Positions 1 through 64,000 of a stretch of DNA of 64,000 nucleotides are shown in pieces. Position numbers and translations under genes: made by a program. The notes under the pieces are model-generated. The model did no database searches, was not told where the DNA came from, and worked only from the letters and a program-made list of their open reading frames with translations. Origin of the DNA: Gammaproteobacteria bacterium (GTDB taxonomy: Bacteria; Pseudomonadota; Gammaproteobacteria; Pseudomonadales; Azotimanducaceae); the NCBI GenBank assembly GCA_028821125.1, contig JAPPHD010000074.1, positions 1-64,000 of the forward strand. Direction: 5' to 3'. The number at the start of each line of letters is the position of its first letter. Within the stretch, counting starts at the first letter, position 1.

Positions 1-121
1 CCGCTTGGTGTGCCGGATACCCGTACCGCATACCTGCTCTCGGTGCCCGATCGAAACAATCTTTTGTTACGTCTATTCCCACAATTATATTTAAATCAAT
101 CGTTTGAGGATTTGTTCCATG
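1..121 (-). repeat. Dispersed palindromic repeat, truncated copy at window edge
   Basis: The reverse complement of this stretch reads CATGGAACAAAT, then an AT-rich part with ATTGATTT, then CACCGAGAGCAGG and ATCCGGCAC. That is the same order of blocks as the tandem copies at 11.45-11.94 kb. Only one arm of the palindrome lies inside the window; its partner would lie upstream of base 1. The AT-rich part abuts the symporter gene and could supply its promoter. Homology was judged by eye; no alignment score was computed. Confidence 0.75.
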
Positions 122-134
122 ACAGGATATTCGA

Positions 135-1700
135 GTGCACCTGGCTACCATTGACTTCGTAGTCGTCGGTATCTACGCGATAGCGCTCCTGTCGCTGGCG
201 CAGTGGGTATCCCGGGAGAAGGGCAGCCACCGCAAGGACACCCGAGACTATTTCCTGGCCGGCCGGGCACTGCCCTGGTGGGCCATCGGCGCATCGTTGA
301 TCGCCGCAAACATTTCCGCCGAACAGATCATCGGCATGTCCGGTTCCGCGTTCGTGATGGGGATCGCCATCGCCTCATACGAGTGGATGGCGGCGCTGAC
401 GCTGGTGATCGTCGGCAAGTACCTGCTGCCGGTGTTCCTCAAGCACGGCATCTACACGATGCCCCAGTTCCTGGAGCAGCGTTACGACAGCCGCGTGCGC
501 ACGGTTCTGGCCGTATTCTGGCTGGGCGTCTACGTCTTCGTGAACCTGACCTCGATCCTGTGGCTGGGGGCACTGGCGATTCACACCATTACCGGCCTCG
601 ACAACCAGTACGCGCTGATACTGCTGGGACTGTTCGCCGTTGCCTATTCGCTGTACGGAGGCCTGAAGGCAGTGGCCCTGACGGACATCATCCAGGTGGT
701 CCTCCTGGTGTTCGGAGGGCTGATGATCGCTTATGTCGCGCTGGACGCCATATCCGGCGGCCAGGGCGCGCTGGCGGGTTTCCAGGTGGCTCTTGCTCAG
801 GCGCCGGAAAAGTTCGACATGATCCTGTCTAGAGACAACCCACACTATCAGCACCTGCCGGGCATCTCGGTGCTGGTCGGGGGCATGTGGGTGATGAACC
901 TGTCCTACTGGGGATTCAATCAATACATCATCCAGCGCGCCCTGGCCGCCAAGAACGTGCGGGAAGGGCAGAAGGGCATACTGTTCGCCGCCTTTCTGAA
1001 GCTTCTGATGCCGGTACTGGTCGTGCTTCCGGGTATCGCCGCGGTCATTCTGAAACCGGATCTGGCGGCCCCCGACAGCGCCTATCCGGAAGTGATGAAA
1101 CTGCTGCCACCAGGCATCACCGGCCTGGTATTCGCGGCGCTGATCGCGGCCATTGTCTCCTCCCTGGCTTCGATGATGAACAGCATTTCGACCATTTTCA
1201 CCATGGACGTCTACCGTCACGCGGTCAGCTCCAGCAGGAGCGAACGGCATCTCGTAACGGTGGGGCGGCTCGTCAGCTTTGCCGCCATCTGCATCGCCAT
1301 GCTGGTCGCGAGGCCTCTGCTCGGCAATTTCGACCAGGCTTTCCAGTACATCCAGGAATTCACCGGGTTCTTCACCCCGGGCGTGGTCGCGATCTTCCTG
1401 CTGGCGATTTTCTGGAAAACCACCACGGCGGAAGGCGCCCTCGGCGCCGCCATCGGTTCGGCCGTTTTGTCTCTCGCACTCAAGCTCGCCTGGCCGGCGC
1501 TGCCCTTTATCGACCGGGTGGGGCTGGTGTTCGTTCTCTGTCTCGGTACCGGGGTGCTGGTTTCCCGCCTGCAGAAAGCGGTTGCGCAGCCCGGCGCCGT
1601 GGACTACGAAAATGTCGATGTCTCCACGAGCCGGGGATTCAACATGGGGGCGTTGGCGGTCGTTCTGGTTCTCGCGGCCCTGTACATGGCATGGTGGTAA
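135..1700 (+). CDS. Sodium/solute symporter, SSS/SGLT family
   Basis: A 521-residue, strongly hydrophobic protein with about 13-14 predicted membrane segments. It is a member of the sodium:solute symporter family, closest in feel to the sodium/glucose (SGLT-like) branch. Family-typical stretches include DYFLAGRALPWWAIGASL near residue 38, NISAEQIIGMSG near 59 and VYVFVNLTSILWLGA near 130, where SGLT-type carriers have a sodium/sugar-site helix. It would import a sugar or similar organic solute with Na+ across the inner membrane; the substrate cannot be told. The start is GTG at 135; the ATG at 119 is out of frame and stops after 11 codons. The following serine hydrolase is only 27 bases away, so co-transcription is possible. 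Confidence 0.88.
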   Translation: MHLATIDFVVVGIYAIALLSLAQWVSREKGSHRKDTRDYFLAGRALPWWAIGASLIAANISAEQIIGMSGSAFVMGIAIASYEWMAALTLVIVGKYLLPVFLKHGIYTMPQFLEQRYDSRVRTVLAVFWLGVYVFVNLTSILWLGALAIHTITGLDNQYALILLGLFAVAYSLYGGLKAVALTDIIQVVLLVFGGLMIAYVALDAISGGQGALAGFQVALAQAPEKFDMILSRDNPHYQHLPGISVLVGGMWVMNLSYWGFNQYIIQRALAAKNVREGQKGILFAAFLKLLMPVLVVLPGIAAVILKPDLAAPDSAYPEVMKLLPPGITGLVFAALIAAIVSSLASMMNSISTIFTMDVYRHAVSSSRSERHLVTVGRLVSFAAICIAMLVARPLLGNFDQAFQYIQEFTGFFTPGVVAIFLLAIFWKTTTAEGALGAAIGSAVLSLALKLAWPALPFIDRVGLVFVLCLGTGVLVSRLQKAVAQPGAVDYENVDVSTSRGFNMGALAVVLVLAALYMAWW

Positions 1701-1727
1701 CCTCAATCGCTAACGAAGACTGGTTCA

Positions 1728-3248
1728 ATGACGTTCAATCTGTTCAAGACACGCCGGACTGTTTCGGCGGCCATGGGCTCCACAATCTGCACAGGGCTGG
1801 TAATCCTCATGTCGCCGGTCTTCGCAACAGCGGCGGAGGACGACATCCCGCACACGGCTTCGGATGTCGTCGATGCCAACGCCGGCGTGTCGCCCGCCGA
1901 CGTGATTCGTTCGACGGGCATTGCCATCCGGCCCGGGTCACGAGCCGATGCGCCGTCGGTGTCCAAGCCCGCGCCAGAAGATGACCGCAGGGGCGCTTTC
2001 CAGCCCGCGACATCGCTCAGCGACTCTCTCGAGCACCACAGGAAGCTGATTCGCGACGATATGTGGTGGACCATCACGGGCCATGAGATGGCCTGGACGC
2101 ACAAGAACGCGGAGCAGCTCTTCCCGACGGTCAACGTCTATCGAAACGGCCCGGTGCGCGAGTTGCGCTCGGAACCGCTCCAGGCCATTGCCGAGTTTCC
2201 GGTCACGACGCCTTCAGGCGCGGTGCCGTTCGATGAGTTCCTTGTCAGCGACCGGTCCACCGCCATGGGTGTCGTCATATTGCAGGAAGGAAGGATCGTC
2301 TTCGAACGCTACCCGCGCATGGAGAGCTACGAGAAACCCGTCTACTGGTCCGTCGCCAAGGTCATGCCGGCAACGCTGATCGGCATTCTCGAGGACCGCG
2401 GGGAGATCGACGTCAGCCGGCCGGTGGAGGCCTATCTGCCTGAACTGGCCGCATCCGATTTCGCCGGGGTCACCGTCCGCAACGTTCTCGACATGGCGAG
2501 CGGTCTCGACTGCGAGGACGACTACGACAACCGGCAAAGCTGCTACTACCGCTATTCCATGGCCATCGGCGACGGCTTCCGCGACGCCGGCGCGCCGGAC
2601 AATCCATACGACTTTCTCGCGGGCCTGAAAGTCTCCAGGCACGCGAACCAGGGCGAGCGGTTCTCCTACTCGGGGGTCAACACCTTCATAGCCGGCTGGC
2701 TGGTGGAAAAGCTGACGGGCTATCCGTTTCAGGATGTGTTCACCCGCGAGATCTGGTGGGACCTGGGCGCGGAGGCCGACGCGTCCTTCATCGCCTACCG
2801 CTACGGCATCCCGCTCACCCATGGCGGATTCATGGCCAGGCCCCGCGACCTGGCCCGCTTCGGCCTGCTGTTCACGCCGAGCTGGAATGTGGTCAGTCCC
2901 CGCAAGGTCATCTCCGACGAACACATCCAAACGCTCCGTTTTCGCAGCAACCCATCGCTGCGCGTATACGCGGACACCCCTGCGGCGACGGCATCCACCG
3001 AGTTGGAGCCCGACCAACGGCCATATACCCACAACATTTACCAGTGGGACTACGTACATACCGACGGAACCCTGTTCAAGGGCGGCTGGGGCGGCCAGGG
3101 GCTGGTCGTCAATCCCGACAGGGACCTCGTGGCGGTGTTCGCCAGCTACTTCAAGGACGACGACTACAGCGAAGTCGACCTCGGGGACGCCGTCTTCGAG
3201 GTGCTGAACGGCGTATACGGCATGGCTGTGCCACTGACGGCGCCATGA
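1728..3248 (+). CDS. Secreted serine hydrolase, beta-lactamase/transpeptidase-like
   Basis: A 506-residue protein with an N-terminal basic stretch and a hydrophobic segment (residues ~13-36), consistent with a signal peptide or anchor. The class C beta-lactamase-like fold is indicated by SVAK (Ser208-x-x-Lys211, the nucleophile/base pair), YSG near residue 314 and KGGWGGQG near the C-terminus in the KTG/HxG position. Relatives include 6-aminohexanoate-dimer hydrolases and EstB-type esterases, so the role is hydrolysis of an ester or amide, not necessarily antibiotic resistance. An extra ~150-residue region precedes the catalytic domain. The stop overlaps the truA start (ATGA). Substrate unknown; a link to the neighbouring symporter is only inferred. 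Confidence 0.8.
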   Translation: MTFNLFKTRRTVSAAMGSTICTGLVILMSPVFATAAEDDIPHTASDVVDANAGVSPADVIRSTGIAIRPGSRADAPSVSKPAPEDDRRGAFQPATSLSDSLEHHRKLIRDDMWWTITGHEMAWTHKNAEQLFPTVNVYRNGPVRELRSEPLQAIAEFPVTTPSGAVPFDEFLVSDRSTAMGVVILQEGRIVFERYPRMESYEKPVYWSVAKVMPATLIGILEDRGEIDVSRPVEAYLPELAASDFAGVTVRNVLDMASGLDCEDDYDNRQSCYYRYSMAIGDGFRDAGAPDNPYDFLAGLKVSRHANQGERFSYSGVNTFIAGWLVEKLTGYPFQDVFTREIWWDLGAEADASFIAYRYGIPLTHGGFMARPRDLARFGLLFTPSWNVVSPRKVISDEHIQTLRFRSNPSLRVYADTPAATASTELEPDQRPYTHNIYQWDYVHTDGTLFKGGWGGQGLVVNPDRDLVAVFASYFKDDDYSEVDLGDAVFEVLNGVYGMAVPLTAP

Positions 3249-4120
3249 CCGGGGCGACTGGCGCGGGCGGCGCGCCACCGGCCGCCTACGCGCTTGGGGT
3301 GGAATATGACGGCGGCGCCTATTCGGGCTGGCAACGGCAGCGTAACGCGCCCTCGGTACAGGAGGAACTGGAAAACGCGCTGAGCCGGGTCGCCGCCCGG
3401 CCCGTGCGAACTGTCGCTGCCGGCCGCACCGACGCCGGCGTGCACGCCACCAAACAGGTGGTGAGTTTCGGCACGTCGGCCCGCCGGCCGCTGAAGGCGT
3501 GGCGGGACGGGGTGAACACCGTGGTGGGCCAGGGCATCAAGGTGCGGTGGGCGAGAGAGGTCGACGCGGAATTCCACGCCAGATACAGCGCCGCGGCTCG
3601 CCGCTACATCTACCTTTTCCGCATGGATCCGGTGCCCTCACCGCTCAGCGACCCGTTCGCCTGGCGCGTCTCAAGCCTGGGCACCGATGCCATGCACCAG
3701 GCGGGGCAGTGCCTGGTGGGCGAACACGATTTCACCAGTTTCCGCGCGGCCGGCTGCCAGTCAAGGAGCCGGCATCGCAACGTATATCGGCTGGCCGTTC
3801 GAACGATCGGCGACCTTGCCGTACTCGACATCGAGGCGAATGCGTTTCTTCTGCACATGGTGCGAAACATCGCGGGTTCGCTGGTTCAGGTGGGTGACGG
3901 AAGACGGCCGCAAGGCTGGGTCGGCGAATGCCTGCGGGCACTCGACCGGCGGCCTGTAGGCAAGACCGCACCGGCGAACGGCCTTTACCTCGTCGATGTG
4001 GCGTATCCGGGGTACGACTTTCCGGCGGGACGCCTGCCGCCGTTGTTGTCCGGCCTGGAAAGCCTGGACCGACTCCAATGCCCGGCTGCGAGTAGCGCCC
4101 CTGACCCGGGTCAGCGCTGA
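3245..4120 (+). CDS. truA: tRNA pseudouridine(38-40) synthase TruA
   Basis: Converts uridines 38-40 of the tRNA anticodon arm to pseudouridine. The ORF track begins far upstream in a shadow frame; the real start is ATG at 3245, overlapping the previous stop, and gives 291 residues. Recognisable parts are LGVEYDGGAYSGWQRQ near the N-terminus, the catalytic aspartate in AAGRTDAGVH (Asp63), YIYLF, GEHDFTSFRA and FLLHMVRNIAGSL. Length fits the family (about 260-290). In many gammaproteobacteria truA directly precedes trpF, as here. Confidence 0.95.
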   Translation: MTGATGAGGAPPAAYALGVEYDGGAYSGWQRQRNAPSVQEELENALSRVAARPVRTVAAGRTDAGVHATKQVVSFGTSARRPLKAWRDGVNTVVGQGIKVRWAREVDAEFHARYSAAARRYIYLFRMDPVPSPLSDPFAWRVSSLGTDAMHQAGQCLVGEHDFTSFRAAGCQSRSRHRNVYRLAVRTIGDLAVLDIEANAFLLHMVRNIAGSLVQVGDGRRPQGWVGECLRALDRRPVGKTAPANGLYLVDVAYPGYDFPAGRLPPLLSGLESLDRLQCPAASSAPDPGQR

Positions 4121-4381
4121 GCGGCGCCGGATTCGGATGCGGCCTCGTTCGGCAGACGATCCTCGAGGATGTCTTCGATCAGCGAAACGCGGTTTTCGAG
4201 GTTGGCCGCCGATTTCTTCGTGCAGGGTACGGAACTCGGAAACACTCTATAATCCGCGGTTTTCGGTCGGGCGTCGAAGTCGATTCATTCCCTCGCCCCG
4301 GTGTGGGTTACCGCCGTTTCGTCGAGAACCGGCCAGACTCCCGGGCCGTCGACGATCCCCGGCTGGAACGGTAGGTTCGCC
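4121..4381 (+). promoter_or_regulatory. truA-trpF intergenic region with TATAAT box
   Basis: A 261-base non-coding stretch. It holds a perfect TATAAT at 4248-4253 in CTATAATCCGCGG, but no convincing -35 at 16-18 bases upstream. A transcript from it would carry a leader of about 120 bases before trpF. I looked for a Trp-rich leader peptide or terminator/antiterminator pair and found none: there is only a single Trp codon after a GTG at 4301 and no hairpin followed by a T-run. Promoter assignment is tentative. Confidence 0.4.
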
Positions 4382-5011
4382 TTGTCCGTCAAGATAAAGA
4401 TTTGCGGGATCACGCGCGCGGAAGACGCGGAAACGCTGGTTCGGCTGGGCGTGGATGCGCTCGGCTTGGTCTTCTACCCGCCAAGCCCCAGATATGTGTG
4501 TCCGGAAAAAGCCGGGGAACTGTCGAGAGCTGTCGAAGGCAAACTGTTGCGTGTCGGCGTGTTCGTTGACGCGCCCGCGGCAACCGTCGGCGAAGCGGTC
4601 GAACGGGTGGGCTTGGACGTTCTGCAGTTTCAGGGCGCGGAAACGCCCGATTTTTGCGCTTCGTTCGGGCTGCCCTATCTGCGGGCGTTTCGGGTGGCGG
4701 GAACGTTTGACCATGAGGCAGTGGAAGCGAGGTATCCCGAGGCGCTTGCCATCCATCTCGATGCCTCGGTTCCCGGGTTGCCAGGAGGCACGGGACATCG
4801 ATTCAATTGGCGGCAGTGGCCCGAACGGCCCGGCCTCAACTACATGCTGGCGGGCGGGCTGACGCCGGAAAACGTGGGTACGGCGGTTGAACGATTGCGG
4901 CCCTGGGGAGTCGATGTAAGCACCGGCGTGGAAAGTCCGGTGAAAGGGGTCAAGGATGCCGGCAGGATGAGCCGTTTCGTCGCAGAGGTGCGCCGTGCCG
5001 AAATCGGGTAG
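4382..5011 (+). CDS. trpF: Phosphoribosylanthranilate isomerase TrpF
   Basis: Third step of tryptophan synthesis, the Amadori rearrangement of PRA to CdRP, in the cytosol. A TTG start at 4382 is chosen because it gives [11 protein letters not shown], the family's canonical opening (209 residues); the ORF track's GTG at 4301 adds 27 unrelated residues. Cys8 in KICGITR is the expected general base and the Asp in GVFVDAP the general acid. The C-terminal phosphate-binding region reads [10 protein letters not shown] and [17 protein letters not shown]. It overlaps the trpB start by 17 bases, implying translational coupling. Confidence 0.93.
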
Positions 5012-6206
5012 CAACTACGCCCAGCCGTCCGGCGATGGGCACTTCGGGCAATACGGCGGGCGTTTCGTCGCCGAGACGCTCATGCACGCCCTCGACGAGT
5101 TGCAGGCCGTCTACGAGGAGGCCGGGTCCGACCCGAAATTCGAAGCCGAGTTCAATCACTACCTCGCCAATTTCGTCGGCCGGCCGACGCCGCTCTACTT
5201 CGCGGAAAGGCTGACGGAAACCCTTGGGGGCCCGCGCATCTACCTCAAGCGCGAAGACCTGAACCATACCGGCGCGCACAAGGTGAACAACTGCATCGGG
5301 CAGGCGCTGATCGCAAAACGCATGGGAAAGCCCCGGATCATTGCGGAAACCGGCGCCGGCCAGCATGGCGTCGCCACCGCAACGGTCGCCGCCCGGTTCG
5401 GCATGACATGCCAGGTATACATGGGCGTGGAAGACATTCACCGCCAGGCGCTGAACGTCTATCGCATGAAGCTGCTCGGCGCGGAGGTCATCCCGGTGCA
5501 TTCCGGCTCGAAGACGCTGAAAGACGCCCTGAACGAAGCCCTGCGCGACTGGGTGACCAACGTAGACGACACGCACTACATCATCGGTTCCGTGGCGGGC
5601 CCGCATCCGTACCCGGCCCTGGTGCGGGATTTTCAATCGGTGATCGGCCGCGAAGCCAGGGCGCAGTGCCTGGAAGCGGAAGGGCGGCTGCCGGATACGC
5701 TGGTCGCCTGTGTCGGCGGCGGTTCCAACGCCATGGGTCTCTTTTACCCGTTCATCGACGATCCGGAGATCCGCATGGTGGGCGTGGAGGCCGCGGGCCT
5801 GGGGCTTGCCACGGGCCGCCATGCCGCTCCGCTCAATGACGGAGCCGTCGGCGTGCTGCACGGCAACCGCACCTATCTCATGCAGGACGACGACGGGCAG
5901 ATCCTGGAAACGCACTCCATTTCCGCCGGACTCGACTACCCGGGAGTCGGCCCGGAACACAGCCTGCTGAAAGACATCGGCCGCGCCGAGTACGATGCGG
6001 TGACCGACGATGCCGCCCTGGATGCGTTCCGCCTCTTGAACCGCACCGAAGGCATCATGCCCGCGCTGGAGTCGAGCCATGCGGTCGCCTGGGTGGTACA
6101 GCGCGCCGCGGAGCTCGAGAGGGGGCAGGTCGTCATCGTCAATCTCTCCGGCCGGGGCGACAAGGACATCCACACCGTCTCCGAACTGGATGGAATCGAG
6201 TTGTGA
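4995..6206 (+). CDS. trpB: Tryptophan synthase beta chain TrpB
   Basis: PLP enzyme that condenses indole with serine to give tryptophan, as an alpha2-beta2 complex with TrpA. The GTG start at 4995 lies inside the end of trpF. At 403 residues it matches the family. The PLP lysine is Lys96 in [12 protein letters not shown]; other landmarks are [24 protein letters not shown], the PLP-phosphate loop [10 protein letters not shown], and [12 protein letters not shown]. The trpA start overlaps its stop by four bases, which fits the one-to-one subunit stoichiometry. Confidence 0.97.
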
Positions 6207-7006
6207 GCCGAATCGGGCCGACCCTGGCACGATTACGGGACGCGCGGCGAACGGCCCTGGTGCCATTCATCACCGCGGGCGATCCTTCCGTCGAAGCCAC
6301 CGTACCGGCCCTGCACGCCCTGGTGGGCGGCGGGGCCGACCTGCTGGAGTTGGGCGTTCCCTTCAGCGACCCGGAGGCGGACGGCCCCGCCATCCAGGCC
6401 GCATCCGAGCGGGCGCTCGCCAACGGCGTCACGCTCCGGCAGGTACTGGAACTGGTCGCGGATTTCCGCGCCCGGGACACCGCCACTCCGGTGATCCTCA
6501 TGGGCTATCTCAACAGCATTCTGGCCATGGGCGAGTCGGATTTCGTGGAGCGCGCCGCCGCGGCCGGGGTGGATGGCTTCATCGTCGTCAACCTGCCTCC
6601 GGAAGAGGCCGGAACCCTGCGTACCGCCATGTCGGCCCGCAACATGGACCTGATCTTTCTCGCCGCGCCGACCACCACCGATGAGCGGCTGGAACTGATC
6701 GACGGCGTGGCGAGCGGATTCATCTATCACGTTGCGCTGAAGGGGATTACCGGAGCCGACCACATCGCCGTCTCTCCGGTGGCGGCCAACGTGGCCCGGT
6801 TGCGGCGCAAGACAAGGCTGCCGGTACTGGTGGGGTTCGGAATCAAGAACGGGGCCATGGCCAGGGCCGTCGCCGAGCATGCGGACGGCGTCGTGGTGGG
6901 CGCCGCCCTCGTTTCGCGAATGGGAGAGATGGCCGGCCGCGCCGGCGACATTCCCGCCATGCTCAGCGGCGCGGTGGGTGAAATCCGCCGTGCGCTCGAT
7001 GCCTGA
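6203..7006 (+). CDS. trpA: Tryptophan synthase alpha chain TrpA
   Basis: Cleaves indole-3-glycerol phosphate to indole, which is channelled to TrpB. It starts at GTG 6203 within the trpB stop. 267 residues, TIM barrel. Catalytic Glu49 is in [11 protein letters not shown] and Asp60 in EADGP; the phosphate-binding loop includes [11 protein letters not shown]. The residue between SDP and ADGP is Glu rather than the common Leu, Met or Ala, outside the catalytic set. folC follows after 73 bases; accD, often next to trpA in gammaproteobacteria, is not here. Confidence 0.96.
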
Positions 7007-7079
7007 GCGCAGGCCGCCGTCAAGGTTGCGGGTGGTACCGGCCGGGTGCGCCGACATCCGTCCGGGAATGGGGTGAACG

Positions 7080-8372
7080 ATGCCCCGGAGCCTTGACGAC
7101 TGGCTCGATTACATCGAGACCATTCATCCGAGCAGCTGGGAACTGGGACTGGGCCGCATCGGCGCCGTCGCGGACCGGCTGGAACTGCGCAAGCCCGCGG
7201 CGACCTCGGTCATCGTGGCGGGCACCAACGGCAAGGGTTCCACCTGCGTATGCCTGGAACAGGCACTGATGGCATCGGGTCTCACCGTCGGGTGCACCCT
7301 GTCGCCCCATGTGCACGTTTTCAACGAGCGGGTACGCATCAACGGCGTCGAACTCGACGATGCGGCGCTCTGCACCGCATTCGAGGTGATCGAAGCCGGG
7401 CGCGGGGACACGCTTTTGACCTATTTCGAGTTCACCTCGCTGGCGGCGCTGTATTGCTTCAAACAGGCCGGGGTGGATGTGGCCGTACTTGAAATCGGGC
7501 TCGGCGGGCGCCTCGATGCGTTCAACATCGTCGACGGCGACATTGCCGTCATCACCAACATCGGCATCGACCACACCGATTGGCTGGGCGACACCCGTGA
7601 ACTGATCGGCGCCGAGAAGGCCGGTGTCATGCGCCCGGGCCAGCAGGTCATGCTCGGGCCCGACATGCCGGCCAGCGTGCTGGAACCGGCAACCCGCCTG
7701 GCCGGAATTTGCATGCGGATCGGCCGCGACATCGAGCACCGTGACAACCCGGACGGCGGGTGGCGCCTTCACCTCCACGGCCGGACCCTGGACGACCTGC
7801 CCCGCGGGCGCTTCCCCGTCGTCAACTGTGCGCTGGCGCTCGCGGCCGCCGATGCCATCCATCCCATCGATGCGACCGCGGCCCGGGCGGCGATCGACCG
7901 GGCCTGGATGCCCGGGCGCTGCGAAGAGATCGCCGCCAGGGGCCGGCTCTGGGTCGTCGACGTCGCTCACAACCCCCTGGGCGCGGGATACCTGCGCCGC
8001 GAACTGCCCCGGCGCTATCCCGATGCGCGCATCACCGCGGTGCTGGGAACGCTGGCGGACAAGGACGCCGAGGGCGTAGTGGCGGCGCTCGACGACATCG
8101 TCGAACGGTGGATTCTGGTCGACGCGCCGCCGCCGAGGGGCCTGACCGCGCCCGCACTTGCCCAACGGCTGGGTCGCCCGGAACTTTCCGTCGCCGGTTC
8201 CGTGCCCAGCGGTCTGCAGGAGGCAGGGTCGCTCACGCAACCGGGGGATGTTATTCTCGTGTTCGGATCGTTCGCCACAGCGGAAGCCGCCCGTTTGGAA
8301 TTGACGAAATCCGGCGACACCGTCGAAAGCACCGAATTCCCGCAAGGCCGACGGGCCGTTCGATCATCTTAG
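7080..8372 (+). CDS. folC: Bifunctional dihydrofolate synthase/folylpolyglutamate synthase FolC
   Basis: Adds glutamate to dihydropteroate and extends the gamma-glutamyl tail of folates, an ATP-dependent Mur-ligase-type reaction. 430 residues. The P-loop is GTNGKGST at residues 48-55; LSPHVHVFNERVRING follows, then the omega-loop region TNIGIDHTDWLG and the C-terminal domain with DVAHNPLGAGYL. ATG start at 7080 behind a GGGGTGA Shine-Dalgarno. The next gene begins one base after its stop, so the two are surely co-transcribed. Confidence 0.96.
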   Translation: MPRSLDDWLDYIETIHPSSWELGLGRIGAVADRLELRKPAATSVIVAGTNGKGSTCVCLEQALMASGLTVGCTLSPHVHVFNERVRINGVELDDAALCTAFEVIEAGRGDTLLTYFEFTSLAALYCFKQAGVDVAVLEIGLGGRLDAFNIVDGDIAVITNIGIDHTDWLGDTRELIGAEKAGVMRPGQQVMLGPDMPASVLEPATRLAGICMRIGRDIEHRDNPDGGWRLHLHGRTLDDLPRGRFPVVNCALALAAADAIHPIDATAARAAIDRAWMPGRCEEIAARGRLWVVDVAHNPLGAGYLRRELPRRYPDARITAVLGTLADKDAEGVVAALDDIVERWILVDAPPPRGLTAPALAQRLGRPELSVAGSVPSGLQEAGSLTQPGDVILVFGSFATAEAARLELTKSGDTVESTEFPQGRRAVRSS

Positions 8373-8903
8373 ATGACTGAGCAAACCCGGTACCGCATCA
8401 CCGGCAGCCTGTTCCTGCTGGCATTGGCGGTCATCTTTCTCCCCATGCTGTTCGACGGCGACGGTGTCCCCGGCGTGGTGGTTGCGCCCGTCGACGTCGA
8501 CTTCGTGCCGGAAGCCGTGCAGCGATTCGAAGAAGCGGCGCCGGCCAGCGACTTCGCGGAGCGTGTGGCGGAACTGCGCCAGGAAGTCGATGAGCAGGGG
8601 TTTCATCTGGAAACCGGAACGCGAATCGGTGAACCGGTCTTGAGCGTACCCGACGACGCGACCGATGCATGGGCCGTGCAGTTGGCGAGTTTCGCCCGCC
8701 AGGAAAACGCCATGGATCTGCGTGACAAGCTCCGGGCAGACGGTTTCGAGGCTTTCGTAACGAGTTACAGGCCGCCGGGCGGCGACGTTCTTAACCGGGT
8801 TGCCGTCGGCCCTTTTCTCGATGTCTCCCGCGCGGAACGGCTCCAGCGGGAGCTTTCCCAACGGTATGAGGTAGAAGCCCGGATCATGGCATTCGGCAGC
8901 TAA
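8373..8903 (+). CDS. SPOR-domain membrane protein, DedD-like
   Basis: A 176-residue protein with a short cytoplasmic start, one membrane segment (about residues 9-25, [19 protein letters not shown]), a variable periplasmic linker and a C-terminal SPOR domain beginning at [19 protein letters not shown] domains bind denuded septal peptidoglycan, and DedD acts in cell constriction in E. coli. The position between folC and cvpA is the DedD position in gammaproteobacteria. The domain call is firm; orthology to DedD rests mostly on synteny. Confidence 0.85.
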
Positions 8904-8920
8904 TCCGGGCCGGCGGCGAG

Positions 8921-9445
8921 ATGCACAACGTTGCGACCCCCGACATCGTTCTATCGATCGTGATTCTGCTCTCGGCGGTAATGGGCCTGGCCCGCGGGCT
9001 GATCAAGGAAGTGCTTTCCCTGGCCATCTGGGGAGCCGCGCTGGTCGCGGCACTGTACCTGGGCGATACGGTGGGCGCGCGATTCGGCGCCGACATGGGC
9101 GAGTCGCTGCGCAACGTGCTCGGTTTCGGCGCGGTGTTCGTGGCCGTTCTCATCGCCGGCGCCATCGCGCAATGGCTGTTTGCACGGCTGATCGAGACCA
9201 CCGGGCTGACCGGCACCGACAGGTTTCTCGGGTTCCTGTTCGGCAGTGCGCGCGGCATCGTCGTATGTACCGTCGCACTGATCGCCCTGCGTCCCTTCGT
9301 CGAGGACGCGCAGTGGTGGCAGGAATCCAGGATTCGCCCGGAACTCGCCAGAATGGAGGAAGGCGTGCTCACGATCATGGGCCAGACCAGAGACCTGATC
9401 ATGAGGCGGGACGACGCGGCTCCGCCGGCGGGGGAGCCCACCTGA
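8921..9445 (+). CDS. cvpA: CvpA family inner-membrane protein
   Basis: A 174-residue protein with four predicted membrane helices and the family's opening pattern ([19 protein letters not shown], then [19 protein letters not shown]). CvpA is needed for colicin V production in E. coli and is linked to envelope stress tolerance; its molecular function is unsettled. It sits directly before purF with a four-base-scale overlap (TGATG), the conserved cvpA-purF arrangement. Confidence 0.92.
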
Positions 9446-10965
9446 TGTGCGGAATCGTCGGCATCGTCGGTTCCGGCCCGGTCAACCAGGAGATCTACGA
9501 TGCGCTGACCGTCCTCCAGCATCGGGGCCAGGATGCGGCCGGCATGGTGACCAGCGACGGTCACAGGCTGCACCTGCGCAAGGCGATCGGGCTGGTGCAC
9601 GATGTTTTCCAGCAACGGCACATCGACCGCCTGGTGGGGAACGTCGGCATCGGCCATGTGCGTTACCCCACCGCGGGCACCTCGAGTTCCGCGGAAGCGC
9701 AGCCGATGTACGTGAATTCACCCTACGGCGTAACGCTTGCCCACAACGGCAATCTCACGAACGCCGAGAGCCTGCAGGCCGACCTGTTCCGCGAAGACCT
9801 GCGCCACGTCAACACCTCCAGCGATTCCGAAGTCCTGCTCAACGTCTTTGCCCACGAACTGCAGGCGACCCATGCCCACGCGCCGACCGCTGAAGATGTC
9901 TTCAAGGCCGTCGCCGGGGTACATCGGCGTTGCCGGGGCGCCTACGCGGCGATCGCGATGATCATTGGCGTCGGCATCGTCGGCTTCCGCGACCCGTTCG
10001 GCATCCGGCCGCTGGTTTACGGGCGGCGGCGGGGGCGGCGGGGATACGAGTACATGATCGCCTCGGAAAGCGTGGCGCTGGACATGCTCGGTTTTGAAAT
10101 GATCGCCGACGTGGCGCCGGGAGAGGCGGTTTTCATTGGCGTCGGAGGGCAACTTCAGGCGCGGGTCTGCGCCGAGGATACTGCGCTGGTACCGTGCATT
10201 TTCGAGCACGTCTATCTGGCCCGTCCCGATTCCATCATCGACGAAGTATCCGTCTACAAGTCACGGTTGCGGATGGGCGAGTATCTCGCCGACGAAATCC
10301 TCGCCCGCTTTCCCGATCACGGTATCGACGTGGTCATCCCCGTTCCCGACACCAGCCGTACCTGCGCGCTGCCGCTCGCCCATCGGCTCAACGTCAAGTA
10401 CCGGGAAGGATTCGTCAAGAACCGCTACATCGGGCGCACCTTCATCATGCCCGGGCAGAACCTGCGCCGGAAGTCGGTGCGGCAGAAATTCAATACCATC
10501 GAACTGGAATTCCGCGACAAGAACGTGCTGCTCGTCGACGACTCCATCGTCAGGGGGACGACGACGGGCCAGATCATTCAGATGGCTCGTGAAGCCGGCG
10601 CCAGGAGAGTCTTCATGGCGTCGGCCTCCCCGGCCATCCGGTTTCCCAACGTGTACGGCATCGACATGCCGGCGGCCGAGGAACTGGTGGCCTTCGGCCG
10701 TTCCGACACGCAGGTCGGCCGGATCATCAACGCCGACTGGCTCGTCTACCAGCGCATCGAGGACCTGGTAAGAAGCGCCCGGGAGGGAAACCGTTCCATC
10801 GCCCGCTTCGACTGCTCCGTGTTCGACGGCCGGTACGTCACCGGCGACGTCGATGCGGCCTATCTCAAGCGCCTGTCGAAGCACAGAAGCGATGCCATGA
10901 AGCAGCGCCGCGAGGCCGCCATGGAGTCGGGCCAGACAGTGATCGAACTGCACAACCAGGCCTGA
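9445..10965 (+). CDS. purF: Amidophosphoribosyltransferase PurF
   Basis: First committed step of purine synthesis: PRPP plus glutamine to phosphoribosylamine. The ORF track starts upstream in cvpA; the true start is ATG at 9445, giving 506 residues (E. coli 505). The initiator Met precedes Cys2 (MCGIVGIVG), the N-terminal glutaminase nucleophile after Met removal. The glutaminase half contains [19 protein letters not shown] and AHNGNLTN; the phosphoribosyltransferase half carries the PRPP loop [16 protein letters not shown]. The next ORF overlaps its stop. Confidence 0.97.
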
Positions 10966-11423
10966 TGCGCTACGGGCGGGTCAGCCCCTGTATCGGCGTC
11001 TGCTCCACCACCTACGGAGACCTCGTCTGCCGTGGCTGCAACCGCTTCGCCCACGAGGTGGTGCAGTGGAACGGCTATGACGACGGGCAACGGGACGCCA
11101 TTTGGGGCCGACTGGAGGAATTGCGCGACGGCTCGCTTGCCGGCGTGCTGTCCAATGAGCGGGTGGGGATGCTCTGCGCGGCCGCCGAATCGGTGAAGAT
11201 TCGTGACCGGGCCGGCTTGAGCGATGCATCGCTGGCTTATGAAGTGCTCAGGCGCCTGGCGATGCGCAGGATGCCCTTGCCCTGGGGGAGGAGTGAAGCA
11301 GTGGTAAACGAGGGGAACAAGAGACTGTCTTCAGCCAGGGAGATTCTGTCCGTCATCAATCGGGAGTTTCACAACCGCTCCCTGGCCACCTACGAGCGAA
11401 GTTACAGGATTCCAGCTGAATGA
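10965..11423 (+). CDS. DUF1289-containing protein with C-terminal extension
   Basis: 152 residues. The N-terminal ~55 residues match the DUF1289 pattern: SPCIGVCSTTYGDLVCRGC followed by FAHEVVQWNGY, four cysteines that probably bind a metal or Fe-S centre. Typical DUF1289 proteins are only 50-90 residues; here an ~95-residue tail follows, with LAYEVLRRLAMRRM and a basic end, in which I recognise no domain. Its ATG overlaps the purF stop, so it is read from the same message. Function unknown. Confidence 0.75.
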   Translation: MRYGRVSPCIGVCSTTYGDLVCRGCNRFAHEVVQWNGYDDGQRDAIWGRLEELRDGSLAGVLSNERVGMLCAAAESVKIRDRAGLSDASLAYEVLRRLAMRRMPLPWGRSEAVVNEGNKRLSSAREILSVINREFHNRSLATYERSYRIPAE

Positions 11424-11452
11424 ACCGCCAGCTGCTTTATGTGATTCTCTTC

Positions 11453-11695
11453 CATGGAACAAATTTCAACTCATTGATTTCAATAGATATTCTATTTGAC
11501 ATAAAACAGTGACTCGACACCGAGAGCAGGCATGCGGTGCGTGCATCCGGCACGCCAGGCGGACGCGTTGTGGTGGAATTCGAGGGCGCAGGGGTGCCTT
11601 AAAGGTGCCGGATGCACGCACCGCACACCTACTCTCTCCCAGCGGGTTTCGGTTCCTTGCGCGTCAGCGTCCCGGCGGGGCGGGTTGGGAACTTT
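11453..11695 (+). repeat. 243-bp tandem repeat, unit 1, with 21-bp hairpin
   Basis: Begins CATGGAACAAATTTCAAC, continues through an AT-rich block with CATTGATTT and TTTGACATAAAA, then CACCGAGAGCAGG and a palindrome. The left arm 11533-11553 (TGCGGTGCGTGCATCCGGCAC) pairs perfectly with 11605-11625 across a 51-base loop, and pairing continues outward with a few mismatches. It ends with TTCCTTGCGCGTC, GTCCCGGCG and GGGTTGGGAAC. Confidence 0.85.
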
Positions 11696-11938
11696 CATGG
11701 AACAAAGTTCAACCTTTTGATTTTAAAGAAAAATCCATTTGACAGAATATCGGAAATCTCAACAGCGAGTTCGCATGCGGCGCTTCCCTTTCGGCGCACG
11801 GCCCTTTCATCCTGCCGTACGCAAGGCTATCGAGCGAGCTTAACGCGCCGAAAGGGAAGCGCCGCATGCAAACTCTTTCCCGAGATTCGGCGTTGTTCCT
11901 TTCACGTCCTAGTCCCAGGGTGGGGGATTCCCGACTCG
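11696..11938 (+). repeat. 243-bp tandem repeat, unit 2, with 25-bp hairpin
   Basis: The same block order as unit 1 (CATGGAACAAAGTTCAAC, TTTTGATTT, TTTGACAGAAT), with the hairpin left arm at the same offset (76 bases from the ATG). The left arm 11773-11797 begins GCATGCGGCGCTTCCC and pairs perfectly over 25 bp with 11845-11869 across a 47-base loop. The stem sequence differs from unit 1 at many positions, yet both arms changed together. The downstream block TTCCTTTCACGTC, GTCCCAGGG and GACTCGCATGG matches the end of unit 1. Confidence 0.85.
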
Positions 11939-11985
11939 CATGGAAAAAACCTCACGCCATTGATTTGAAAAGATTTGTTGTTGGG
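11939..11985 (+). repeat. Truncated third unit of the 243-bp repeat
   Basis: Starts CATGGAAAAAACCTCACGCC, then ATTGATTTGAAAAGATTTG, matching the first ~35 bases of units 1 and 2. It then loses similarity before the hairpin and runs into the lpxH 3' flank. It may be the remnant at the edge of the array. Confidence 0.7.
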
Positions 11986-12033
11986 GGTCGACTTTCCAAT
12001 CAATTCCTTTGATCGGGGCACCGGCGAGATCCA

Positions 12034-12756
12034 TTAGTCCGGGCTTCGATAGGGAGCGGCCAGGGAGAAACATTCCAGGTCGAAGTGCCCGCTCCGTTCG
12101 CGCAGGACCCATCCGCAGCGTTGCCAGCTTCCGAGTACATAGCGGATACCTTCCGGGGTGACGTGAACGCCGGGTCGATGGGTATGTCCGTGGATCAGCG
12201 TTCGCGCCGCCTGTTCTTGCATCAGTCCGGTCACTGCGGCCGGAGTCACATCCATGATGTTGTCGGCCTTGTTTGCGTTGGCGGCGGCGCTCTCGGCGCG
12301 CATTTGCGCACCGATCCGCCGGCGCTCCTCAAGGGGACGCGCCAGCATTTTCCTTCGCCAGGCGTCGGAGCGGACCGTGCGGCGGAACTCGACGTAGGCG
12401 GTGTCTTCCGTGCAGAGGGAGTCGCCGTGAGTCAGTATCAGTCCGTCTTTGGTGCGATGGGGATCGTCTATCAGGATGGCGCCGGTGCGCGACGCGAAAC
12501 CGGGGCCCCAGAGGAAGTCCCGGTTGCCGGGCATGAGCAACACCACCGCGGCGCCGGCGGCGTCCCGGAGCACGGAACAGGTCCCTTCGGCCAGGTCGGC
12601 GTCGTCGTCGTCTCCGATCCATGCCTCGAAGAGATCTCCCAGAACGAAGATTTCGTCGGCCCAGCCCGCTTCGTGGGCCAGGCACTCGCTGAAGCGCGTG
12701 AACGCAGGGCTCTGCACGCAGTCCAGGTGCAGGTCGGAGAGGAAGATGCGGTTCAT
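12034..12756 (-). CDS. lpxH: UDP-2,3-diacylglucosamine diphosphatase LpxH
   Basis: Fourth step of lipid A synthesis: hydrolyses UDP-2,3-diacylglucosamine to lipid X at the inner face of the inner membrane. 240 residues, calcineurin-like metallophosphatase. Metal-binding motifs in order are SDLHLD (Asp8, His10), LGDLFEAWIGDDD, MPGNRDFLWG, LTHGDSLCT and HGHTHRPGVH. Length fits the E. coli protein (240). It shows that the organism makes lipid A. folD lies upstream on the same strand, 119 bases away. Confidence 0.96.
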   Translation of the reverse strand: MNRIFLSDLHLDCVQSPAFTRFSECLAHEAGWADEIFVLGDLFEAWIGDDDDADLAEGTCSVLRDAAGAAVVLLMPGNRDFLWGPGFASRTGAILIDDPHRTKDGLILTHGDSLCTEDTAYVEFRRTVRSDAWRRKMLARPLEERRRIGAQMRAESAAANANKADNIMDVTPAAVTGLMQEQAARTLIHGHTHRPGVHVTPEGIRYVLGSWQRCGWVLRERSGHFDLECFSLAAPYRSPD

Positions 12757-12875
12757 ACTAAAGGCCGGCAGGCTTTTGCCACGGGGCGCCGGGCCGTGCC
12801 GGGGTTCCGCCGCATCTCAATCCATCCGGCGGCGAGGCGGCGGCATGCCTTGCGCGAGGGGATGTTCGGCAAAGC

Positions 12876-13724
12876 TCAGGCCTGGCCGGCTGAAATGAGC
12901 GTATTCTGCAGGAGGGCGAGCCGCGTCATGGGCCCTACGCCGCCGGGTACGGGGGTGATCCAGGCGGCCCGTTGCCTGGCTTCCTCGAATGCCACATCGC
13001 CGTGCAGCTTGCCGTTCTCGCCGCGGGTGAAGCCGACATCGATTACCACCGCTCCGGGCTTGACCCAGTCTCCCTTGACCAGGCCGGGTACGCCGGCGGC
13101 GGCGATGAGGATGTCGGCTTCCCGGGCCTTGGCCGCGGTGTCCAGGGTGAACTTGTGTGCCGTGGTCACCGTGCAGCCGACGCGCAGCAACTCGAGGCCC
13201 ATGGGCCGGCCCAGGTGGTTGGAGGCGCCTATGACGGTGGCTTCGGCGCCCTTGTACTCGATGCCGGTGCGGTCGAGAAGCTGCATGATGCCCTTTGGCG
13301 TGCAGGAACGCAGCACGGGACGGCGCAGGGCGAGTCGTCCGATGTTGTAGGGGTGGAAGCCGTCGATGTCTTTCTCCGGTTCGATCCGGTCGATGATTCG
13401 ATCGGCATCGATGTGTGCAGGCAACGGCAACTGCACGAGAATTCCGTCGATGCTGGAGTCGCGGTTGAGCGCGGAGACGCGGCTCTCCAGGTCCTGCTGG
13501 GTCACGTTAGCAGAGACGTGCTGCACGACGGAGTGAAAGCCCACCTGGTCGCAATCGCGCCGCTTGGCATTGACGTAGACCACGGAGCCGGGGTCGTTGC
13601 CCACCAGGATGACCGCGAGCCCGGGGGGGCGCTTGCCGGCGGCGACCGCCGCCGCCACGGTTTCCCGCATCTCGTTTCTCAATTCACGGGCGATCCCCGC
13701 CCCGTCGAGTATCCTGGCCGCCAT
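12876..13724 (-). CDS. folD: Bifunctional methylenetetrahydrofolate dehydrogenase/cyclohydrolase FolD
   Basis: Interconverts 5,10-methylene-, methenyl- and 10-formyl-tetrahydrofolate with NADP+. The start at 13724 (MAARILDG) matches the family opening and has a GGGGG run just upstream; the ORF track's ATG at 13745 would add seven residues. 282 residues. Landmarks are YVNAKRRDC with the catalytic lysine, DGILVQLPLP, DIDGFHPYNIG, the nucleotide-binding VIGASNHLGRP and the signature PVPGGVGPMT. It supplies one-carbon units to purine synthesis. Confidence 0.96.
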   Translation of the reverse strand: MAARILDGAGIARELRNEMRETVAAAVAAGKRPPGLAVILVGNDPGSVVYVNAKRRDCDQVGFHSVVQHVSANVTQQDLESRVSALNRDSSIDGILVQLPLPAHIDADRIIDRIEPEKDIDGFHPYNIGRLALRRPVLRSCTPKGIMQLLDRTGIEYKGAEATVIGASNHLGRPMGLELLRVGCTVTTAHKFTLDTAAKAREADILIAAAGVPGLVKGDWVKPGAVVIDVGFTRGENGKLHGDVAFEEARQRAAWITPVPGGVGPMTRLALLQNTLISAGQA

Positions 13725-14075
13725 GACGCCCCCGAAAAGGCGCATTCTAGCGCGGATGGGGCGGCGGCGATCCAGACTCCGGGCCGCCGGGTGTCGTACC
13801 GGATTGGATTCTGGTCGACCCTTGGGGCTCCGCCCGCCGCTCAGATTTGCCCGGTATACTCGCTCCTCGCGGCTTGTCAGGCGGGTACGTCGGCGTTCGC
13901 GGGGCGATGCCGGACGTGCGCCAGGGGCGCCCGGCCGTTGCGTTGCGTCGAAACCGCTTCAAGGCGGTCAAGATTTTGAATTTTCTGCTGATTTGACGGT
14001 CGAATGAGCCGCCAGTATCATCCGCCCGCCGCCGGCAGGGGGCTGCTGGTCAAACCCGCCGGGCGGCAGGTTAGC
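13725..14075 (+). promoter_or_regulatory. Promoter of the tRNA cluster
   Basis: About 350 bases without a gene between the divergent folD start and tRNA-Pro. A near-consensus sigma-70 promoter lies at 13993-14021: TTGACG, exactly 17 bases, then TATCAT, followed by a GC-rich discriminator (CCGCCCGCC). Such discriminators are typical of stringently controlled stable-RNA promoters. Transcription would start near 14028, about 48 bases before tRNA-Pro. Nothing else recognisable in the stretch. Confidence 0.7.
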
Positions 14076-14152
<77 letters not shown>

Positions 14153-14221
14153 GATTGAACCGGGCGCGAAACCGGCCGCCGCCGGCGGATGCGCCGTAGT
14201 GAGAGGCGAGCGGCCGCTATT

Positions 14222-14298
14222 GCGCCCGTAGCTCAACCGGACAGAGCATCGGCCTTCTAAGCCGAGGGTTGAAGGTTCGAGTCCTTCCGGGCGTGCCA
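14222..14298 (+). tRNA. tRNA-Arg (anticodon TCT)
   Basis: Acceptor GCGCCCG pairs with CGGGCGT (one G-U). Anticodon stem GGCCTTCTAAGCC presents TCT, reading AGA/AGG. T-loop GTTCGAGTC, discriminator G and encoded CCA. 77 bases. Confidence 0.96.
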
Positions 14299-14320
14299 GC
14301 CGGCCGGCAAACAGACTGAC

Positions 14321-14397
14321 GGTGGACGTAGCTCAGCCGGTAGAGCTCCGGGTTGTGGTCCCGGCGGTCGTGGGTTCGAACCCCATCGTCCACCCCA
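14321..14397 (+). tRNA. tRNA-His (anticodon GTG)
   Basis: Acceptor GTGGACG/CGTCCAC with the extra G-1 (base 14321) opposite discriminator C73, the histidine identity pair. The anticodon loop TTGTGGT gives GTG. T-loop GTTCGAACC and encoded CCA. The tRNA-Leu that often completes this cluster is not present. Confidence 0.95.
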
Positions 14398-14510
14398 ATT
14401 CATCGCGATGACCGGATTACGAACGGGGCCATGCAAGAGCTTCATAAAAAAACAGCGACCGGGTGGCAGGCCGGCGCTAGCCGCCAGATCCGCAATTGAG
14501 AGGTCCGCTC

Positions 14511-15878
14511 ATGCAGGTATCAGTGGAAAAGACCTCGGACCTTGAGCGGCGCCTCACCATAGTCGTCCCCTCCGAGCAGTTCGAAAACCGGGTTTCCTCC
14601 TGGCTTAACGAGACCCGCAGTCGCGTCCGCCTGCCCGGCTTCCGGCCCGGCAAGGTTCCGATGAAGGAAGTGCGCCGGCGGTTTGGCGCCGCGGCCCGGG
14701 AAGAAACGGCAAGCGACGTCATGCGGGCAAGCTTCATGGAAGCCGTTCAGCGGGAAGCGCTCTCGCCCGCGGGTTCGCCGGTACTGCAGGTCGTCAAGCT
14801 CGACTCGGGCGTCGACTTCGAGTTCACGGCCACCTTCGAGGTGTTTCCCCCGGTTGAACTCGCCGACTTCTCCAGCCTTGAGGTGGCGCGTCCGACCTGC
14901 GAGATCACGGCGGGCGACATCGACGACATGGTGCAAAGGCTGCGCGAACAACGTCGCGAGTGGGAGGAAGTGGAACGGGGAGCCGAAGAAGGCGACCTGG
15001 TGACGGTCGACTTCGAGGGCCTGCTCGACGGCGAGCCCTTTGAGGGCAACAAGGGCCAGGACGCCGTTTTCGAAGTCGGTTCCGGACGCATGATCGAGGA
15101 TTTCGACCAGGCCATTCGAGGTATGGCGGCGGGGGACACCCGGGAGTTTCCGGCAGATTTTCCCGACGACTACCACAACGACGAACTGGCCGGGAAGACC
15201 GTGGACTTCACGGCCACCCTGAACACCGTAAAGGAGCCGCGATTGCCCGAGGTGGACGACGAATTCATCCGCGCCTTCGGCGTCGAGGACGGCGACATGG
15301 AAGCGTTTCGCGAAGAAGTCGCGGGCAACATGCGCCGGGAACTCGACGGCGCCATCCGGGCGCAGGTCAAGAGCCGCGTCATGGATCAACTGGTCGACAG
15401 CCACGATATCCAGCTCCCCCAGGCGCTCGTTCACCAGGAGATTCACGCCCTGAAAGACCGCATGCTGCAGCGCGTGCGGGAAGCCGACCTCAAGTCGGTA
15501 TCGCTGCCGGACGAGCTGTTCCGGGAGCGGGCCGAACGTCAGGTTGCCCTTGGCCTGATCACCCGGGAAGTAATCCGGGAGCACGAACTGACGGCGAAAC
15601 CGGAAAAGATCAGGGAACGGGTCGAGGAGCTGGCCGAGCCTTACGCCGACAAGGATCAGGTAATCGCCTGGTACTATCAGAACGAGGAACAACTCGCCGG
15701 CGTGGAAATGGCCGTGCTCGAAGACAGCGTCGTCGAGACCGTGCTCGCGGCAGCTCAGGTGTGTTTGCAGGAAAGGTCCTATGCCGACATCATTGCCGGC
15801 AAGATGCTCGAGGACAGCGAAGCGGATGAGGAGGACGCAGGCGCTACGGAACTGCCGTCCGACGAACCCGCGGGTTGA
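14511..15878 (+). CDS. tig: Trigger factor Tig
   Basis: Ribosome-bound chaperone and peptidyl-prolyl isomerase that meets nascent chains at the exit tunnel. The ATG at 14511, behind GAGAGG, starts MQVSVEKTSDLERRLTI, the family opening; the track's TTG at 14496 is not preferred. 455 residues. The N-terminal ribosome-binding signature is FRPGKVPMKEVRRRFG. The FKBP-type PPIase domain (about 150-240) includes GDLVTVDFEGLLDGEPFEG, followed by the long helical C-terminal chaperone arms. It has an acidic tail. First in the order tig-clpP-clpX-lon. Confidence 0.96.
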   Translation: MQVSVEKTSDLERRLTIVVPSEQFENRVSSWLNETRSRVRLPGFRPGKVPMKEVRRRFGAAAREETASDVMRASFMEAVQREALSPAGSPVLQVVKLDSGVDFEFTATFEVFPPVELADFSSLEVARPTCEITAGDIDDMVQRLREQRREWEEVERGAEEGDLVTVDFEGLLDGEPFEGNKGQDAVFEVGSGRMIEDFDQAIRGMAAGDTREFPADFPDDYHNDELAGKTVDFTATLNTVKEPRLPEVDDEFIRAFGVEDGDMEAFREEVAGNMRRELDGAIRAQVKSRVMDQLVDSHDIQLPQALVHQEIHALKDRMLQRVREADLKSVSLPDELFRERAERQVALGLITREVIREHELTAKPEKIRERVEELAEPYADKDQVIAWYYQNEEQLAGVEMAVLEDSVVETVLAAAQVCLQERSYADIIAGKMLEDSEADEEDAGATELPSDEPAG

Positions 15879-15912
15879 TCGTCGACAGGGAAGCCTGCCA
15901 TCGCCATCCCGC

Positions 15913-15988
15913 TTGAAGGATCTCGAAGGAGCTTGAGGGAGCTTGAAGGAGTCGAACGAGTAGAAGGATGTAGAAGGAGCAGAAGCAG
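15913..15988 (+). repeat. Decamer repeats of Shine-Dalgarno-like sequence before clpP
   Basis: A run of about seven imperfect ~10-base units based on TTGAAGGAGC (variants TCGAAGGAGC, TTGAGGGAGC, TTGAAGGAGT) ends at the clpP start. The last copy, AAGGAG at 15974-15979, is nine bases from the ATG and is the plausible ribosome binding site; the earlier copies would be extra anti-SD pairing sites in the leader. Confidence 0.75.
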
Positions 15989-16618
15989 ATGAAAGAGACC
16001 AGCGCACTGGGCCTGGTACCCATGGTGGTCGAACAGTCGTCGCGGGGCGAGCGCGCCTACGACATCTATTCCCGGCTGCTGAAAGACCGGATCGTATTCG
16101 TCGTGGGGCCGGTGGAAGACCAGGTCGCCAACCTCGTCATCGCCCAGATCCTGTACCTGGAGTCGGAGAACCCGGACAAGGACATCCACATGTACATCAA
16201 CTGCCCGGGCGGTGCCGTGACCTCGGGGATGGCCATCTACGACACGATGCAGTTCGTGCGCTGCAACGTCAGCACGCTGTGCATCGGCCAGGCCGCCAGC
16301 ATGGGCGCCTTCCTGCTTGCCGCGGGCGAGCCCGGCAAGCGCTATGCGCTGCCCAACTCCCGCATGATGATCCACCAGCCCGCGATGGGCGGCGCCCGGG
16401 GGGTTGCGGCCGACATCGAAATCCAGGCGAAGGAGATCCTGCACATGCGGGAGCGGCTGAACCGGTTGCTCGCCCGGCATACGGGCCAGCCGGTGGAACG
16501 CATCAAGGCCGACTCCGACCGCGACTTCTGGATGAGCCCCGACGACGCTGAGGAATACGGCCTGGTCGACCGCGTGCAGCAGCCGCGCAAGACGCTGCCC
16601 GCAGTGGTCGGGCAGTAG
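15989..16618 (+). CDS. clpP: ATP-dependent Clp protease proteolytic subunit ClpP
   Basis: Serine peptidase forming the double-heptamer chamber served by ClpX and ClpA. 209 residues. The catalytic serine is Ser104 in GQAASMGA and the histidine His129 in RMMIHQPA; the oxyanion/handle region is [16 protein letters not shown]. The N-terminal [27 protein letters not shown] is the usual mature start after a short propeptide. clpX follows by 79 bases. Confidence 0.98.
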
Positions 16619-16697
16619 GCCGGCAAGCGCCGGCGAGGCTTGAAATATCCCCGGATAAACCGCAAGGTAAAGATGACGGAACCCTGTCGAGGTAAGC

Positions 16698-17978
16698 ATG
16701 GCTGACGAAGGCGGTAGGCGAGGCGACTCCACGAAGCTGCTTTATTGCTCCTTCTGCGGCAAGAGCCAGCACGAGGTTCGCAAGCTCATTGCGGGTCCGT
16801 CCGTGTTCATCTGCGACGAGTGCGTTGAACTCTGCAACGACATCATCCGCGAGGAGGTCTCGGAGGGTGCGCAGAGCGGCGACGGCGACAAGCTGCCCGT
16901 CCCCGCTGAAATCAACGGCATTCTCGATGAGTACGTCATCGGCCAGGAACACGCCAAGAAAGTCCTCTCGGTGGCCGTCTACAACCACTACAAGCGGCTG
17001 AATTACTCGGGCAAGAAAGACGACGTGGAGCTTTCCAAGTCGAACATCCTGCTGATCGGCCCCACCGGCTGCGGCAAGACGCTGCTCGCGGAAACCCTTG
17101 CCAGGCTGCTCGACGTGCCGTTCACCATCGCCGATGCCACAACGCTCACCGAAGCGGGCTATGTCGGCGAAGATGTCGAGAACATCATTCAGAAGCTCCT
17201 GCAGAAATGCGACTACGACGTGGAACGTGCCCAGGTGGGCATCGTCTACATCGACGAGATCGACAAGATTTCCCGCAAGTCCGACAACCCTTCCATCACC
17301 CGCGACGTGTCCGGAGAAGGCGTCCAGCAGGCCCTCCTGAAACTGATCGAGGGCACCATCGCCTCCGTCCCGCCCCAGGGCGGCCGCAAGCACCCGCAGC
17401 AGGAATTCCTGCAGGTCGACACGTCGAATATCCTGTTCATCTGCGGCGGCGCCTTCGCGGGACTCGACAAGGTGATTCTGGAACGGTCCGACAAGTCCGG
17501 AATCGGCTTCGGCGCGGAGGTGCGAGGCGAGGAATCGCGCAAGCAGATCGGCGCGACCCTGCGCCTGGTCGAGCCCGAGGACCTGATCCGTTACGGGCTC
17601 ATTCCCGAATTCGTCGGCCGGCTGCCGGTGGTCGCCACCCTTGAGGAACTCGACATTCACGCGCTGATGAGAATCCTCACCGAGCCGAGAAACTCCCTGA
17701 CCAAGCAGTACGCGAAGCTCTTCGAGATGGAAGGCGTCGAGGTGGATTTCCGCGAAGACGCCCTCAAGGCCGTCGCGCAGCGGGCCATGGACCGAAAGAC
17801 GGGTGCCCGGGGCCTGCGCTCGATTCTCGAAGCCGTGCTGCTCGACACCATGTACGACCTGCCGTCGTCCGACCCCATCGCCAAGGTGGTGATCGATGCG
17901 AGCGTGATTACCGGCGAAAGCAAGCCCATGCTCATGTACGAGAACCGGGACAAGGTCGCCGCCGCGCCGGAAGACTGA
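16698..17978 (+). CDS. clpX: ATP-dependent Clp protease ATP-binding subunit ClpX
   Basis: AAA+ unfoldase that feeds ssrA-tagged and other substrates to ClpP. 426 residues. The N-terminal zinc-binding domain has Cys17, Cys20, Cys39 and Cys42 (YCSFCGKS...FICDEC). Walker A is GPTGCGKT, the pore loop [10 protein letters not shown], Walker [10 protein letters not shown]. The ClpP-docking IGF loop is present ([10 protein letters not shown]). Start ATG 16698 after GAGGTAAGC. It lies between clpP and lon as in most proteobacteria. Confidence 0.98.
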
Positions 17979-18001
17979 GTGCTGCCCGGGCACACCCCGC
18001 C

Positions 18002-20413
18002 ATGACCGAAAACCCGATTACCGGCCTGCCGGTGCTGCCGTTGCGCGACATGGTGGTCTATCCGCACAGCGTGCACCCCCTGTTCGTCGGCACCGAGAGT
18101 TCCATCAGGGCGCTCGATGCGGCGATGAGCGCCGGCAAGAGCATCCTGCTGGTGGCAAAGCGGGATGCCACGGCCGAACGCCTGGAAGCCGGCGATGTCT
18201 TCTCGGTCGGTACACTGGCCACCATCCTGCAACTGCTGAAGCTGCCTGACGGCACCGTGAAGGTGCTGGTCGAAGGCGAACGGCGGGCCAGGATCACGCG
18301 GCTGGACTTCGATGGCCATTACATCGTCGCCGATGTCGAGACAGTGCCGGAAGGGGAGGCGAACGCTTCCGAGGTGCAAAAGGGCATTCAGATGGCCATG
18401 TCCCAGTTCGAGGAGTTCGCGCAGTTCAGCAAGAAAGTGCCGCAGGAGGTGCTGGCCACGCTGTCCGGCATCGACGACCCCGCGCGGCTCATCGACTCGA
18501 TCGCCTCGCACATGGCCCTCTCGGTCAAGGACAGGCAGGCCGTTCTCGAATCCTTCGATCTCAAGAGGAGGATCGACCTGGTCCTGTCGCTGATGGACAC
18601 CCACCTCGATGTCCAGCGGCTGGAAAAGGACATCCGCGGCCGCGTCAAGAAACAGATGGAGAAGAGCCAGCGGGAGTACTACCTCAACGAGCAGATCAAG
18701 GCGATCCAGAAGGAACTCGGCGATATCCAGGAAGGCTCCAACGAGATCGATCAACTGGCGGCGAAGGTCGCCGAAGCCCGCATGCCGAAGGATGCCAGGA
18801 ACAAGGCGCTCGCAGAACTGGGCAAGCTGAAGCTGATGGCCCCGATGTCGGCCGAGGCGACCGTGGTCCGCGGTTATCTCGACTGGATGCTGAGCATGCC
18901 CTGGAAGAAACGCAGCCGCGTGCGCCGGGATCTCCCGAAAGCCCAGCGGATCCTCGACGAGGATCACTACGGGCTTGAGGAGGTCAAGGAGCGGATCATC
19001 GAGTTCCTGGCGGTGCAGAGCCGGGTGCGCCGCATGAGCGGGCCGGTGCTCTGCTTCGTGGGCCCGCCGGGTGTCGGCAAGACGTCCCTCGGCGAGAGCA
19101 TCGCCCGCGCGACGAATCGCAAGTTCGTGCGGGTGGCGCTGGGCGGCATCCGCGACGAGGCCGAAATACGCGGCCACCGGCGCACCTATATCGGTTCGAT
19201 GCCGGGCCGGATCGTGCAAAAGATGGCCAAGGCCGGCGTCAGCAACCCGTTGTTCCTGCTCGATGAAGTGGACAAGATGGGAACCGATTTCCGGGGCGAT
19301 CCGGCGAGCGCGCTGCTCGAGGTGCTCGATGCCGAGCAGAACGGGACCTTCAACGACCACTATCTCGAAGTCGACTACGATCTCTCGGACGTGTTTTTCG
19401 TGTGCACCTCCAACTCCCTCAACATGCCCCCGGCGCTACTGGACCGAATGGAGGTCATTCGGCTGCCGGGGTACACCGAAGACGAGAAACTCAACATTGC
19501 CGGGCGCTTTCTCATACCCAAGCACCTCGAGCGCTCGGGCCTGAAAACCGGCGAACTCGCCATGACAGACAAGGCGATACTGCACCTGATCCGCTATTAC
19601 ACGAAGGAGGCGGGCGTGCGCGGCCTGGAGCGGGAGATCGCCAAGCTGGCCCGCAAGGTGGTCAAGCGCAAGGCAATGCGGCCGGAAATCGGCGACATCA
19701 GGGTCCGCGCGAAGGACATCGAGAAATACAACGGCGTACGGCGTCACACCTACGGGCTCGCCGAGGAGAACAACCAGATCGGCATCGTCACCGGGCTGGC
19801 CTGGACGGAGGCGGGCGGGGAACTGCTGAATATCGAGGCGGTCGCGGTCCCCGGCAAGGGCCGGCAAACCAAGACCGGCTCACTCGGCGATGTCATGCAG
19901 GAGAGCATCCAGGCGGCGCTCACCTTCGTGCGCAGCCGCGGCGATGCGCTGGGCGTAGCCGGTGACTTCCACGAAAAATACGACCTCCACATTCATGTTC
20001 CGGAAGGCGCCACACCCAAGGACGGCCCCAGCGCCGGCATCGGGATGTGCACGGCCATGGTCTCCGTGGTAACCGGCATCCCCGTTCGCGCCGATGTCGC
20101 GATGACCGGTGAAATCACCCTGCGCGGGCGCGTCCTGCCCATCGGCGGCCTGAAGGAAAAGCTGCTTGCGGCACACCGGGGAGGCATACGTCACGTTGTC
20201 ATTCCGGAAGAAAACGAACGTGACCTCAAAGAGATAGCCGACAACATCAAGGAAAACCTGAACATCCACCCGGTCAAGTGGATGGATGCGGTGCTTGATT
20301 TCGCGCTCGAACGAATGCCGGCACCCCGGTTCGCCGAGGAAGCGGGTCCCCCGGTTTCCGGCCCGGTGGTGGACCTCAACGCTGACGACGAACCGACGGT
20401 CAATCCCCACTGA
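18002..20413 (+). CDS. lon: ATP-dependent Lon protease
   Basis: Homo-hexameric AAA+ serine protease for misfolded and short-lived regulatory proteins. 803 residues, order N-domain ([14 protein letters not shown] onward), coiled region, AAA+ core with Walker [16 protein letters not shown] and Walker [14 protein letters not shown], then the protease domain with the catalytic serine in [11 protein letters not shown] and lysine in [14 protein letters not shown]. Length is close to E. coli Lon (784). It starts 24 bases after the clpX stop. Confidence 0.98.
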
Positions 20414-20466
20414 CCCGGCAGCCGGGCCTGTTCATGAATTGGTCGGGCCAGGAGGCGGGTACAGGC

Positions 20467-20495
20467 TTGCAGTGAAAAAACGCTGTTGGTATAAA
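20467..20495 (+). promoter_or_regulatory. Sigma-70 promoter for hupB
   Basis: TTGCAG at 20467-20472, a 17-base spacer and TATAAA at 20490-20495, in the 166-base gap between lon and hupB. Transcription would start near 20502, leaving a ~78-base leader. Pattern by eye. Confidence 0.6.
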
Positions 20496-20579
20496 CGCGA
20501 GGGCTGATCGTAGTCATCATACGGTTGCAAATTCATCTCGGCTGTCCGTTCAAGGGTCGCCGTCATCGAGGGAAAACAC

Positions 20580-20852
20580 GTGAACAAATCCGAACTCACA
20601 GATCGCATCGCAGCAGGATCCGGTATCTCCAGGGCGGCTGCCGCTCGGGCGCTCGAAGCAACGCTTGACGCCATTACAGACTCGCTCAAACAGTCCGACC
20701 CGGTTGCGCTGGTGGGGTTCGGAACGTTCTCCGTCAGGGACCGGGCGGCCCGCACCGGCCGCAATCCCCAGACCGGCGAAACCATCGAGATCGCGGCCTC
20801 CAGGGTGCCGGCATTCAAGGCCGGCAAAACGCTCAAAGACGCTTTGAACTGA
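20580..20852 (+). CDS. hupB: DNA-binding protein HU
   Basis: A 90-residue histone-like protein that bends and compacts DNA. The GTG start at 20580 follows GAGGG by seven bases. Landmarks are [11 protein letters not shown], then [21 protein letters not shown] (the beta-arm base) and the arm-distal [13 protein letters not shown]-like stretch. The lon-hupB-ppiD order and the HU-type (not IHF) beta-arm support HU-beta. A terminator follows. Confidence 0.95.
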
Positions 20853-20907
20853 GGGAAGGCCCCATACCGTTCGACATCCCCAGAGCAGGGATTTCACCAA
20901 TTCGTCT

Positions 20908-20934
20908 AAAGGCGCAGCTTCTGCGCCTTTTTTC
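20908..20934 (+). terminator. Rho-independent terminator after hupB
   Basis: AAAGGCGCAG, loop CTT, CTGCGCC and a TTTTTT run: a 7-10 bp GC-rich stem directly followed by T's. It separates hupB from ppiD. Confidence 0.9.
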
Positions 20935-20951
20935 TAGGCGCTATTCGAATC

Positions 20952-22853
20952 ATGTTGCAGAAGCTTAGAGATCGCACCCAGAGCATGGGGTTCAAGATCA
21001 TCGTGGCGGCGCTCGTCTTCGCGCTGGCGTTTTTCGGTTTCGGGGCGTTCAATGTCTTTGCGCCCGGCGACCCCGAGATCGCCAGCGTCAACGGCGACGA
21101 GATCACCCGCGGCATGGTGGAGGTGGAAACCGAACGCCAGCGCCGCAGAATCATGCTGCAGCTCGGCGATGAGGCCGATCCGGAAGCCATCGATCAACTG
21201 GCGCTGCAGCAGGCTTCCCTGGAGCAGTTGATCGTCCGCAAGCTGCTCGACCAGGCAATCGACGAGTTGGGCTTGCAGGCATCGAAATCCCAGGTGGACG
21301 AAATCGTCGCCGGCGACCCCAACTTCCAGGTGGACGGCCGCTTCAACGAGAACCTCTACCGGCGCGGCGTATCCGCACTCGGCTACTCCGCGCCCGAGTA
21401 CCTCGAGGAAATGGGGGCGCTCCTGAGGGTGAACCAGCTACGTCAGGCGGTCACCGAAACGGCCGTACTGCCGCTTTGGGAAACACGCCTCCTGAACGCC
21501 CTCATGAACCAGAGTCGCGATATCGCCTACCTGCCGTTTACGGTCGAACATTTCAGCGCGGGCGTTGAAATCGCACCCGAGGAGATTCTCACCTACTACG
21601 ACGAACACCAGGCGGAATTCATGACGAAAGAGTCCGTCGATGTCGCCTACCTGGAATTGAACTGGCAAATGCTCACCGAAGACCCGGCGGTCGACATCGA
21701 CGAGGAACAGCTACGCAACGAATACGAGGCAGACAAGGCAAACGCGGGCGGGGAAGAACTGCGCAGCAGTTCGCACATTCTTCTTCAGGTTACCGACGAC
21801 AGGAACGACGAACAGGCCAGGGCCCTGTTGGCCGACATCCGGCAACGCATCGAATCCGGGGAGTCCTTCGCAGACCTCGCAGGCAAGTTTTCCGAAGACC
21901 CGGGCTCGAGTGCGGCGGGCGGTGAATTGGGCAGCGTGGGCAAGGGCATTTTCGACCCGGACTTCGAGCGGGCGCTGTGGAACCTCGAAGAAAACGGCCA
22001 GCTCTCCGAGCCGGTGAAAACCCAGTTCGGTTACCACCTGATTCGGCTCGACGGCATCGAGATCCAGCCCTACCCCGATTTCGACGAACTGCGGGCGGAC
22101 ATCGAGCGGCGCTTGGTCGAAAACGCCGCGCGGGAGCTGTTCAAGGACCGGTTGCGCGAACTCGACAACCTGGCGTTCGAGATGAACGATTCCCTGGACG
22201 GCATCGCGGAAACCCTCGAACTCGACCTGAACCGGGCCGAGGGCGTCACCCGTGAGTCCGGTGAAGGGATTTTCGTCAATGCCGGTTTGCGCGATGCGAT
22301 ATTCGAGGCCGATGTGCTGCTCGACGGCAACAACAGCCCGGCGGTGGAGTACAGCGACGGGCGCGCCGTGGTGGTGCGGGTGCGGGAGAGCCATCCACCC
22401 GTGGTCAAGCCCTTCGCCGAGGTCGAAGGGGAGATCGGGACGTTGCTCGTCGAGCAGGAAGCGCAACGGGCACTGCTTGCCGCCCGAGGCGAGGCGCTGG
22501 AGCAGATACGCGGCGGCGCGAGCGTGACCGATGTCGCCAATGCGCACGGCCTGGACTGGGAGACATTCGAACTCGTTACCCGGGCGGGAGGCACGGCGCC
22601 CGACGACGTTCTGGCCGCCGCCTTCGCGCTGCCGCGACCCCCGGGAGGCGGCAGGAGTGTGGGTGAGGCGAGTCTCGGCGCGGAAGGGGAGGCGCTTGTA
22701 ACCGTCACGCGCGTACAGGACGGCGACCTCGCGGCGGTCTCCGATGCGGAACTCGAAACCATGCGCACCTGGTTCGCCTCCCGGGGCGGCACCCTGGACT
22801 TTGCGGCCCTGCAGGCCGCACTGGATGCCGAAGCGGACATCGAGCGGCGCTGA
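20952..22853 (+). CDS. ppiD: Periplasmic folding chaperone PpiD (parvulin-type, membrane-anchored)
   Basis: 633 residues. A short cytoplasmic start with MLQKLRDRTQSMGFK, one membrane anchor (about 15-36), a SurA_N-like region, a parvulin PPIase domain at about 265-360 (SSSHILLQVTDD...FSEDPGSSAAGGELG...FGYHLIRLDG), and a long C-terminal chaperone region. PpiD associates with the Sec translocon and helps newly exported proteins; its parvulin domain is often catalytically weak. Length matches E. coli PpiD (623). Confidence 0.93.
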   Translation: MLQKLRDRTQSMGFKIIVAALVFALAFFGFGAFNVFAPGDPEIASVNGDEITRGMVEVETERQRRRIMLQLGDEADPEAIDQLALQQASLEQLIVRKLLDQAIDELGLQASKSQVDEIVAGDPNFQVDGRFNENLYRRGVSALGYSAPEYLEEMGALLRVNQLRQAVTETAVLPLWETRLLNALMNQSRDIAYLPFTVEHFSAGVEIAPEEILTYYDEHQAEFMTKESVDVAYLELNWQMLTEDPAVDIDEEQLRNEYEADKANAGGEELRSSSHILLQVTDDRNDEQARALLADIRQRIESGESFADLAGKFSEDPGSSAAGGELGSVGKGIFDPDFERALWNLEENGQLSEPVKTQFGYHLIRLDGIEIQPYPDFDELRADIERRLVENAARELFKDRLRELDNLAFEMNDSLDGIAETLELDLNRAEGVTRESGEGIFVNAGLRDAIFEADVLLDGNNSPAVEYSDGRAVVVRVRESHPPVVKPFAEVEGEIGTLLVEQEAQRALLAARGEALEQIRGGASVTDVANAHGLDWETFELVTRAGGTAPDDVLAAAFALPRPPGGGRSVGEASLGAEGEALVTVTRVQDGDLAAVSDAELETMRTWFASRGGTLDFAALQAALDAEADIERR

Positions 22854-22867
22854 GCGGGGCGGCCGGC

Positions 22868-23626
22868 GTGCCTGGTTCACAGCAATCACGGGCCGGCTGG
22901 TGCGGCAGCAGTCTCGGGAAGTGGGTCCTCGCCCGGGAAGATCCCATCCTGGCCGACCTGGTGCGACGGTTTCACGGCGATACGCTGGTGTGGTCCGGCG
23001 GCACGCCGGCAGCGGCCCGTGGCGTCAAGCGCTGCATGGTCCGCAACTGCTTCTACCTGGCCGTCCGGGAAACGGAAACGCACGCCGAACTGTCGAGCAT
23101 GACCAGCCGCCTCAGTGCGCTGCCCATGCCCAACCGGTCCGCGGACGGCTTCGTTCTGCATCACAGCCTCGAGTTGGAGGACGATCCGCGGGAGGCCTTG
23201 CGCGAGGTGAGCCGCGTTGTCGCGCCCGGCGGCCGGCTGCTGATCTGCGCGTTCAACGCAATGAGCCTGTGGGGATTGCGGGCGATGTACGGGCGCCTGC
23301 ACGACGACCCGTTCTCGGGCATGCGCTTTGTCAATCCCCTGCGCCTGCTCGACTGGCTGGCGTTGCTGGGCTTCAGGCCGGAAACCCGCACCGCCCACCT
23401 CGGATTCGGCCTGCCGTTGCACCTTGGCTGGAACTGGCCGGGGCAGGTCGGCGCCTGGCTGGACCGGGTACAGCCGCCCACCGGGGGCGTTGTCATTGTC
23501 TCGGCGCTGAAACAGGCCCAGGGCGGGCGCTGGGTGGGACGGCGCCAGGCCCGCGAACGATCCCGCGTCGCACCGGTCGCCTACCCGAAACCGACCGCCT
23601 GGAAGCCCCTTGAGCGCCGTCGTTGA
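22868..23626 (+). CDS. Class I SAM-dependent methyltransferase-like protein
   Basis: A 252-residue protein with the central and C-terminal part of a Methyltransf_11-like fold: [39 protein letters not shown] in the motif IV/post-II area. The usual glycine-rich SAM motif I (GxGxG) is not clear; around residues 55-65 it reads [13 protein letters not shown], so activity is uncertain. The gloB-side methyltransferase next to rnhA and dnaQ is conserved in Pseudomonas and relatives. GTG start; its end overlaps the rnhA start by 17 bases. Substrate unknown. Confidence 0.75.
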
Positions 23627-24101
23627 GATCTTCACCGACGGCGCCTGCCGGGGCAATCCCGGCCCCGGTGGCTGGGCGGCACTGCTGCGGTACCGGGGCA
23701 GCAGCAAGGTTGTCTCCGGAGCGGAACGGGACTCCACCAACAACCGCATGGAGCTCATGGCCGCCATCCAGGGTCTGGAGCGCCTGACTCGGCCGTGCCG
23801 GGTCGTGCTGTCAACGGATTCCGAATACGTGCGCCGTGGCATCACCGAGTGGGTGCCCCGCTGGCGGCGAAACGGCTGGCGCACCAGCCAGAAAACGCCG
23901 GTCAAGAACCGCGATCTCTGGCAGCGCCTGGAGGCCGCTGCCGAACCTCACCGGATCGACTGGCGCTGGGTGAAGGGCCACAGCGGGCACCCCGAGAACG
24001 AGCGGGTCGACCGCCTCGCCAACGAGGCCATCGATGCTCTCGAGAGGCATCCGGAAACCGGCGAGGGGCCCATTGACGCGGCGGCGGAGCGCCGGGGCTG
24101 A
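23610..24101 (+). CDS. rnhA: Ribonuclease HI
   Basis: Degrades the RNA strand of RNA-DNA hybrids. 163 residues from a TTG start at 23610 ([20 protein letters not shown]). The catalytic acidic residues are Asp10, Glu48 (NNRMELMAA), Asp70 (LSTDSEYV) and the Asp in [10 protein letters not shown]; the basic protrusion [18 protein letters not shown] is present. The stop overlaps the dnaQ ATG. The rnhA-dnaQ pair is conserved in gammaproteobacteria. Confidence 0.97.
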
Positions 24102-24814
24102 TGCGCCAGATCGTTCTGGACACGGAAACCACGGGCCTGGAACCCGAGCAGGGCCACAGGATCATAGAGATCGGCGCCATCGAACTCATCCACCGCAAGC
24201 CCACCGGCGAGCGCTTTCACACTTACATCAATCCCGAGCGGGACATCGACGATGGCGCCCTGGAGGTTCACGGCATCAGGCGCGAATTCCTCGACGACAA
24301 GCCGACGTTTGCGGATATCTGCGAAGCGTTCGTCGAATTCGTGCGCGGCGCCGAACTGATCATCCACAATGCGCCTTTCGATCGCTCCTTTCTCGACGAC
24401 GAGTTCTCCAGGCTGCCGGGAGTCGACTTCCGTCTCGAAGAACTTTGCCGCATAGAAGACTCCCTCGACCTGGCGCGGCGCCGCCACCCCGGACAGCGGA
24501 ACAACCTCGACGCCCTTTGCCGCCGATACGGGGTGGACAACAAGCACCGAACGCTGCACGGGGCGCTGCTGGACGCGGAGATTCTGGCGGATGTCTATCT
24601 CGCGATGACCGGCGGACAAACCGGGATGTTCGCCAACCCCCATGGCCAGGAGGCACAGGCCTTCGCCGGCGAGGAAGCGTTTCCGCCCCTGCCGGCCGAC
24701 CGGCCGCGATTGAAAGTGATCCGGGCCAGTCCCGAGGAGCTGGCCGCCCACGAAGCCATGCTCGAACGCTTGGGAGACCGTTGCGTCTGGACGAGAATCC
24801 GTCCGAACCAGTAG
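24101..24814 (+). CDS. dnaQ: DNA polymerase III epsilon subunit (proofreading exonuclease)
   Basis: 3'-5' exonuclease of the replicative polymerase core. 237 residues. Exo I is VLDTETTGL (Asp7, Glu9), Exo II LIIHNAPFDRSFL, Exo III-epsilon HGALLDAEILADVYLAM. The C-terminal tail that binds the alpha subunit is present but divergent. ATG at 24101 overlaps the rnhA stop. Confidence 0.97.
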   Translation: MRQIVLDTETTGLEPEQGHRIIEIGAIELIHRKPTGERFHTYINPERDIDDGALEVHGIRREFLDDKPTFADICEAFVEFVRGAELIIHNAPFDRSFLDDEFSRLPGVDFRLEELCRIEDSLDLARRRHPGQRNNLDALCRRYGVDNKHRTLHGALLDAEILADVYLAMTGGQTGMFANPHGQEAQAFAGEEAFPPLPADRPRLKVIRASPEELAAHEAMLERLGDRCVWTRIRPNQ

Positions 24815-24890
24815 AGTAGGCCGCCGCCGTCCGGCAGCCCGCGGGACGGCGTCCGCCCAGACACACCAGATCGATGCAACAGGAGCCGGC

Positions 24891-25904
24891 ATGGCCTACG
24901 TCTACGAATATCTTGTTTTCCTGGCCCAGGCCGTCACTGTCGTCGCGGCCATGCTGATCGTGATTTTCGCCGCCGCATCCCTGGCGGCGAAGAAACGCTC
25001 GGAGACGATGGGCCACCTGGAAGTCACCCGGCTCAACGACCACCTCGACAGCCTCAGGCAGTGCATCGAGCAGGCCGTCCTTCCCGCGGGTGAATTCAAG
25101 AAAGCCGCCAAGGCGGCGGCCAAAAAGCGAAAACAGCAGCGGCGCCAGGGCCCGGAAGAGAACGGGCGGCCGGGCCGCGTCTTTGCACTCGCGTTCAAGG
25201 GCGACATGCAGGCGAGCCGGGTCAAGGGGCTTCGGCACGAGATCAACGCCATTCTTTCCGAAGCCCGGGAAGGCGATGAAGTGGTCGCGCGCGTCGAGAG
25301 TCCCGGCGGCCTGGCCCACAGCTATGGCCTGGCCGCTTCCCAGCTCCTGCGGGTCCGGGAGAAGAACCTGAACCTGGTGGTCGCGGTCGACAAGGTGGCG
25401 GCGAGCGGCGGTTACCTGATGGCGGCGGTCGCGAACCGCCTCATCGCCGCACCCTTTGCCGTGGTCGGTTCCATCGGGGTCGTCGCGCAGGTTCCGAACG
25501 TGCACCGCCTGCTCAAGAAGAAGGACGTCGATGTGGAACTCATTACCGCCGGCAAGTACAAGCGCACGCTGACGGTGTTCGGAGAGAATACCCAGGAGGG
25601 CCGGGAGAAGTTCACCGACGAGCTGGAGGACCTGCACGCGCTGTTCCAGGAGTTCGTCGTGGACAAACGCCCCGGTCTCGACCTGGAAAAGGTGGCGACC
25701 GGAGAAGCCTGGTTCGGCCAACGCGCCCTGGACCTCAACCTGGTCGACGAGATCATGACCAGCGACGAATACCTGATGCAGAGGTGCGCCGATACCGATG
25801 TCTATGAAATACGCTGGAAAGAGCCGAAGAGGCCGCTGGAGAAAATGCTCGCCCAGGTCGAGAACAGCATCGGCCGCATGACCGGGCGCCTGTTCGGCCG
25901 GTAG
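24891..25904 (+). CDS. sohB: SohB-like inner-membrane serine protease (peptidase S49)
   Basis: 337 residues. An N-terminal membrane helix (about 5-32), a charged linker rich in Lys/Ala (KKAAKAAAKKRKQQRRQ), a SohB N-terminal region, then the S49 fold. The nucleophile is the serine in VAASGGYLMAAVA and the likely base the lysine in ITAGKYKRTLTVFGEN. It resembles E. coli SohB (349 residues), a putative periplasmic protease. Good RBS (AGGAG) before the ATG. Its physiological substrate is unknown. Confidence 0.9.
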   Translation: MAYVYEYLVFLAQAVTVVAAMLIVIFAAASLAAKKRSETMGHLEVTRLNDHLDSLRQCIEQAVLPAGEFKKAAKAAAKKRKQQRRQGPEENGRPGRVFALAFKGDMQASRVKGLRHEINAILSEAREGDEVVARVESPGGLAHSYGLAASQLLRVREKNLNLVVAVDKVAASGGYLMAAVANRLIAAPFAVVGSIGVVAQVPNVHRLLKKKDVDVELITAGKYKRTLTVFGENTQEGREKFTDELEDLHALFQEFVVDKRPGLDLEKVATGEAWFGQRALDLNLVDEIMTSDEYLMQRCADTDVYEIRWKEPKRPLEKMLAQVENSIGRMTGRLFGR

Positions 25905-25935
25905 CGGAACCGCGGGCGGCCTTGGCGGAGCGCTC

Positions 25936-27108
25936 TCAGTCCCTGCGCAGCTCGGCGCGAACCGCGATGGGGCTCGGGTAGCGGAAGATCACCAGGTAGC
26001 TGGAAACCACCAGGGTCAGGACGGTGGCGCCCTGGACGACGTGCGCCGCCTCCTTGCCGAGCAGGCCGGCGGTTATGGCGACGTAGCTGACCAAAAGCGA
26101 GAACTCGGACGCCTGCCCCAGGCGGTAGCCGACCTCCCAGCCCGTCGCGGGGCTTTCCCCCTGCCAGCGCAGCAACGCGGAGAAAACCCCGGGCTTGATC
26201 AGCATGAGCAGAGCGGCAAGCAGCCCGGTCGGCAGCGCCACTTCGATCAGCAGCCGGACATCCAGCGCAGCCCCGACCGTGAAAAAGAACAGCACCAGGA
26301 AGAAGTCCCGCAACGGGCGCAGGCTCTCGGCGATATACAGGGCGATGGGGCTCGTGGCCAGCGCAACGCCGGCAATGAAGGCGCCGATGGCCAGCGACAG
26401 GCCGGCGGCCTCCGCGAGACTTGCGAAACCCAGGCACCATCCGATGGCCAGCAGGAAAGTGAATTCGTGAAAGACATCGAACCGCTTCAGGAGCGGCAGG
26501 ATCAGGAAACGGACGGCCAGCCAGGCGCCGGCCGACAGCAGCGGGAGCGCAATCGCGATGGTGCCGAGGTTCGAAACCAGGCTGTCGAGGCTGGTGCCGT
26601 AACCCGATGCGAACAGGAGGGCGACGATGGCGATGAAGTCCTGGATGAGCAGCAGGCTGACCACGATTTCGCCGACGTGCCGGTGGTGCAGTACGGTCGT
26701 CGGCAGCAGCTTGATGCCGAGAATGGTGCTCGAGAACGTGACCGCGACACCCGTGACGACGGCTTCCCGGAACTCGAAGCCGAATGCCAGCATGACCGAG
26801 AAGCCGACCGCGAAGAAGGCGATGCTCGAAAGCAGCGCCGTCAACAGCGATTTCATGACCATGTTGTGCAGCTTCGACGGCTGCAGGTCGAGGCCCACCA
26901 GAAAGAGCAGGAAAATGATCCCGATCTCCGCGATCTCCGAGAGGTGCACCGCGTCGGTTACCAGGGCCAGGCCGTGCGGCCCGAGCAGGCAGCCGATGGC
27001 GATGTACGCCACGAGCAGCGGCTGACGGCCAAACAGCGCCAGGGTCGCCAGCAGGGCGGCCCCGGCGAATATCAGAAAGACCGATTCGAGCAAATGGGGG
27101 TCAGGCAC
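25936..27108 (-). CDS. Cation:proton antiporter, CPA2/Kef-type membrane domain
   Basis: 390 residues with about 12 membrane helices and the Na_H_Exchanger fold: LVAYIAIGCLLGPHGLALV, EIGIIFLLFLVGLDLQPSKL, TFSSTILGIKLL and IQDFIAIVALLFASG are typical Kef/CPA2 patches. It lacks the C-terminal TrkA-N (RCK) domain of KefB/KefC. It likely exchanges K+ or Na+ for H+. The GTG start overlaps the DUF934 stop by eight bases, so it appears to be the last gene of the cysI operon, which is unusual company. Confidence 0.85.
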   Translation of the reverse strand: MPDPHLLESVFLIFAGAALLATLALFGRQPLLVAYIAIGCLLGPHGLALVTDAVHLSEIAEIGIIFLLFLVGLDLQPSKLHNMVMKSLLTALLSSIAFFAVGFSVMLAFGFEFREAVVTGVAVTFSSTILGIKLLPTTVLHHRHVGEIVVSLLLIQDFIAIVALLFASGYGTSLDSLVSNLGTIAIALPLLSAGAWLAVRFLILPLLKRFDVFHEFTFLLAIGWCLGFASLAEAAGLSLAIGAFIAGVALATSPIALYIAESLRPLRDFFLVLFFFTVGAALDVRLLIEVALPTGLLAALLMLIKPGVFSALLRWQGESPATGWEVGYRLGQASEFSLLVSYVAITAGLLGKEAAHVVQGATVLTLVVSSYLVIFRYPSPIAVRAELRRD

Positions 27109-27616
27109 CTCTCCCTATCCGACGAAAAGCGGGTTGCGGCTCAATGACCGAAGCCTGATAGTAATCGGAATAGGGTGCAAGTGTTGACAGGGCCGTGTCG
27201 AGGCTGCGCTCGTCGGGCACCAGGAAGCTGGTGAACCCGCAGCGGCGCAGGTAGTGCAGCATGTCTTCGTGAACGTCGCCCGTGGCCACGATGTCGCCGG
27301 CGTAGCCATGGCGGGTGCGCAACAGCACGGCCAGCGACAGCCCGCGACCGTCGTTGAACGCGGGGAACTCGATGGCGATCCGGTTTGCCGCCAGGAAGCG
27401 CTCGTCCACCTCGTCATCGACGGTCAGGCGTACACCCTTGCCGCACTCCGGCGTCCAGTTCCCGGCATCCACGAGCTCCGGCGCGGCGGCCGTAACGCCT
27501 TGTCGAACCATCGAATCGCCGTTTTCCGCCGGCCACGGCGGACGGTGACGACCCGCCGCGAGCGGCCCGGTGGCGGGGCTCTCGAATTCTCCGTTCAGAC
27601 TAAGCAGCTTTGGCAT
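27101..27616 (-). CDS. DUF934 protein, sulfite-reductase associated
   Basis: A 171-residue protein of the DUF934 family, almost always encoded next to the cysI hemoprotein in proteobacteria. Recognisable parts are RIAIEFPAFNDGRGLSLAVLLR, GDIVATGDVHEDMLHYLRRCGF and the C-terminal YYQ. The first ~60 residues are variable. Its start overlaps the end of cysI by 17 bases, so translation is coupled. No activity is established; a role supporting sulfite reduction is inferred from genomic pairing. Confidence 0.88.
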   Translation of the reverse strand: MPKLLSLNGEFESPATGPLAAGRHRPPWPAENGDSMVRQGVTAAAPELVDAGNWTPECGKGVRLTVDDEVDERFLAANRIAIEFPAFNDGRGLSLAVLLRTRHGYAGDIVATGDVHEDMLHYLRRCGFTSFLVPDERSLDTALSTLAPYSDYYQASVIEPQPAFRRIGRGA

Positions 27617-29276
27617 AGATGCGCTCCTTGAAGGGTTCCAGTCCGAGCCGTCGGACGCAGTGGAGAAAGCTCTCGTCCTCGATGCGATGCGCGAGGTAGG
27701 TGTCCAGGATGTCCTGGATGACGGCGATGACTTCGTCCCGGGATACCGAGGGCCCTACAATTTTGCCCAGCGATGCGTCGTCGCCGGAGTGGCCGCCGAG
27801 AGAGATCTGGTAGTACTCGCGGCCTTTCTTGTCTACCCCGAGAATGCCGATATGACCCACGTGGTGGTGGCCGCAGGCGTTCATGCAGCCGGATATGTTG
27901 ATGTCGATCTCGCCGAGATCGTGGAGGTAGTCCTGGTCTTCGAGGTGTTGCTGAATGGCCTCCGCGACCGGAATCGACTTGGCATTGGCCAGTGAGCAGT
28001 AGTCGCCCCCGGGGCAGCAGATGATGTCGGTGGCCAGGTTCCGGTTGGCCGTGCCGAGACCCAGGGCGCGGGCGGAGCGCCAGAGATCGTGCAACGCATC
28101 GGCGGCGACGTCAGGCAGTACGAAGTTCTGCTGGTGGCTGATGCGGACTTCGCCGAACCCGTACGCCTCCGCCCAGCCCGCCACGGCTTCCATCTGCCGG
28201 TCGTCAACGTCGCCCGGGGGTACGCCGGTGGGTTTGCAGGACAGGGTCACGATGGCGTATCCGGGTTGCTTGTGCGCCGAAACGTTCAGGCGTACCCATT
28301 GGTCGAATGACGGGTCGCGCAGCCGGTCGGCGGCCAGCGTTTCCGCCGCGCCTTCCCGTGGCGGATAGTCGGGCGGCCGGAAATGGGCCCGCATGCGCGC
28401 GATCTCGGCCGGCGTCAACGTGCTTGCCGAATTTTCCAGATGGGACCATTCCTCGTCGACCCTGGCCTTGAAACCCTCAGGGGTCATCGCCCGCACCAGT
28501 ATCTTGATGCGCGCCTTGTACTTGTTGTCACGGCGCCCGTAACGGTTGTAGACGCGCATGATGGCTTCGAGATAAGTCAGCAGGTGCCTTGCCGGCAACC
28601 CTTCGCGTATGAGCGCGCCGATCACGGGCGTGCGCCCGAGCCCGCCGCCGACCTTGATGTCGAACAGGTCTTCCCCATCGGTGCCGGAGCGGCGCCCCGG
28701 TGCCGGATAGGCCCGGATGCCGATGTCGTGCACGTTGATTGCCGCCCGGTCCACGGGAGCGCCCGTAACGGCGATCTTGAATTTCCGCGGCAACCAGTCG
28801 AATTCGGGATGCGATGTGGACCACTGGCGAATCAGTTCGCAGTAGGGGCGGGCATCGATCTCTTCGTCGGCCGCCACGCCCGCGAACTCGTCGGTGGTGA
28901 CGTTGCGGATGCAGTTGCCGCTCGTCTGGATGGCGTGCATCTGCACCTTGGCCAGGTCCGCGAGGATGTCCGGCACTTCCTCGAGTTCCGGCCAGTTGAA
29001 CTGGATATTCTGGCGGGTGCTGAGGTGGCCGTAGCCCCGGTCGTAGTGGCGGGCGATGTGCGCAAGCATGCGCAGTTGCCGGCTGGACAGCGTTCCGTAA
29101 GGGATGGCAACCCGCAGCATCGGGGCGAGGCGCTGGATATAGAGCCCGTTGCGCAGGCGCAGTTGCAGGAATTGCTCTTCGCTCAGTTCACCGGCCAGAT
29201 AGCGCCGTGTCTGGTCCCGGTAGTGGGCCACACGCTCGTCGATGAACTTCTGATCGAAGCTGTCGTAGCGGTACAT
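27600..29276 (-). CDS. cysI: Sulfite (nitrite/sulfite) reductase hemoprotein CysI-like
   Basis: 558 residues. Reduces sulfite to sulfide with six electrons using siroheme coupled to a [4Fe-4S] cluster. The two cysteine pairs binding the cluster and siroheme are CCPGGDYCSLANA and NISGCMNACGHHHVG. The first repeat has GYGHLSTRQNIQFNW and TSGNCIRNVTTD. No CysJ flavoprotein is nearby, so a ferredoxin-like donor is likely. The ~175-base upstream region has an AT-rich patch (TTTTTGTTCTTTGG on the minus strand) that could hold CysB sites, untested. Nitrite as substrate cannot be excluded. Confidence 0.9.
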   Translation of the reverse strand: MYRYDSFDQKFIDERVAHYRDQTRRYLAGELSEEQFLQLRLRNGLYIQRLAPMLRVAIPYGTLSSRQLRMLAHIARHYDRGYGHLSTRQNIQFNWPELEEVPDILADLAKVQMHAIQTSGNCIRNVTTDEFAGVAADEEIDARPYCELIRQWSTSHPEFDWLPRKFKIAVTGAPVDRAAINVHDIGIRAYPAPGRRSGTDGEDLFDIKVGGGLGRTPVIGALIREGLPARHLLTYLEAIMRVYNRYGRRDNKYKARIKILVRAMTPEGFKARVDEEWSHLENSASTLTPAEIARMRAHFRPPDYPPREGAAETLAADRLRDPSFDQWVRLNVSAHKQPGYAIVTLSCKPTGVPPGDVDDRQMEAVAGWAEAYGFGEVRISHQQNFVLPDVAADALHDLWRSARALGLGTANRNLATDIICCPGGDYCSLANAKSIPVAEAIQQHLEDQDYLHDLGEIDINISGCMNACGHHHVGHIGILGVDKKGREYYQISLGGHSGDDASLGKIVGPSVSRDEVIAVIQDILDTYLAHRIEDESFLHCVRRLGLEPFKERIYAKAA

Positions 29277-29451
29277 GGGCAGGCCGTTCGTATGCCAACC
29301 GGTAACGCTAGCACCGTAGCCTTACGCCGAATAATGATGAATACAACTATCCAAAGAACAAAAAGTTATCAAACGACGTTTGGTCCGCATCCGTACCGCC
29401 CTTGCGCGAGTGCATCGGCGCCCGCAGCAGGAAACTGGTGGAGAGTGCGTG

Positions 29452-33093
<3,642 letters not shown>

Positions 33094-33325
33094 GGCACCG
33101 GCCGTGGCTGTAGCGAGTCTAGGAGCCACCCCGGCCAATGCAATCTGGATCCTCGAACCGGAACATGAGCAGGATTCATGCGAGTCGGCAACCCGGTGCG
33201 CCGGGACGAGGACGCGCAAGGCGCGCAAGGAACACCTGCTCTCGGCGCCCGCCTCTCGTTTACCGGTTCTTGGTATCCGGACAAGGTCCATGTAGGATAC
33301 CTGACTGAAACAGTCGGAAATTACC
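33094..33325. other. metH-nfuA divergent intergenic region
   Basis: 232 bases between divergent genes. The part from about 33177 is a copy of the dispersed repeat listed separately. The ORF 33178-33486 is that repeat read through into nfuA in another frame. No riboswitch-like structure or clear promoter was seen. Confidence 0.6.
33177..33255 (-). repeat. Partial copy of the 243-bp dispersed repeat
   Basis: The + strand reads CATGCGAGTCGGCAACCCGG, then CGGGACGAGGACGCGCAAGG and GGAACACCTGCTCTCGGCG. The reverse complement matches the distal end of units 1 and 2 at 11.6-11.94 kb (TTCCTTGCGCGTC, GTCCCGGCG, GACTCGCATG) and the CCGAGAGCAGG block. The long hairpin arms and the AT-rich block are missing, so this copy looks deleted in the middle. 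Confidence 0.65.
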
Positions 33326-33907
33326 TTGATCGAGATCTCGGAAAGCGCCCAGGCCTATCTTCGCGACCTGCTTGCAAAGCAGGACGACGACGACGTGGGC
33401 ATTCGGGTGTTCGTGGCCCAGCCCGGCACACCGCACGCGGAGACCTGCATCGCCTACTGCCGCCCCGGCGAGTCCCAGGACGATGACGTTCCCTACGACT
33501 ACGAGGGTTTTCGCGCCTGGATCGAAGAACGCAGCCGCAAGTACCTGGAAGGCGCCGCGGTCGATTTCCAGGAAGACCGCATGGGCGGCCAGCTCACCAT
33601 CAAGGCCCCCAATGCCCGGGTCCCCAGCGTCGACCCCGACTCACCCCTTGAAGACCGCATCAATTACGTGCTCTACAACGAGATCAACCCGGGCCTCGCC
33701 GCCCACGGCGGCATGGTCACGCTGGTGGAGGTGGTGGAAGAAAACGTGGCCGTCCTGCAGTTCGGCGGCGGCTGCCAGGGCTGCGCCGCAGTGGACATCA
33801 CCCTGAAACACGGGGTTGAAACCACGCTACTCGAGCAGATCCCCGACCTCGGCGGCATCCGCGACGCCACCGACCACACCTACACCGAACACGCCTACTA
33901 CCGCTAG
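33326..33907 (+). CDS. nfuA: Fe-S biogenesis protein NfuA
   Basis: Scaffold or carrier that delivers [4Fe-4S] clusters to apo-proteins. 193 residues from a TTG start. The N-terminal half is a degenerate A-type domain without the three A-type cluster cysteines; the C-terminal Nfu domain carries the cluster cysteines Cys150 and Cys153 in [12 protein letters not shown]. Length equals E. coli NfuA (191). Likely clients in this window include CysI and CysH. Confidence 0.95.
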
Positions 33908-33918
33908 CAGTCAGGGAG

Positions 33919-34986
33919 TCAAGCGGCTCCGCTCAATACCGTCGGGCGCAGGGCTTCGGCAATCTCCAGCAGCAGGCTTTCCGTCGTACTCCAGTCGATG
34001 CACCCATCGGTAATCGAAACCCCGTAACGCAGATCCTCCAGCCGGTCGGGAATCCGTTGCCGGCCCTCGTGCAGGTGGCTTTCGAGCATGATGCCAACAA
34101 TGGACCGGTTGCCGCGCAGGATCTGCTTGACGATCGACCGGGCAACTGCGGGCTGGGTGGCTGGATTCTTATTGGAGTTGGCGTGGCTGCAGTCGACCAT
34201 GATGACGGGCTTCAGCCCCGCCTTTTCCATCTTGCGCTCGCAGGCGGCGATGCTTCCCGCATCGTAGTTGGGGCCGCCGGCGCCCCCGCGAAGGACGATG
34301 TGCGCGTTCGCGTTCCCCCGGGTTTCGATCACCGCAACCTGGCCTGACGGGTTTATGCCGAGAAATCGATGCGGTTCCGCCACCGAGTGCATGGCGTTCA
34401 CGGCCGCGTCCAGGGAACCGTCGGTGCCGTTCTTGAAACCGACCGCGGAACTCAGGCCGGATGCCATTTCACGGTGGGTCTGCGACTCGGATGTGCGCGC
34501 GCCGATGGCGGACCAGGCGATCAGGTCCTGCAGGTATTGCGGCGTGATGGCGTTGAGCGCCTCCGTGCTGAGCGGCAGGCCGAGTTCGGCCAGGTCGATG
34601 AGCAGTTGGCGGGCGATCGTCAGCCCGTCAGCCACGCGGAAGGTGTCGTTGAGATAGGGGTCGTTGACCAGGCCTTTCCAGCCCACGGTGGAGCGGGGCT
34701 TCTCGAAATACGCCCGCATGACGATCAGCATCGTTTCATCCACCCGGCGCGCCAGGGCGGCGAGGCGTTCGCCGTATTCCAGGGCCGCGGAGGGGTCATG
34801 GATGGAGCAGGGGCCGACGATGGCGAGCAGGCGGCGGTCTTCGCCGCCCAGCACCGCGTTCACCGCTTCCCGCGCCCGCACTACGCTCGCCGCCGCGGCG
34901 CTCGTGACCGGAAGCCGCTCCTTCAGCTTTTCGGGCGTGATGAGTATTTCGTGTCCCGCCACGTTCAGGTTTTCCAGTTCCGTCAT
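33919..34986 (-). CDS. DAHP synthase, class I (AroA-alpha/AroFGH type)
   Basis: First step of the shikimate pathway: phosphoenolpyruvate plus erythrose-4-phosphate to DAHP. The start is set at 34986 (MTELENLNVAGHEIL) behind GGGAGA; the track's extra 12 residues lie in the leader. 355 residues. Landmarks are LAIVGPCSIHDP, MRAYFEKPRSTVGWKGL, GARTSESQTHREMASGLS, the metal/PEP-site MVDCSHANSNK and EGRQ. Paralogue identity (aroF, aroG or aroH) cannot be read from sequence alone. The gene is preceded by an aromatic-rich leader peptide and terminator, listed separately. Confidence 0.95.
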   Translation of the reverse strand: MTELENLNVAGHEILITPEKLKERLPVTSAAAASVVRAREAVNAVLGGEDRRLLAIVGPCSIHDPSAALEYGERLAALARRVDETMLIVMRAYFEKPRSTVGWKGLVNDPYLNDTFRVADGLTIARQLLIDLAELGLPLSTEALNAITPQYLQDLIAWSAIGARTSESQTHREMASGLSSAVGFKNGTDGSLDAAVNAMHSVAEPHRFLGINPSGQVAVIETRGNANAHIVLRGGAGGPNYDAGSIAACERKMEKAGLKPVIMVDCSHANSNKNPATQPAVARSIVKQILRGNRSIVGIMLESHLHEGRQRIPDRLEDLRYGVSITDGCIDWSTTESLLLEIAEALRPTVLSGAA

Positions 34987-35022
34987 GTCGATGTCTCCCT
35001 GCGGCTCGTTGCCCCGGGCCAA

Positions 35023-35054
35023 TAAAAAACCCCGCTCGTCGCCTTGCGGGGTTT
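35023..35054 (-). terminator. Attenuator-like terminator in the DAHP synthase leader
   Basis: On the minus strand AAACCCCGC, loop AAGGCGACGA, GCGGGG and TTTTTTA, 37 bases before the DAHP synthase ATG. Just upstream a separate perfect 9-bp stem (GAAAGGCGG with CCGCCTTTC, positions 35088-35080 and 35068-35060) could act as the pause or competing structure. A terminator between a leader ORF and the gene it precedes points to attenuation. Confidence 0.8.
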
Positions 35055-35106
35055 CCTCCGAAAGGCGGGGAGAGTCCGTCCGCCTTTCCGTCGTCCTGTC
35101 GGGACT

Positions 35107-35181
35107 TCAGGTGCAGCGCCAACTCTCGGCGGCACGGCCGAAGTAACCAAACCAAAAGATCGTTGCACAGTGGTTTCGCAT
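35107..35181 (-). CDS. Aromatic-rich leader peptide of the DAHP synthase gene
   Basis: A 24-codon ORF (ATG 35181, in-frame ATG also at 35193, stop 35107) too short for the ORF track. It contains IFWFGYFGRAAESWRC: three Phe, two Trp and one Tyr in 14 residues, in a genome segment where such runs are rare. It ends 19 bases before the first stem of the leader and about 53 bases before the terminator hairpin. Stalling at Phe/Trp/Tyr codons would signal shortage of the pathway's end products. No strong Shine-Dalgarno is visible before either ATG, which is the main weakness. Confidence 0.7.
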   Translation of the reverse strand: MRNHCATIFWFGYFGRAAESWRCT

Positions 35182-35276
35182 AAGGCCGCGCATGGTACTG
35201 ATGTGCGATGTGACATGCAATGCGGACGGCTTGAAACCACCCATTGGAGTAGCGAGGGCTCCCGGGGCGAACGCGG

Positions 35277-38200
35277 CTACAACTCAATCAGACGTGGAAT
35301 TGAAGTCAGGTACAGGGCCGTGCGCACGGGCTGGTGGTAGAGATCTTCAGCCAACGCGCGGTAGCGGGCAAGCTGTGGTCGATGGCGGGTGACAATCTGG
35401 TCCAGGGAGTCGGCTCCGCTGGATACCGGGCCCGTCTTGTAGTCGATTACCCAGCGTTCGCCATCGTGTTCGAAGGCACGGTCGAACCGGAACGTCCGTA
35501 CGGCGCCGTCGACAATGCCCGAGACGGCGTATTCGGAGACCGCTTCGGAACCGCCTTCCAGTATCCAGCGGCCCGTCTCGTCTTCGAGTACGTTCGTGAT
35601 CTGGCGCGCGGTTTCGGTGCGGCAAAGGTCGATGTCCGGCTCCGAAAGCCCGGCGTCCGCCAGATTTCCGGTCCAGACCGGTGTGCGGGATTCGATCCAG
35701 TCACCGGCACTGGCGGGCAGTGGGGAATCGCCGAGTTCGCAGAGGGCTGCGTGTATGAGGTTGCCGAGAACGACTTCCCGGCGGCCGGCAATCGGGTCCG
35801 GCTTCAGGCGCTCTGCGGGGTCGGCATCGGAGGCGCGTTCGATTTGCGGTTCGAGGCGCAGGGGCTTCCTGGCCGGGGGCTGCCATACGAAGTCGCTGGC
35901 GAGGCGGCGATAGACAGGAGCCGCGGTCGCCGCGTCCGGCCTTGCGGGGCGGCTGCGCGGCGAAGCCTCTACGGGAAGGGAAGCCGCGTGGGGCCAGAGC
36001 AGGTTCAGAAGCGATCGGCTCGCCGGGCGGTCGCCGGGACGCACGGCCGTTAGCGTCAGTGTGCGCCGCGCCCTGGTGCAACCGACGTAGAGGAGCCGCT
36101 GCAGCTCGTGCCGCTCGCGCAGTTTGTCCTCTTCGGCAAGCCAATCGTACAGAGGGCCGGTCTCCCGTGCCGCCATGAGCAGCCGGTTGTCCTGCAGGCG
36201 CCAGCGCAACAGGGGGGCTTCGGTGGGCTTGGTCTGCCGGTCCAGGAAGGGCAGCAGGACGTGATCGAACTCCAGGCCCTTTGCCTTGTGGATGGTCAGG
36301 ATCTGAAGATTGGCGGCAGCGCTTTCCACCGCGAAGAGGTTGTCGGCGCCGAACCGCAGCCGGTCGACGTCCAGGCCGTCGGACCCGAGGTCGTCAACCA
36401 GTTCCAGAAACCGTTCGGCGTGGTCGATGGCCGCTTCGTCACCGTAGGCCGCCGGGCCGCCGCAATGAATCCAGATCGATTCGAGAACGGTTCGGGGCGG
36501 CGATTCGTGCCGGGCGGGCAGCCAGGCTTCCAGTGCTGTCAGCAGGCGGGCGAGACGCCGTCTTCCATCCCGGCTCAGGCGTGAGGAAGCTGCGCGCAGG
36601 GTGGCGATATCCCACGCCGGGAGTTCAGCGAGGGCCTCCAGGTCGCGCAGGCGAAGGCCGACCCAGGGCGAGCGCACCAGGCTGTACCAGGCCAGCCGGT
36701 CGCAGGGGTTGGTGATTGCGGCGGCAAGGGACAGCAGGTCCGTCACCGCCGGCGTGTCCGCCAGGGCATCGATATCGGTGGCCTGCCAGGAAATGCGGTT
36801 TTCGCGCAGTGCATCCAGGATTCCTGTCAGGTGCGTGCGGCTGCGAACCAGTAGCGCGATCCGGGCATCCGGTTCGTCCGAGAGGAGGGTGGAAATACGG
36901 TCGATGATCGCCTGTCTTTCATCCTCTTCGGTCTCGAACAGGCGAACGCTCGCTTCGCCGCCGCTTTCGACACCGGCCTGACAGGGGTTGTAGGGCACTC
37001 TGCCGAGCAGTGGATCGGCTTCCTTGCCCATGACATCGGGGAATGTCGTGTTGAACCAGTCGACAAGCCGGGGCGCGGAGCGGAAATTCATCGCGAGGCG
37101 CAGGGGGCGCAATCGCATCTGGTCGAGCCCCCGGCTCTCCGCCCGGTAGAAAAGGCCCACATCCGCATCCCTGAACCGGTAGATCGACTGCATGGGATCG
37201 CCGACCGCGAAGAGGCTCACCCCGCTTTCTCCGGACCAGCCGCCCACCAGCAGTTCCAGCAACTGGTACTGGACAACCGATGTGTCCTGAAATTCATCCA
37301 CCAGTACGTGCCGGATCCGGTTGTCGATGGACAGGGCCAGTTCCGTGGGGTTCTCGCCGGATCTGAGCGCCCGGCGCGCGGCCAGCAGCAACTCGGTGAA
37401 ATCCGCGACTCCCTGCGAACGCATGACCGACGACAGGTCGATGACCGCCAGCGAAAGGCTGATGCAGATCGAGATGAGGTCCTGCGCCTGCCCCGGCGAC
37501 AGCGGCTCGGGCGGCAACAGGCGCAGGGCCGCAAAGCGACCTTCCAGCCCCAGGGCGCCGACGGTAACGATCAGGTCCATCGCGCGCCGCTTTTCGTCAC
37601 GGGCCTCCGGGGGAAAGCCGTCCCTTCTTGTGAGCTGCCTGCGAAGGCTGCCGCTTCCGGTGGTCACCAGCCGGCCGGCCGCCCGCCAGAACGCCCCGGG
37701 GGCGGACCGGTCGAATCCCGTGGCGAACCCGACAGCCCACTCCAGCTCATCCAGGGGCTCTCGGGGTATCAGGGACTCCAGGTCCTCGGCAACAGCGCCG
37801 GTCAGTGTCTCAAGCCCCCCATTCAGCAAACCGGCAACGGATTGCGGCGCTTTTCTGAACGCCGCGACCACTTCGGTAACCTCGTCCAGCCAATGGTCCC
37901 GGCGGGCGAGCATGCCGGCAAGCAGCCGGCGGGCCTTTTGGGCATCGTTGTCTGTCAACGCGAGGAAACGGGCGATCTCCTCGGCGAGGGGATCGTTTGT
38001 GTACAGGCGGCGAAACAGGCGCCCGGCCGCGAGGGCATGGAGTTCCGAGGCGTTCTCCACCAGGCGCGCCGTCCGGTCGAATCCGCTGGAAACCGGCATT
38101 TGCCGGGTCAGGGACATGGCAAAGCTGTCGATGGTGCGGATATTGAGCCGACTGGGGTTGCCCGCGAGCTGCCATCCCCGCTCGGCATCCCGCGCCCGGG

Positions 38201-38459
38201 CCCTGGCCCCTTCCCGGGACTCCCCATCGGCGAACATGGCGGTCACCCGAAGGCGCATCTCCGCTGCCGCCTTGCGGGTGAAGGTGATGGCCAGAACCTG
38301 TTCCGGATAGTCGGCCAGCGCAAGAAGGCGAACGAACCGGCTGACCAGGAGGGTTGTCTTGCCCGATCCCGCCGGGGCCTGGACGATGCAGGAAGTGGCG
38401 GGATTCAGGGCGAGATCGCGTGCCGGGGCATCGACAGGCGCGGGTACCCTGCGGTTCAT
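35277..38459 (-). CDS. AddA-like UvrD-family helicase with PD-(D/E)XK nuclease domain
   Basis: 1060 residues from ATG 38459, which overlaps the stop of the upstream AddB-like gene (ATGA); the track's extra N-terminus is shadow. Superfamily 1A helicase motifs in order: APAGSGKTTLLVSRF (I), ITFTRKAAAEMRLRV (Ia), LVDEFQDTSVVQYQLLE (II), AVGDPMQSIYRFRDADV (III), LTIHKAKGLEFDHVLLP (V). The C-terminus has the RecB-type nuclease core RFDRAFEHDGERWVIDYKTGP. With its partner it should process double-strand breaks for RecA loading in place of RecBCD, which is absent from this window. Confidence 0.9.
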   Translation of the reverse strand: MNRRVPAPVDAPARDLALNPATSCIVQAPAGSGKTTLLVSRFVRLLALADYPEQVLAITFTRKAAAEMRLRVTAMFADGESREGARARARDAERGWQLAGNPSRLNIRTIDSFAMSLTRQMPVSSGFDRTARLVENASELHALAAGRLFRRLYTNDPLAEEIARFLALTDNDAQKARRLLAGMLARRDHWLDEVTEVVAAFRKAPQSVAGLLNGGLETLTGAVAEDLESLIPREPLDELEWAVGFATGFDRSAPGAFWRAAGRLVTTGSGSLRRQLTRRDGFPPEARDEKRRAMDLIVTVGALGLEGRFAALRLLPPEPLSPGQAQDLISICISLSLAVIDLSSVMRSQGVADFTELLLAARRALRSGENPTELALSIDNRIRHVLVDEFQDTSVVQYQLLELLVGGWSGESGVSLFAVGDPMQSIYRFRDADVGLFYRAESRGLDQMRLRPLRLAMNFRSAPRLVDWFNTTFPDVMGKEADPLLGRVPYNPCQAGVESGGEASVRLFETEEDERQAIIDRISTLLSDEPDARIALLVRSRTHLTGILDALRENRISWQATDIDALADTPAVTDLLSLAAAITNPCDRLAWYSLVRSPWVGLRLRDLEALAELPAWDIATLRAASSRLSRDGRRRLARLLTALEAWLPARHESPPRTVLESIWIHCGGPAAYGDEAAIDHAERFLELVDDLGSDGLDVDRLRFGADNLFAVESAAANLQILTIHKAKGLEFDHVLLPFLDRQTKPTEAPLLRWRLQDNRLLMAARETGPLYDWLAEEDKLRERHELQRLLYVGCTRARRTLTLTAVRPGDRPASRSLLNLLWPHAASLPVEASPRSRPARPDAATAAPVYRRLASDFVWQPPARKPLRLEPQIERASDADPAERLKPDPIAGRREVVLGNLIHAALCELGDSPLPASAGDWIESRTPVWTGNLADAGLSEPDIDLCRTETARQITNVLEDETGRWILEGGSEAVSEYAVSGIVDGAVRTFRFDRAFEHDGERWVIDYKTGPVSSGADSLDQIVTRHRPQLARYRALAEDLYHQPVRTALYLTSIPRLIEL

Positions 38460-41020
38460 GGCGTGCTGTCCCGGGTGGCTTCCGCGGCGCCTGCCGGGGT
38501 TCCTGCGGCACGGACGCGGCAGAAGGCGGGGAGGTGGCAGTGGTCGCAGACGCTTCTGGACGTGGGCGTGACGGTTGCGTGTCCCTTCCTGAATTCCCGC
38601 GCCAGCGATTCGATTCCGGCTCTCCACCGGTCGGTGAGATGCCGCCAGTCTTCCCGGGATAGCCGGCGTACCCGCGCCGGCCCGAGTTCGATGTCTTCGC
38701 TGGCAATGCCGCCCAGCGCGACCCCGCCGCTGCCCACCCGGGCGTACAGGGTGGCGCGCACGCCGGCGTCGCACAGCGCGTACATCGGCAGTTGCGGCTC
38801 CGTCAGGCGTTCCCCAAGCAGCCCGCTAACGTTAACGTTGCCGGTCTTGTAGTCCATGACCACCCTGGCGTCCGTGCGCGGATCGCGGTCGATCCGGTCG
38901 ATGCGCAGGCTGAGCTGGAAACCCGGAAGGGTGAGTTCCGCCTTCTGCTCGAGCCCCACGATCGAAAACTCGGGCCGCTCGGCATCGTATTGCGCCCAGG
39001 TTTCGAGCAGCCGCCGCAACCGGCGGCGTTCGTTCCGTCGATACAGCTCCGGAACGCGCTCCAGATGCTTGTTCACGGCCCGGCTCGCAGCCGCCTCGAT
39101 GCGGGACTCCGAGACGGGACCCGGGCCGTCCTCATACAGCGCGAACAGGGCATCGTGAATGAGCGTTCCGCGTTCGAGCGCATCCGGAAAGCTCTGTGGG
39201 TGGCGTATCTCGCCGAGGCCAACGCGGTGGATTGCCCAGGCGCGGAAGGGACATTGCGCCTGATCCCGAAACAGCGACGTGCCGCCGCGCGTCACCACTG
39301 CGTCGACCGGCGAGCCCGAACCGTCGTCCACGGCTTCCAGCCCGCCAGCCTGCGGCGTGGCCAGCCACGGATGGCGGCGGGCGCGGAAACGCGGAACCAG
39401 GCGGCCGAGAGCCGTTACCGGCACCGATTCCACGAGGCTGCTGCAACGGTGGCTCTCTTCGCTGTCGTCGAGTGCATGACTTGTGACCAGGTAGCGGCAG
39501 GCGCGCCGCCAGCGGTGTGTCTGCGCCACGGCGAACGCCGCCTCCAGCGCATGATCGGCGCGCGGCACTCCGTGCAACCGCTGCAACGGCACGGGTATCA
39601 GCGGATTGGGTGTGGGCGCTGCCGGCCAGGCCGTGTCCTTGAGCCCCGCAACCCAAAGATGTGTGAACGCGAGACCGGCGGTCTCCAGGTATCCAAGCAC
39701 CTGCACCGGCCCGGGAGGCCGCTCCGGGGCGAACAGGCGGTTTGCCAGCAGCCGTTGGACGGTCTGCAGCGCATCCATGCCCGAAAGGCCGGGCAACTCG
39801 GAAAAGCCGCTGAATCGATCCAGGCACTCTCGCAGGCGCAGATACGCCTGATACTGCCCGCTTGCCGCCTTCGACCCGTTCCAGCCCGCGCCGGCCAAGA
39901 GGAAGCGGAAGGCCTCGACCCAGCGCCCGAATGCCTGGCGCCCGGGCAGCTCCCGGGCGCTCGAAGCCAGCCGGCCCAGCACCTGGCTCGCCCTGGCAAC
40001 GTGGTGCAGGCGCAGCAATTCGGGGCTGTCGCCGGATAGCCGGAACGGCCCTCCGAGGTCCAGCCACTGCGACCGCCGCAGCCGCTCCAACTCGCGGTGG
40101 CTGATTTCGCCGACCACAAGACGCAGCAGCAGCTCCGCATCCCGCCAGATGGGCTGCTCGGCAAGCGGTACGCCGCCCGAGATGTTCAGAGCTTGCGGCG
40201 CATCGGCGAACTCCGACTCGAACGCGTGGGCAATGGCGTGATACGCGTCCGTCAGGTAGGGAAACACGACGCCGATACGGGCCGCGGGATAGCGGGTGAG
40301 GACTTGCCGTGCCCACTGTGCCGCGGCGTGGATCTCGGCTCCCCGGTCGGTGGTTTCCACGCGTTTCTGCGGCCCTTTTCGCATCAACAGCGGCCGGTGG
40401 TGACGCACCACACCGCCTGCGCGTTCCGTACGCCGGAGAAAGTCGGTTACCTGCGGCGACACCACATCGAAAGCAACGAGGTGCAACCGGTCGGCGGCGC
40501 CCGGGAGCAGATCGGCGAGTTCCGCCCGGGTGGCCGTCCCGTCCAGTTTCAACCCCTCCCGGAATCGCCTTGCCCAGCGCCGGAACGTGCGGGCGTTGAT
40601 CGTACCGGCAAAGGCGCTGTCATCCAGGGGGATACGGTAGCCGTGCACCAACCGCCAGGCATCGGCCGCCGTTTCCGAAAGGGTTTCCCTATCGCGCCCG
40701 CCCAACTCCTGCCAGAGCAGCAGTTCGGCCTCAGGCGCCAGGATGCTGCGACGGTCGGCCAATGGGAGCGAGTCCGCCGCCCTGGTGGCTATGAACCGGT
40801 CGATGCTGGCCACCCGCGGAGATGCCCAGGCCCGCTTGCCAAGACCAATCTGGTGCGCATCGTAGGCCCTGGTGAACTCCCGGGCCAACCGCTCGTTCGG
40901 CGTGATGATCCAGTCGTCCGGACAGGCCTTGATCAGCCGCTTCGAGAGCTTGAAGAATCGGGAGGGCACCGCATTGATTCTATGTGACAAGCGCGTCGAT
41001 GGCACTCGGTCCCGAGACAT
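38456..41020 (-). CDS. AddB-like PD-(D/E)XK nuclease, probable DNA repair protein
   Basis: 854 residues. An inactive-helicase-like body is followed by a nuclease domain: the histidine in ERGTLIHDALF, the aspartates in RIDRIDRD and the VMDYKTGN core. It has four cysteines placed as in AddB-type 'iron-staple' nucleases: one in AQCPFRAWA before the nuclease core and three in SVCDHCHLPAFCRV after it, suggesting a [4Fe-4S] cluster. It fits the proteobacterial AddB-related repair family (TIGR03623). Start uncertain: ATG 41020 or a GTG about 17 codons later. Translationally coupled to the AddA-like gene. Confidence 0.88.
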   Translation of the reverse strand: MSRDRVPSTRLSHRINAVPSRFFKLSKRLIKACPDDWIITPNERLAREFTRAYDAHQIGLGKRAWASPRVASIDRFIATRAADSLPLADRRSILAPEAELLLWQELGGRDRETLSETAADAWRLVHGYRIPLDDSAFAGTINARTFRRWARRFREGLKLDGTATRAELADLLPGAADRLHLVAFDVVSPQVTDFLRRTERAGGVVRHHRPLLMRKGPQKRVETTDRGAEIHAAAQWARQVLTRYPAARIGVVFPYLTDAYHAIAHAFESEFADAPQALNISGGVPLAEQPIWRDAELLLRLVVGEISHRELERLRRSQWLDLGGPFRLSGDSPELLRLHHVARASQVLGRLASSARELPGRQAFGRWVEAFRFLLAGAGWNGSKAASGQYQAYLRLRECLDRFSGFSELPGLSGMDALQTVQRLLANRLFAPERPPGPVQVLGYLETAGLAFTHLWVAGLKDTAWPAAPTPNPLIPVPLQRLHGVPRADHALEAAFAVAQTHRWRRACRYLVTSHALDDSEESHRCSSLVESVPVTALGRLVPRFRARRHPWLATPQAGGLEAVDDGSGSPVDAVVTRGGTSLFRDQAQCPFRAWAIHRVGLGEIRHPQSFPDALERGTLIHDALFALYEDGPGPVSESRIEAAASRAVNKHLERVPELYRRNERRRLRRLLETWAQYDAERPEFSIVGLEQKAELTLPGFQLSLRIDRIDRDPRTDARVVMDYKTGNVNVSGLLGERLTEPQLPMYALCDAGVRATLYARVGSGGVALGGIASEDIELGPARVRRLSREDWRHLTDRWRAGIESLAREFRKGHATVTPTSRSVCDHCHLPAFCRVRAAGTPAGAAEATRDSTP

Positions 41021-41036
41021 TGGTGCACCTGTTCAC

Positions 41037-41104
41037 GAATCGGTGCGATTCGAGGTGTCACGGGCGGCGCGAATCGGTGCGGTTGGCGGTGTCACAGGCG
41101 GGGC
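41037..41104 (+). repeat. Two tandem 34-bp repeats in the addB-like upstream region
   Basis: Units 41037-41070 and 41071-41104 share 29 of 34 bases (GAATCGGTGCG, GGTGTCAC and GGCGG conserved). A looser third element (TTGGTGCACCTGTTCAC) precedes them. On the minus strand the core reads GTGACACC and CGCACCGATTCG, directly upstream of the AddB-like start, so these may be operator sites. Confidence 0.6.
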
Positions 41105-41190
41105 GGGGAAGCGTGGCTCCCCCTTGCCGAAGGCATAGAAACAGGAGGGGCGGGGCACTAAAATAGGCTGCACCTGCACACACGGGGTGA

Positions 41191-41331
41191 ATGAAAAGGA
41201 TGCGGCAACTCATCAGGGACTTTCTCGACCAGGGCTGGTTCATGAAAGCCATGATCCTGTGGGGCTGGTTGTGCATGCTGGTCATGGTCACCAGCCTGTA
41301 CGATAACCTGCGCATTATCGCCTCCACATGA
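41191..41331 (+). CDS. Small single-span membrane protein (46 residues), unrecognised
   Basis: Too short for the ORF track. From ATG 41191 (or in-frame ATG 41200 behind AAAAGG) it encodes a basic start, MKRMRQLIRDFLDQGW, one hydrophobic span AMILWGWLCMLVMVTSLY and a short polar end. It stops 15 bases before the TerB-like gene and is likely co-transcribed with it. A TAAAAT box lies at 41159-41164. The charge layout suggests an N-in topology. No family recognised. Confidence 0.55.
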   Translation: MKRMRQLIRDFLDQGWFMKAMILWGWLCMLVMVTSLYDNLRIIAST

Positions 41332-41346
41332 CCGGCGATCGCGGCG

Positions 41347-41739
41347 ATGTGGCTGTCGGCACTTTCCTCTGAGCAGCGCCAGGCCCTGCTGGGCCTGGCC
41401 CACAACGTGGTGGTCTCAGACGGGCTGCTCGACCCCAACGAGGAGGGCATGCTCGACGAGTTCCGGCGCGAGATGGAACTGCATCCCGCCGTCGAGGCCG
41501 AATACCTGGAACTCGACGGCGTCGACGCCACCTTCGATACCCGCAGGTCCCGCATCATAGTCCTGCTGAACCTGCTCCGGCTGAGTTACGCCGACGGTGC
41601 CTTCGAGATCGAGGAGGAATGCCTGCTGAAGGAGGTCGGCCAGGCGTTCGGGGTAACCGACGAAGAGTTCCGGCTGCTCGACAACTGGGTGCGACGGTTC
41701 CTGAGCCTCGAGGAAGAAGCTCGAATTCTGATGCGCTGA
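41347..41739 (+). CDS. TerB-like domain protein
   Basis: 130 residues, all helical and acidic, with the duplicated TerB pattern: VVVSDGLLDPNEEGML early and LRLSYADGAFEIEEECLLKEV later. TerB domains occur in tellurite-resistance TerB and in the cytoplasmic part of the co-chaperone DjlA. No tellurite operon is here, so stress resistance is not implied. It lies between a small membrane ORF and a convergent membrane J-domain protein. Molecular role unknown. Confidence 0.75.
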   Translation: MWLSALSSEQRQALLGLAHNVVVSDGLLDPNEEGMLDEFRREMELHPAVEAEYLELDGVDATFDTRRSRIIVLLNLLRLSYADGAFEIEEECLLKEVGQAFGVTDEEFRLLDNWVRRFLSLEEEARILMR

Positions 41740-41760
41740 CGGCGGGTCGCCCCGCCGGGT

Positions 41761-42303
41761 CTAGTTGCGTAACAAAACCCGTTTCGCTTCGTTGAGTTGC
41801 TGGGCAAGATAGGTCGAGCCACCCTTGTCGGGATGAATCTTTGCCATCAGGCGCCGGTGCGCATCTACTACCTGTTGCCGGGATGGATTGGACTCAAGGC
41901 CCAGGACGGCCAACGCCTGTTCGCGGGTCATGGCGCCCGCAGTGGCGCTCGCTCCCCGCGCCTGCTCCTGTCCCCCGCGCTGCTGGCGGTACCGCGCATA
42001 CATGCGCCCGAGAAATGGCACGAAACGCAGAAGCCCCAGACTCCGTCGCAGAAAAGGCAGTAGCGCCGCGCCCAGAGCGGCCAGCCAGTGCAGGCGGCCC
42101 GTCGCGGCCAAAAGCCCGAGCGCGGCGATCAGTAGCAGCACGACCAGGGTGATGACGCCCGTGGCGGGGCTGGGTTTCGCGGACAGCCAGAAGAGCCGAA
42201 AGAGCACCACGAATGCCACGGCCGCGACGATGGCGGCAAGAACGACTAACACGCCCGATCCGGCCCGGAATTGCCCCTGCCGGCTTGCGGAAAGGGTGCC
42301 CAT
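41761..42303 (-). CDS. Membrane-anchored J-domain protein
   Basis: 180 residues. Two or three hydrophobic spans lie in the first ~95 residues, then a basic linker and a C-terminal J domain: REQALAVLGL, HRRLMAKIHPDKGGSTYLAQQLNEAK, with the HPD motif needed to stimulate DnaK. The C-terminal J domain after membrane helices resembles Tim14/Pam18-like bacterial proteins. The ORF may begin at an internal GTG (VLVVLAAI), which would remove ~17 polar residues. Convergent with the TerB-like gene. Confidence 0.8.
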   Translation of the reverse strand: MGTLSASRQGQFRAGSGVLVVLAAIVAAVAFVVLFRLFWLSAKPSPATGVITLVVLLLIAALGLLAATGRLHWLAALGAALLPFLRRSLGLLRFVPFLGRMYARYRQQRGGQEQARGASATAGAMTREQALAVLGLESNPSRQQVVDAHRRLMAKIHPDKGGSTYLAQQLNEAKRVLLRN

Positions 42304-42530
42304 GCCCCCAGAATCGGACTGCGCTCCGAGTGTCCCGTCCCTCGATGGAGCGGTGCCGGCAATGGTGTCTTGCCGGGGTGTCCCACACGCTGGTTAAACA
42401 TGCCAGCTAGGGTATCATGTGGGGTATGCAGGGACCCGCCCGGCGGAACGATGCCCCGGTCCGACAGGTGGGTGGTGTCCGGGTGGGAGCTTGACTGATT
42501 TGGCAACCTTGTTCGCGATCAAGAGGTCCA

Positions 42531-42728
42531 GTGAATAACGCCGAACTCAACAAGTGGCTGGAGGACCTCAGGGTCGAGCACCGGGACCTGGACGAAGTCA
42601 TCCACCACCTGATCGAGACCGGACACCACGACACAATGCGCATCCAGCGCCTGAAAAAGCGAAAGCTGCGGCTCAAGGACATGATGGCGAAACTCCAGAG
42701 CGAGTTGATACCGGACCTCGACGCTTGA
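42531..42728 (+). CDS. YdcH/DUF465 family small protein
   Basis: 65 residues from a GTG start. Helical hairpin with LRVEHRDLDEVIHHL and RIQRLKKRKLRLKDMMAKLQ, the DUF465 pattern (a conserved His-x-x-Leu-Asp and a LKKRKL core). Function unknown across the family. The stop overlaps the TTG start of the following 5'-nucleotidase gene. Confidence 0.82.
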   Translation: MNNAELNKWLEDLRVEHRDLDEVIHHLIETGHHDTMRIQRLKKRKLRLKDMMAKLQSELIPDLDA

Positions 42729-43630
42729 GCCGCAAACCGCTCACGGTCGCAATCTCCTCCCGCGCACTCTTCGACCTTCACGAAAGCAACCGCATCTTCG
42801 AAGCCGAGGGGCTCGAAGCCTACCGGCGTTTCCAGATAGAACATGAAGACCGGGCCCTCAAACCGGGCGACGGATTTGTATTCGTAGAAAAACTATTGAA
42901 TATCAATAAATTACTTGATAAACATCGAGTAGAAGTCATTCTGCTTTCCCGCAACACTGCAGATACGGGGTTACGCATATTCAATTCCATTGCCGCGCAT
43001 GGGCTCAATATCACCCGGGCCGCGTTCTGTGGCGGCGAGAGTCCTTACCGGTACATACGGGCTTTCGGCTGCGACCTGTTCCTGTCCACACACGCCACCG
43101 ATGTCGGGCATGCCCTGGAACACGGCGTGGCCGCGGCAACGCTGCTGCCCGCGCCGGGCCGGTCCGCCGGCGCGGAATCCGGCCAGCTCCGGCTGGCGTT
43201 CGACGGCGATGCGGTCCTGTTCTCCGACACGTCCGAGCGCGTGTTTCAGGAACAGGGGCTGGAAGCCTTCAGCGCCGCCGAGGCCGCCGCGGCCGAACCC
43301 CTGGAAGGCGGCCCCTTCAAGTCATTCCTCGGCGCCCTGCACAGCCTGCAGCAGGAATTCGACCAGGACTGCCCCATACGCACTGCACTCATCACGGCAC
43401 GTGGCGCCCCCGCCCACGAAAGGGTCATTCGCACCCTGCGCGCGTGGAACATCCGCCTCGACGAATCGCTGTTTCTCGGCGGCATGAAAAAGACGGCGTT
43501 TCTGAAAGCCTTCGGGGCCGACGTCTTCTTCGACGACCAGACGCAGCACTGTGAGAGCGCCGCCACCGAGGTAACTGCAGGCCACGTCCCCCACGGCGTG
43601 CGCAACGAAAACCGCAAAAAATCCGCCTGA
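42725..43630 (+). CDS. 5'-nucleotidase (cytosolic 5'-nucleotidase I-like)
   Basis: 301 residues from TTG at 42725, overlapping the YdcH-like stop; the track's longer start is shadow. The family pattern is clear: VAISSRALFDLHESNRIFEAEG, a HAD-like DGDAVLFSD motif near the middle, ITARGAPAHERVIRTLRAW and FLGGMKKTAFLKAFGADVFFDDQ. It would dephosphorylate nucleoside monophosphates in nucleotide turnover. A stretch coding for VEKLLNINKLLDKH is notably AT-rich against its surroundings, explained by its Asn/Ile/Lys codons. Confidence 0.88.
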   Translation: MSRKPLTVAISSRALFDLHESNRIFEAEGLEAYRRFQIEHEDRALKPGDGFVFVEKLLNINKLLDKHRVEVILLSRNTADTGLRIFNSIAAHGLNITRAAFCGGESPYRYIRAFGCDLFLSTHATDVGHALEHGVAAATLLPAPGRSAGAESGQLRLAFDGDAVLFSDTSERVFQEQGLEAFSAAEAAAAEPLEGGPFKSFLGALHSLQQEFDQDCPIRTALITARGAPAHERVIRTLRAWNIRLDESLFLGGMKKTAFLKAFGADVFFDDQTQHCESAATEVTAGHVPHGVRNENRKKSA

Positions 43631-43678
43631 TTGCCACCGCCCCGGTCGAGGGCGCGAGAGGAACAGGCCATCGCTTTG

Positions 43679-44830
<1,152 letters not shown>

Positions 44831-45547
44831 TCAGCCGACGATCTTGATGGCGTTCTGCGCGTGCAAGCCGCACTCCTTTTTCGCGGCGTCCTCCCACCAC
44901 CAGCGGCCGAGGCGTTCGTGCTGGTGCGGGCCCACGGGACGGGTGCAGGGTTCGCAACCGATGGAAACGAACCCCCGGTCGTGCAGCGGGTTATACGGCA
45001 CCCCCCGCTCGCGGATGTAGTTCCATACCTCGACGGACGTCCAATCGGCGAGCGGATTGAATTTGACCAGCCGGTGAGCGGGTGTCGAAAACGCCCGGTC
45101 TTCCTGCTCGTGGGGCAGGTCGGTGCGGGTCACGCCCTGATCCTTGCGTTGCCCGGTAATCCAGGCCTGGAGCGTGCCAAGCTTTCGGCGCAGCGGTTCG
45201 ACCTTGCGCAGCCCGCAGCACTCTCCATGGCCGTCCTGGAGAAAGCTGAAAAGCCCCTTCGCACGGACCAGTTCAGTGACGGCTTCCGCCTCGGGCATCA
45301 CCAGTTCGATGACGATACCGTAGTGCTTGCGCACACGCTCGAGGAACTCGTAGGTTTCCGGGTGGAGCCGCCCGGTGTCGAGCGAAAACACATCCAACTC
45401 GAGACCCGCGCGTTGAGCCATGTCGACCAGCACGACGTCTTCCGCGCCACTGAACGAAATGGCCGCCTCCCCGGATTTGTATCGGCGGGCAATCTCCGCC
45501 AGCAGCGACCGCGGATCAACTCCGGCGCTGGCTTTTTGCGCTTCCAT
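44831..45547 (-). CDS. cysH: Adenylylsulfate (APS/PAPS) reductase CysH, Fe-S type
   Basis: Reduces activated sulfate to sulfite. 238 residues from ATG 45547 (the track's GTG 45550 adds one residue). [28 protein letters not shown] and RKDQGVTRT mark the family; the catalytic cysteine is in KKECGLH near the C-terminus. Two cysteine pairs, GECCGLRK and GCEPCTRP, are the [4Fe-4S] ligands found in APS-reducing enzymes and missing in E. coli PAPS reductase, so APS is the likely substrate. It pairs functionally with the CysI hemoprotein. Confidence 0.93.
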
Positions 45548-45784
45548 CACTCATGCTCCGCGTCCGTCGGATGTGGCGGCGCAGCCTATCAATCGTCGAC
45601 ACCGGCTGGAAAATACTGTGTTGGCATATGCTTAACACTGAAAGTTCACCGACTTTCGTCGCAACGCGAAGCTCGGCGATCGGCGCAGCCAATCGAACCG
45701 GCCCCGGAGAAAGGCAGGCATCTGACGGCGAATCCCGAGCGCCCGGCCCGTCCGCAATCACCGCATAACGCTAGGAGAATGCCA

Positions 45785-46372
45785 ATGAAGGTGCTGTGCC
45801 TGGACCTGGAAGGCGTACTGATTCCGGAGATCTGGCAGGCTGTCGCCGGGCACACGGGGCTGGACGCACTCAACAAGACCACCCGCGACATTCCCGACTA
45901 CGACGAACTCATGCAGTTCCGCATGAGGGTCCTGCGCGAGCACGACCTGGCTTTCTCCATGATTCGCAAGGTCATCGATGGCGTCGAGCCGCTCCCGGGC
46001 GCCCGGGAGTTTCTGGACTGGGCCCGCGAGCGGCACCAGGTCGTGATCGTCTCGGACACCTTCTACGAGTTCGCGATGCCCCTCATGGGCAAGCTCGGCA
46101 GGCCCACCTTGCTCTGCCACCGGGCCCACATCGAGGACGACCGCCTCGCCGGATACACGTTGCGCCAACCCGACCCCAAGCGCAGCGCGGTCAAGGCCTT
46201 CCAGTCACTGAGAATGACCGTCATCGCCGCAGGCGACTCCTATAACGACGTACCGATGCTCGAACAGGCGGACGCGGGCTACTTCTACCGTGCACCACTC
46301 AATGTGCGCACGGAATACCCTCAATACGCAGCGGCAGACAGCTATTCCGTGCTAAAGGACCTGATCGGATAG
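45785..46372 (+). CDS. thrH: ThrH: phosphoserine phosphatase/homoserine phosphotransferase
   Basis: HAD-superfamily enzyme that dephosphorylates phosphoserine and can pass the phosphate to homoserine in Pseudomonas. ATG 45785 is chosen (AGGAG seven bases upstream); ATG 45779 is only one base from that site. 195 residues. Motifs are CLDLEGVLIPEIW (nucleophile Asp), VIVSDTFYEF (II), KRSAVKAF (III) and AAGDSYNDVPML (IV). The run TTRDIPDYDELM is diagnostic of ThrH over SerB. Confidence 0.93.
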   Translation: MKVLCLDLEGVLIPEIWQAVAGHTGLDALNKTTRDIPDYDELMQFRMRVLREHDLAFSMIRKVIDGVEPLPGAREFLDWARERHQVVIVSDTFYEFAMPLMGKLGRPTLLCHRAHIEDDRLAGYTLRQPDPKRSAVKAFQSLRMTVIAAGDSYNDVPMLEQADAGYFYRAPLNVRTEYPQYAAADSYSVLKDLIG

Positions 46373-46387
46373 GCCGGTTCGGCTGTT

Positions 46388-48001
46388 TCAGAACTGGTTC
46401 ATCGTGTTGGCCGCACCGCCCGCGAGCAACGCCTTCTCGCCCAGGAAATACTCCTTGTGGTCGTCACCGATGTTCGACCCCGCGAGGTCCTGGTGTTTCA
46501 CCGCCGCCAGTTCGCGCCGGATTTCACGCCGCTGAATCCCGCGCACATAAGCCAGCATGCCCAGGTCGCCGAAATAGCCTTCCGCGAGGAGGTCGGTGCC
46601 GAGCGCCGTCTCGTGATAGGTGGGCAAGGTGATCAGGTGGTGGAAAATGCCGGCCTCGCGAGCCGCATCGCCCTGGAATCGCTGGATCAGCGCGTCTGCC
46701 TCGCGCGCCAGTTCGGAATCGTCGAATTCGGCCGCCATCAACCCTTTCGGCACCAGGGCGGGGTCCGGATAGGCGGACGTGTCCCGGCCGGCCTGCCGCC
46801 ACTGGGCGTGCACCTGTTCCCGGAAAGCCAGGGTCCAGTTGAAGGAGGGTGAGTTGTTGTAGACGAGTTTCGCCTGGGGCTGGATCTTGCGGACCTCGTC
46901 GACGAGCGCCTTGATCTGCCCGAGGTTGGGGCGTTCGGTCTCGATCCAGAGCAGGTCGGCCCCGTGTTCCAGGCTGGTGACGCAGTCGAGCACCACCCGG
47001 TCGAAACCGGTGTTTTCCCGAAAGGCGTAGAGCCCGTTGTCGAGACGCACGGGCCGGCAGAGCTTGCCGTTCTGGTGAATGGTGATGTCGCCGTCGCGCA
47101 GTTCATCGAGATCGTGTACTTCGGTGGCTTCGAGAAACCCGCAATATTGGTCGCCGAGATCGCCGGGCTCCTTGGATACCGGAATCTTCATGGTGAGGCC
47201 CGCGCCCAGCGAGTCGGTGCGGGCGACGATAACGCCGTTCTCGATTCCGAGCTCGAGGAACGCATAGCGCACCGCGTTGATCTTCGAGACGAAATCCTCG
47301 TGGGGCACGGTCACCTTGCCGGCCTGGTGGCCGCACTGCTTGGCGTCGGAGACCTGGTTCTCGATCTGGATGGCGCAGGCGCCGGCCTCGATCATGCGCT
47401 TGGCCAGCAGGTAGGTGGCTTCCTCGTTGCCGAACCCGGCATCGATGTCCGCGATGATCGGCACCACATGGGTCTCGTAGTTGTCGATTCTGGAAATCAC
47501 TTCCGCCACGTTGCCGCCGCGGGCGCGGGTTTCGTCGAGTTCGGTGAACAGGTGGCGCAGTTCCCGTGCGTCGGCCTGGCGGAGAAACGTATAGATCTCC
47601 TCGATCAGGTCGGGAACCGTCGTTTTCTCGTGCATGCTCTGGTCCGGCAGGGGGCCGAACCGGGAGCGAAGCGCGGCCACCATCCAGCCGCTGAGGTAGA
47701 TGTAGGATCTTGCCGTGCCCTGCCGGTGTTTCTTGACGGACATCATCACCTGCTGGGCGGTGAACCCGTGCCAACAGCCGAGGGACTGGGTGTACTTGCC
47801 CGGGTCCCCGTCGTATGCCGCCATGTCGCGCCGCATGATGTCGGCGGTGTAGGCCGCGATCTCGAGCCCGGTGCGAAACCGGTTCTGCAGGCGCATCCGC
47901 ACGACGTATTCGGGGTTGATCGCGCGCCAGCTCGGCTGACCCGACATTTCAGACCGGACGCGGTCGACTTCCTGCAGGTAATTGGAGAGGTAGATTGACA
48001 T
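46388..48001 (-). CDS. aceA: Isocitrate lyase AceA (large, ~530-residue type)
   Basis: First glyoxylate-shunt step: isocitrate to glyoxylate plus succinate. 537 residues, the long form found in Pseudomonas, not the ~430-residue E. coli form. The catalytic region reads SDAKQCGHQAGK (KxCGH signature with the active cysteine); other markers are SGWMVAALRSRFGPLPDQS, PIIADIDAGFGNEEATY and PSFNWTL. It competes for isocitrate with Icd, encoded 4 kb away. Its presence means growth on acetate, fatty acids or similar C2 sources. Confidence 0.97.
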   Translation of the reverse strand: MSIYLSNYLQEVDRVRSEMSGQPSWRAINPEYVVRMRLQNRFRTGLEIAAYTADIMRRDMAAYDGDPGKYTQSLGCWHGFTAQQVMMSVKKHRQGTARSYIYLSGWMVAALRSRFGPLPDQSMHEKTTVPDLIEEIYTFLRQADARELRHLFTELDETRARGGNVAEVISRIDNYETHVVPIIADIDAGFGNEEATYLLAKRMIEAGACAIQIENQVSDAKQCGHQAGKVTVPHEDFVSKINAVRYAFLELGIENGVIVARTDSLGAGLTMKIPVSKEPGDLGDQYCGFLEATEVHDLDELRDGDITIHQNGKLCRPVRLDNGLYAFRENTGFDRVVLDCVTSLEHGADLLWIETERPNLGQIKALVDEVRKIQPQAKLVYNNSPSFNWTLAFREQVHAQWRQAGRDTSAYPDPALVPKGLMAAEFDDSELAREADALIQRFQGDAAREAGIFHHLITLPTYHETALGTDLLAEGYFGDLGMLAYVRGIQRREIRRELAAVKHQDLAGSNIGDDHKEYFLGEKALLAGGAANTMNQF

Positions 48002-48139
48002 GGGGTTGATCCCGGAAACTTCGAGCGGCGCAATATATACAGAAATAGGCGGAATGGGAGGATACTAATATATTCCGATCAGGAATTAACTGTTGCGGGG
48101 CGCCCTCCCGGCGCCTCTCCCACGGAACGGGTGCTTGAA

Positions 48140-49513
48140 TCAGTTGCGTTGCTTCGCCAGCCGGTCCGCCAAGCCCGTGTAGGTTGTGGGGGTTAGTTCC
48201 CTCAAAGACTCGAGCGCTGCCGGCGGGAGATCCAGCCGACGCAGGAGGTCCGTGTATGAACGCACATCGAGTCGACGTCCCCGGGTCGCTTGCTTCAGCC
48301 GTTCGTAGGGTTCTTCCAGGCCATGCTTGCGCATCACCGTCTGCACCGCTTCCGCCAGCACTTCCCAGTTGCGGTCCAGGTCCGCCTCGATGGTGGCGCG
48401 GTTGATCGACAGGCGGGAAACACCCTTCAGCGTGGCCTGGCAGGCGATGATGCAATGGGCGAGGGCAGTGCCGATATTGCGCAGCACCGTGGAATCCGAC
48501 AGGTCGCGCTGCCAGCGCGAAACGGGGAGCTTGTCGGCCATATGGGACAGCAGGGCGTTGGCGATGCCGAGGTTGCCTTCCGAGTTCTCGAAGTCGATGG
48601 GGTTGACCTTGTGCGGCATGGTGGAGGAGCCCACCTCGCCCGCCACCGGGCGCTGGCCGAAATAGTCGATGGCGATATAGGCCCAGGCATCGCGGTCGAA
48701 ATCCAGCAGCACCCGGTTGAAGCGCATGATGGCGTGGAAAAGCTCGGCGATGCAGTCGTGCGGCTCGATCTGCGTGGTCAGCGGATTGGGGTCGAGGCCG
48801 AGCCCGGCGACAAAGGCGTTGCTCACCGCCGGCCAGTCGACCTCGGGATAGGCTGCGACGTGCGCGTTGAAATTGCCTACCGCCCCGTTGATCTTGCCGC
48901 GTAACACCACCTCGGCGACCGAGCGGCGCGAGCGGGCGAGGCGCTCCGCGAATACTCGCAACTCCTTCGCGAGGGTGGTGGGGGAAGCGGGTTGCCCGTG
49001 TGTTCGCGCCAGCATGGGCAGCCCGGCGGCTTCGCCGGCCAGCGCATCGACCGCCTCGACCGCCCGCTGCATGTCCGCCAGCAGCACGTCCCGCCCCTGG
49101 CGCAGCATGAGCCCGTGGGCAAGATTGTTGATGTCTTCCGAGGTGCAGGCGAAATGGACGAACTCGGTACGGCCGGCGAGGCCCCCGATCGAAGAAACCC
49201 GTTCCTTGACAAAGTACTCGACCGCCTTCACATCGTGATTGGTGGCGGCTTCGAGTGTCTTGATGCGCTCGGCGTCCGCCGGAGAGAAACCCTCGTGAAT
49301 CGCGCGTAGCGCCTCTGACTGGGAGCCGCTCAATGCCGGCAACTCGCCGACGCCATCCAGAGCCGCCAGGGCCCCAAACCACTCGCACTCCACCTGCACG
49401 CGAAATTTCATCAGGCCGTACTCGCTCACGATGGGCGCGAGCTTCGCCACCTTGCCGCGGTAGCGGCCGTCGGCGCTGCCGATGGCGGTAATCGGTGTCA
49501 AATCGAGCTGCAT
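48140..49513 (-). CDS. purB: Adenylosuccinate lyase PurB
   Basis: Cleaves SAICAR and adenylosuccinate in purine synthesis. The start is 49513 ([18 protein letters not shown]); the track's 41 extra residues do not match the family. 457 residues (E. coli 456). The superfamily signature is [20 protein letters not shown]; other conserved parts are [18 protein letters not shown] and [16 protein letters not shown]. mnmA lies 64 bases upstream, with no hflD between them. Confidence 0.96.
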
Positions 49514-49577
49514 GGCCGCTTTCCGCTGTTTGGAGCCGGGTCCGTCCCGGCCGTCGATGTGGAGAAGCCGCCCTGCT

Positions 49578-50666
49578 TCAACATGGCGACGTGCCGTAAG
49601 CGTCGATAATGCCACCGCCGAGGCAGACCTCGCCATCGTAGAAGCAGACGTACTGACCCGGCGTCACCGCGCGCTGCGGGCGTGCAAACCGCACCAGCAC
49701 GGCGCCGTCGGCCCCCCCGGTCACCGTTGCCGCCTGGTCTGGCTGGCGGTAACGGACCTTCGCGGTGCAGCGAAGCGGCAGGCGGACATCGCCGGCCAGC
49801 CAGTTCAATCCCACCGCCGAAAGCCAGTCGCTCTCAAGCGATGCGGGATTCTGGGTGACCACCAGCCGATTGCTCTCCATCTCCTTGGCCAGCACGTACC
49901 AGGGCGCTTCCTCGCGGCCGGCGATGCCGCCGATTCCCAGGCCCTGGCGTTGCCCGAGGGTGTAGTAGGCCAACCCCGCATGCTCCCCGAGAACCCGGCC
50001 GGTCTCGTCGACGATGGGGCCGGGGTCCGGCGGTACCCAAGTACTCAGGAAGTCGCGGAACCGCCGCTCGCCGATGAAGCAGATGCCGGTGGAATCCTTC
50101 CTGCGGTGATTGTGCAGGCCGTGGCGGGCCGCCAGGTCCCGCACCGCGGGTTTTGCCAGTTCGCCGACCGGGAACACGACGTTGTCGAGCTGGCCCGGTT
50201 CCAGGGCCTGGAGAAAGTAGCTCTGATCCTTGTTGCGGTCCACGCCCTTCAGCAGCCGGATGCCGCCGCCGCACCGCGAAATGCGCGCGTAGTGGCCGGT
50301 TCCGATGCTGTCCGCGCCCAATTCCCCGGCGTAGCGCTTGAACTGCTTGAACTTGATTTCCCGGTTGCACAGAACATCCGGGTTGGGCGTGCGTCCGGCG
50401 GCGTATTCCCGCAGGAATTCCTCGAACACGTTGTCCCAGTACTCGGCGGCGAAGTTCGCGGTATGGAGGTCGATGCCCAGCGCCTCGCACACCCTGGCGG
50501 CATCCTCGAGGTCTTCGCGCGCCGTGCAGTACTCGGTGCCGTCGTCTTCGTCCCAGTTCTTCATGAAGAGCCCGCTCACCGCGTGGCCTTGCCGCTTGAG
50601 CAGCAGCGCGGCGACCGAGGAGTCGACGCCGCCGGACATGCCGACGATGATGGATGCGCGCGCCAT
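49578..50666 (-). CDS. mnmA: tRNA-specific 2-thiouridylase MnmA
   Basis: Thiolates U34 of tRNA-Lys, -Glu and -Gln. The start is 50666 ([17 protein letters not shown]); the track's longer ORF crosses the divergent promoter. 362 residues. The PP-loop is [16 protein letters not shown]; catalytic cysteines lie in [12 protein letters not shown] and [18 protein letters not shown] is also present. In E. coli hflD separates mnmA from purB; here that gene is missing. Confidence 0.96.
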
Positions 50667-50749
50667 GCCATGCGCCCGGGGTCTGGAACAGGGTTGCGTA
50701 TTGTAGCCCCTAATCGATACCCGGGCCGGTCCGCACCGGTCGAGGGGGC

Positions 50750-50762
50750 TATAATCACGCGC
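50750..50762 (+). promoter_or_regulatory. -10 box for a probably leaderless moaC transcript
   Basis: A perfect TATAAT at 50750-50755 in GGCTATAATCACGCGC, ending seven bases before the moaC ATG at 50763. A start point 6-7 bases after the box would fall on or beside the ATG, leaving no room for a Shine-Dalgarno. No good -35 is visible. The same CTATAATCnCGCG string precedes trpF and icd. Confidence 0.5.
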
Positions 50763-51248
50763 ATGGGCAAGCTCTCCCACCTCGATGCCAAGGGTGACGC
50801 CAACATGGTGGATGTCTCCGCGAAAGGAGAAACCCGCCGCACGGCCGTGGCGGAGGCGAGGGTGGCCATGCAGCCCGAAACGCTAGCGGAGATTCTCGAC
50901 AGGGGAGTGCCCAAGGGCGATGTGCTCACCGTCGCACGGGTGGCGGGCATCCAGGCGGCCAAGCGCTGTGCCGACCTCATTCCCTTGTGCCACCCGCTGC
51001 CGCTTGATTGGGTGGCGGTCGAATTCGCCGCCGAGCCCCCGGCTCGTCTGTGCGTTACCGCGGAGTGCCGGGTGACCGGGCCCACCGGCGTCGAAATGGA
51101 AGCGCTGACGGCAGCGGGCATCGCCGCACTCACCGTCTACGACATGTGCAAGTCCATGGACCGGGGCATGGCGATCGAGCAGGTGCGCCTGCTTCGCAAG
51201 GAGGGCGGGAGGAGCGGTGTCTGGGAGCGCGACGGGGCGGGCGCGTGA
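50763..51248 (+). CDS. moaC: Cyclic pyranopterin monophosphate synthase MoaC
   Basis: Second step of molybdenum cofactor synthesis, acting on the MoaA product. 161 residues. [40 protein letters not shown] and [29 protein letters not shown] are all conserved, including the [11 protein letters not shown] active-site loop. The ORF track's start at 49482 is far upstream; ATG 50763 gives the normal length. moaD overlaps the stop (GTGA). moaA is not in this window. Confidence 0.97.
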
Positions 51249-51508
51249 TCCGCGTGCTGTTCTTCGCATCGCTCAAGGAGGCTGTGGGCCGTTCCGAGTG
51301 CCGGATCCCGTTGCTTGAGGATCGCGGGCGCGCCTTCGGCCTCGATGGGCTGATGGCCGAGCTGAAGGAACGGCTGGGCGCGGGAGCATACGCGGCGCTC
51401 GTGTCCGAAAACGTGCGGATTGCCGTAAACCGGAAACTGGTGGAGGGCGCCGTCGATCTGCGGGCGGGCGACGAGGTGGCCTTCCTGCCGCCCGTCACGG
51501 GAGGTTGA
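51245..51508 (+). CDS. moaD: Molybdopterin synthase sulfur-carrier subunit MoaD
   Basis: An 87-residue ubiquitin-fold protein from GTG 51245, overlapping the moaC stop. It opens [16 protein letters not shown] and ends FLPPVTGG; the terminal Gly-Gly is thiocarboxylated and inserts into MoaE. The ORF track's 51008 start is a shadow within moaC. Confidence 0.94.
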
Positions 51509-51996
51509 GCCTGGAACGGGTACGCATCCAGCCGGAAGACTTCTCCCTCGATGAAGAGTGGCGCCGGATGCGGGCTGGCCTGGGCGGCGGCACGGGAGCG
51601 GTGGCGGCCTTCATCGGGCTGGTACGCGACCTGGGCGGCGACGGGAGTTCCAGCCTGGAACTGGAGCACTACCCCGGGATGACCGAGGCGAGCATCGAAG
51701 CGATTGTCGCCAGGGCGGAAGAGCGCTGGGAACTGAGCGGCGCCCTGGTGATACACCGGGTCGGGCGCCTGCGGCCCGAAGACCAGATCGTTCTCGTGCT
51801 GTGCGCATCCCGACATCGGGCCGAAGCGTTTTCAGCCTGCGAGTTCATCATGGATTTCCTGAAAACCGATGCGGTCTTCTGGAAGAAGGAAACGGGCCCT
51901 GACGGCAGCCGTTGGGTCGAAAGCACTCGGCAGGACTTCGACCGGGCCGCGGGCTGGCGACAGCGCCGCGAGGCCGGAAAGCCGCCGCAAGCCTAG
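51505..51996 (+). CDS. moaE: Molybdopterin synthase catalytic subunit MoaE
   Basis: Converts cPMP to molybdopterin using MoaD thiocarboxylate. 163 residues from TTG 51505, overlapping the moaD stop by four bases. Family patches are GAVAAFIGLVRD, LELEHYPGMTE, VIHRVGRLRPEDQIVLV, RAEAFSACEFIMDFLKTDAVFWKKE with the catalytic lysines. Confidence 0.95.
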   Translation: MSLERVRIQPEDFSLDEEWRRMRAGLGGGTGAVAAFIGLVRDLGGDGSSSLELEHYPGMTEASIEAIVARAEERWELSGALVIHRVGRLRPEDQIVLVLCASRHRAEAFSACEFIMDFLKTDAVFWKKETGPDGSRWVESTRQDFDRAAGWRQRREAGKPPQA

Positions 51997-52027
51997 CCGG
52001 AAACCGCGCGTCCGGCTGCCGTTCCGT

Positions 52028-52057
52028 CTGACGCCCGATGTATCCCTGGGCTATAAT
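52028..52057 (+). promoter_or_regulatory. Candidate sigma-70 promoter for icd
   Basis: CTGACG at 52028-52033, an 18-base spacer and TATAAT at 52052-52057 in GGCTATAATCGCGCGC. The icd ATG is at 52114, leaving a ~50-base leader with AGGAG about seven bases before the start. Confidence 0.6.
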
Positions 52058-52113
52058 CGCGCGCTTTTCCAGGCCTCACACGAATACCGGGCTCGAAGCC
52101 AGGAGCAGATTCG

Positions 52114-53373
52114 ATGACCTATCAGCACATCCGCGTGCCCTCCGACGGGGAGAAGATCACCGTCAACGGAGACAACTCCCTCAACGTCCCCGACAATCCC
52201 ATCATTCCCTATATCGAAGGCGACGGCATCGGCATCGACATCACGCCGGTCATGCTCAAGGTGGTGGACGCGGCGGTCCGCATTGCCTACGGGGGCCGGC
52301 GCAAAATATCCTGGATGGAAATCTACTCCGGCGAGAAGTCCGTGGAACTCTACGGCGAGGACGAATGGCTACCGGAGGAAACGCTTGCAGCGATGCGGGA
52401 GTTCCTGGTCGGCATCAAGGGCCCGATGACGACGCCCGTGGGCGGCGGCATCCGCTCCCTCAACGTCGCCCTGCGCCAGGAACTCGACCTGTTCGTGTGC
52501 CTGCGGCCCGTGCGGTGGTTCCAGGGCGTTCCCAGTCCGGTGGTTGCCCCGCACAAGACGGACATGGTCATCTTCCGGGAGAACACCGAAGACATCTATG
52601 CCGGCGTGGAGTGGGCGGCAGACTCCGCGGAAGCCGACAAGGTGATCGCCTTCCTGCGTGACGAAATGGGCGTCCACAAGATCCGTTTTCCGCAACACTG
52701 CGGTATCGGCGTCAAGCCGATCTCGGTGGAGGGCACCGAGCGGCTGGTGCGCAAGGCCATCCAGTACGCCATCGATGAAGACCGCACCTCGGTCACCTTC
52801 GTGCACAAGGGCAACATCATGAAATTCACCGAGGGCGCCTTCAAGGACTGGGGTTACCGGGTCGCCGCCCGGGATTTCGGCGCCGAGCCCCTCGACGGCG
52901 GGCCCTGGCACCGGCTGAAGAACCCCGGTTCCGGCAAGACGATCGTCATCAAGGACATGATCGCCGACGCGATGCTGCAGCAGATCCTCACCCGGCCCGA
53001 CGAATACGACGTACTGGCCACGATGAACCTGAACGGCGACTACATCTCGGATGCGCTGGCCGCCCAGGTCGGAGGCATCGGCATCGCCCCGGGGGCCAAT
53101 ATAGGCGATGGGATCGCGCTGTTCGAAGCCACCCACGGGACGGCGCCGAAATACACGGGGCTCGACAAGGTCAATCCGGGGTCGCTGGTGCTTTCCGCCG
53201 AAATGATGCTGCGCCACCTGGGCTGGCGCGAGGCGGCCGACCTCATCGTTTCCGGCATGGAAGGCGCCATCCTGAACAAGACCGTGACCTACGATTTCGA
53301 GCGGCTGATGAACGGCGCAACGCTCCTGAGCTGTTCCGCGTTCGGCAATGCGGTCATCGAGGCAATGAACTGA
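52114..53373 (+). CDS. icd: NADP-dependent isocitrate dehydrogenase Icd
   Basis: TCA-cycle oxidation of isocitrate to 2-oxoglutarate. 419 residues (E. coli 416). The phosphorylatable serine is Ser115 in [12 protein letters not shown], the site that AceK-type kinases modify in E. coli. Other parts are [57 protein letters not shown] and [12 protein letters not shown]. No aceK is seen in this window. It ends 36 bases before the convergent cold-shock gene. Confidence 0.98.
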
Positions 53374-53409
53374 GGCAATCCCGTAACGGCGCCATTCCGG
53401 CGCGCCCGG

Positions 53410-53688
53410 TCAATCGTCGTATTCGGGAGTGTCCTCCGGCGGCGTTTCGGCGGGAGGAGGGGCGTCATCCTCATCATCATCGACCGCCAGGCGCCTTATA
53501 TTGATGGCGTGCTGTCCCTTGGGCCCGGCCACGGTGTCGAACTCCACCTCCTGGCCGGCTTTGAGGGTTTTGTAACCCTCCATGTGGATTGACGAATAGT
53601 GGACGAACAGGTCGCCTTCACCGGATTCCGGCAGGATGAATCCGTAGCCCTTGGCGTTGTTGAACCACTTGACTTTTCCCTTAGCCAT
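53410..53688 (-). CDS. cspD: Cold-shock domain protein, CspD-like
   Basis: 92 residues. The N-terminal cold-shock domain carries RNP1 KGYGFI and RNP2 LFVHYSSI in MAKGKVKWFNNAKGYGFILP; it binds single-stranded nucleic acid. A ~25-residue acidic, Pro-rich tail (DDDEDDAPPP onward) is longer than in E. coli CspD. The position between icd and clpS, divergent from clpS, is the classic cspD site. Confidence 0.9.
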   Translation of the reverse strand: MAKGKVKWFNNAKGYGFILPESGEGDLFVHYSSIHMEGYKTLKAGQEVEFDTVAGPKGQHAINIRRLAVDDDEDDAPPPAETPPEDTPEYDD

Positions 53689-53853
53689 AGGGGGAGCCCT
53701 CCGGAGCCCCCAGCAACATCAAATTGATAGCCCTTCCCCGAGTGCGGACTTTCCGCGCTTTTTGGGTTTTAGTCAAGCCGTTTGCCGCAAATTGCCCACG
53801 CAGGCGCGCAAGGTTGACGGCGGCGACGCTAATGGAGTATTCAGGGCCCGATT

Positions 53854-54225
53854 ATGAGCGTTATCTGGCGCGCACAGGCGAGTGGCGGAAACGGCGAAGA
53901 CGGCGAACCGTTTGACGGCGAAAACAGCACAACAGGGGTTGTGGAGGCCGAGGCCAAGCCGACCCTCAAGCGCCCGCCGATGTACAAAGTTATACTGCTC
54001 AATGACGATTACACGCCCATGGAGTTCGTGGTCCATATCCTGCAACGGTTTTTTGCGATGAATCGGGAAAAGGCGACACAGGTCATGCTCGCGGTGCATA
54101 CCCAGGGCAGCGCCGTGGTGGGCATCTTTCCAAGGGATGTGGCCGAGACGAAATCGGAGCAGGTGAACCAGTATGCCCAGGAAAACCAGCATCCGCTCGT
54201 TTCCCGGGTGGAAATGACCGACTGA
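53854..54225 (+). CDS. clpS: ClpS adaptor of ClpAP
   Basis: Recognises N-degron substrates (N-terminal Leu, Phe, Trp, Tyr) and hands them to ClpA. 123 residues: a disordered acidic N-terminal extension of ~40, then [24 protein letters not shown] with the [10 protein letters not shown] substrate-pocket motif, and [22 protein letters not shown]. clpA starts 18 bases downstream. Confidence 0.97.
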
Positions 54226-54243
54226 CGCCCCCATATACGCGAC

Positions 54244-56502
54244 ATGTTGAGCAAAGATCTCGAAGCGACCCTGAACGAGGCGTTCCGCGAAGCCAAAAGG
54301 AAGCGCCACGAGTTCATGACGGTGGAGCACCTGTTGCTCGCGCTGCTCGACAACTCCGTGGCCATTGAGGTGCTGCGCAAGGTGGGCTGCGATGTCGAGA
54401 AGCTGCGCGCCGAGCTCGTGGAGTACATCGACTCCACCACGCCGCTCATTCCGGCCGGCGACAAGGGCCGCGACACCCAGACCACGCTAGGCTTCCAGCG
54501 CGTTCTGCAGCGGGCCGTGTTCCACGTCCAGTCTTCCGGGCGCAAGGAGGTCACCGGCGGCAACGTGCTCGTGGCCATATTCAGCGAGCAGGAAAGCCAG
54601 TCTGTCTATCTGCTCAAGCAGCAGAACATCAACCGCATCGACGTGGTGAACTACATTGCCCACGGCATTTCCAAGGTGCCCGGCGAAGAACCCGCCACCG
54701 AGGGCGGCGGGGGCGAGGAAGCGTCGGGCGAGGGCGACAAGCAGAGCGCGCTGGAGACCTTCACGACCAATCTGAACGAACAGGCCAAGGCCGGCCGCAT
54801 CGACCCGCTGGTCGGCCGAGAAGATGAACTCGAGCGCGTGGTTCAGGTGCTGTGCCGCCGCCGCAAGAACAATCCGCTGCTCGTCGGCGAGTCGGGGGTG
54901 GGCAAGACGGCCATCGCCGAAGGCCTCGCCAAGCGCATCGTCGACCGGCAGGTGCCGGAAGTCGTGGCCGAGAGCACAATCTATACGCTCGATCTCGGCG
55001 CCCTGCTCGCCGGCACCAAGTACCGTGGCGATTTCGAGAAACGGTTCAAGATGGTCCTTGCCGAGCTGAAAAAGACGGAAGGCGCCATCCTGTTCATCGA
55101 TGAGGTGCACACCATCATCGGCGCCGGCGCCGCGTCCGGCGGCGTCATGGATGCCTCGAACCTGCTCAAGCCGCTGTTGACCTCGGGCCTGATCCGCTGC
55201 ATGGGGTCGACCACCTACCAGGAATTCCGCGGCATCTTCGACAAGGACCGGGCGCTCTCGCGCCGCTTCCAGAAGATCGACATCGTCGAGCCCGATATCG
55301 ACGACACCTACCAGATACTCAAGGGCCTGAAGTCGCGCTTCGAAGACCACTACCAGCTCCGCTTCACCGACAAGGCGCTGCGCTCCGCCTCGGAGCTGGC
55401 CGCCAAGTACATTACCGACCGGTACATGCCCGACAAGGCCATCGATGTCATCGACGAAGCGGGCGCCGCCCAGCAGCTTCTTCCCGCCAAACGGCGCAAG
55501 AAGAGCATCGGCGCCGGCGACGTGGAACGGGTCGTCGCCAAGATCGCGCGCATTCCCTCCAACCAGGTTTCGTCCTCCGACAAGGAGGCGCTCAAGGATC
55601 TCGACGGCAAGCTCAAGATGGTGGTGTTCGGGCAGGACGAAGCCATCGATCAGCTCGCATCGTCCATCAAGCTGTCCCGCGCCGGGCTCAAGGCCGGGGA
55701 AAAGCCGGTGGGCTCGTTCCTGTTCGCGGGCCCCACCGGCGTCGGCAAAACCGAGGTCTGCCGCCAGCTCGCCATCATCATGGGGGTGGAACTGTTGCGC
55801 TACGACATGTCGGAGTACATGGAGCGGCACACGGTCTCCCGCCTCATCGGCGCGCCGCCGGGATACATTGGTTTCGACCAGGGGGGCCTGTTGACCGAGG
55901 CGGTGACCAAGCACCCGCACAGCGTGGTGCTGCTCGACGAGATCGAGAAGGCGCACCCCGAGGTCTTCAACCTGCTGCTGCAGGTCATGGACCACGGCAC
56001 CCTGACCGACAACAACGGCCGCAAGGCGGATTTCCGCAACGTCGTACTGATCATGACCACCAATGCCGGCGCCAAGGACATGGCGCGCCCGTCCATCGGT
56101 TTCTCCGAGCAGGACCACAGTTCAGACGGCATGGAGGCGATCCGCAAGATGTTCGCGCCCGAATTCCGCAACCGCCTCGATACCATCGTCCAGTTCAACT
56201 CGCTGCCCATGGACGTGGTCAAGTCCATTGTGGACAAGTTCCTCACCGAACTGCAGGCCCAGCTTGACAACAAGCGGGTCACCCTAGAGGTCGACGAGGA
56301 CGCGCGGGACTGGCTGGCCAGGGAAGGCTTCGACGACAAGATGGGCGCACGCCCGATGCAGCGGCTGATTCAGGAGAAGATCAAGCGCGAACTCGCCGAG
56401 GAGGTGCTGTTCGGGCCGCTGTCGAAGGGTGGCGGGGTAGTTCATGTCACCGTCGAGGACGGCGACCTGACCCTGAAGATCGAGGAGCCGGTCACAACCT
56501 GA
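54244..56502 (+). CDS. clpA: ATP-dependent Clp protease ATP-binding subunit ClpA
   Basis: AAA+ unfoldase with two ATPase modules, partner of ClpP and ClpS. 752 residues (E. coli 758). The N-domain holds [16 protein letters not shown]; module 1 has Walker [10 protein letters not shown] and Walker [15 protein letters not shown]; module 2 has GPTGVGKTE and [20 protein letters not shown]. The ClpP-binding IGF-type loop is represented by SIGFSEQDH. clpP itself lies at 16 kb. Confidence 0.98.
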
Positions 56503-56536
56503 GCCTGGCTGGCGCCGGGTTCCCGACCTCTCTGGT

Positions 56537-56752
56537 CTACTTGCGGAAGGTGATGCGGCCCTTCGTCAGATCGTAGGGGGTAAGTTCCACCTTGACCTTG
56601 TCGCCGGTGAGTATGCGGATGTAGTTCTTGCGCATCTTGCCGGAGATGTGCGCCGTGACGACATGGCCGTTGTCCAGTTCCACGCGGAACATGGTGTTCG
56701 GAAGGGTATCGATGACCGTACCCTCCATCTCGATCTGTTCTTCCTTTGCCAT
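56537..56752 (-). CDS. infA: Translation initiation factor IF-1
   Basis: 71 residues from ATG 56752 ([19 protein letters not shown]); the track's 16-residue extension is not family-like. An OB-fold protein that binds the ribosomal A site: [32 protein letters not shown] and [12 protein letters not shown] are hallmark. Convergent with clpA and downstream of bpt on the minus strand. Confidence 0.98.
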
Positions 56753-56830
56753 GGAGCCCATGTCCTCAAGGCCGGGGCATTCTGACGGCGACGGCTGCAA
56801 GAATCAACGGTTGAAGGCGGACCGCGCGGG

Positions 56831-57541
56831 CTAGCTGAACGGGACCCAGCGATCGTTCACCAGGAGTTCGACCGGCCGGTACTCGGTCTTGTAGCGCATC
56901 TTGGCGGAGTCGCGGATCCAGTAGCCGAGGTACAGGTGGGGCAGCCGCAACTGCCGGCAGAGGTCGATCTGGTTGAGGATGGAGAGCACGCCGGGGCTGC
57001 GGGCGGAATGGCGGGGGTCGAAAAACGTGTAGATCGCCGACAGGCCACCCGCATTGTAGTCGGATACCGCAACGGCAATCAGTTCGTCGTTGAGATAGGT
57101 GTTGAGAAAGAACGTGTTGGACCAGTGGCACAGCAGGAACGACCGGAACTGGTCCGGCGAGGTGGGATACATGTCTCCGTCCATGTGCCGGGCGGCCAGG
57201 TAGTCGGCGTACAGGCGGAAATAACGCTGGCGGAAGACCGCGTCTTCCACCCGCACCTCCACGTCCCGGTTGCGCGCGAGCACGCGCTTCTGCTTGCGCC
57301 TGGCCTTGAACGTTTCAGCGGGAATCCGCACCGGGATGCAGGCGCTGCAGGTCAGGCAATGGGGCCGGTACATGTGGCTGCCGCTGCGGCGAAAGCCGTT
57401 CTCGGTGAGCAGCCGGTAGGTTTCCCCGGTCACCGTCTCGCGCGGATCGTAGAACAGCGTGCGCGCCTGGCGGCGGGGCAGGTAGCTGCAGGGGTGCTGC
57501 GGCGTGACCAGGCAGCGCTTGTCGCCGACTTCACCCTGCAT
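56831..57541 (-). CDS. bpt: Aspartate/glutamate leucyltransferase Bpt
   Basis: Adds leucine from Leu-tRNA to N-terminal Asp or Glu of proteins, creating a ClpS-recognised N-degron. The start is 57541, overlapping the aat stop (ATGA); the track's 51 extra residues are shadow. 236 residues. Landmarks are CSYLPRRQARTLFYDP, GFRRSGSHMYRPHCLTCSACIPVRI with the cysteine cluster, and LPHLYLGYWIRDSAKMRYK. The family was formerly called arginyltransferase Ate-like. Confidence 0.95.
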   Translation of the reverse strand: MQGEVGDKRCLVTPQHPCSYLPRRQARTLFYDPRETVTGETYRLLTENGFRRSGSHMYRPHCLTCSACIPVRIPAETFKARRKQKRVLARNRDVEVRVEDAVFRQRYFRLYADYLAARHMDGDMYPTSPDQFRSFLLCHWSNTFFLNTYLNDELIAVAVSDYNAGGLSAIYTFFDPRHSARSPGVLSILNQIDLCRQLRLPHLYLGYWIRDSAKMRYKTEYRPVELLVNDRWVPFS

Positions 57542-58245
57542 CAGTTTGCCTCCGCAGGCCAGGTGCCCCGGCGCGTTCTCGATTCGTCGTTGTTCGCAAG
57601 CATCGCCAGGAATTCGCGGCGGGGTATCGATTGGACGCCCAGCGTGGCCAGGTGTTCGTTGGGAAGCTGGCAATCGAGCAAGCGGAACCGCCACTGCTCA
57701 AGCCGCCGGCACAGATGATACAAGGCCACCTTGGATGCATCCCGGACACGGCTGAACATCGACTCGCCGAAGAAAATCTCACCCAGCGACAGCCCGTAAA
57801 GGCCGCCGGCCAGGTCGCCGTCCAGCCAGACTTCCACCGAGTGGGCGTAGCCGGACGCGTGCAGATCACGGTAGGCGCGTTCCATGTTCGGGGTGATCCA
57901 GGTGCCGCGGGAGCCACTGGCGCCGCGGGGGATCGTCGCACAGGCTGTTATTACCCGGGCAAAGGCCCGGTCGAACGAGATTTTGAACCCCGCGTTACGC
58001 AGCCTTTTCGCGAGGGTGCGATTGACTCGCATCGCCGCCGGCTTGAGTACGGCCCGAGGGTCCGGACTCCACCACAGCACCGGCTCGCTGTCGTTCTCGA
58101 ACCAGGGGAACACGCCCGCCCGATAGGCTTCGAGCAGACGTGCCTCGGACAGGTCGCCGCCGATCGCGAGCAGCCCGCCGATCGCATCTTCCGCGCCATT
58201 CGGGTCGGGAAACGTCGGTAGGTGATCGAGAACTGCGATTGTCAT
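57541..58245 (-). CDS. aat: Leucyl/phenylalanyl-tRNA-protein transferase Aat
   Basis: Transfers Leu or Phe to N-terminal Lys/Arg, the other branch feeding ClpS/ClpAP. 234 residues. FPDPNGAEDAIGGLLAIGGDLS, LLEAYRAGVFPWFEN, PVLWWSPDPRAVL and GGLYGLSLGEIFFGESMFSR are characteristic, as is DCQLPNEHLATLG. It forms an operon with bpt and lies close to clpSA. Confidence 0.96.
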   Translation of the reverse strand: MTIAVLDHLPTFPDPNGAEDAIGGLLAIGGDLSEARLLEAYRAGVFPWFENDSEPVLWWSPDPRAVLKPAAMRVNRTLAKRLRNAGFKISFDRAFARVITACATIPRGASGSRGTWITPNMERAYRDLHASGYAHSVEVWLDGDLAGGLYGLSLGEIFFGESMFSRVRDASKVALYHLCRRLEQWRFRLLDCQLPNEHLATLGVQSIPRREFLAMLANNDESRTRRGTWPAEAN

Positions 58246-58350
58246 GGGGTCGACCGGAGGTTGCCCCGGCCCGGGCGAGCGGCGATGGACGTGGGCGGAA
58301 CGGACAGGGTTGACGACCTCATGCGCGAACAGGCGGGCAGGCCGGGCGAT

Positions 58351-58653
58351 TCATGCACGTTGTTGCCCGGCGGCATCGGCAAGAATGCGTGTGAACGGTT
58401 CGGCCCGGCGGTGTCGCGCAATCACTTCCCCAAGGGTCTCGCCCGTTTCTCCCCGGGCATGGAGGTCGCGGCCGGCCTGGGTGAAGTAGTCAATGAAGAC
58501 CCTGAAATCTTCCGGCCGCATGCTGCGGTAGGCGTAGAGCAGGGCGCTGAAGTCGGGATCGACGCCCTCACCGAGGGGCGCCTTGTCCAGAAAACCGCGG
58601 ATACGGGCGTCGTCCCATACCTCGTCGACGACTTTCTGCTTGTCGGGGCGCAC
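58351..58653 (-). CDS. PA4642-like conserved protein
   Basis: Annotated from GTG 58653, giving 100 residues that begin MRPDKQKVVDEVWDD, since only this part looks like the small conserved PA4642-type family of pseudomonads (DKxQVV, a FLD...GVD segment, ALLYAYRSMRPEDFRVFIDYFTQAGRDL). The track's longer ORF (58782, 143 residues) adds a compositionally odd N-terminus. Function unknown. It occupies the place where trxB often stands between aat and ftsK. Confidence 0.6.
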   Translation of the reverse strand: MRPDKQKVVDEVWDDARIRGFLDKAPLGEGVDPDFSALLYAYRSMRPEDFRVFIDYFTQAGRDLHARGETGETLGEVIARHRRAEPFTRILADAAGQQRA

Positions 58654-58718
58654 GTTGGAGGCGTCCTGTTCGCGCAAAGCAATAATGATACCACCGCGCG
58701 TCGCCGCCCAATCCCCCT

Positions 58719-58724
58719 TATAAT
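58719..58724 (+). promoter_or_regulatory. -10 box upstream of ftsK
   Basis: TATAAT in CCTTATAATCGGCCC on the + strand, ~155 bases before ftsK and beyond the start of the divergent PA4642-like gene. No -35 at standard spacing. Tentative. Confidence 0.35.
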
Positions 58725-58877
58725 CGGCCCTGGTTCTGAACGCGGCCGGAGAACCGGCGGGTTCCGCCACGTCAGGCCTCAATTACGCGGATCAGGTTGT
58801 CAGATGAGTCAAGTTCGCGTCCGTTCACCGCTATCTCGTGGGGCCGGAGCATGGCCCCGCTAACAGGAATCTGACGT

Positions 58878-61124
58878 TTGGCGGCCTATCGCGTTCCCTT
58901 TCGAGAAATCGGCCTGATCGGCATCGCCGCTCTTGCGCTGTACGTGTTCCTCGCCGTCGCGTCTTATTCTCCCCAGGATCCGTCGTTCGGTTTCAGCGGC
59001 GACAGCGGCCAGGTACGCAACTGGGTGGGCAGAAGCGGCGCTTACGTCTCCGATCTTGTGCTCACCTTGTTCGGACTGGTCGCCTACGGCATTCCGCTGG
59101 CGCTCGCCCTTGCCGGGCTGAGGCTGCTCAAGCCCCCGGGCGCCGCGCCGGCCTGGGTGGCCGTTACGGTGCGCGGCCTGGGCTGGGTGGGCATCACGCT
59201 GTGCGCCTGCGTACTGATTCAACTGCACGCGCTGCCCGATGCGACGTTGCCCGGGGGGTCCGGGGGTGTTCTCGGGCTCTGGTTCGCCCAGGCGGGTATG
59301 CCGTACCTCGGGCTCGTTGGCCTGACCCTGGTATGCCTGGCCGGCTTGCTCGCCGGCGCCCAGGCCGCGATCGGCTTTTCCTGGCTGGATGTGGCGGAAG
59401 CGACCGGGCGGCATCTGCACGGATTTGCTACGGCGGTCGTGGGGATCGTCGACCGCCGCCTTGAGTCTTCGCGCAACCGGCGCGCCGCCAGGAAATCGGC
59501 GCAATCGCGCGTAAGCACCAGGCGCAGGAAGCTCTCCCGGGAGACAGCGCGCCGCCGAACCCGCAAAACGCCGCAGATTGAACCCCTGCCGCCCGAGCCG
59601 CCCCGGCAGCAACCGCTGTTCGACGGCGGGCCGGGTGGCGAAATGCCGCCGATGGACCTGCTGGACGACGACAGGCCCGACGATGCCCGGGGCTATTCCA
59701 ACGAGGCGCTGGAAGCGATCTCGCGCATGCTCGAACTCAAGCTCAAGGATTTCGGTGTGGACGCCGAGGTCGTCTCCGTGCTGCCGGGCCCGGTTGTGAC
59801 GCGCTTCGAGATCCAGCCGGCAGCGGGCGTGAAGGTCCAGAAAATCTCTTCGCTGGCCAAGGACCTGGCGCGCTCGCTTGCCGTGATCAGCGTGCGCATC
59901 GTAGAGATCATTCCGGGCAAGTCCGTGGTCGGCATCGAGATTCCGAACGAGCACCGGGAGATCGTGCGCCTGAAAGACCTGCTCGGCTCGGAGCAGTACG
60001 AGTCGGCCAAGTCGCCGCTGTCGCTGGCGCTCGGCAAGGACATCGCCGGCGCGCCCGTTCTCGCCGACATCACCCGCATGCCGCACCTCCTGATCGCGGG
60101 CACCACCGGTTCGGGCAAGTCGGTGGGCGTCAATGCCATGTTGCTGAGCATTCTGTACAAGTCTCCCCCGGAGGTGGTGCGCCTCATCCTGGTGGACCCG
60201 AAGATGCTGGAGCTGTCCAGCTATGAGGGCATCCCGCACCTGTTGACGCCCGTAGTGACAGACATGAAACAGGCGGCCCACGCGCTCAACTGGTGCGTCG
60301 CCGAAATGGAACGGCGCTATCAGCTCATGGCCGCGATCGGCGTGCGCAACCTGGCCGGATTCAATCGCAAGGTGCTGGAGGCCGAAAAACTTGGGAAACC
60401 GATTCCGGACCCGCTGTGGGAAGCCGAAGGCGATCCGGCGGACGAAGCACACCCGGCCTTGACGGCGCTGCCTTACATTGTGGTCGTCATCGACGAGTTC
60501 GCCGACATGATGATGATCGTCGGCAAGAAGGTGGAACAACTGATCGCCCGCATCGCCCAGAAGGCGCGGGCCGCCGGCATTCACCTGGTGCTCGCCACCC
60601 AGCGCCCGTCGGTCGACGTGATCACCGGGCTCATCAAGGCAAACATTCCCGCGCGCATGAGCTACCAGGTTTCCTCGAAGGTCGATTCCCGCACCGTCCT
60701 CGACCAGGGCGGGGCGGAACAGCTTCTCGGCTACGGCGACATGCTGTTTCTCCCGCCCGGCACCAGCGTGCCCGTTCGCGTGCACGGCGCCTTCGTCTCC
60801 GACGGGGAGGTGAACCGGGTCGCCTCCGACTGGAGGAAGAGAGGTTCTCCCGACTATGCGGACGACGTCCTCCTCGGCGGCGACGAACCCTTCCTGCAGA
60901 TCGAGGGCAATACCGGTTCCGCCGAGCACGACGACCCCCTCTACGACGAGGCGGTGCAGTTTGTCATCGAGTCCCGGCGCCCGTCGATTTCATCCGTGCA
61001 GCGCAAGCTGCGCATCGGCTACAACCGCGCGGCCCGCCTGATCGAAGCCATGGAGGAGGCGGGCGTCGTCTCGAGCATGAACAGCAACGGCAGCCGTGAA
61101 GTCCTGGTTCCTGATCGCCGCTAG
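58878..61124 (+). CDS. ftsK: DNA translocase FtsK
   Basis: 748 residues from TTG 58878 with AGGAA nine bases upstream. The N-terminus has about four membrane helices, then a short basic/proline linker (much shorter than the E. coli protein's ~600 residues), then the translocase motor: alpha and beta domains with Walker [14 protein letters not shown], Walker [15 protein letters not shown] and [15 protein letters not shown]. The C-terminal gamma winged helix ([31 protein letters not shown]) reads KOPS and activates XerCD. Coordinates chromosome segregation with division. Confidence 0.97.
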
Positions 61125-61686
61125 CTGCGTCTGCGTGCATGGTTGGGCGGATGCCCGAAGCGACCTGAGTCTACGCCTCACGGAACTGCGGCATCTCGCC
61201 GCGGACTTCACCCAGCGCATCGAAGGCGCCGGAGGCGAATTGATCGAGGAATCGTCCGGCCATGTACGGCTCCTGCCGCCCAGGTTCCGGTGGGAAGTGA
61301 CGGAGCCCTATTCCCAGGTGCTCATTGCCGCGGACGACGAACTGGCGCTCTACGACCCGGACCTGGAGCAGGTGACGGTCCGGCCCCTGGAGGACGTGCT
61401 CGAGGACACGCCCCTGGCGTTGCTCACCAGGGGGACGGCGATGCTCGGCGATGACTACGATGTCAGCCGGCTGGATGGAGAGCGGTTCAGCGTGCGTCCG
61501 CGCGCCGGGGATGCGCTGTTCGACGAGATCGTCCTGCACTTCGGCGGCGCCGGGCTTCTGGGCATCAGGATTCACGATCACTTGGGCCAGAGCACCGCCA
61601 TCCGTTTCCACGGGTTCGGAGATGCCTCGGTGATACAATCCGCCGACTTCGAACTGATCGTACCCCCCGGAACCGATGTTTACTGA
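61096..61686 (+). CDS. lolA: Outer-membrane lipoprotein carrier protein LolA
   Basis: Periplasmic chaperone ferrying lipoproteins from LolCDE to LolB. 196 residues from a GTG start inside the end of ftsK (29-base overlap). A short signal peptide ([16 protein letters not shown]) precedes [12 protein letters not shown], a [33 protein letters not shown] core and [18 protein letters not shown]. The ftsK-lolA-rarA-crcB-serS order is conserved. Confidence 0.93.
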
Positions 61687-62965
61687 TTCGGCCAACGACG
61701 AAGGCCGGCCGCTCGCCGACCGACTGCGGCCCACCGGGATCGGGGACGTCGTCGGCCAGGATCACCTGCTCGGCCCGGAAGCGTCACTCGGGCGTCTCGT
61801 GAACGAAGGCCGCCTGCACTCCATGATCCTCTGGGGCCCGCCCGGCTCGGGCAAGACGACGCTGGCGAAGCTCCTCGCGGAACGCGCCGAAATGCGCTGG
61901 CTGTCGCTGAGCGCCGTGCTGGCCGGCGTTCGGGATGTGCGCGAAGCCGTTAAAAGCGCCGAGGCCACACTCCGGCTCGGGGAGCGCACGGTGCTGTTCG
62001 TCGATGAGGTGCACCGGTTCAACAAGGCCCAGCAGGACGCCTTCCTGCCGCACGTGGAAAAGGGCACCGTCACGTTCATCGGCGCAACCACCGAAAACCC
62101 GTCTTTCGAGGTGAACGCCGCGTTGCTGTCGCGAGCGCGGGTCTACGTGCTCAGGCCTCTCGATGCGGTTGCGCTGGAGAAGGTTCTCTGCCGGGCCGAA
62201 GCCGAACTGAACGTATCGATCACGGACGCGGGCAAGGTCTTGCTTGTAGAGCTGGCAGACGGGGATGCGCGGCGGATGCTGAACGTTCTGGAAACCGTCG
62301 CCCAGCTTTCGGACGGCGCCATCGGCGAAGAACTCGTGCAACAGGCGGCCGGAACCCGCTGGCGGCGTTTCGACAAGGGCGGAGACGCCTTCTACGAGCA
62401 GATTTCCGCGCTGCACAAGGCGGTGCGGGGCAGCGATACGGACGCCGCGCTCTACTGGTGCTGCCGCATGCTGGACGGCGGCTGCGACCCGCGCTACATC
62501 GCCCGGCGGCTCGTGCGCATGGCCAGCGAAGACATCGGCAACGCCGACCCGCGGGCGTTGCAGTTGACCCTGGCCGCCGCGGACGCCTACGACCGCCTGG
62601 GTTCTCCGGAGGGTGAACTCGCCATCGCCCAGGCCGTTCTCTACCTCGCGAGCGTACCGAAGAGCAACGCCGCCTACCGCGCCTTCGGCGCCGCCATGGA
62701 GCACGTGCGCGAAACCCCGTCCTACAGTGTGCCCATGCACCTGCGCAATGCGCCAACCCGGCTGATGAAGGAGATGGGCTACGGCGAGAACTATCGCTAT
62801 GCCCACGACGAACAGGGCGCCTACGCGGCCGGTGAGTGCTACTTCCCGGAAGAACTGGCGGGCCGGCGCTATTATGAGCCGACGGATCGCGGGCTCGAGG
62901 CCAGGATCAGGGCCAGGCTTGAACGCCTGCGGGCGCTCGACCGGGATGCCGCGGCGGCACAGTGA
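61676..62965 (+). CDS. rarA: Replication-associated recombination protein RarA (MgsA)
   Basis: AAA+ ATPase acting at stalled replication forks. 429 residues, starting within the end of lolA. RPLADRLRPTGIGDVVGQDHLLG, Walker A WGPPGSGKTTLAKLLA, Walker B VLFVDEVHRFNKAQQDAFLPHVE and sensor 1 IGATTENPSFEVN are diagnostic; the C-terminal MgsA domain has LVRMASEDIGNADPRAL and PMHLRNAPTRLMKEMGYG. Confidence 0.97.
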   Translation: MFTDSANDEGRPLADRLRPTGIGDVVGQDHLLGPEASLGRLVNEGRLHSMILWGPPGSGKTTLAKLLAERAEMRWLSLSAVLAGVRDVREAVKSAEATLRLGERTVLFVDEVHRFNKAQQDAFLPHVEKGTVTFIGATTENPSFEVNAALLSRARVYVLRPLDAVALEKVLCRAEAELNVSITDAGKVLLVELADGDARRMLNVLETVAQLSDGAIGEELVQQAAGTRWRRFDKGGDAFYEQISALHKAVRGSDTDAALYWCCRMLDGGCDPRYIARRLVRMASEDIGNADPRALQLTLAAADAYDRLGSPEGELAIAQAVLYLASVPKSNAAYRAFGAAMEHVRETPSYSVPMHLRNAPTRLMKEMGYGENYRYAHDEQGAYAAGECYFPEELAGRRYYEPTDRGLEARIRARLERLRALDRDAAAAQ

Positions 62966-62989
62966 GCCCGCGGTACCGTAGAACCAGGC

Positions 62990-63382
62990 GTGCCGGTCCT
63001 GCGAGTCGGCAAGATGCTGGTTAACCTGGCCTGGGTCGCGGCCGGGGGAGCGCTTGGCGCCGCCGCCCGGTACCTGGTGTCGGTTGCGGTGCACACACCT
63101 CAGGGCTTCCCGGCCGCGACGCTCGCGGTCAACGTCGCCGGTTCGCTGGCCATCGGCGTCGCCTGGGGCGCCTGGGCGCACCTGCCGTGGTTCCAGGAGT
63201 GGGGGAGGGCTTTCCTGGCGATCGGCATTCTGGGAGGATTCACCACTTTTTCGGCCTTTTCCCTCGAGGCGCTGACACTGTTGCACACCGAACGATTCGC
63301 GCTGGCCGCCATCTACGTCGCATCGAGCCTTGCCGGTTGCCTGACGGCCGTGTGGCTCGGGTACGGACTGGCCGTGAACTAG
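62990..63382 (+). CDS. crcB: Fluoride exporter CrcB/Fluc
   Basis: Four-helix membrane protein forming dual-topology fluoride channels. 130 residues from GTG 62990; ATG 63014 ([20 protein letters not shown]) is equally possible and gives 122. GxxGAAARY, the NVAGSLAIG patch and the pore motif [12 protein letters not shown] are the family signature. No fluoride riboswitch is visible; the gene sits 24 bases after rarA. Confidence 0.93.
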
Positions 63383-63410
63383 GGCGCCTCGAGCAGAACC
63401 TGAGCGAAAC

Positions 63411-64000
63411 ATGCTGGACACCCGACTTCTCAGACAGGATCTCGAGACCGTGGCCGCACGGCTCGGAATCCGGGGCTTCGAACTCGATATCGCCGCCTTC
63501 CGGGCCCTGGAGGCGGAGCGCGCGGCCGTGCAGCAGGATACGGAGAGCCTGCAGCACGAGCGCAACACCAAGTCGAAAGCCATCGGCCAGGCCAAGGCCC
63601 GGGGGGAGGACATCGCACCCCTGGTGGCCGAAGTCGGCGGGCTGGGCGACCGGCTGCAGGGATTGCGGGCGAAACTCGGCGATGTCCAGGAACAACTCAC
63701 GGCATTCCTGCAGACCATCCCCAATCTGCCCGATCCGTCGGTACCGGCGGGTGACGACGAATCCGACAACCTCGAGATTCGCACGTGGGGCAAGCTGCCG
63801 GCGTTCAACTTCGAACCGCTGGACCACGTCGACCTGGGCGCGGGCGGGGCGCTCGACTTCGAGGCGGCGGCAAAGATCGCGGGTTCGCGCTATGTGGTCA
63901 TGCGGGGGCAGGTGGCGCGCCTGCACCGGGCGCTGACCCAGTTCATGCTCGATACCCATGTAAGCGAGCACGGCTACACCGAGGTGTACGTGCCGTACAT
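63411..64000 (+). CDS. serS: Seryl-tRNA synthetase SerS (5' part; runs off the window)
   Basis: ATG 63411 with the frame open to the last base, so the ORF track lists no + strand entry. The first ~196 residues are visible: [18 protein letters not shown], the long helical arm that grips the tRNA variable arm ([19 protein letters not shown]), [12 protein letters not shown] and [24 protein letters not shown]. The class II catalytic motifs 2 and 3 lie beyond the window. Position after crcB agrees with the pseudomonad order. Confidence 0.96.

Follow-up and report, generated by a model that had tools for sequence, protein, structure and literature searches.

The locus raises the question of whether a short reading frame rich in aromatic codons, followed by a stem and a terminator, controls the DAHP synthase gene that lies behind it, and which amino acids such a control would sense. 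From this arrangement the initial annotation had predicted attenuation by phenylalanine, tryptophan and tyrosine together. The window, by which we mean the whole 64,000-nt stretch of DNA analysed here, is part of a 5.3-Mb draft genome (G000) whose host belongs to the family Candidatus Azotimanducaceae of the Pseudomonadales; judged by the DAHP synthase, the named record nearest to it is Candidatus Azophilus lithoversatilis, with 73% identity. Inspection of the sequence found every predicted element in place, namely a 24-codon ORF with IFWFGYFG, a 9-bp stem, a terminator with a T6 run and then the DAHP synthase gene, all of them on the minus strand (Table 1). Taken together with the comparative and folding analyses presented below, this makes it very probable that the region is a ribosome-mediated attenuator through which charged tRNA-Phe, tRNA-Trp and tRNA-Tyr would jointly control the gene. 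The start of the DAHP synthase at 34986 is preceded by the SD-like sequence AGGGAGA. An in-frame ATG at 35193 was also considered as the leader start and is unlikely because it overlaps the -10 hexamer.

Table 1. Position of the features of the putative attenuator in the window.
Feature	Position	Strand	Remarks
-35-like hexamer TTGCAT	35215..35220	-	17-nt spacer; below the threshold of a generic promoter scan in the window
-10-like hexamer TACCAT	35192..35197	-	10 nt 5' of the leader ATG
Leader ORF, 24 codons, MRNHCATIFWFGYFGRAAESWRCT	35107..35181	-	ATG at 35181, TGA at 35109-35107
Control codons IFWFGYFG	35160-35137	-	within the leader ORF
Segment A (GAGAGTTGGCGCT)	35115..35127	-	final codons before the leader stop; partner of B (folding)
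Segment B (GAAAGGCGG, extended GGCGGACGGACTCTC)	35070..35088	-	5' arm of the 9-bp stem; supported by folding and, over 58 loci, by covariation with A and with C
Segment C (CCGCCTTTC)	35060..35068	-	3' arm of the 9-bp stem; D is its alternative partner
Segment D (AAGGCG)	35040..35045	-	within the terminator loop; C:D is the predicted antiterminator, enclosing the 5' arm of the terminator
9-bp stem	35088-35080 with 35068-35060	-	
Intrinsic terminator AAACCCCGC...GCGGGGTTTTTT, T6 run	35024..35054	-	same hairpin type in the family
Class I (AroF-type) DAHP synthase, regulated gene	33919..34986	-	TIGR00034 aroFGH, 486 bits; PF00793

Taken alone, the window is only mildly unusual (fold z -2.2). A generic promoter and terminator scan of the window gave no match, the loop being too long and the promoter too weak for the rules of the scan; an Rfam scan of the window at gathering level returned only tRNAs, and the Rfam families Trp_leader, Phe_leader and His_leader had no gathering-level match in the window, nor one in ten loci searched at E up to 1. 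It is the comparison across the family that proved decisive. The DAHP synthase protein was used to search 101 Azotimanducaceae genomes and the upstream regions were compared, a leader being defined as an ORF with at least five F/W/Y in 12 residues and dinucleotide-preserving shuffles serving as the null. An aromatic ORF of this kind is present at 55 of the 79 orthologous family loci where the shuffles lead one to expect 2.5, a count that speaks decisively against chance as the origin of the attenuation layout. Among 79 orthologs from other families (Pseudomonas, Marinobacter, Halomonas and others; L004-L082) a single one carries an aromatic ORF (0.8 expected), and it was found at none of the ten second DAHP synthase paralogs of Azotimanducaceae. 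Over the last 16 codons, aromatic residues account for a fraction of 0.36 in the leader frame and of 0.11 in the two other frames; since the ORFs were chosen by their aromatic content, the fair test lies in the shuffles and the other-family orthologs and not in these fractions. Leader and terminator occur together at 60 family loci, with a distance from leader stop to CCCC of mostly 36-60 nt and a CCCCG..CGGGG-T(n) hairpin in nearly all of them. The initial annotation had proposed to follow the leader codons across relatives, and the aromatic codons are kept wherever the terminator is kept. About a quarter of the family loci have no detectable leader, some of them being cut by contig ends. Examples of leader endings are WWAGYYFYTD (L089), YWLGYFYFIDK (L147), FFWFGFYYFFEK (L148) and WFSGYWFGFTN (L161). 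The leader stop is TAG in 38 of the 60 family leaders, which is unusual for bacteria; pairing of segment A may hold this codon in place.

These counts also bear on a simpler explanation of the locus, according to which the hairpin and T-run do no more than terminate transcription of the helicase gene upstream, and the leader ORF is a product of chance. The helicase gene does lie on the same (minus) strand and ends at 35277, about 95 nt before the leader ATG, so that a terminator at this site would also end the helicase transcript. Yet the aromatic ORF recurs far above expectation and is tied to the DAHP synthase, a promoter-like element stands between the helicase gene and the leader ORF, and the region holds three covarying alternative helices for which a plain terminator would have no need. 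A helicase terminator next to a chance ORF is thus a most improbable account.

The alternative helices came to light in a MAFFT alignment of 58 loci (A1), which contains four repeated elements: A, located at the leader stop or behind it; B and C, which form a hairpin; and D, a repeat of B, in the terminator loop. In a mispartnering test (58 loci, 2000 shuffles), each element was paired both with its own partner and with partners from other genomes, and the duplex energies were set against each other. Own partners fitted better for A:B (-11.4 vs -8.6, z -9.0), B:C (-14.3 vs -11.0, z -10.1) and C:D (-12.5 vs -9.9, z -9.6), whereas the control pairings B:D, A:C and A:D showed nothing over the same 58 loci (z +1.1, -1.5 and +1.4), which argues against shared ancestry alone as the cause of the signal. 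In the alignment columns, covariation reached 0.222 for C:D against 0.110 in shuffles (0 of 500), with 51 double-changed cells versus 25.7, and 0.295 against 0.227 for B:C (0 of 500). Thus, three successive and mutually exclusive helices, A:B, B:C and C:D, precede the terminator, where at least three had been set as the mark of a relay, and both covariation and folding place an antiterminator and an intrinsic terminator that exclude each other between leader and gene. The initial annotation had likened the layout to the attenuators of trp and phe operons; the attenuator is upheld, but its architecture turns out to be a relay of three exclusive helices and not a simple stem with a terminator. 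The E. coli trp and pheA attenuators sense one amino acid each, use one antiterminator helix and an SD-led leader, and act on terminal-branch targets. They share with the present system the leader peptide with control codons and the opposition of antiterminator and terminator, and differ from it in that a relay, three amino acids and the gene of the first common step are found here. Closer in design is the his operon leader of Salmonella and E. coli, in which a stalled or finishing ribosome selects among the pairings B:C, C:D, D:E and E:F. The two have in common a chain of exclusive helices, in the present case predicted to be set by the ribosome; the amino acids sensed, the gene and the leaderless start proposed here set them apart, and the lack of an Rfam His_leader match speaks against a sequence relation. 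In the same-genus loci L083-L085, D is absent from the terminator loop; read by eye, these loci may use GCCTTCC-ACC-GGAAGGC as antiterminator instead.

The choice among the helices depends, in silico, on the position of the ribosome. When the RNAs of the 58 loci were folded as far as D, covering A lowered the mean number of A:B pairs from 7.5 to 0.4, raised B:C from 0.98 to 4.71 and lowered C:D from 5.35 to 2.38; C:D was higher with A exposed in 40 of the 58 loci and lower in one (p 5e-10). The window behaves in the same manner. Its RNA from 35127, with A present, forms about 5.9 C:D pairs and 0 B:C pairs, and from 35106, with A covered as by a ribosome on the stop codon, 10.3 B:C pairs and 0.4 C:D pairs. 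The full-length window RNA adopts the terminator fold in every case at equilibrium, and the switch would therefore have to operate while the RNA is being made. If a footprint of about 12-15 nt is assumed, a stall with the codon for Phe, Trp or Tyr of IFWFGY in the A site should keep the ribosome clear of the RNA from 35127 onward. In the position of A the window departs from its relatives, where the segment lies at or just after the stop, and by its sequence the host is a slightly divergent member of the group. Two other placements were discarded: an A segment lying solely after the stop codon fails in the window (-6.3 kcal/mol), and one within the Gly-Arg-Ala-Ala codons (-18 kcal/mol duplex) was dropped, being absent from the folded RNA, whereas GAGAGTTGGCGCT forms.

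Sequence comparison thus shows a leader peptide whose aromatic codons cluster a short way ahead of its stop codon, and RNA 3' of it that can form the relay of exclusive helices and the terminator; transcription probably begins at the leader ATG or a few bases from it, so that the mRNA would be leaderless or nearly so. The results fit with the following mechanism. With aromatic amino acids in plentiful supply, the ribosome would reach the stop codon and cover A, leaving B to pair with C and D free, and the terminator would form. Shortage of any of the three would stall the ribosome on the aromatic codons; A would then be exposed and pair with B, C would pair with D in the terminator loop, and the 5' arm of the terminator would be shut inside the antiterminator, allowing RNA polymerase to read into the gene.

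How translation of the leader starts was the weakness that the initial annotation had seen in its own proposal, which offered no clear ribosome binding site. A probably leaderless mRNA, strongly suggested by the promoter spacing and the missing SD, would account for it. In most family members TTGC(A)-N16/17-TANNAT stands 5' of the leader ATG. At 41 of 60 loci there is a -35 of the TTG type with a TANNNT -10, the spacer being 16 nt in most cases and the distance to the ATG 5-10 nt (most often 7 nt); shuffles lead one to expect 1.2 such loci, and other distance ranges yield 0-3. None of 45 leaders is preceded by an SD-like sequence, whereas 29 of 45 DAHP synthase starts are. The window promoter matches the consensus at only 7 of 12 positions, and its spacing of 10 nt leaves a few nucleotides of 5' UTR possible; in the same-genus L083-L085, TACCAT occupies the equivalent place 8 nt 5' of the ATG. 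A transcription start downstream of the ORF, which had been named as fatal to the proposal, is not what the sequence points to, as the promoter-like element lies directly upstream. A leaderless leader mRNA is on record for trpL of S. meliloti, whose transcript starts from the ATG of the leader ORF (PMC7298713), as is probable here; that leader differs in sensing Trp only, in its target trpE(G) and in the trans-acting functions reported for it.

The leader is a short ORF with codons for the end products of the pathway, and the claim that all three aromatic amino acids are read is supported by the joint presence of Trp, Phe and Tyr in 51 of 59 leaders. A narrower reading, in which attenuation effectively senses one or two amino acids (Tyr and Phe, for instance) and the Trp codons are structural or due to chance, is rather unlikely although it deserves weight. 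Tyr occurs in 59 of 59 leaders whereas Phe and Trp occur in 55 each; the nearest solved relatives of the window enzyme are Tyr-sensitive (6agl/6agm, 447 bits, versus 370 bits for Phe-sensitive ones), and the last Trp codon of the window falls inside segment A. The AroR leader of C. glutamicum, with Phe-Tyr-Phe, is reported to respond to Phe limitation (PMC11802643). Trp, however, is a rare residue, and its share of 8% in the last 16 leader positions compares with 2.7% in the other frames; it often heads the aromatic cluster (YWLGYFYF, WWAGYYFY), where a stalled ribosome would leave A exposed. Sensing of all three aromatics is thus the reading retained here.

The distribution of the element was followed with a covariance model (R1) built from A1 and run on 343 Pseudomonadales genomes. 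Most strong matches outside the family lie 5' of DAHP synthase genes that form a second clade (47-53% identity to the enzyme of the window) and have leaders such as FFWWFGYGYFSQ, EYFFGYFSQQLGHR and FYYGYWFSRSRA, and the two clades split in the DAHP synthase tree with support 100/99. The attenuator is seen on clade T1 in Azotimanducaceae and on clade T2 in other Pseudomonadales, the T1 genes of the latter being without it. In 30 loci of clade T2, the terminator loop fits its own upstream arm (-17.8 vs -14.3, sd 0.5, 0 of 2000). Among 321 class-level genomes, no R1 match outside the order stood before a DAHP synthase gene, under strict filters that could miss weak ones; the R1 matches outside the order, lying before neither DAHP synthase nor thrS, were rejected as attenuators and taken as chance terminators. 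The likeness of the model matches favours common ancestry of the T1 and T2 attenuators over convergence.

One of these loci outside the family, L195, is covered over its full length by the Rfam family P15 (RF00627), at 56.8 bits with a cut-off of 70; the window has no P15 match. P15 exceeds the Rfam cut-off in 12 of the 18 genomes searched behind named records, all of them Pseudomonas or close relatives, and a DAHP synthase gene follows each of the 12 matches, a location already given in the public description of P15. Leader peptides such as SFYFGYWFSHWRA are found at 11 of the 12 under a strict terminator pattern, the leader SFYFGYWFSHRRA is visible at the twelfth (L228), and a T-run terminator with C:D complementarity accompanies nearly all. 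Most likely, therefore, P15 represents a terminated leader RNA from an attenuator of the aromatic type; it resembles the family element in its aromatic leader, T-run terminator, C:D complementarity and place before a DAHP synthase gene, and differs in preceding the second paralog. A literature search, thin on subscription papers, found no paper that reads P15 as an attenuator or joins P15 and DAHP, and the main text of the P. aeruginosa 3'-end study PMC8297930 makes no mention of P15. That the Pseudomonas counterpart is catalogued as a small RNA fits with another explanation, in which the terminated leader acts in trans, as described for the likewise leaderless trpL leader of S. meliloti (rnTrpL; PMC7298713), and attenuation is secondary. 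Every helix found here serves cis switching, though, and the leader adjoins the DAHP synthase gene at all loci studied, which leaves a primarily trans-acting role very improbable. The wider proposal built on the cis-acting attenuator is evenly balanced between being right and wrong: a single attenuator family, represented in Rfam only by P15, would use a leaderless peptide and a relay of three steps to sense all three aromatic amino acids, would control entry into the shikimate pathway across the Pseudomonadales and would have moved between DAHP synthase paralogs (T1 in Azotimanducaceae; T2 in Pseudomonas, Marinobacter and others). As a separate observation, a second conserved aromatic ORF (YYRYDWRFSR / YYGWGYGWRFS; DNA motif TGGCGATTTA) lies downstream of the P15 terminator and ahead of the DAHP synthase ATG in Pseudomonas (L220-L231) and in Halomonas and relatives (L211, L215, L232). 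In Halomonas its stop abuts the gene start, and it is possibly a second, translational layer of control.

Other genes of these bacteria show related arrangements. Thr-rich leaders (MQAQAHAFFTATATLTVCEGRLRA; MRILSHTATTNATIVGWAA; ETTTH) precede thrS at three loci (L238, G000:C99:13805-13868; L239, G039; L240, G035). The terminator is of the same design, and at two of these loci a -10 box stands a short distance 5' of the ATG; the leaders are predicted to form a Thr attenuator of threonyl-tRNA synthetase. A survey of trpE and pheA served as a control, and its outcome was graded weak. Trp clusters such as WRW occur in short ORFs before trpE at L245, L249, L251 and L261, which suggests Trp-only attenuators in some relatives; no consistent leader was seen in the pheA upstream regions of relatives, and the genome of the window has no such leader at trpE or pheA.

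Attenuation that senses all three aromatic amino acids at the first shikimate step had been considered notable by the initial annotation. Attenuation of a DAHP synthase gene finds support here, but it has a precedent in aroF of C. glutamicum, where a DAHP synthase is reported to be attenuated through the Phe-Tyr-Phe leader AroR (PMC4046766; Neshat et al. 2014, via PMC11802643). Set side by side by description, the two systems share aromatic leader codons 5' of a DAHP synthase gene and ribosome-mediated attenuation; C. glutamicum is an actinobacterium, and no Trp codons are reported in its leader. What appears to be new is the combination of three aromatic amino acids, a relay backed by covariation, a probable leaderless start, a spread over the Pseudomonadales on two paralogs and the link with P15. 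The proposed attenuator provides a testable mechanism for how a large proteobacterial group may set the flux into aromatic amino acid synthesis, and through it a catalogued Pseudomonas RNA, P15, gains a likely function. It also offers a comparative case of a ribosome that would read three amino acids by way of a relay of RNA helices, with a sensor peptide that is probably leaderless, a design that the same genomes appear to employ again at thrS, for threonine.
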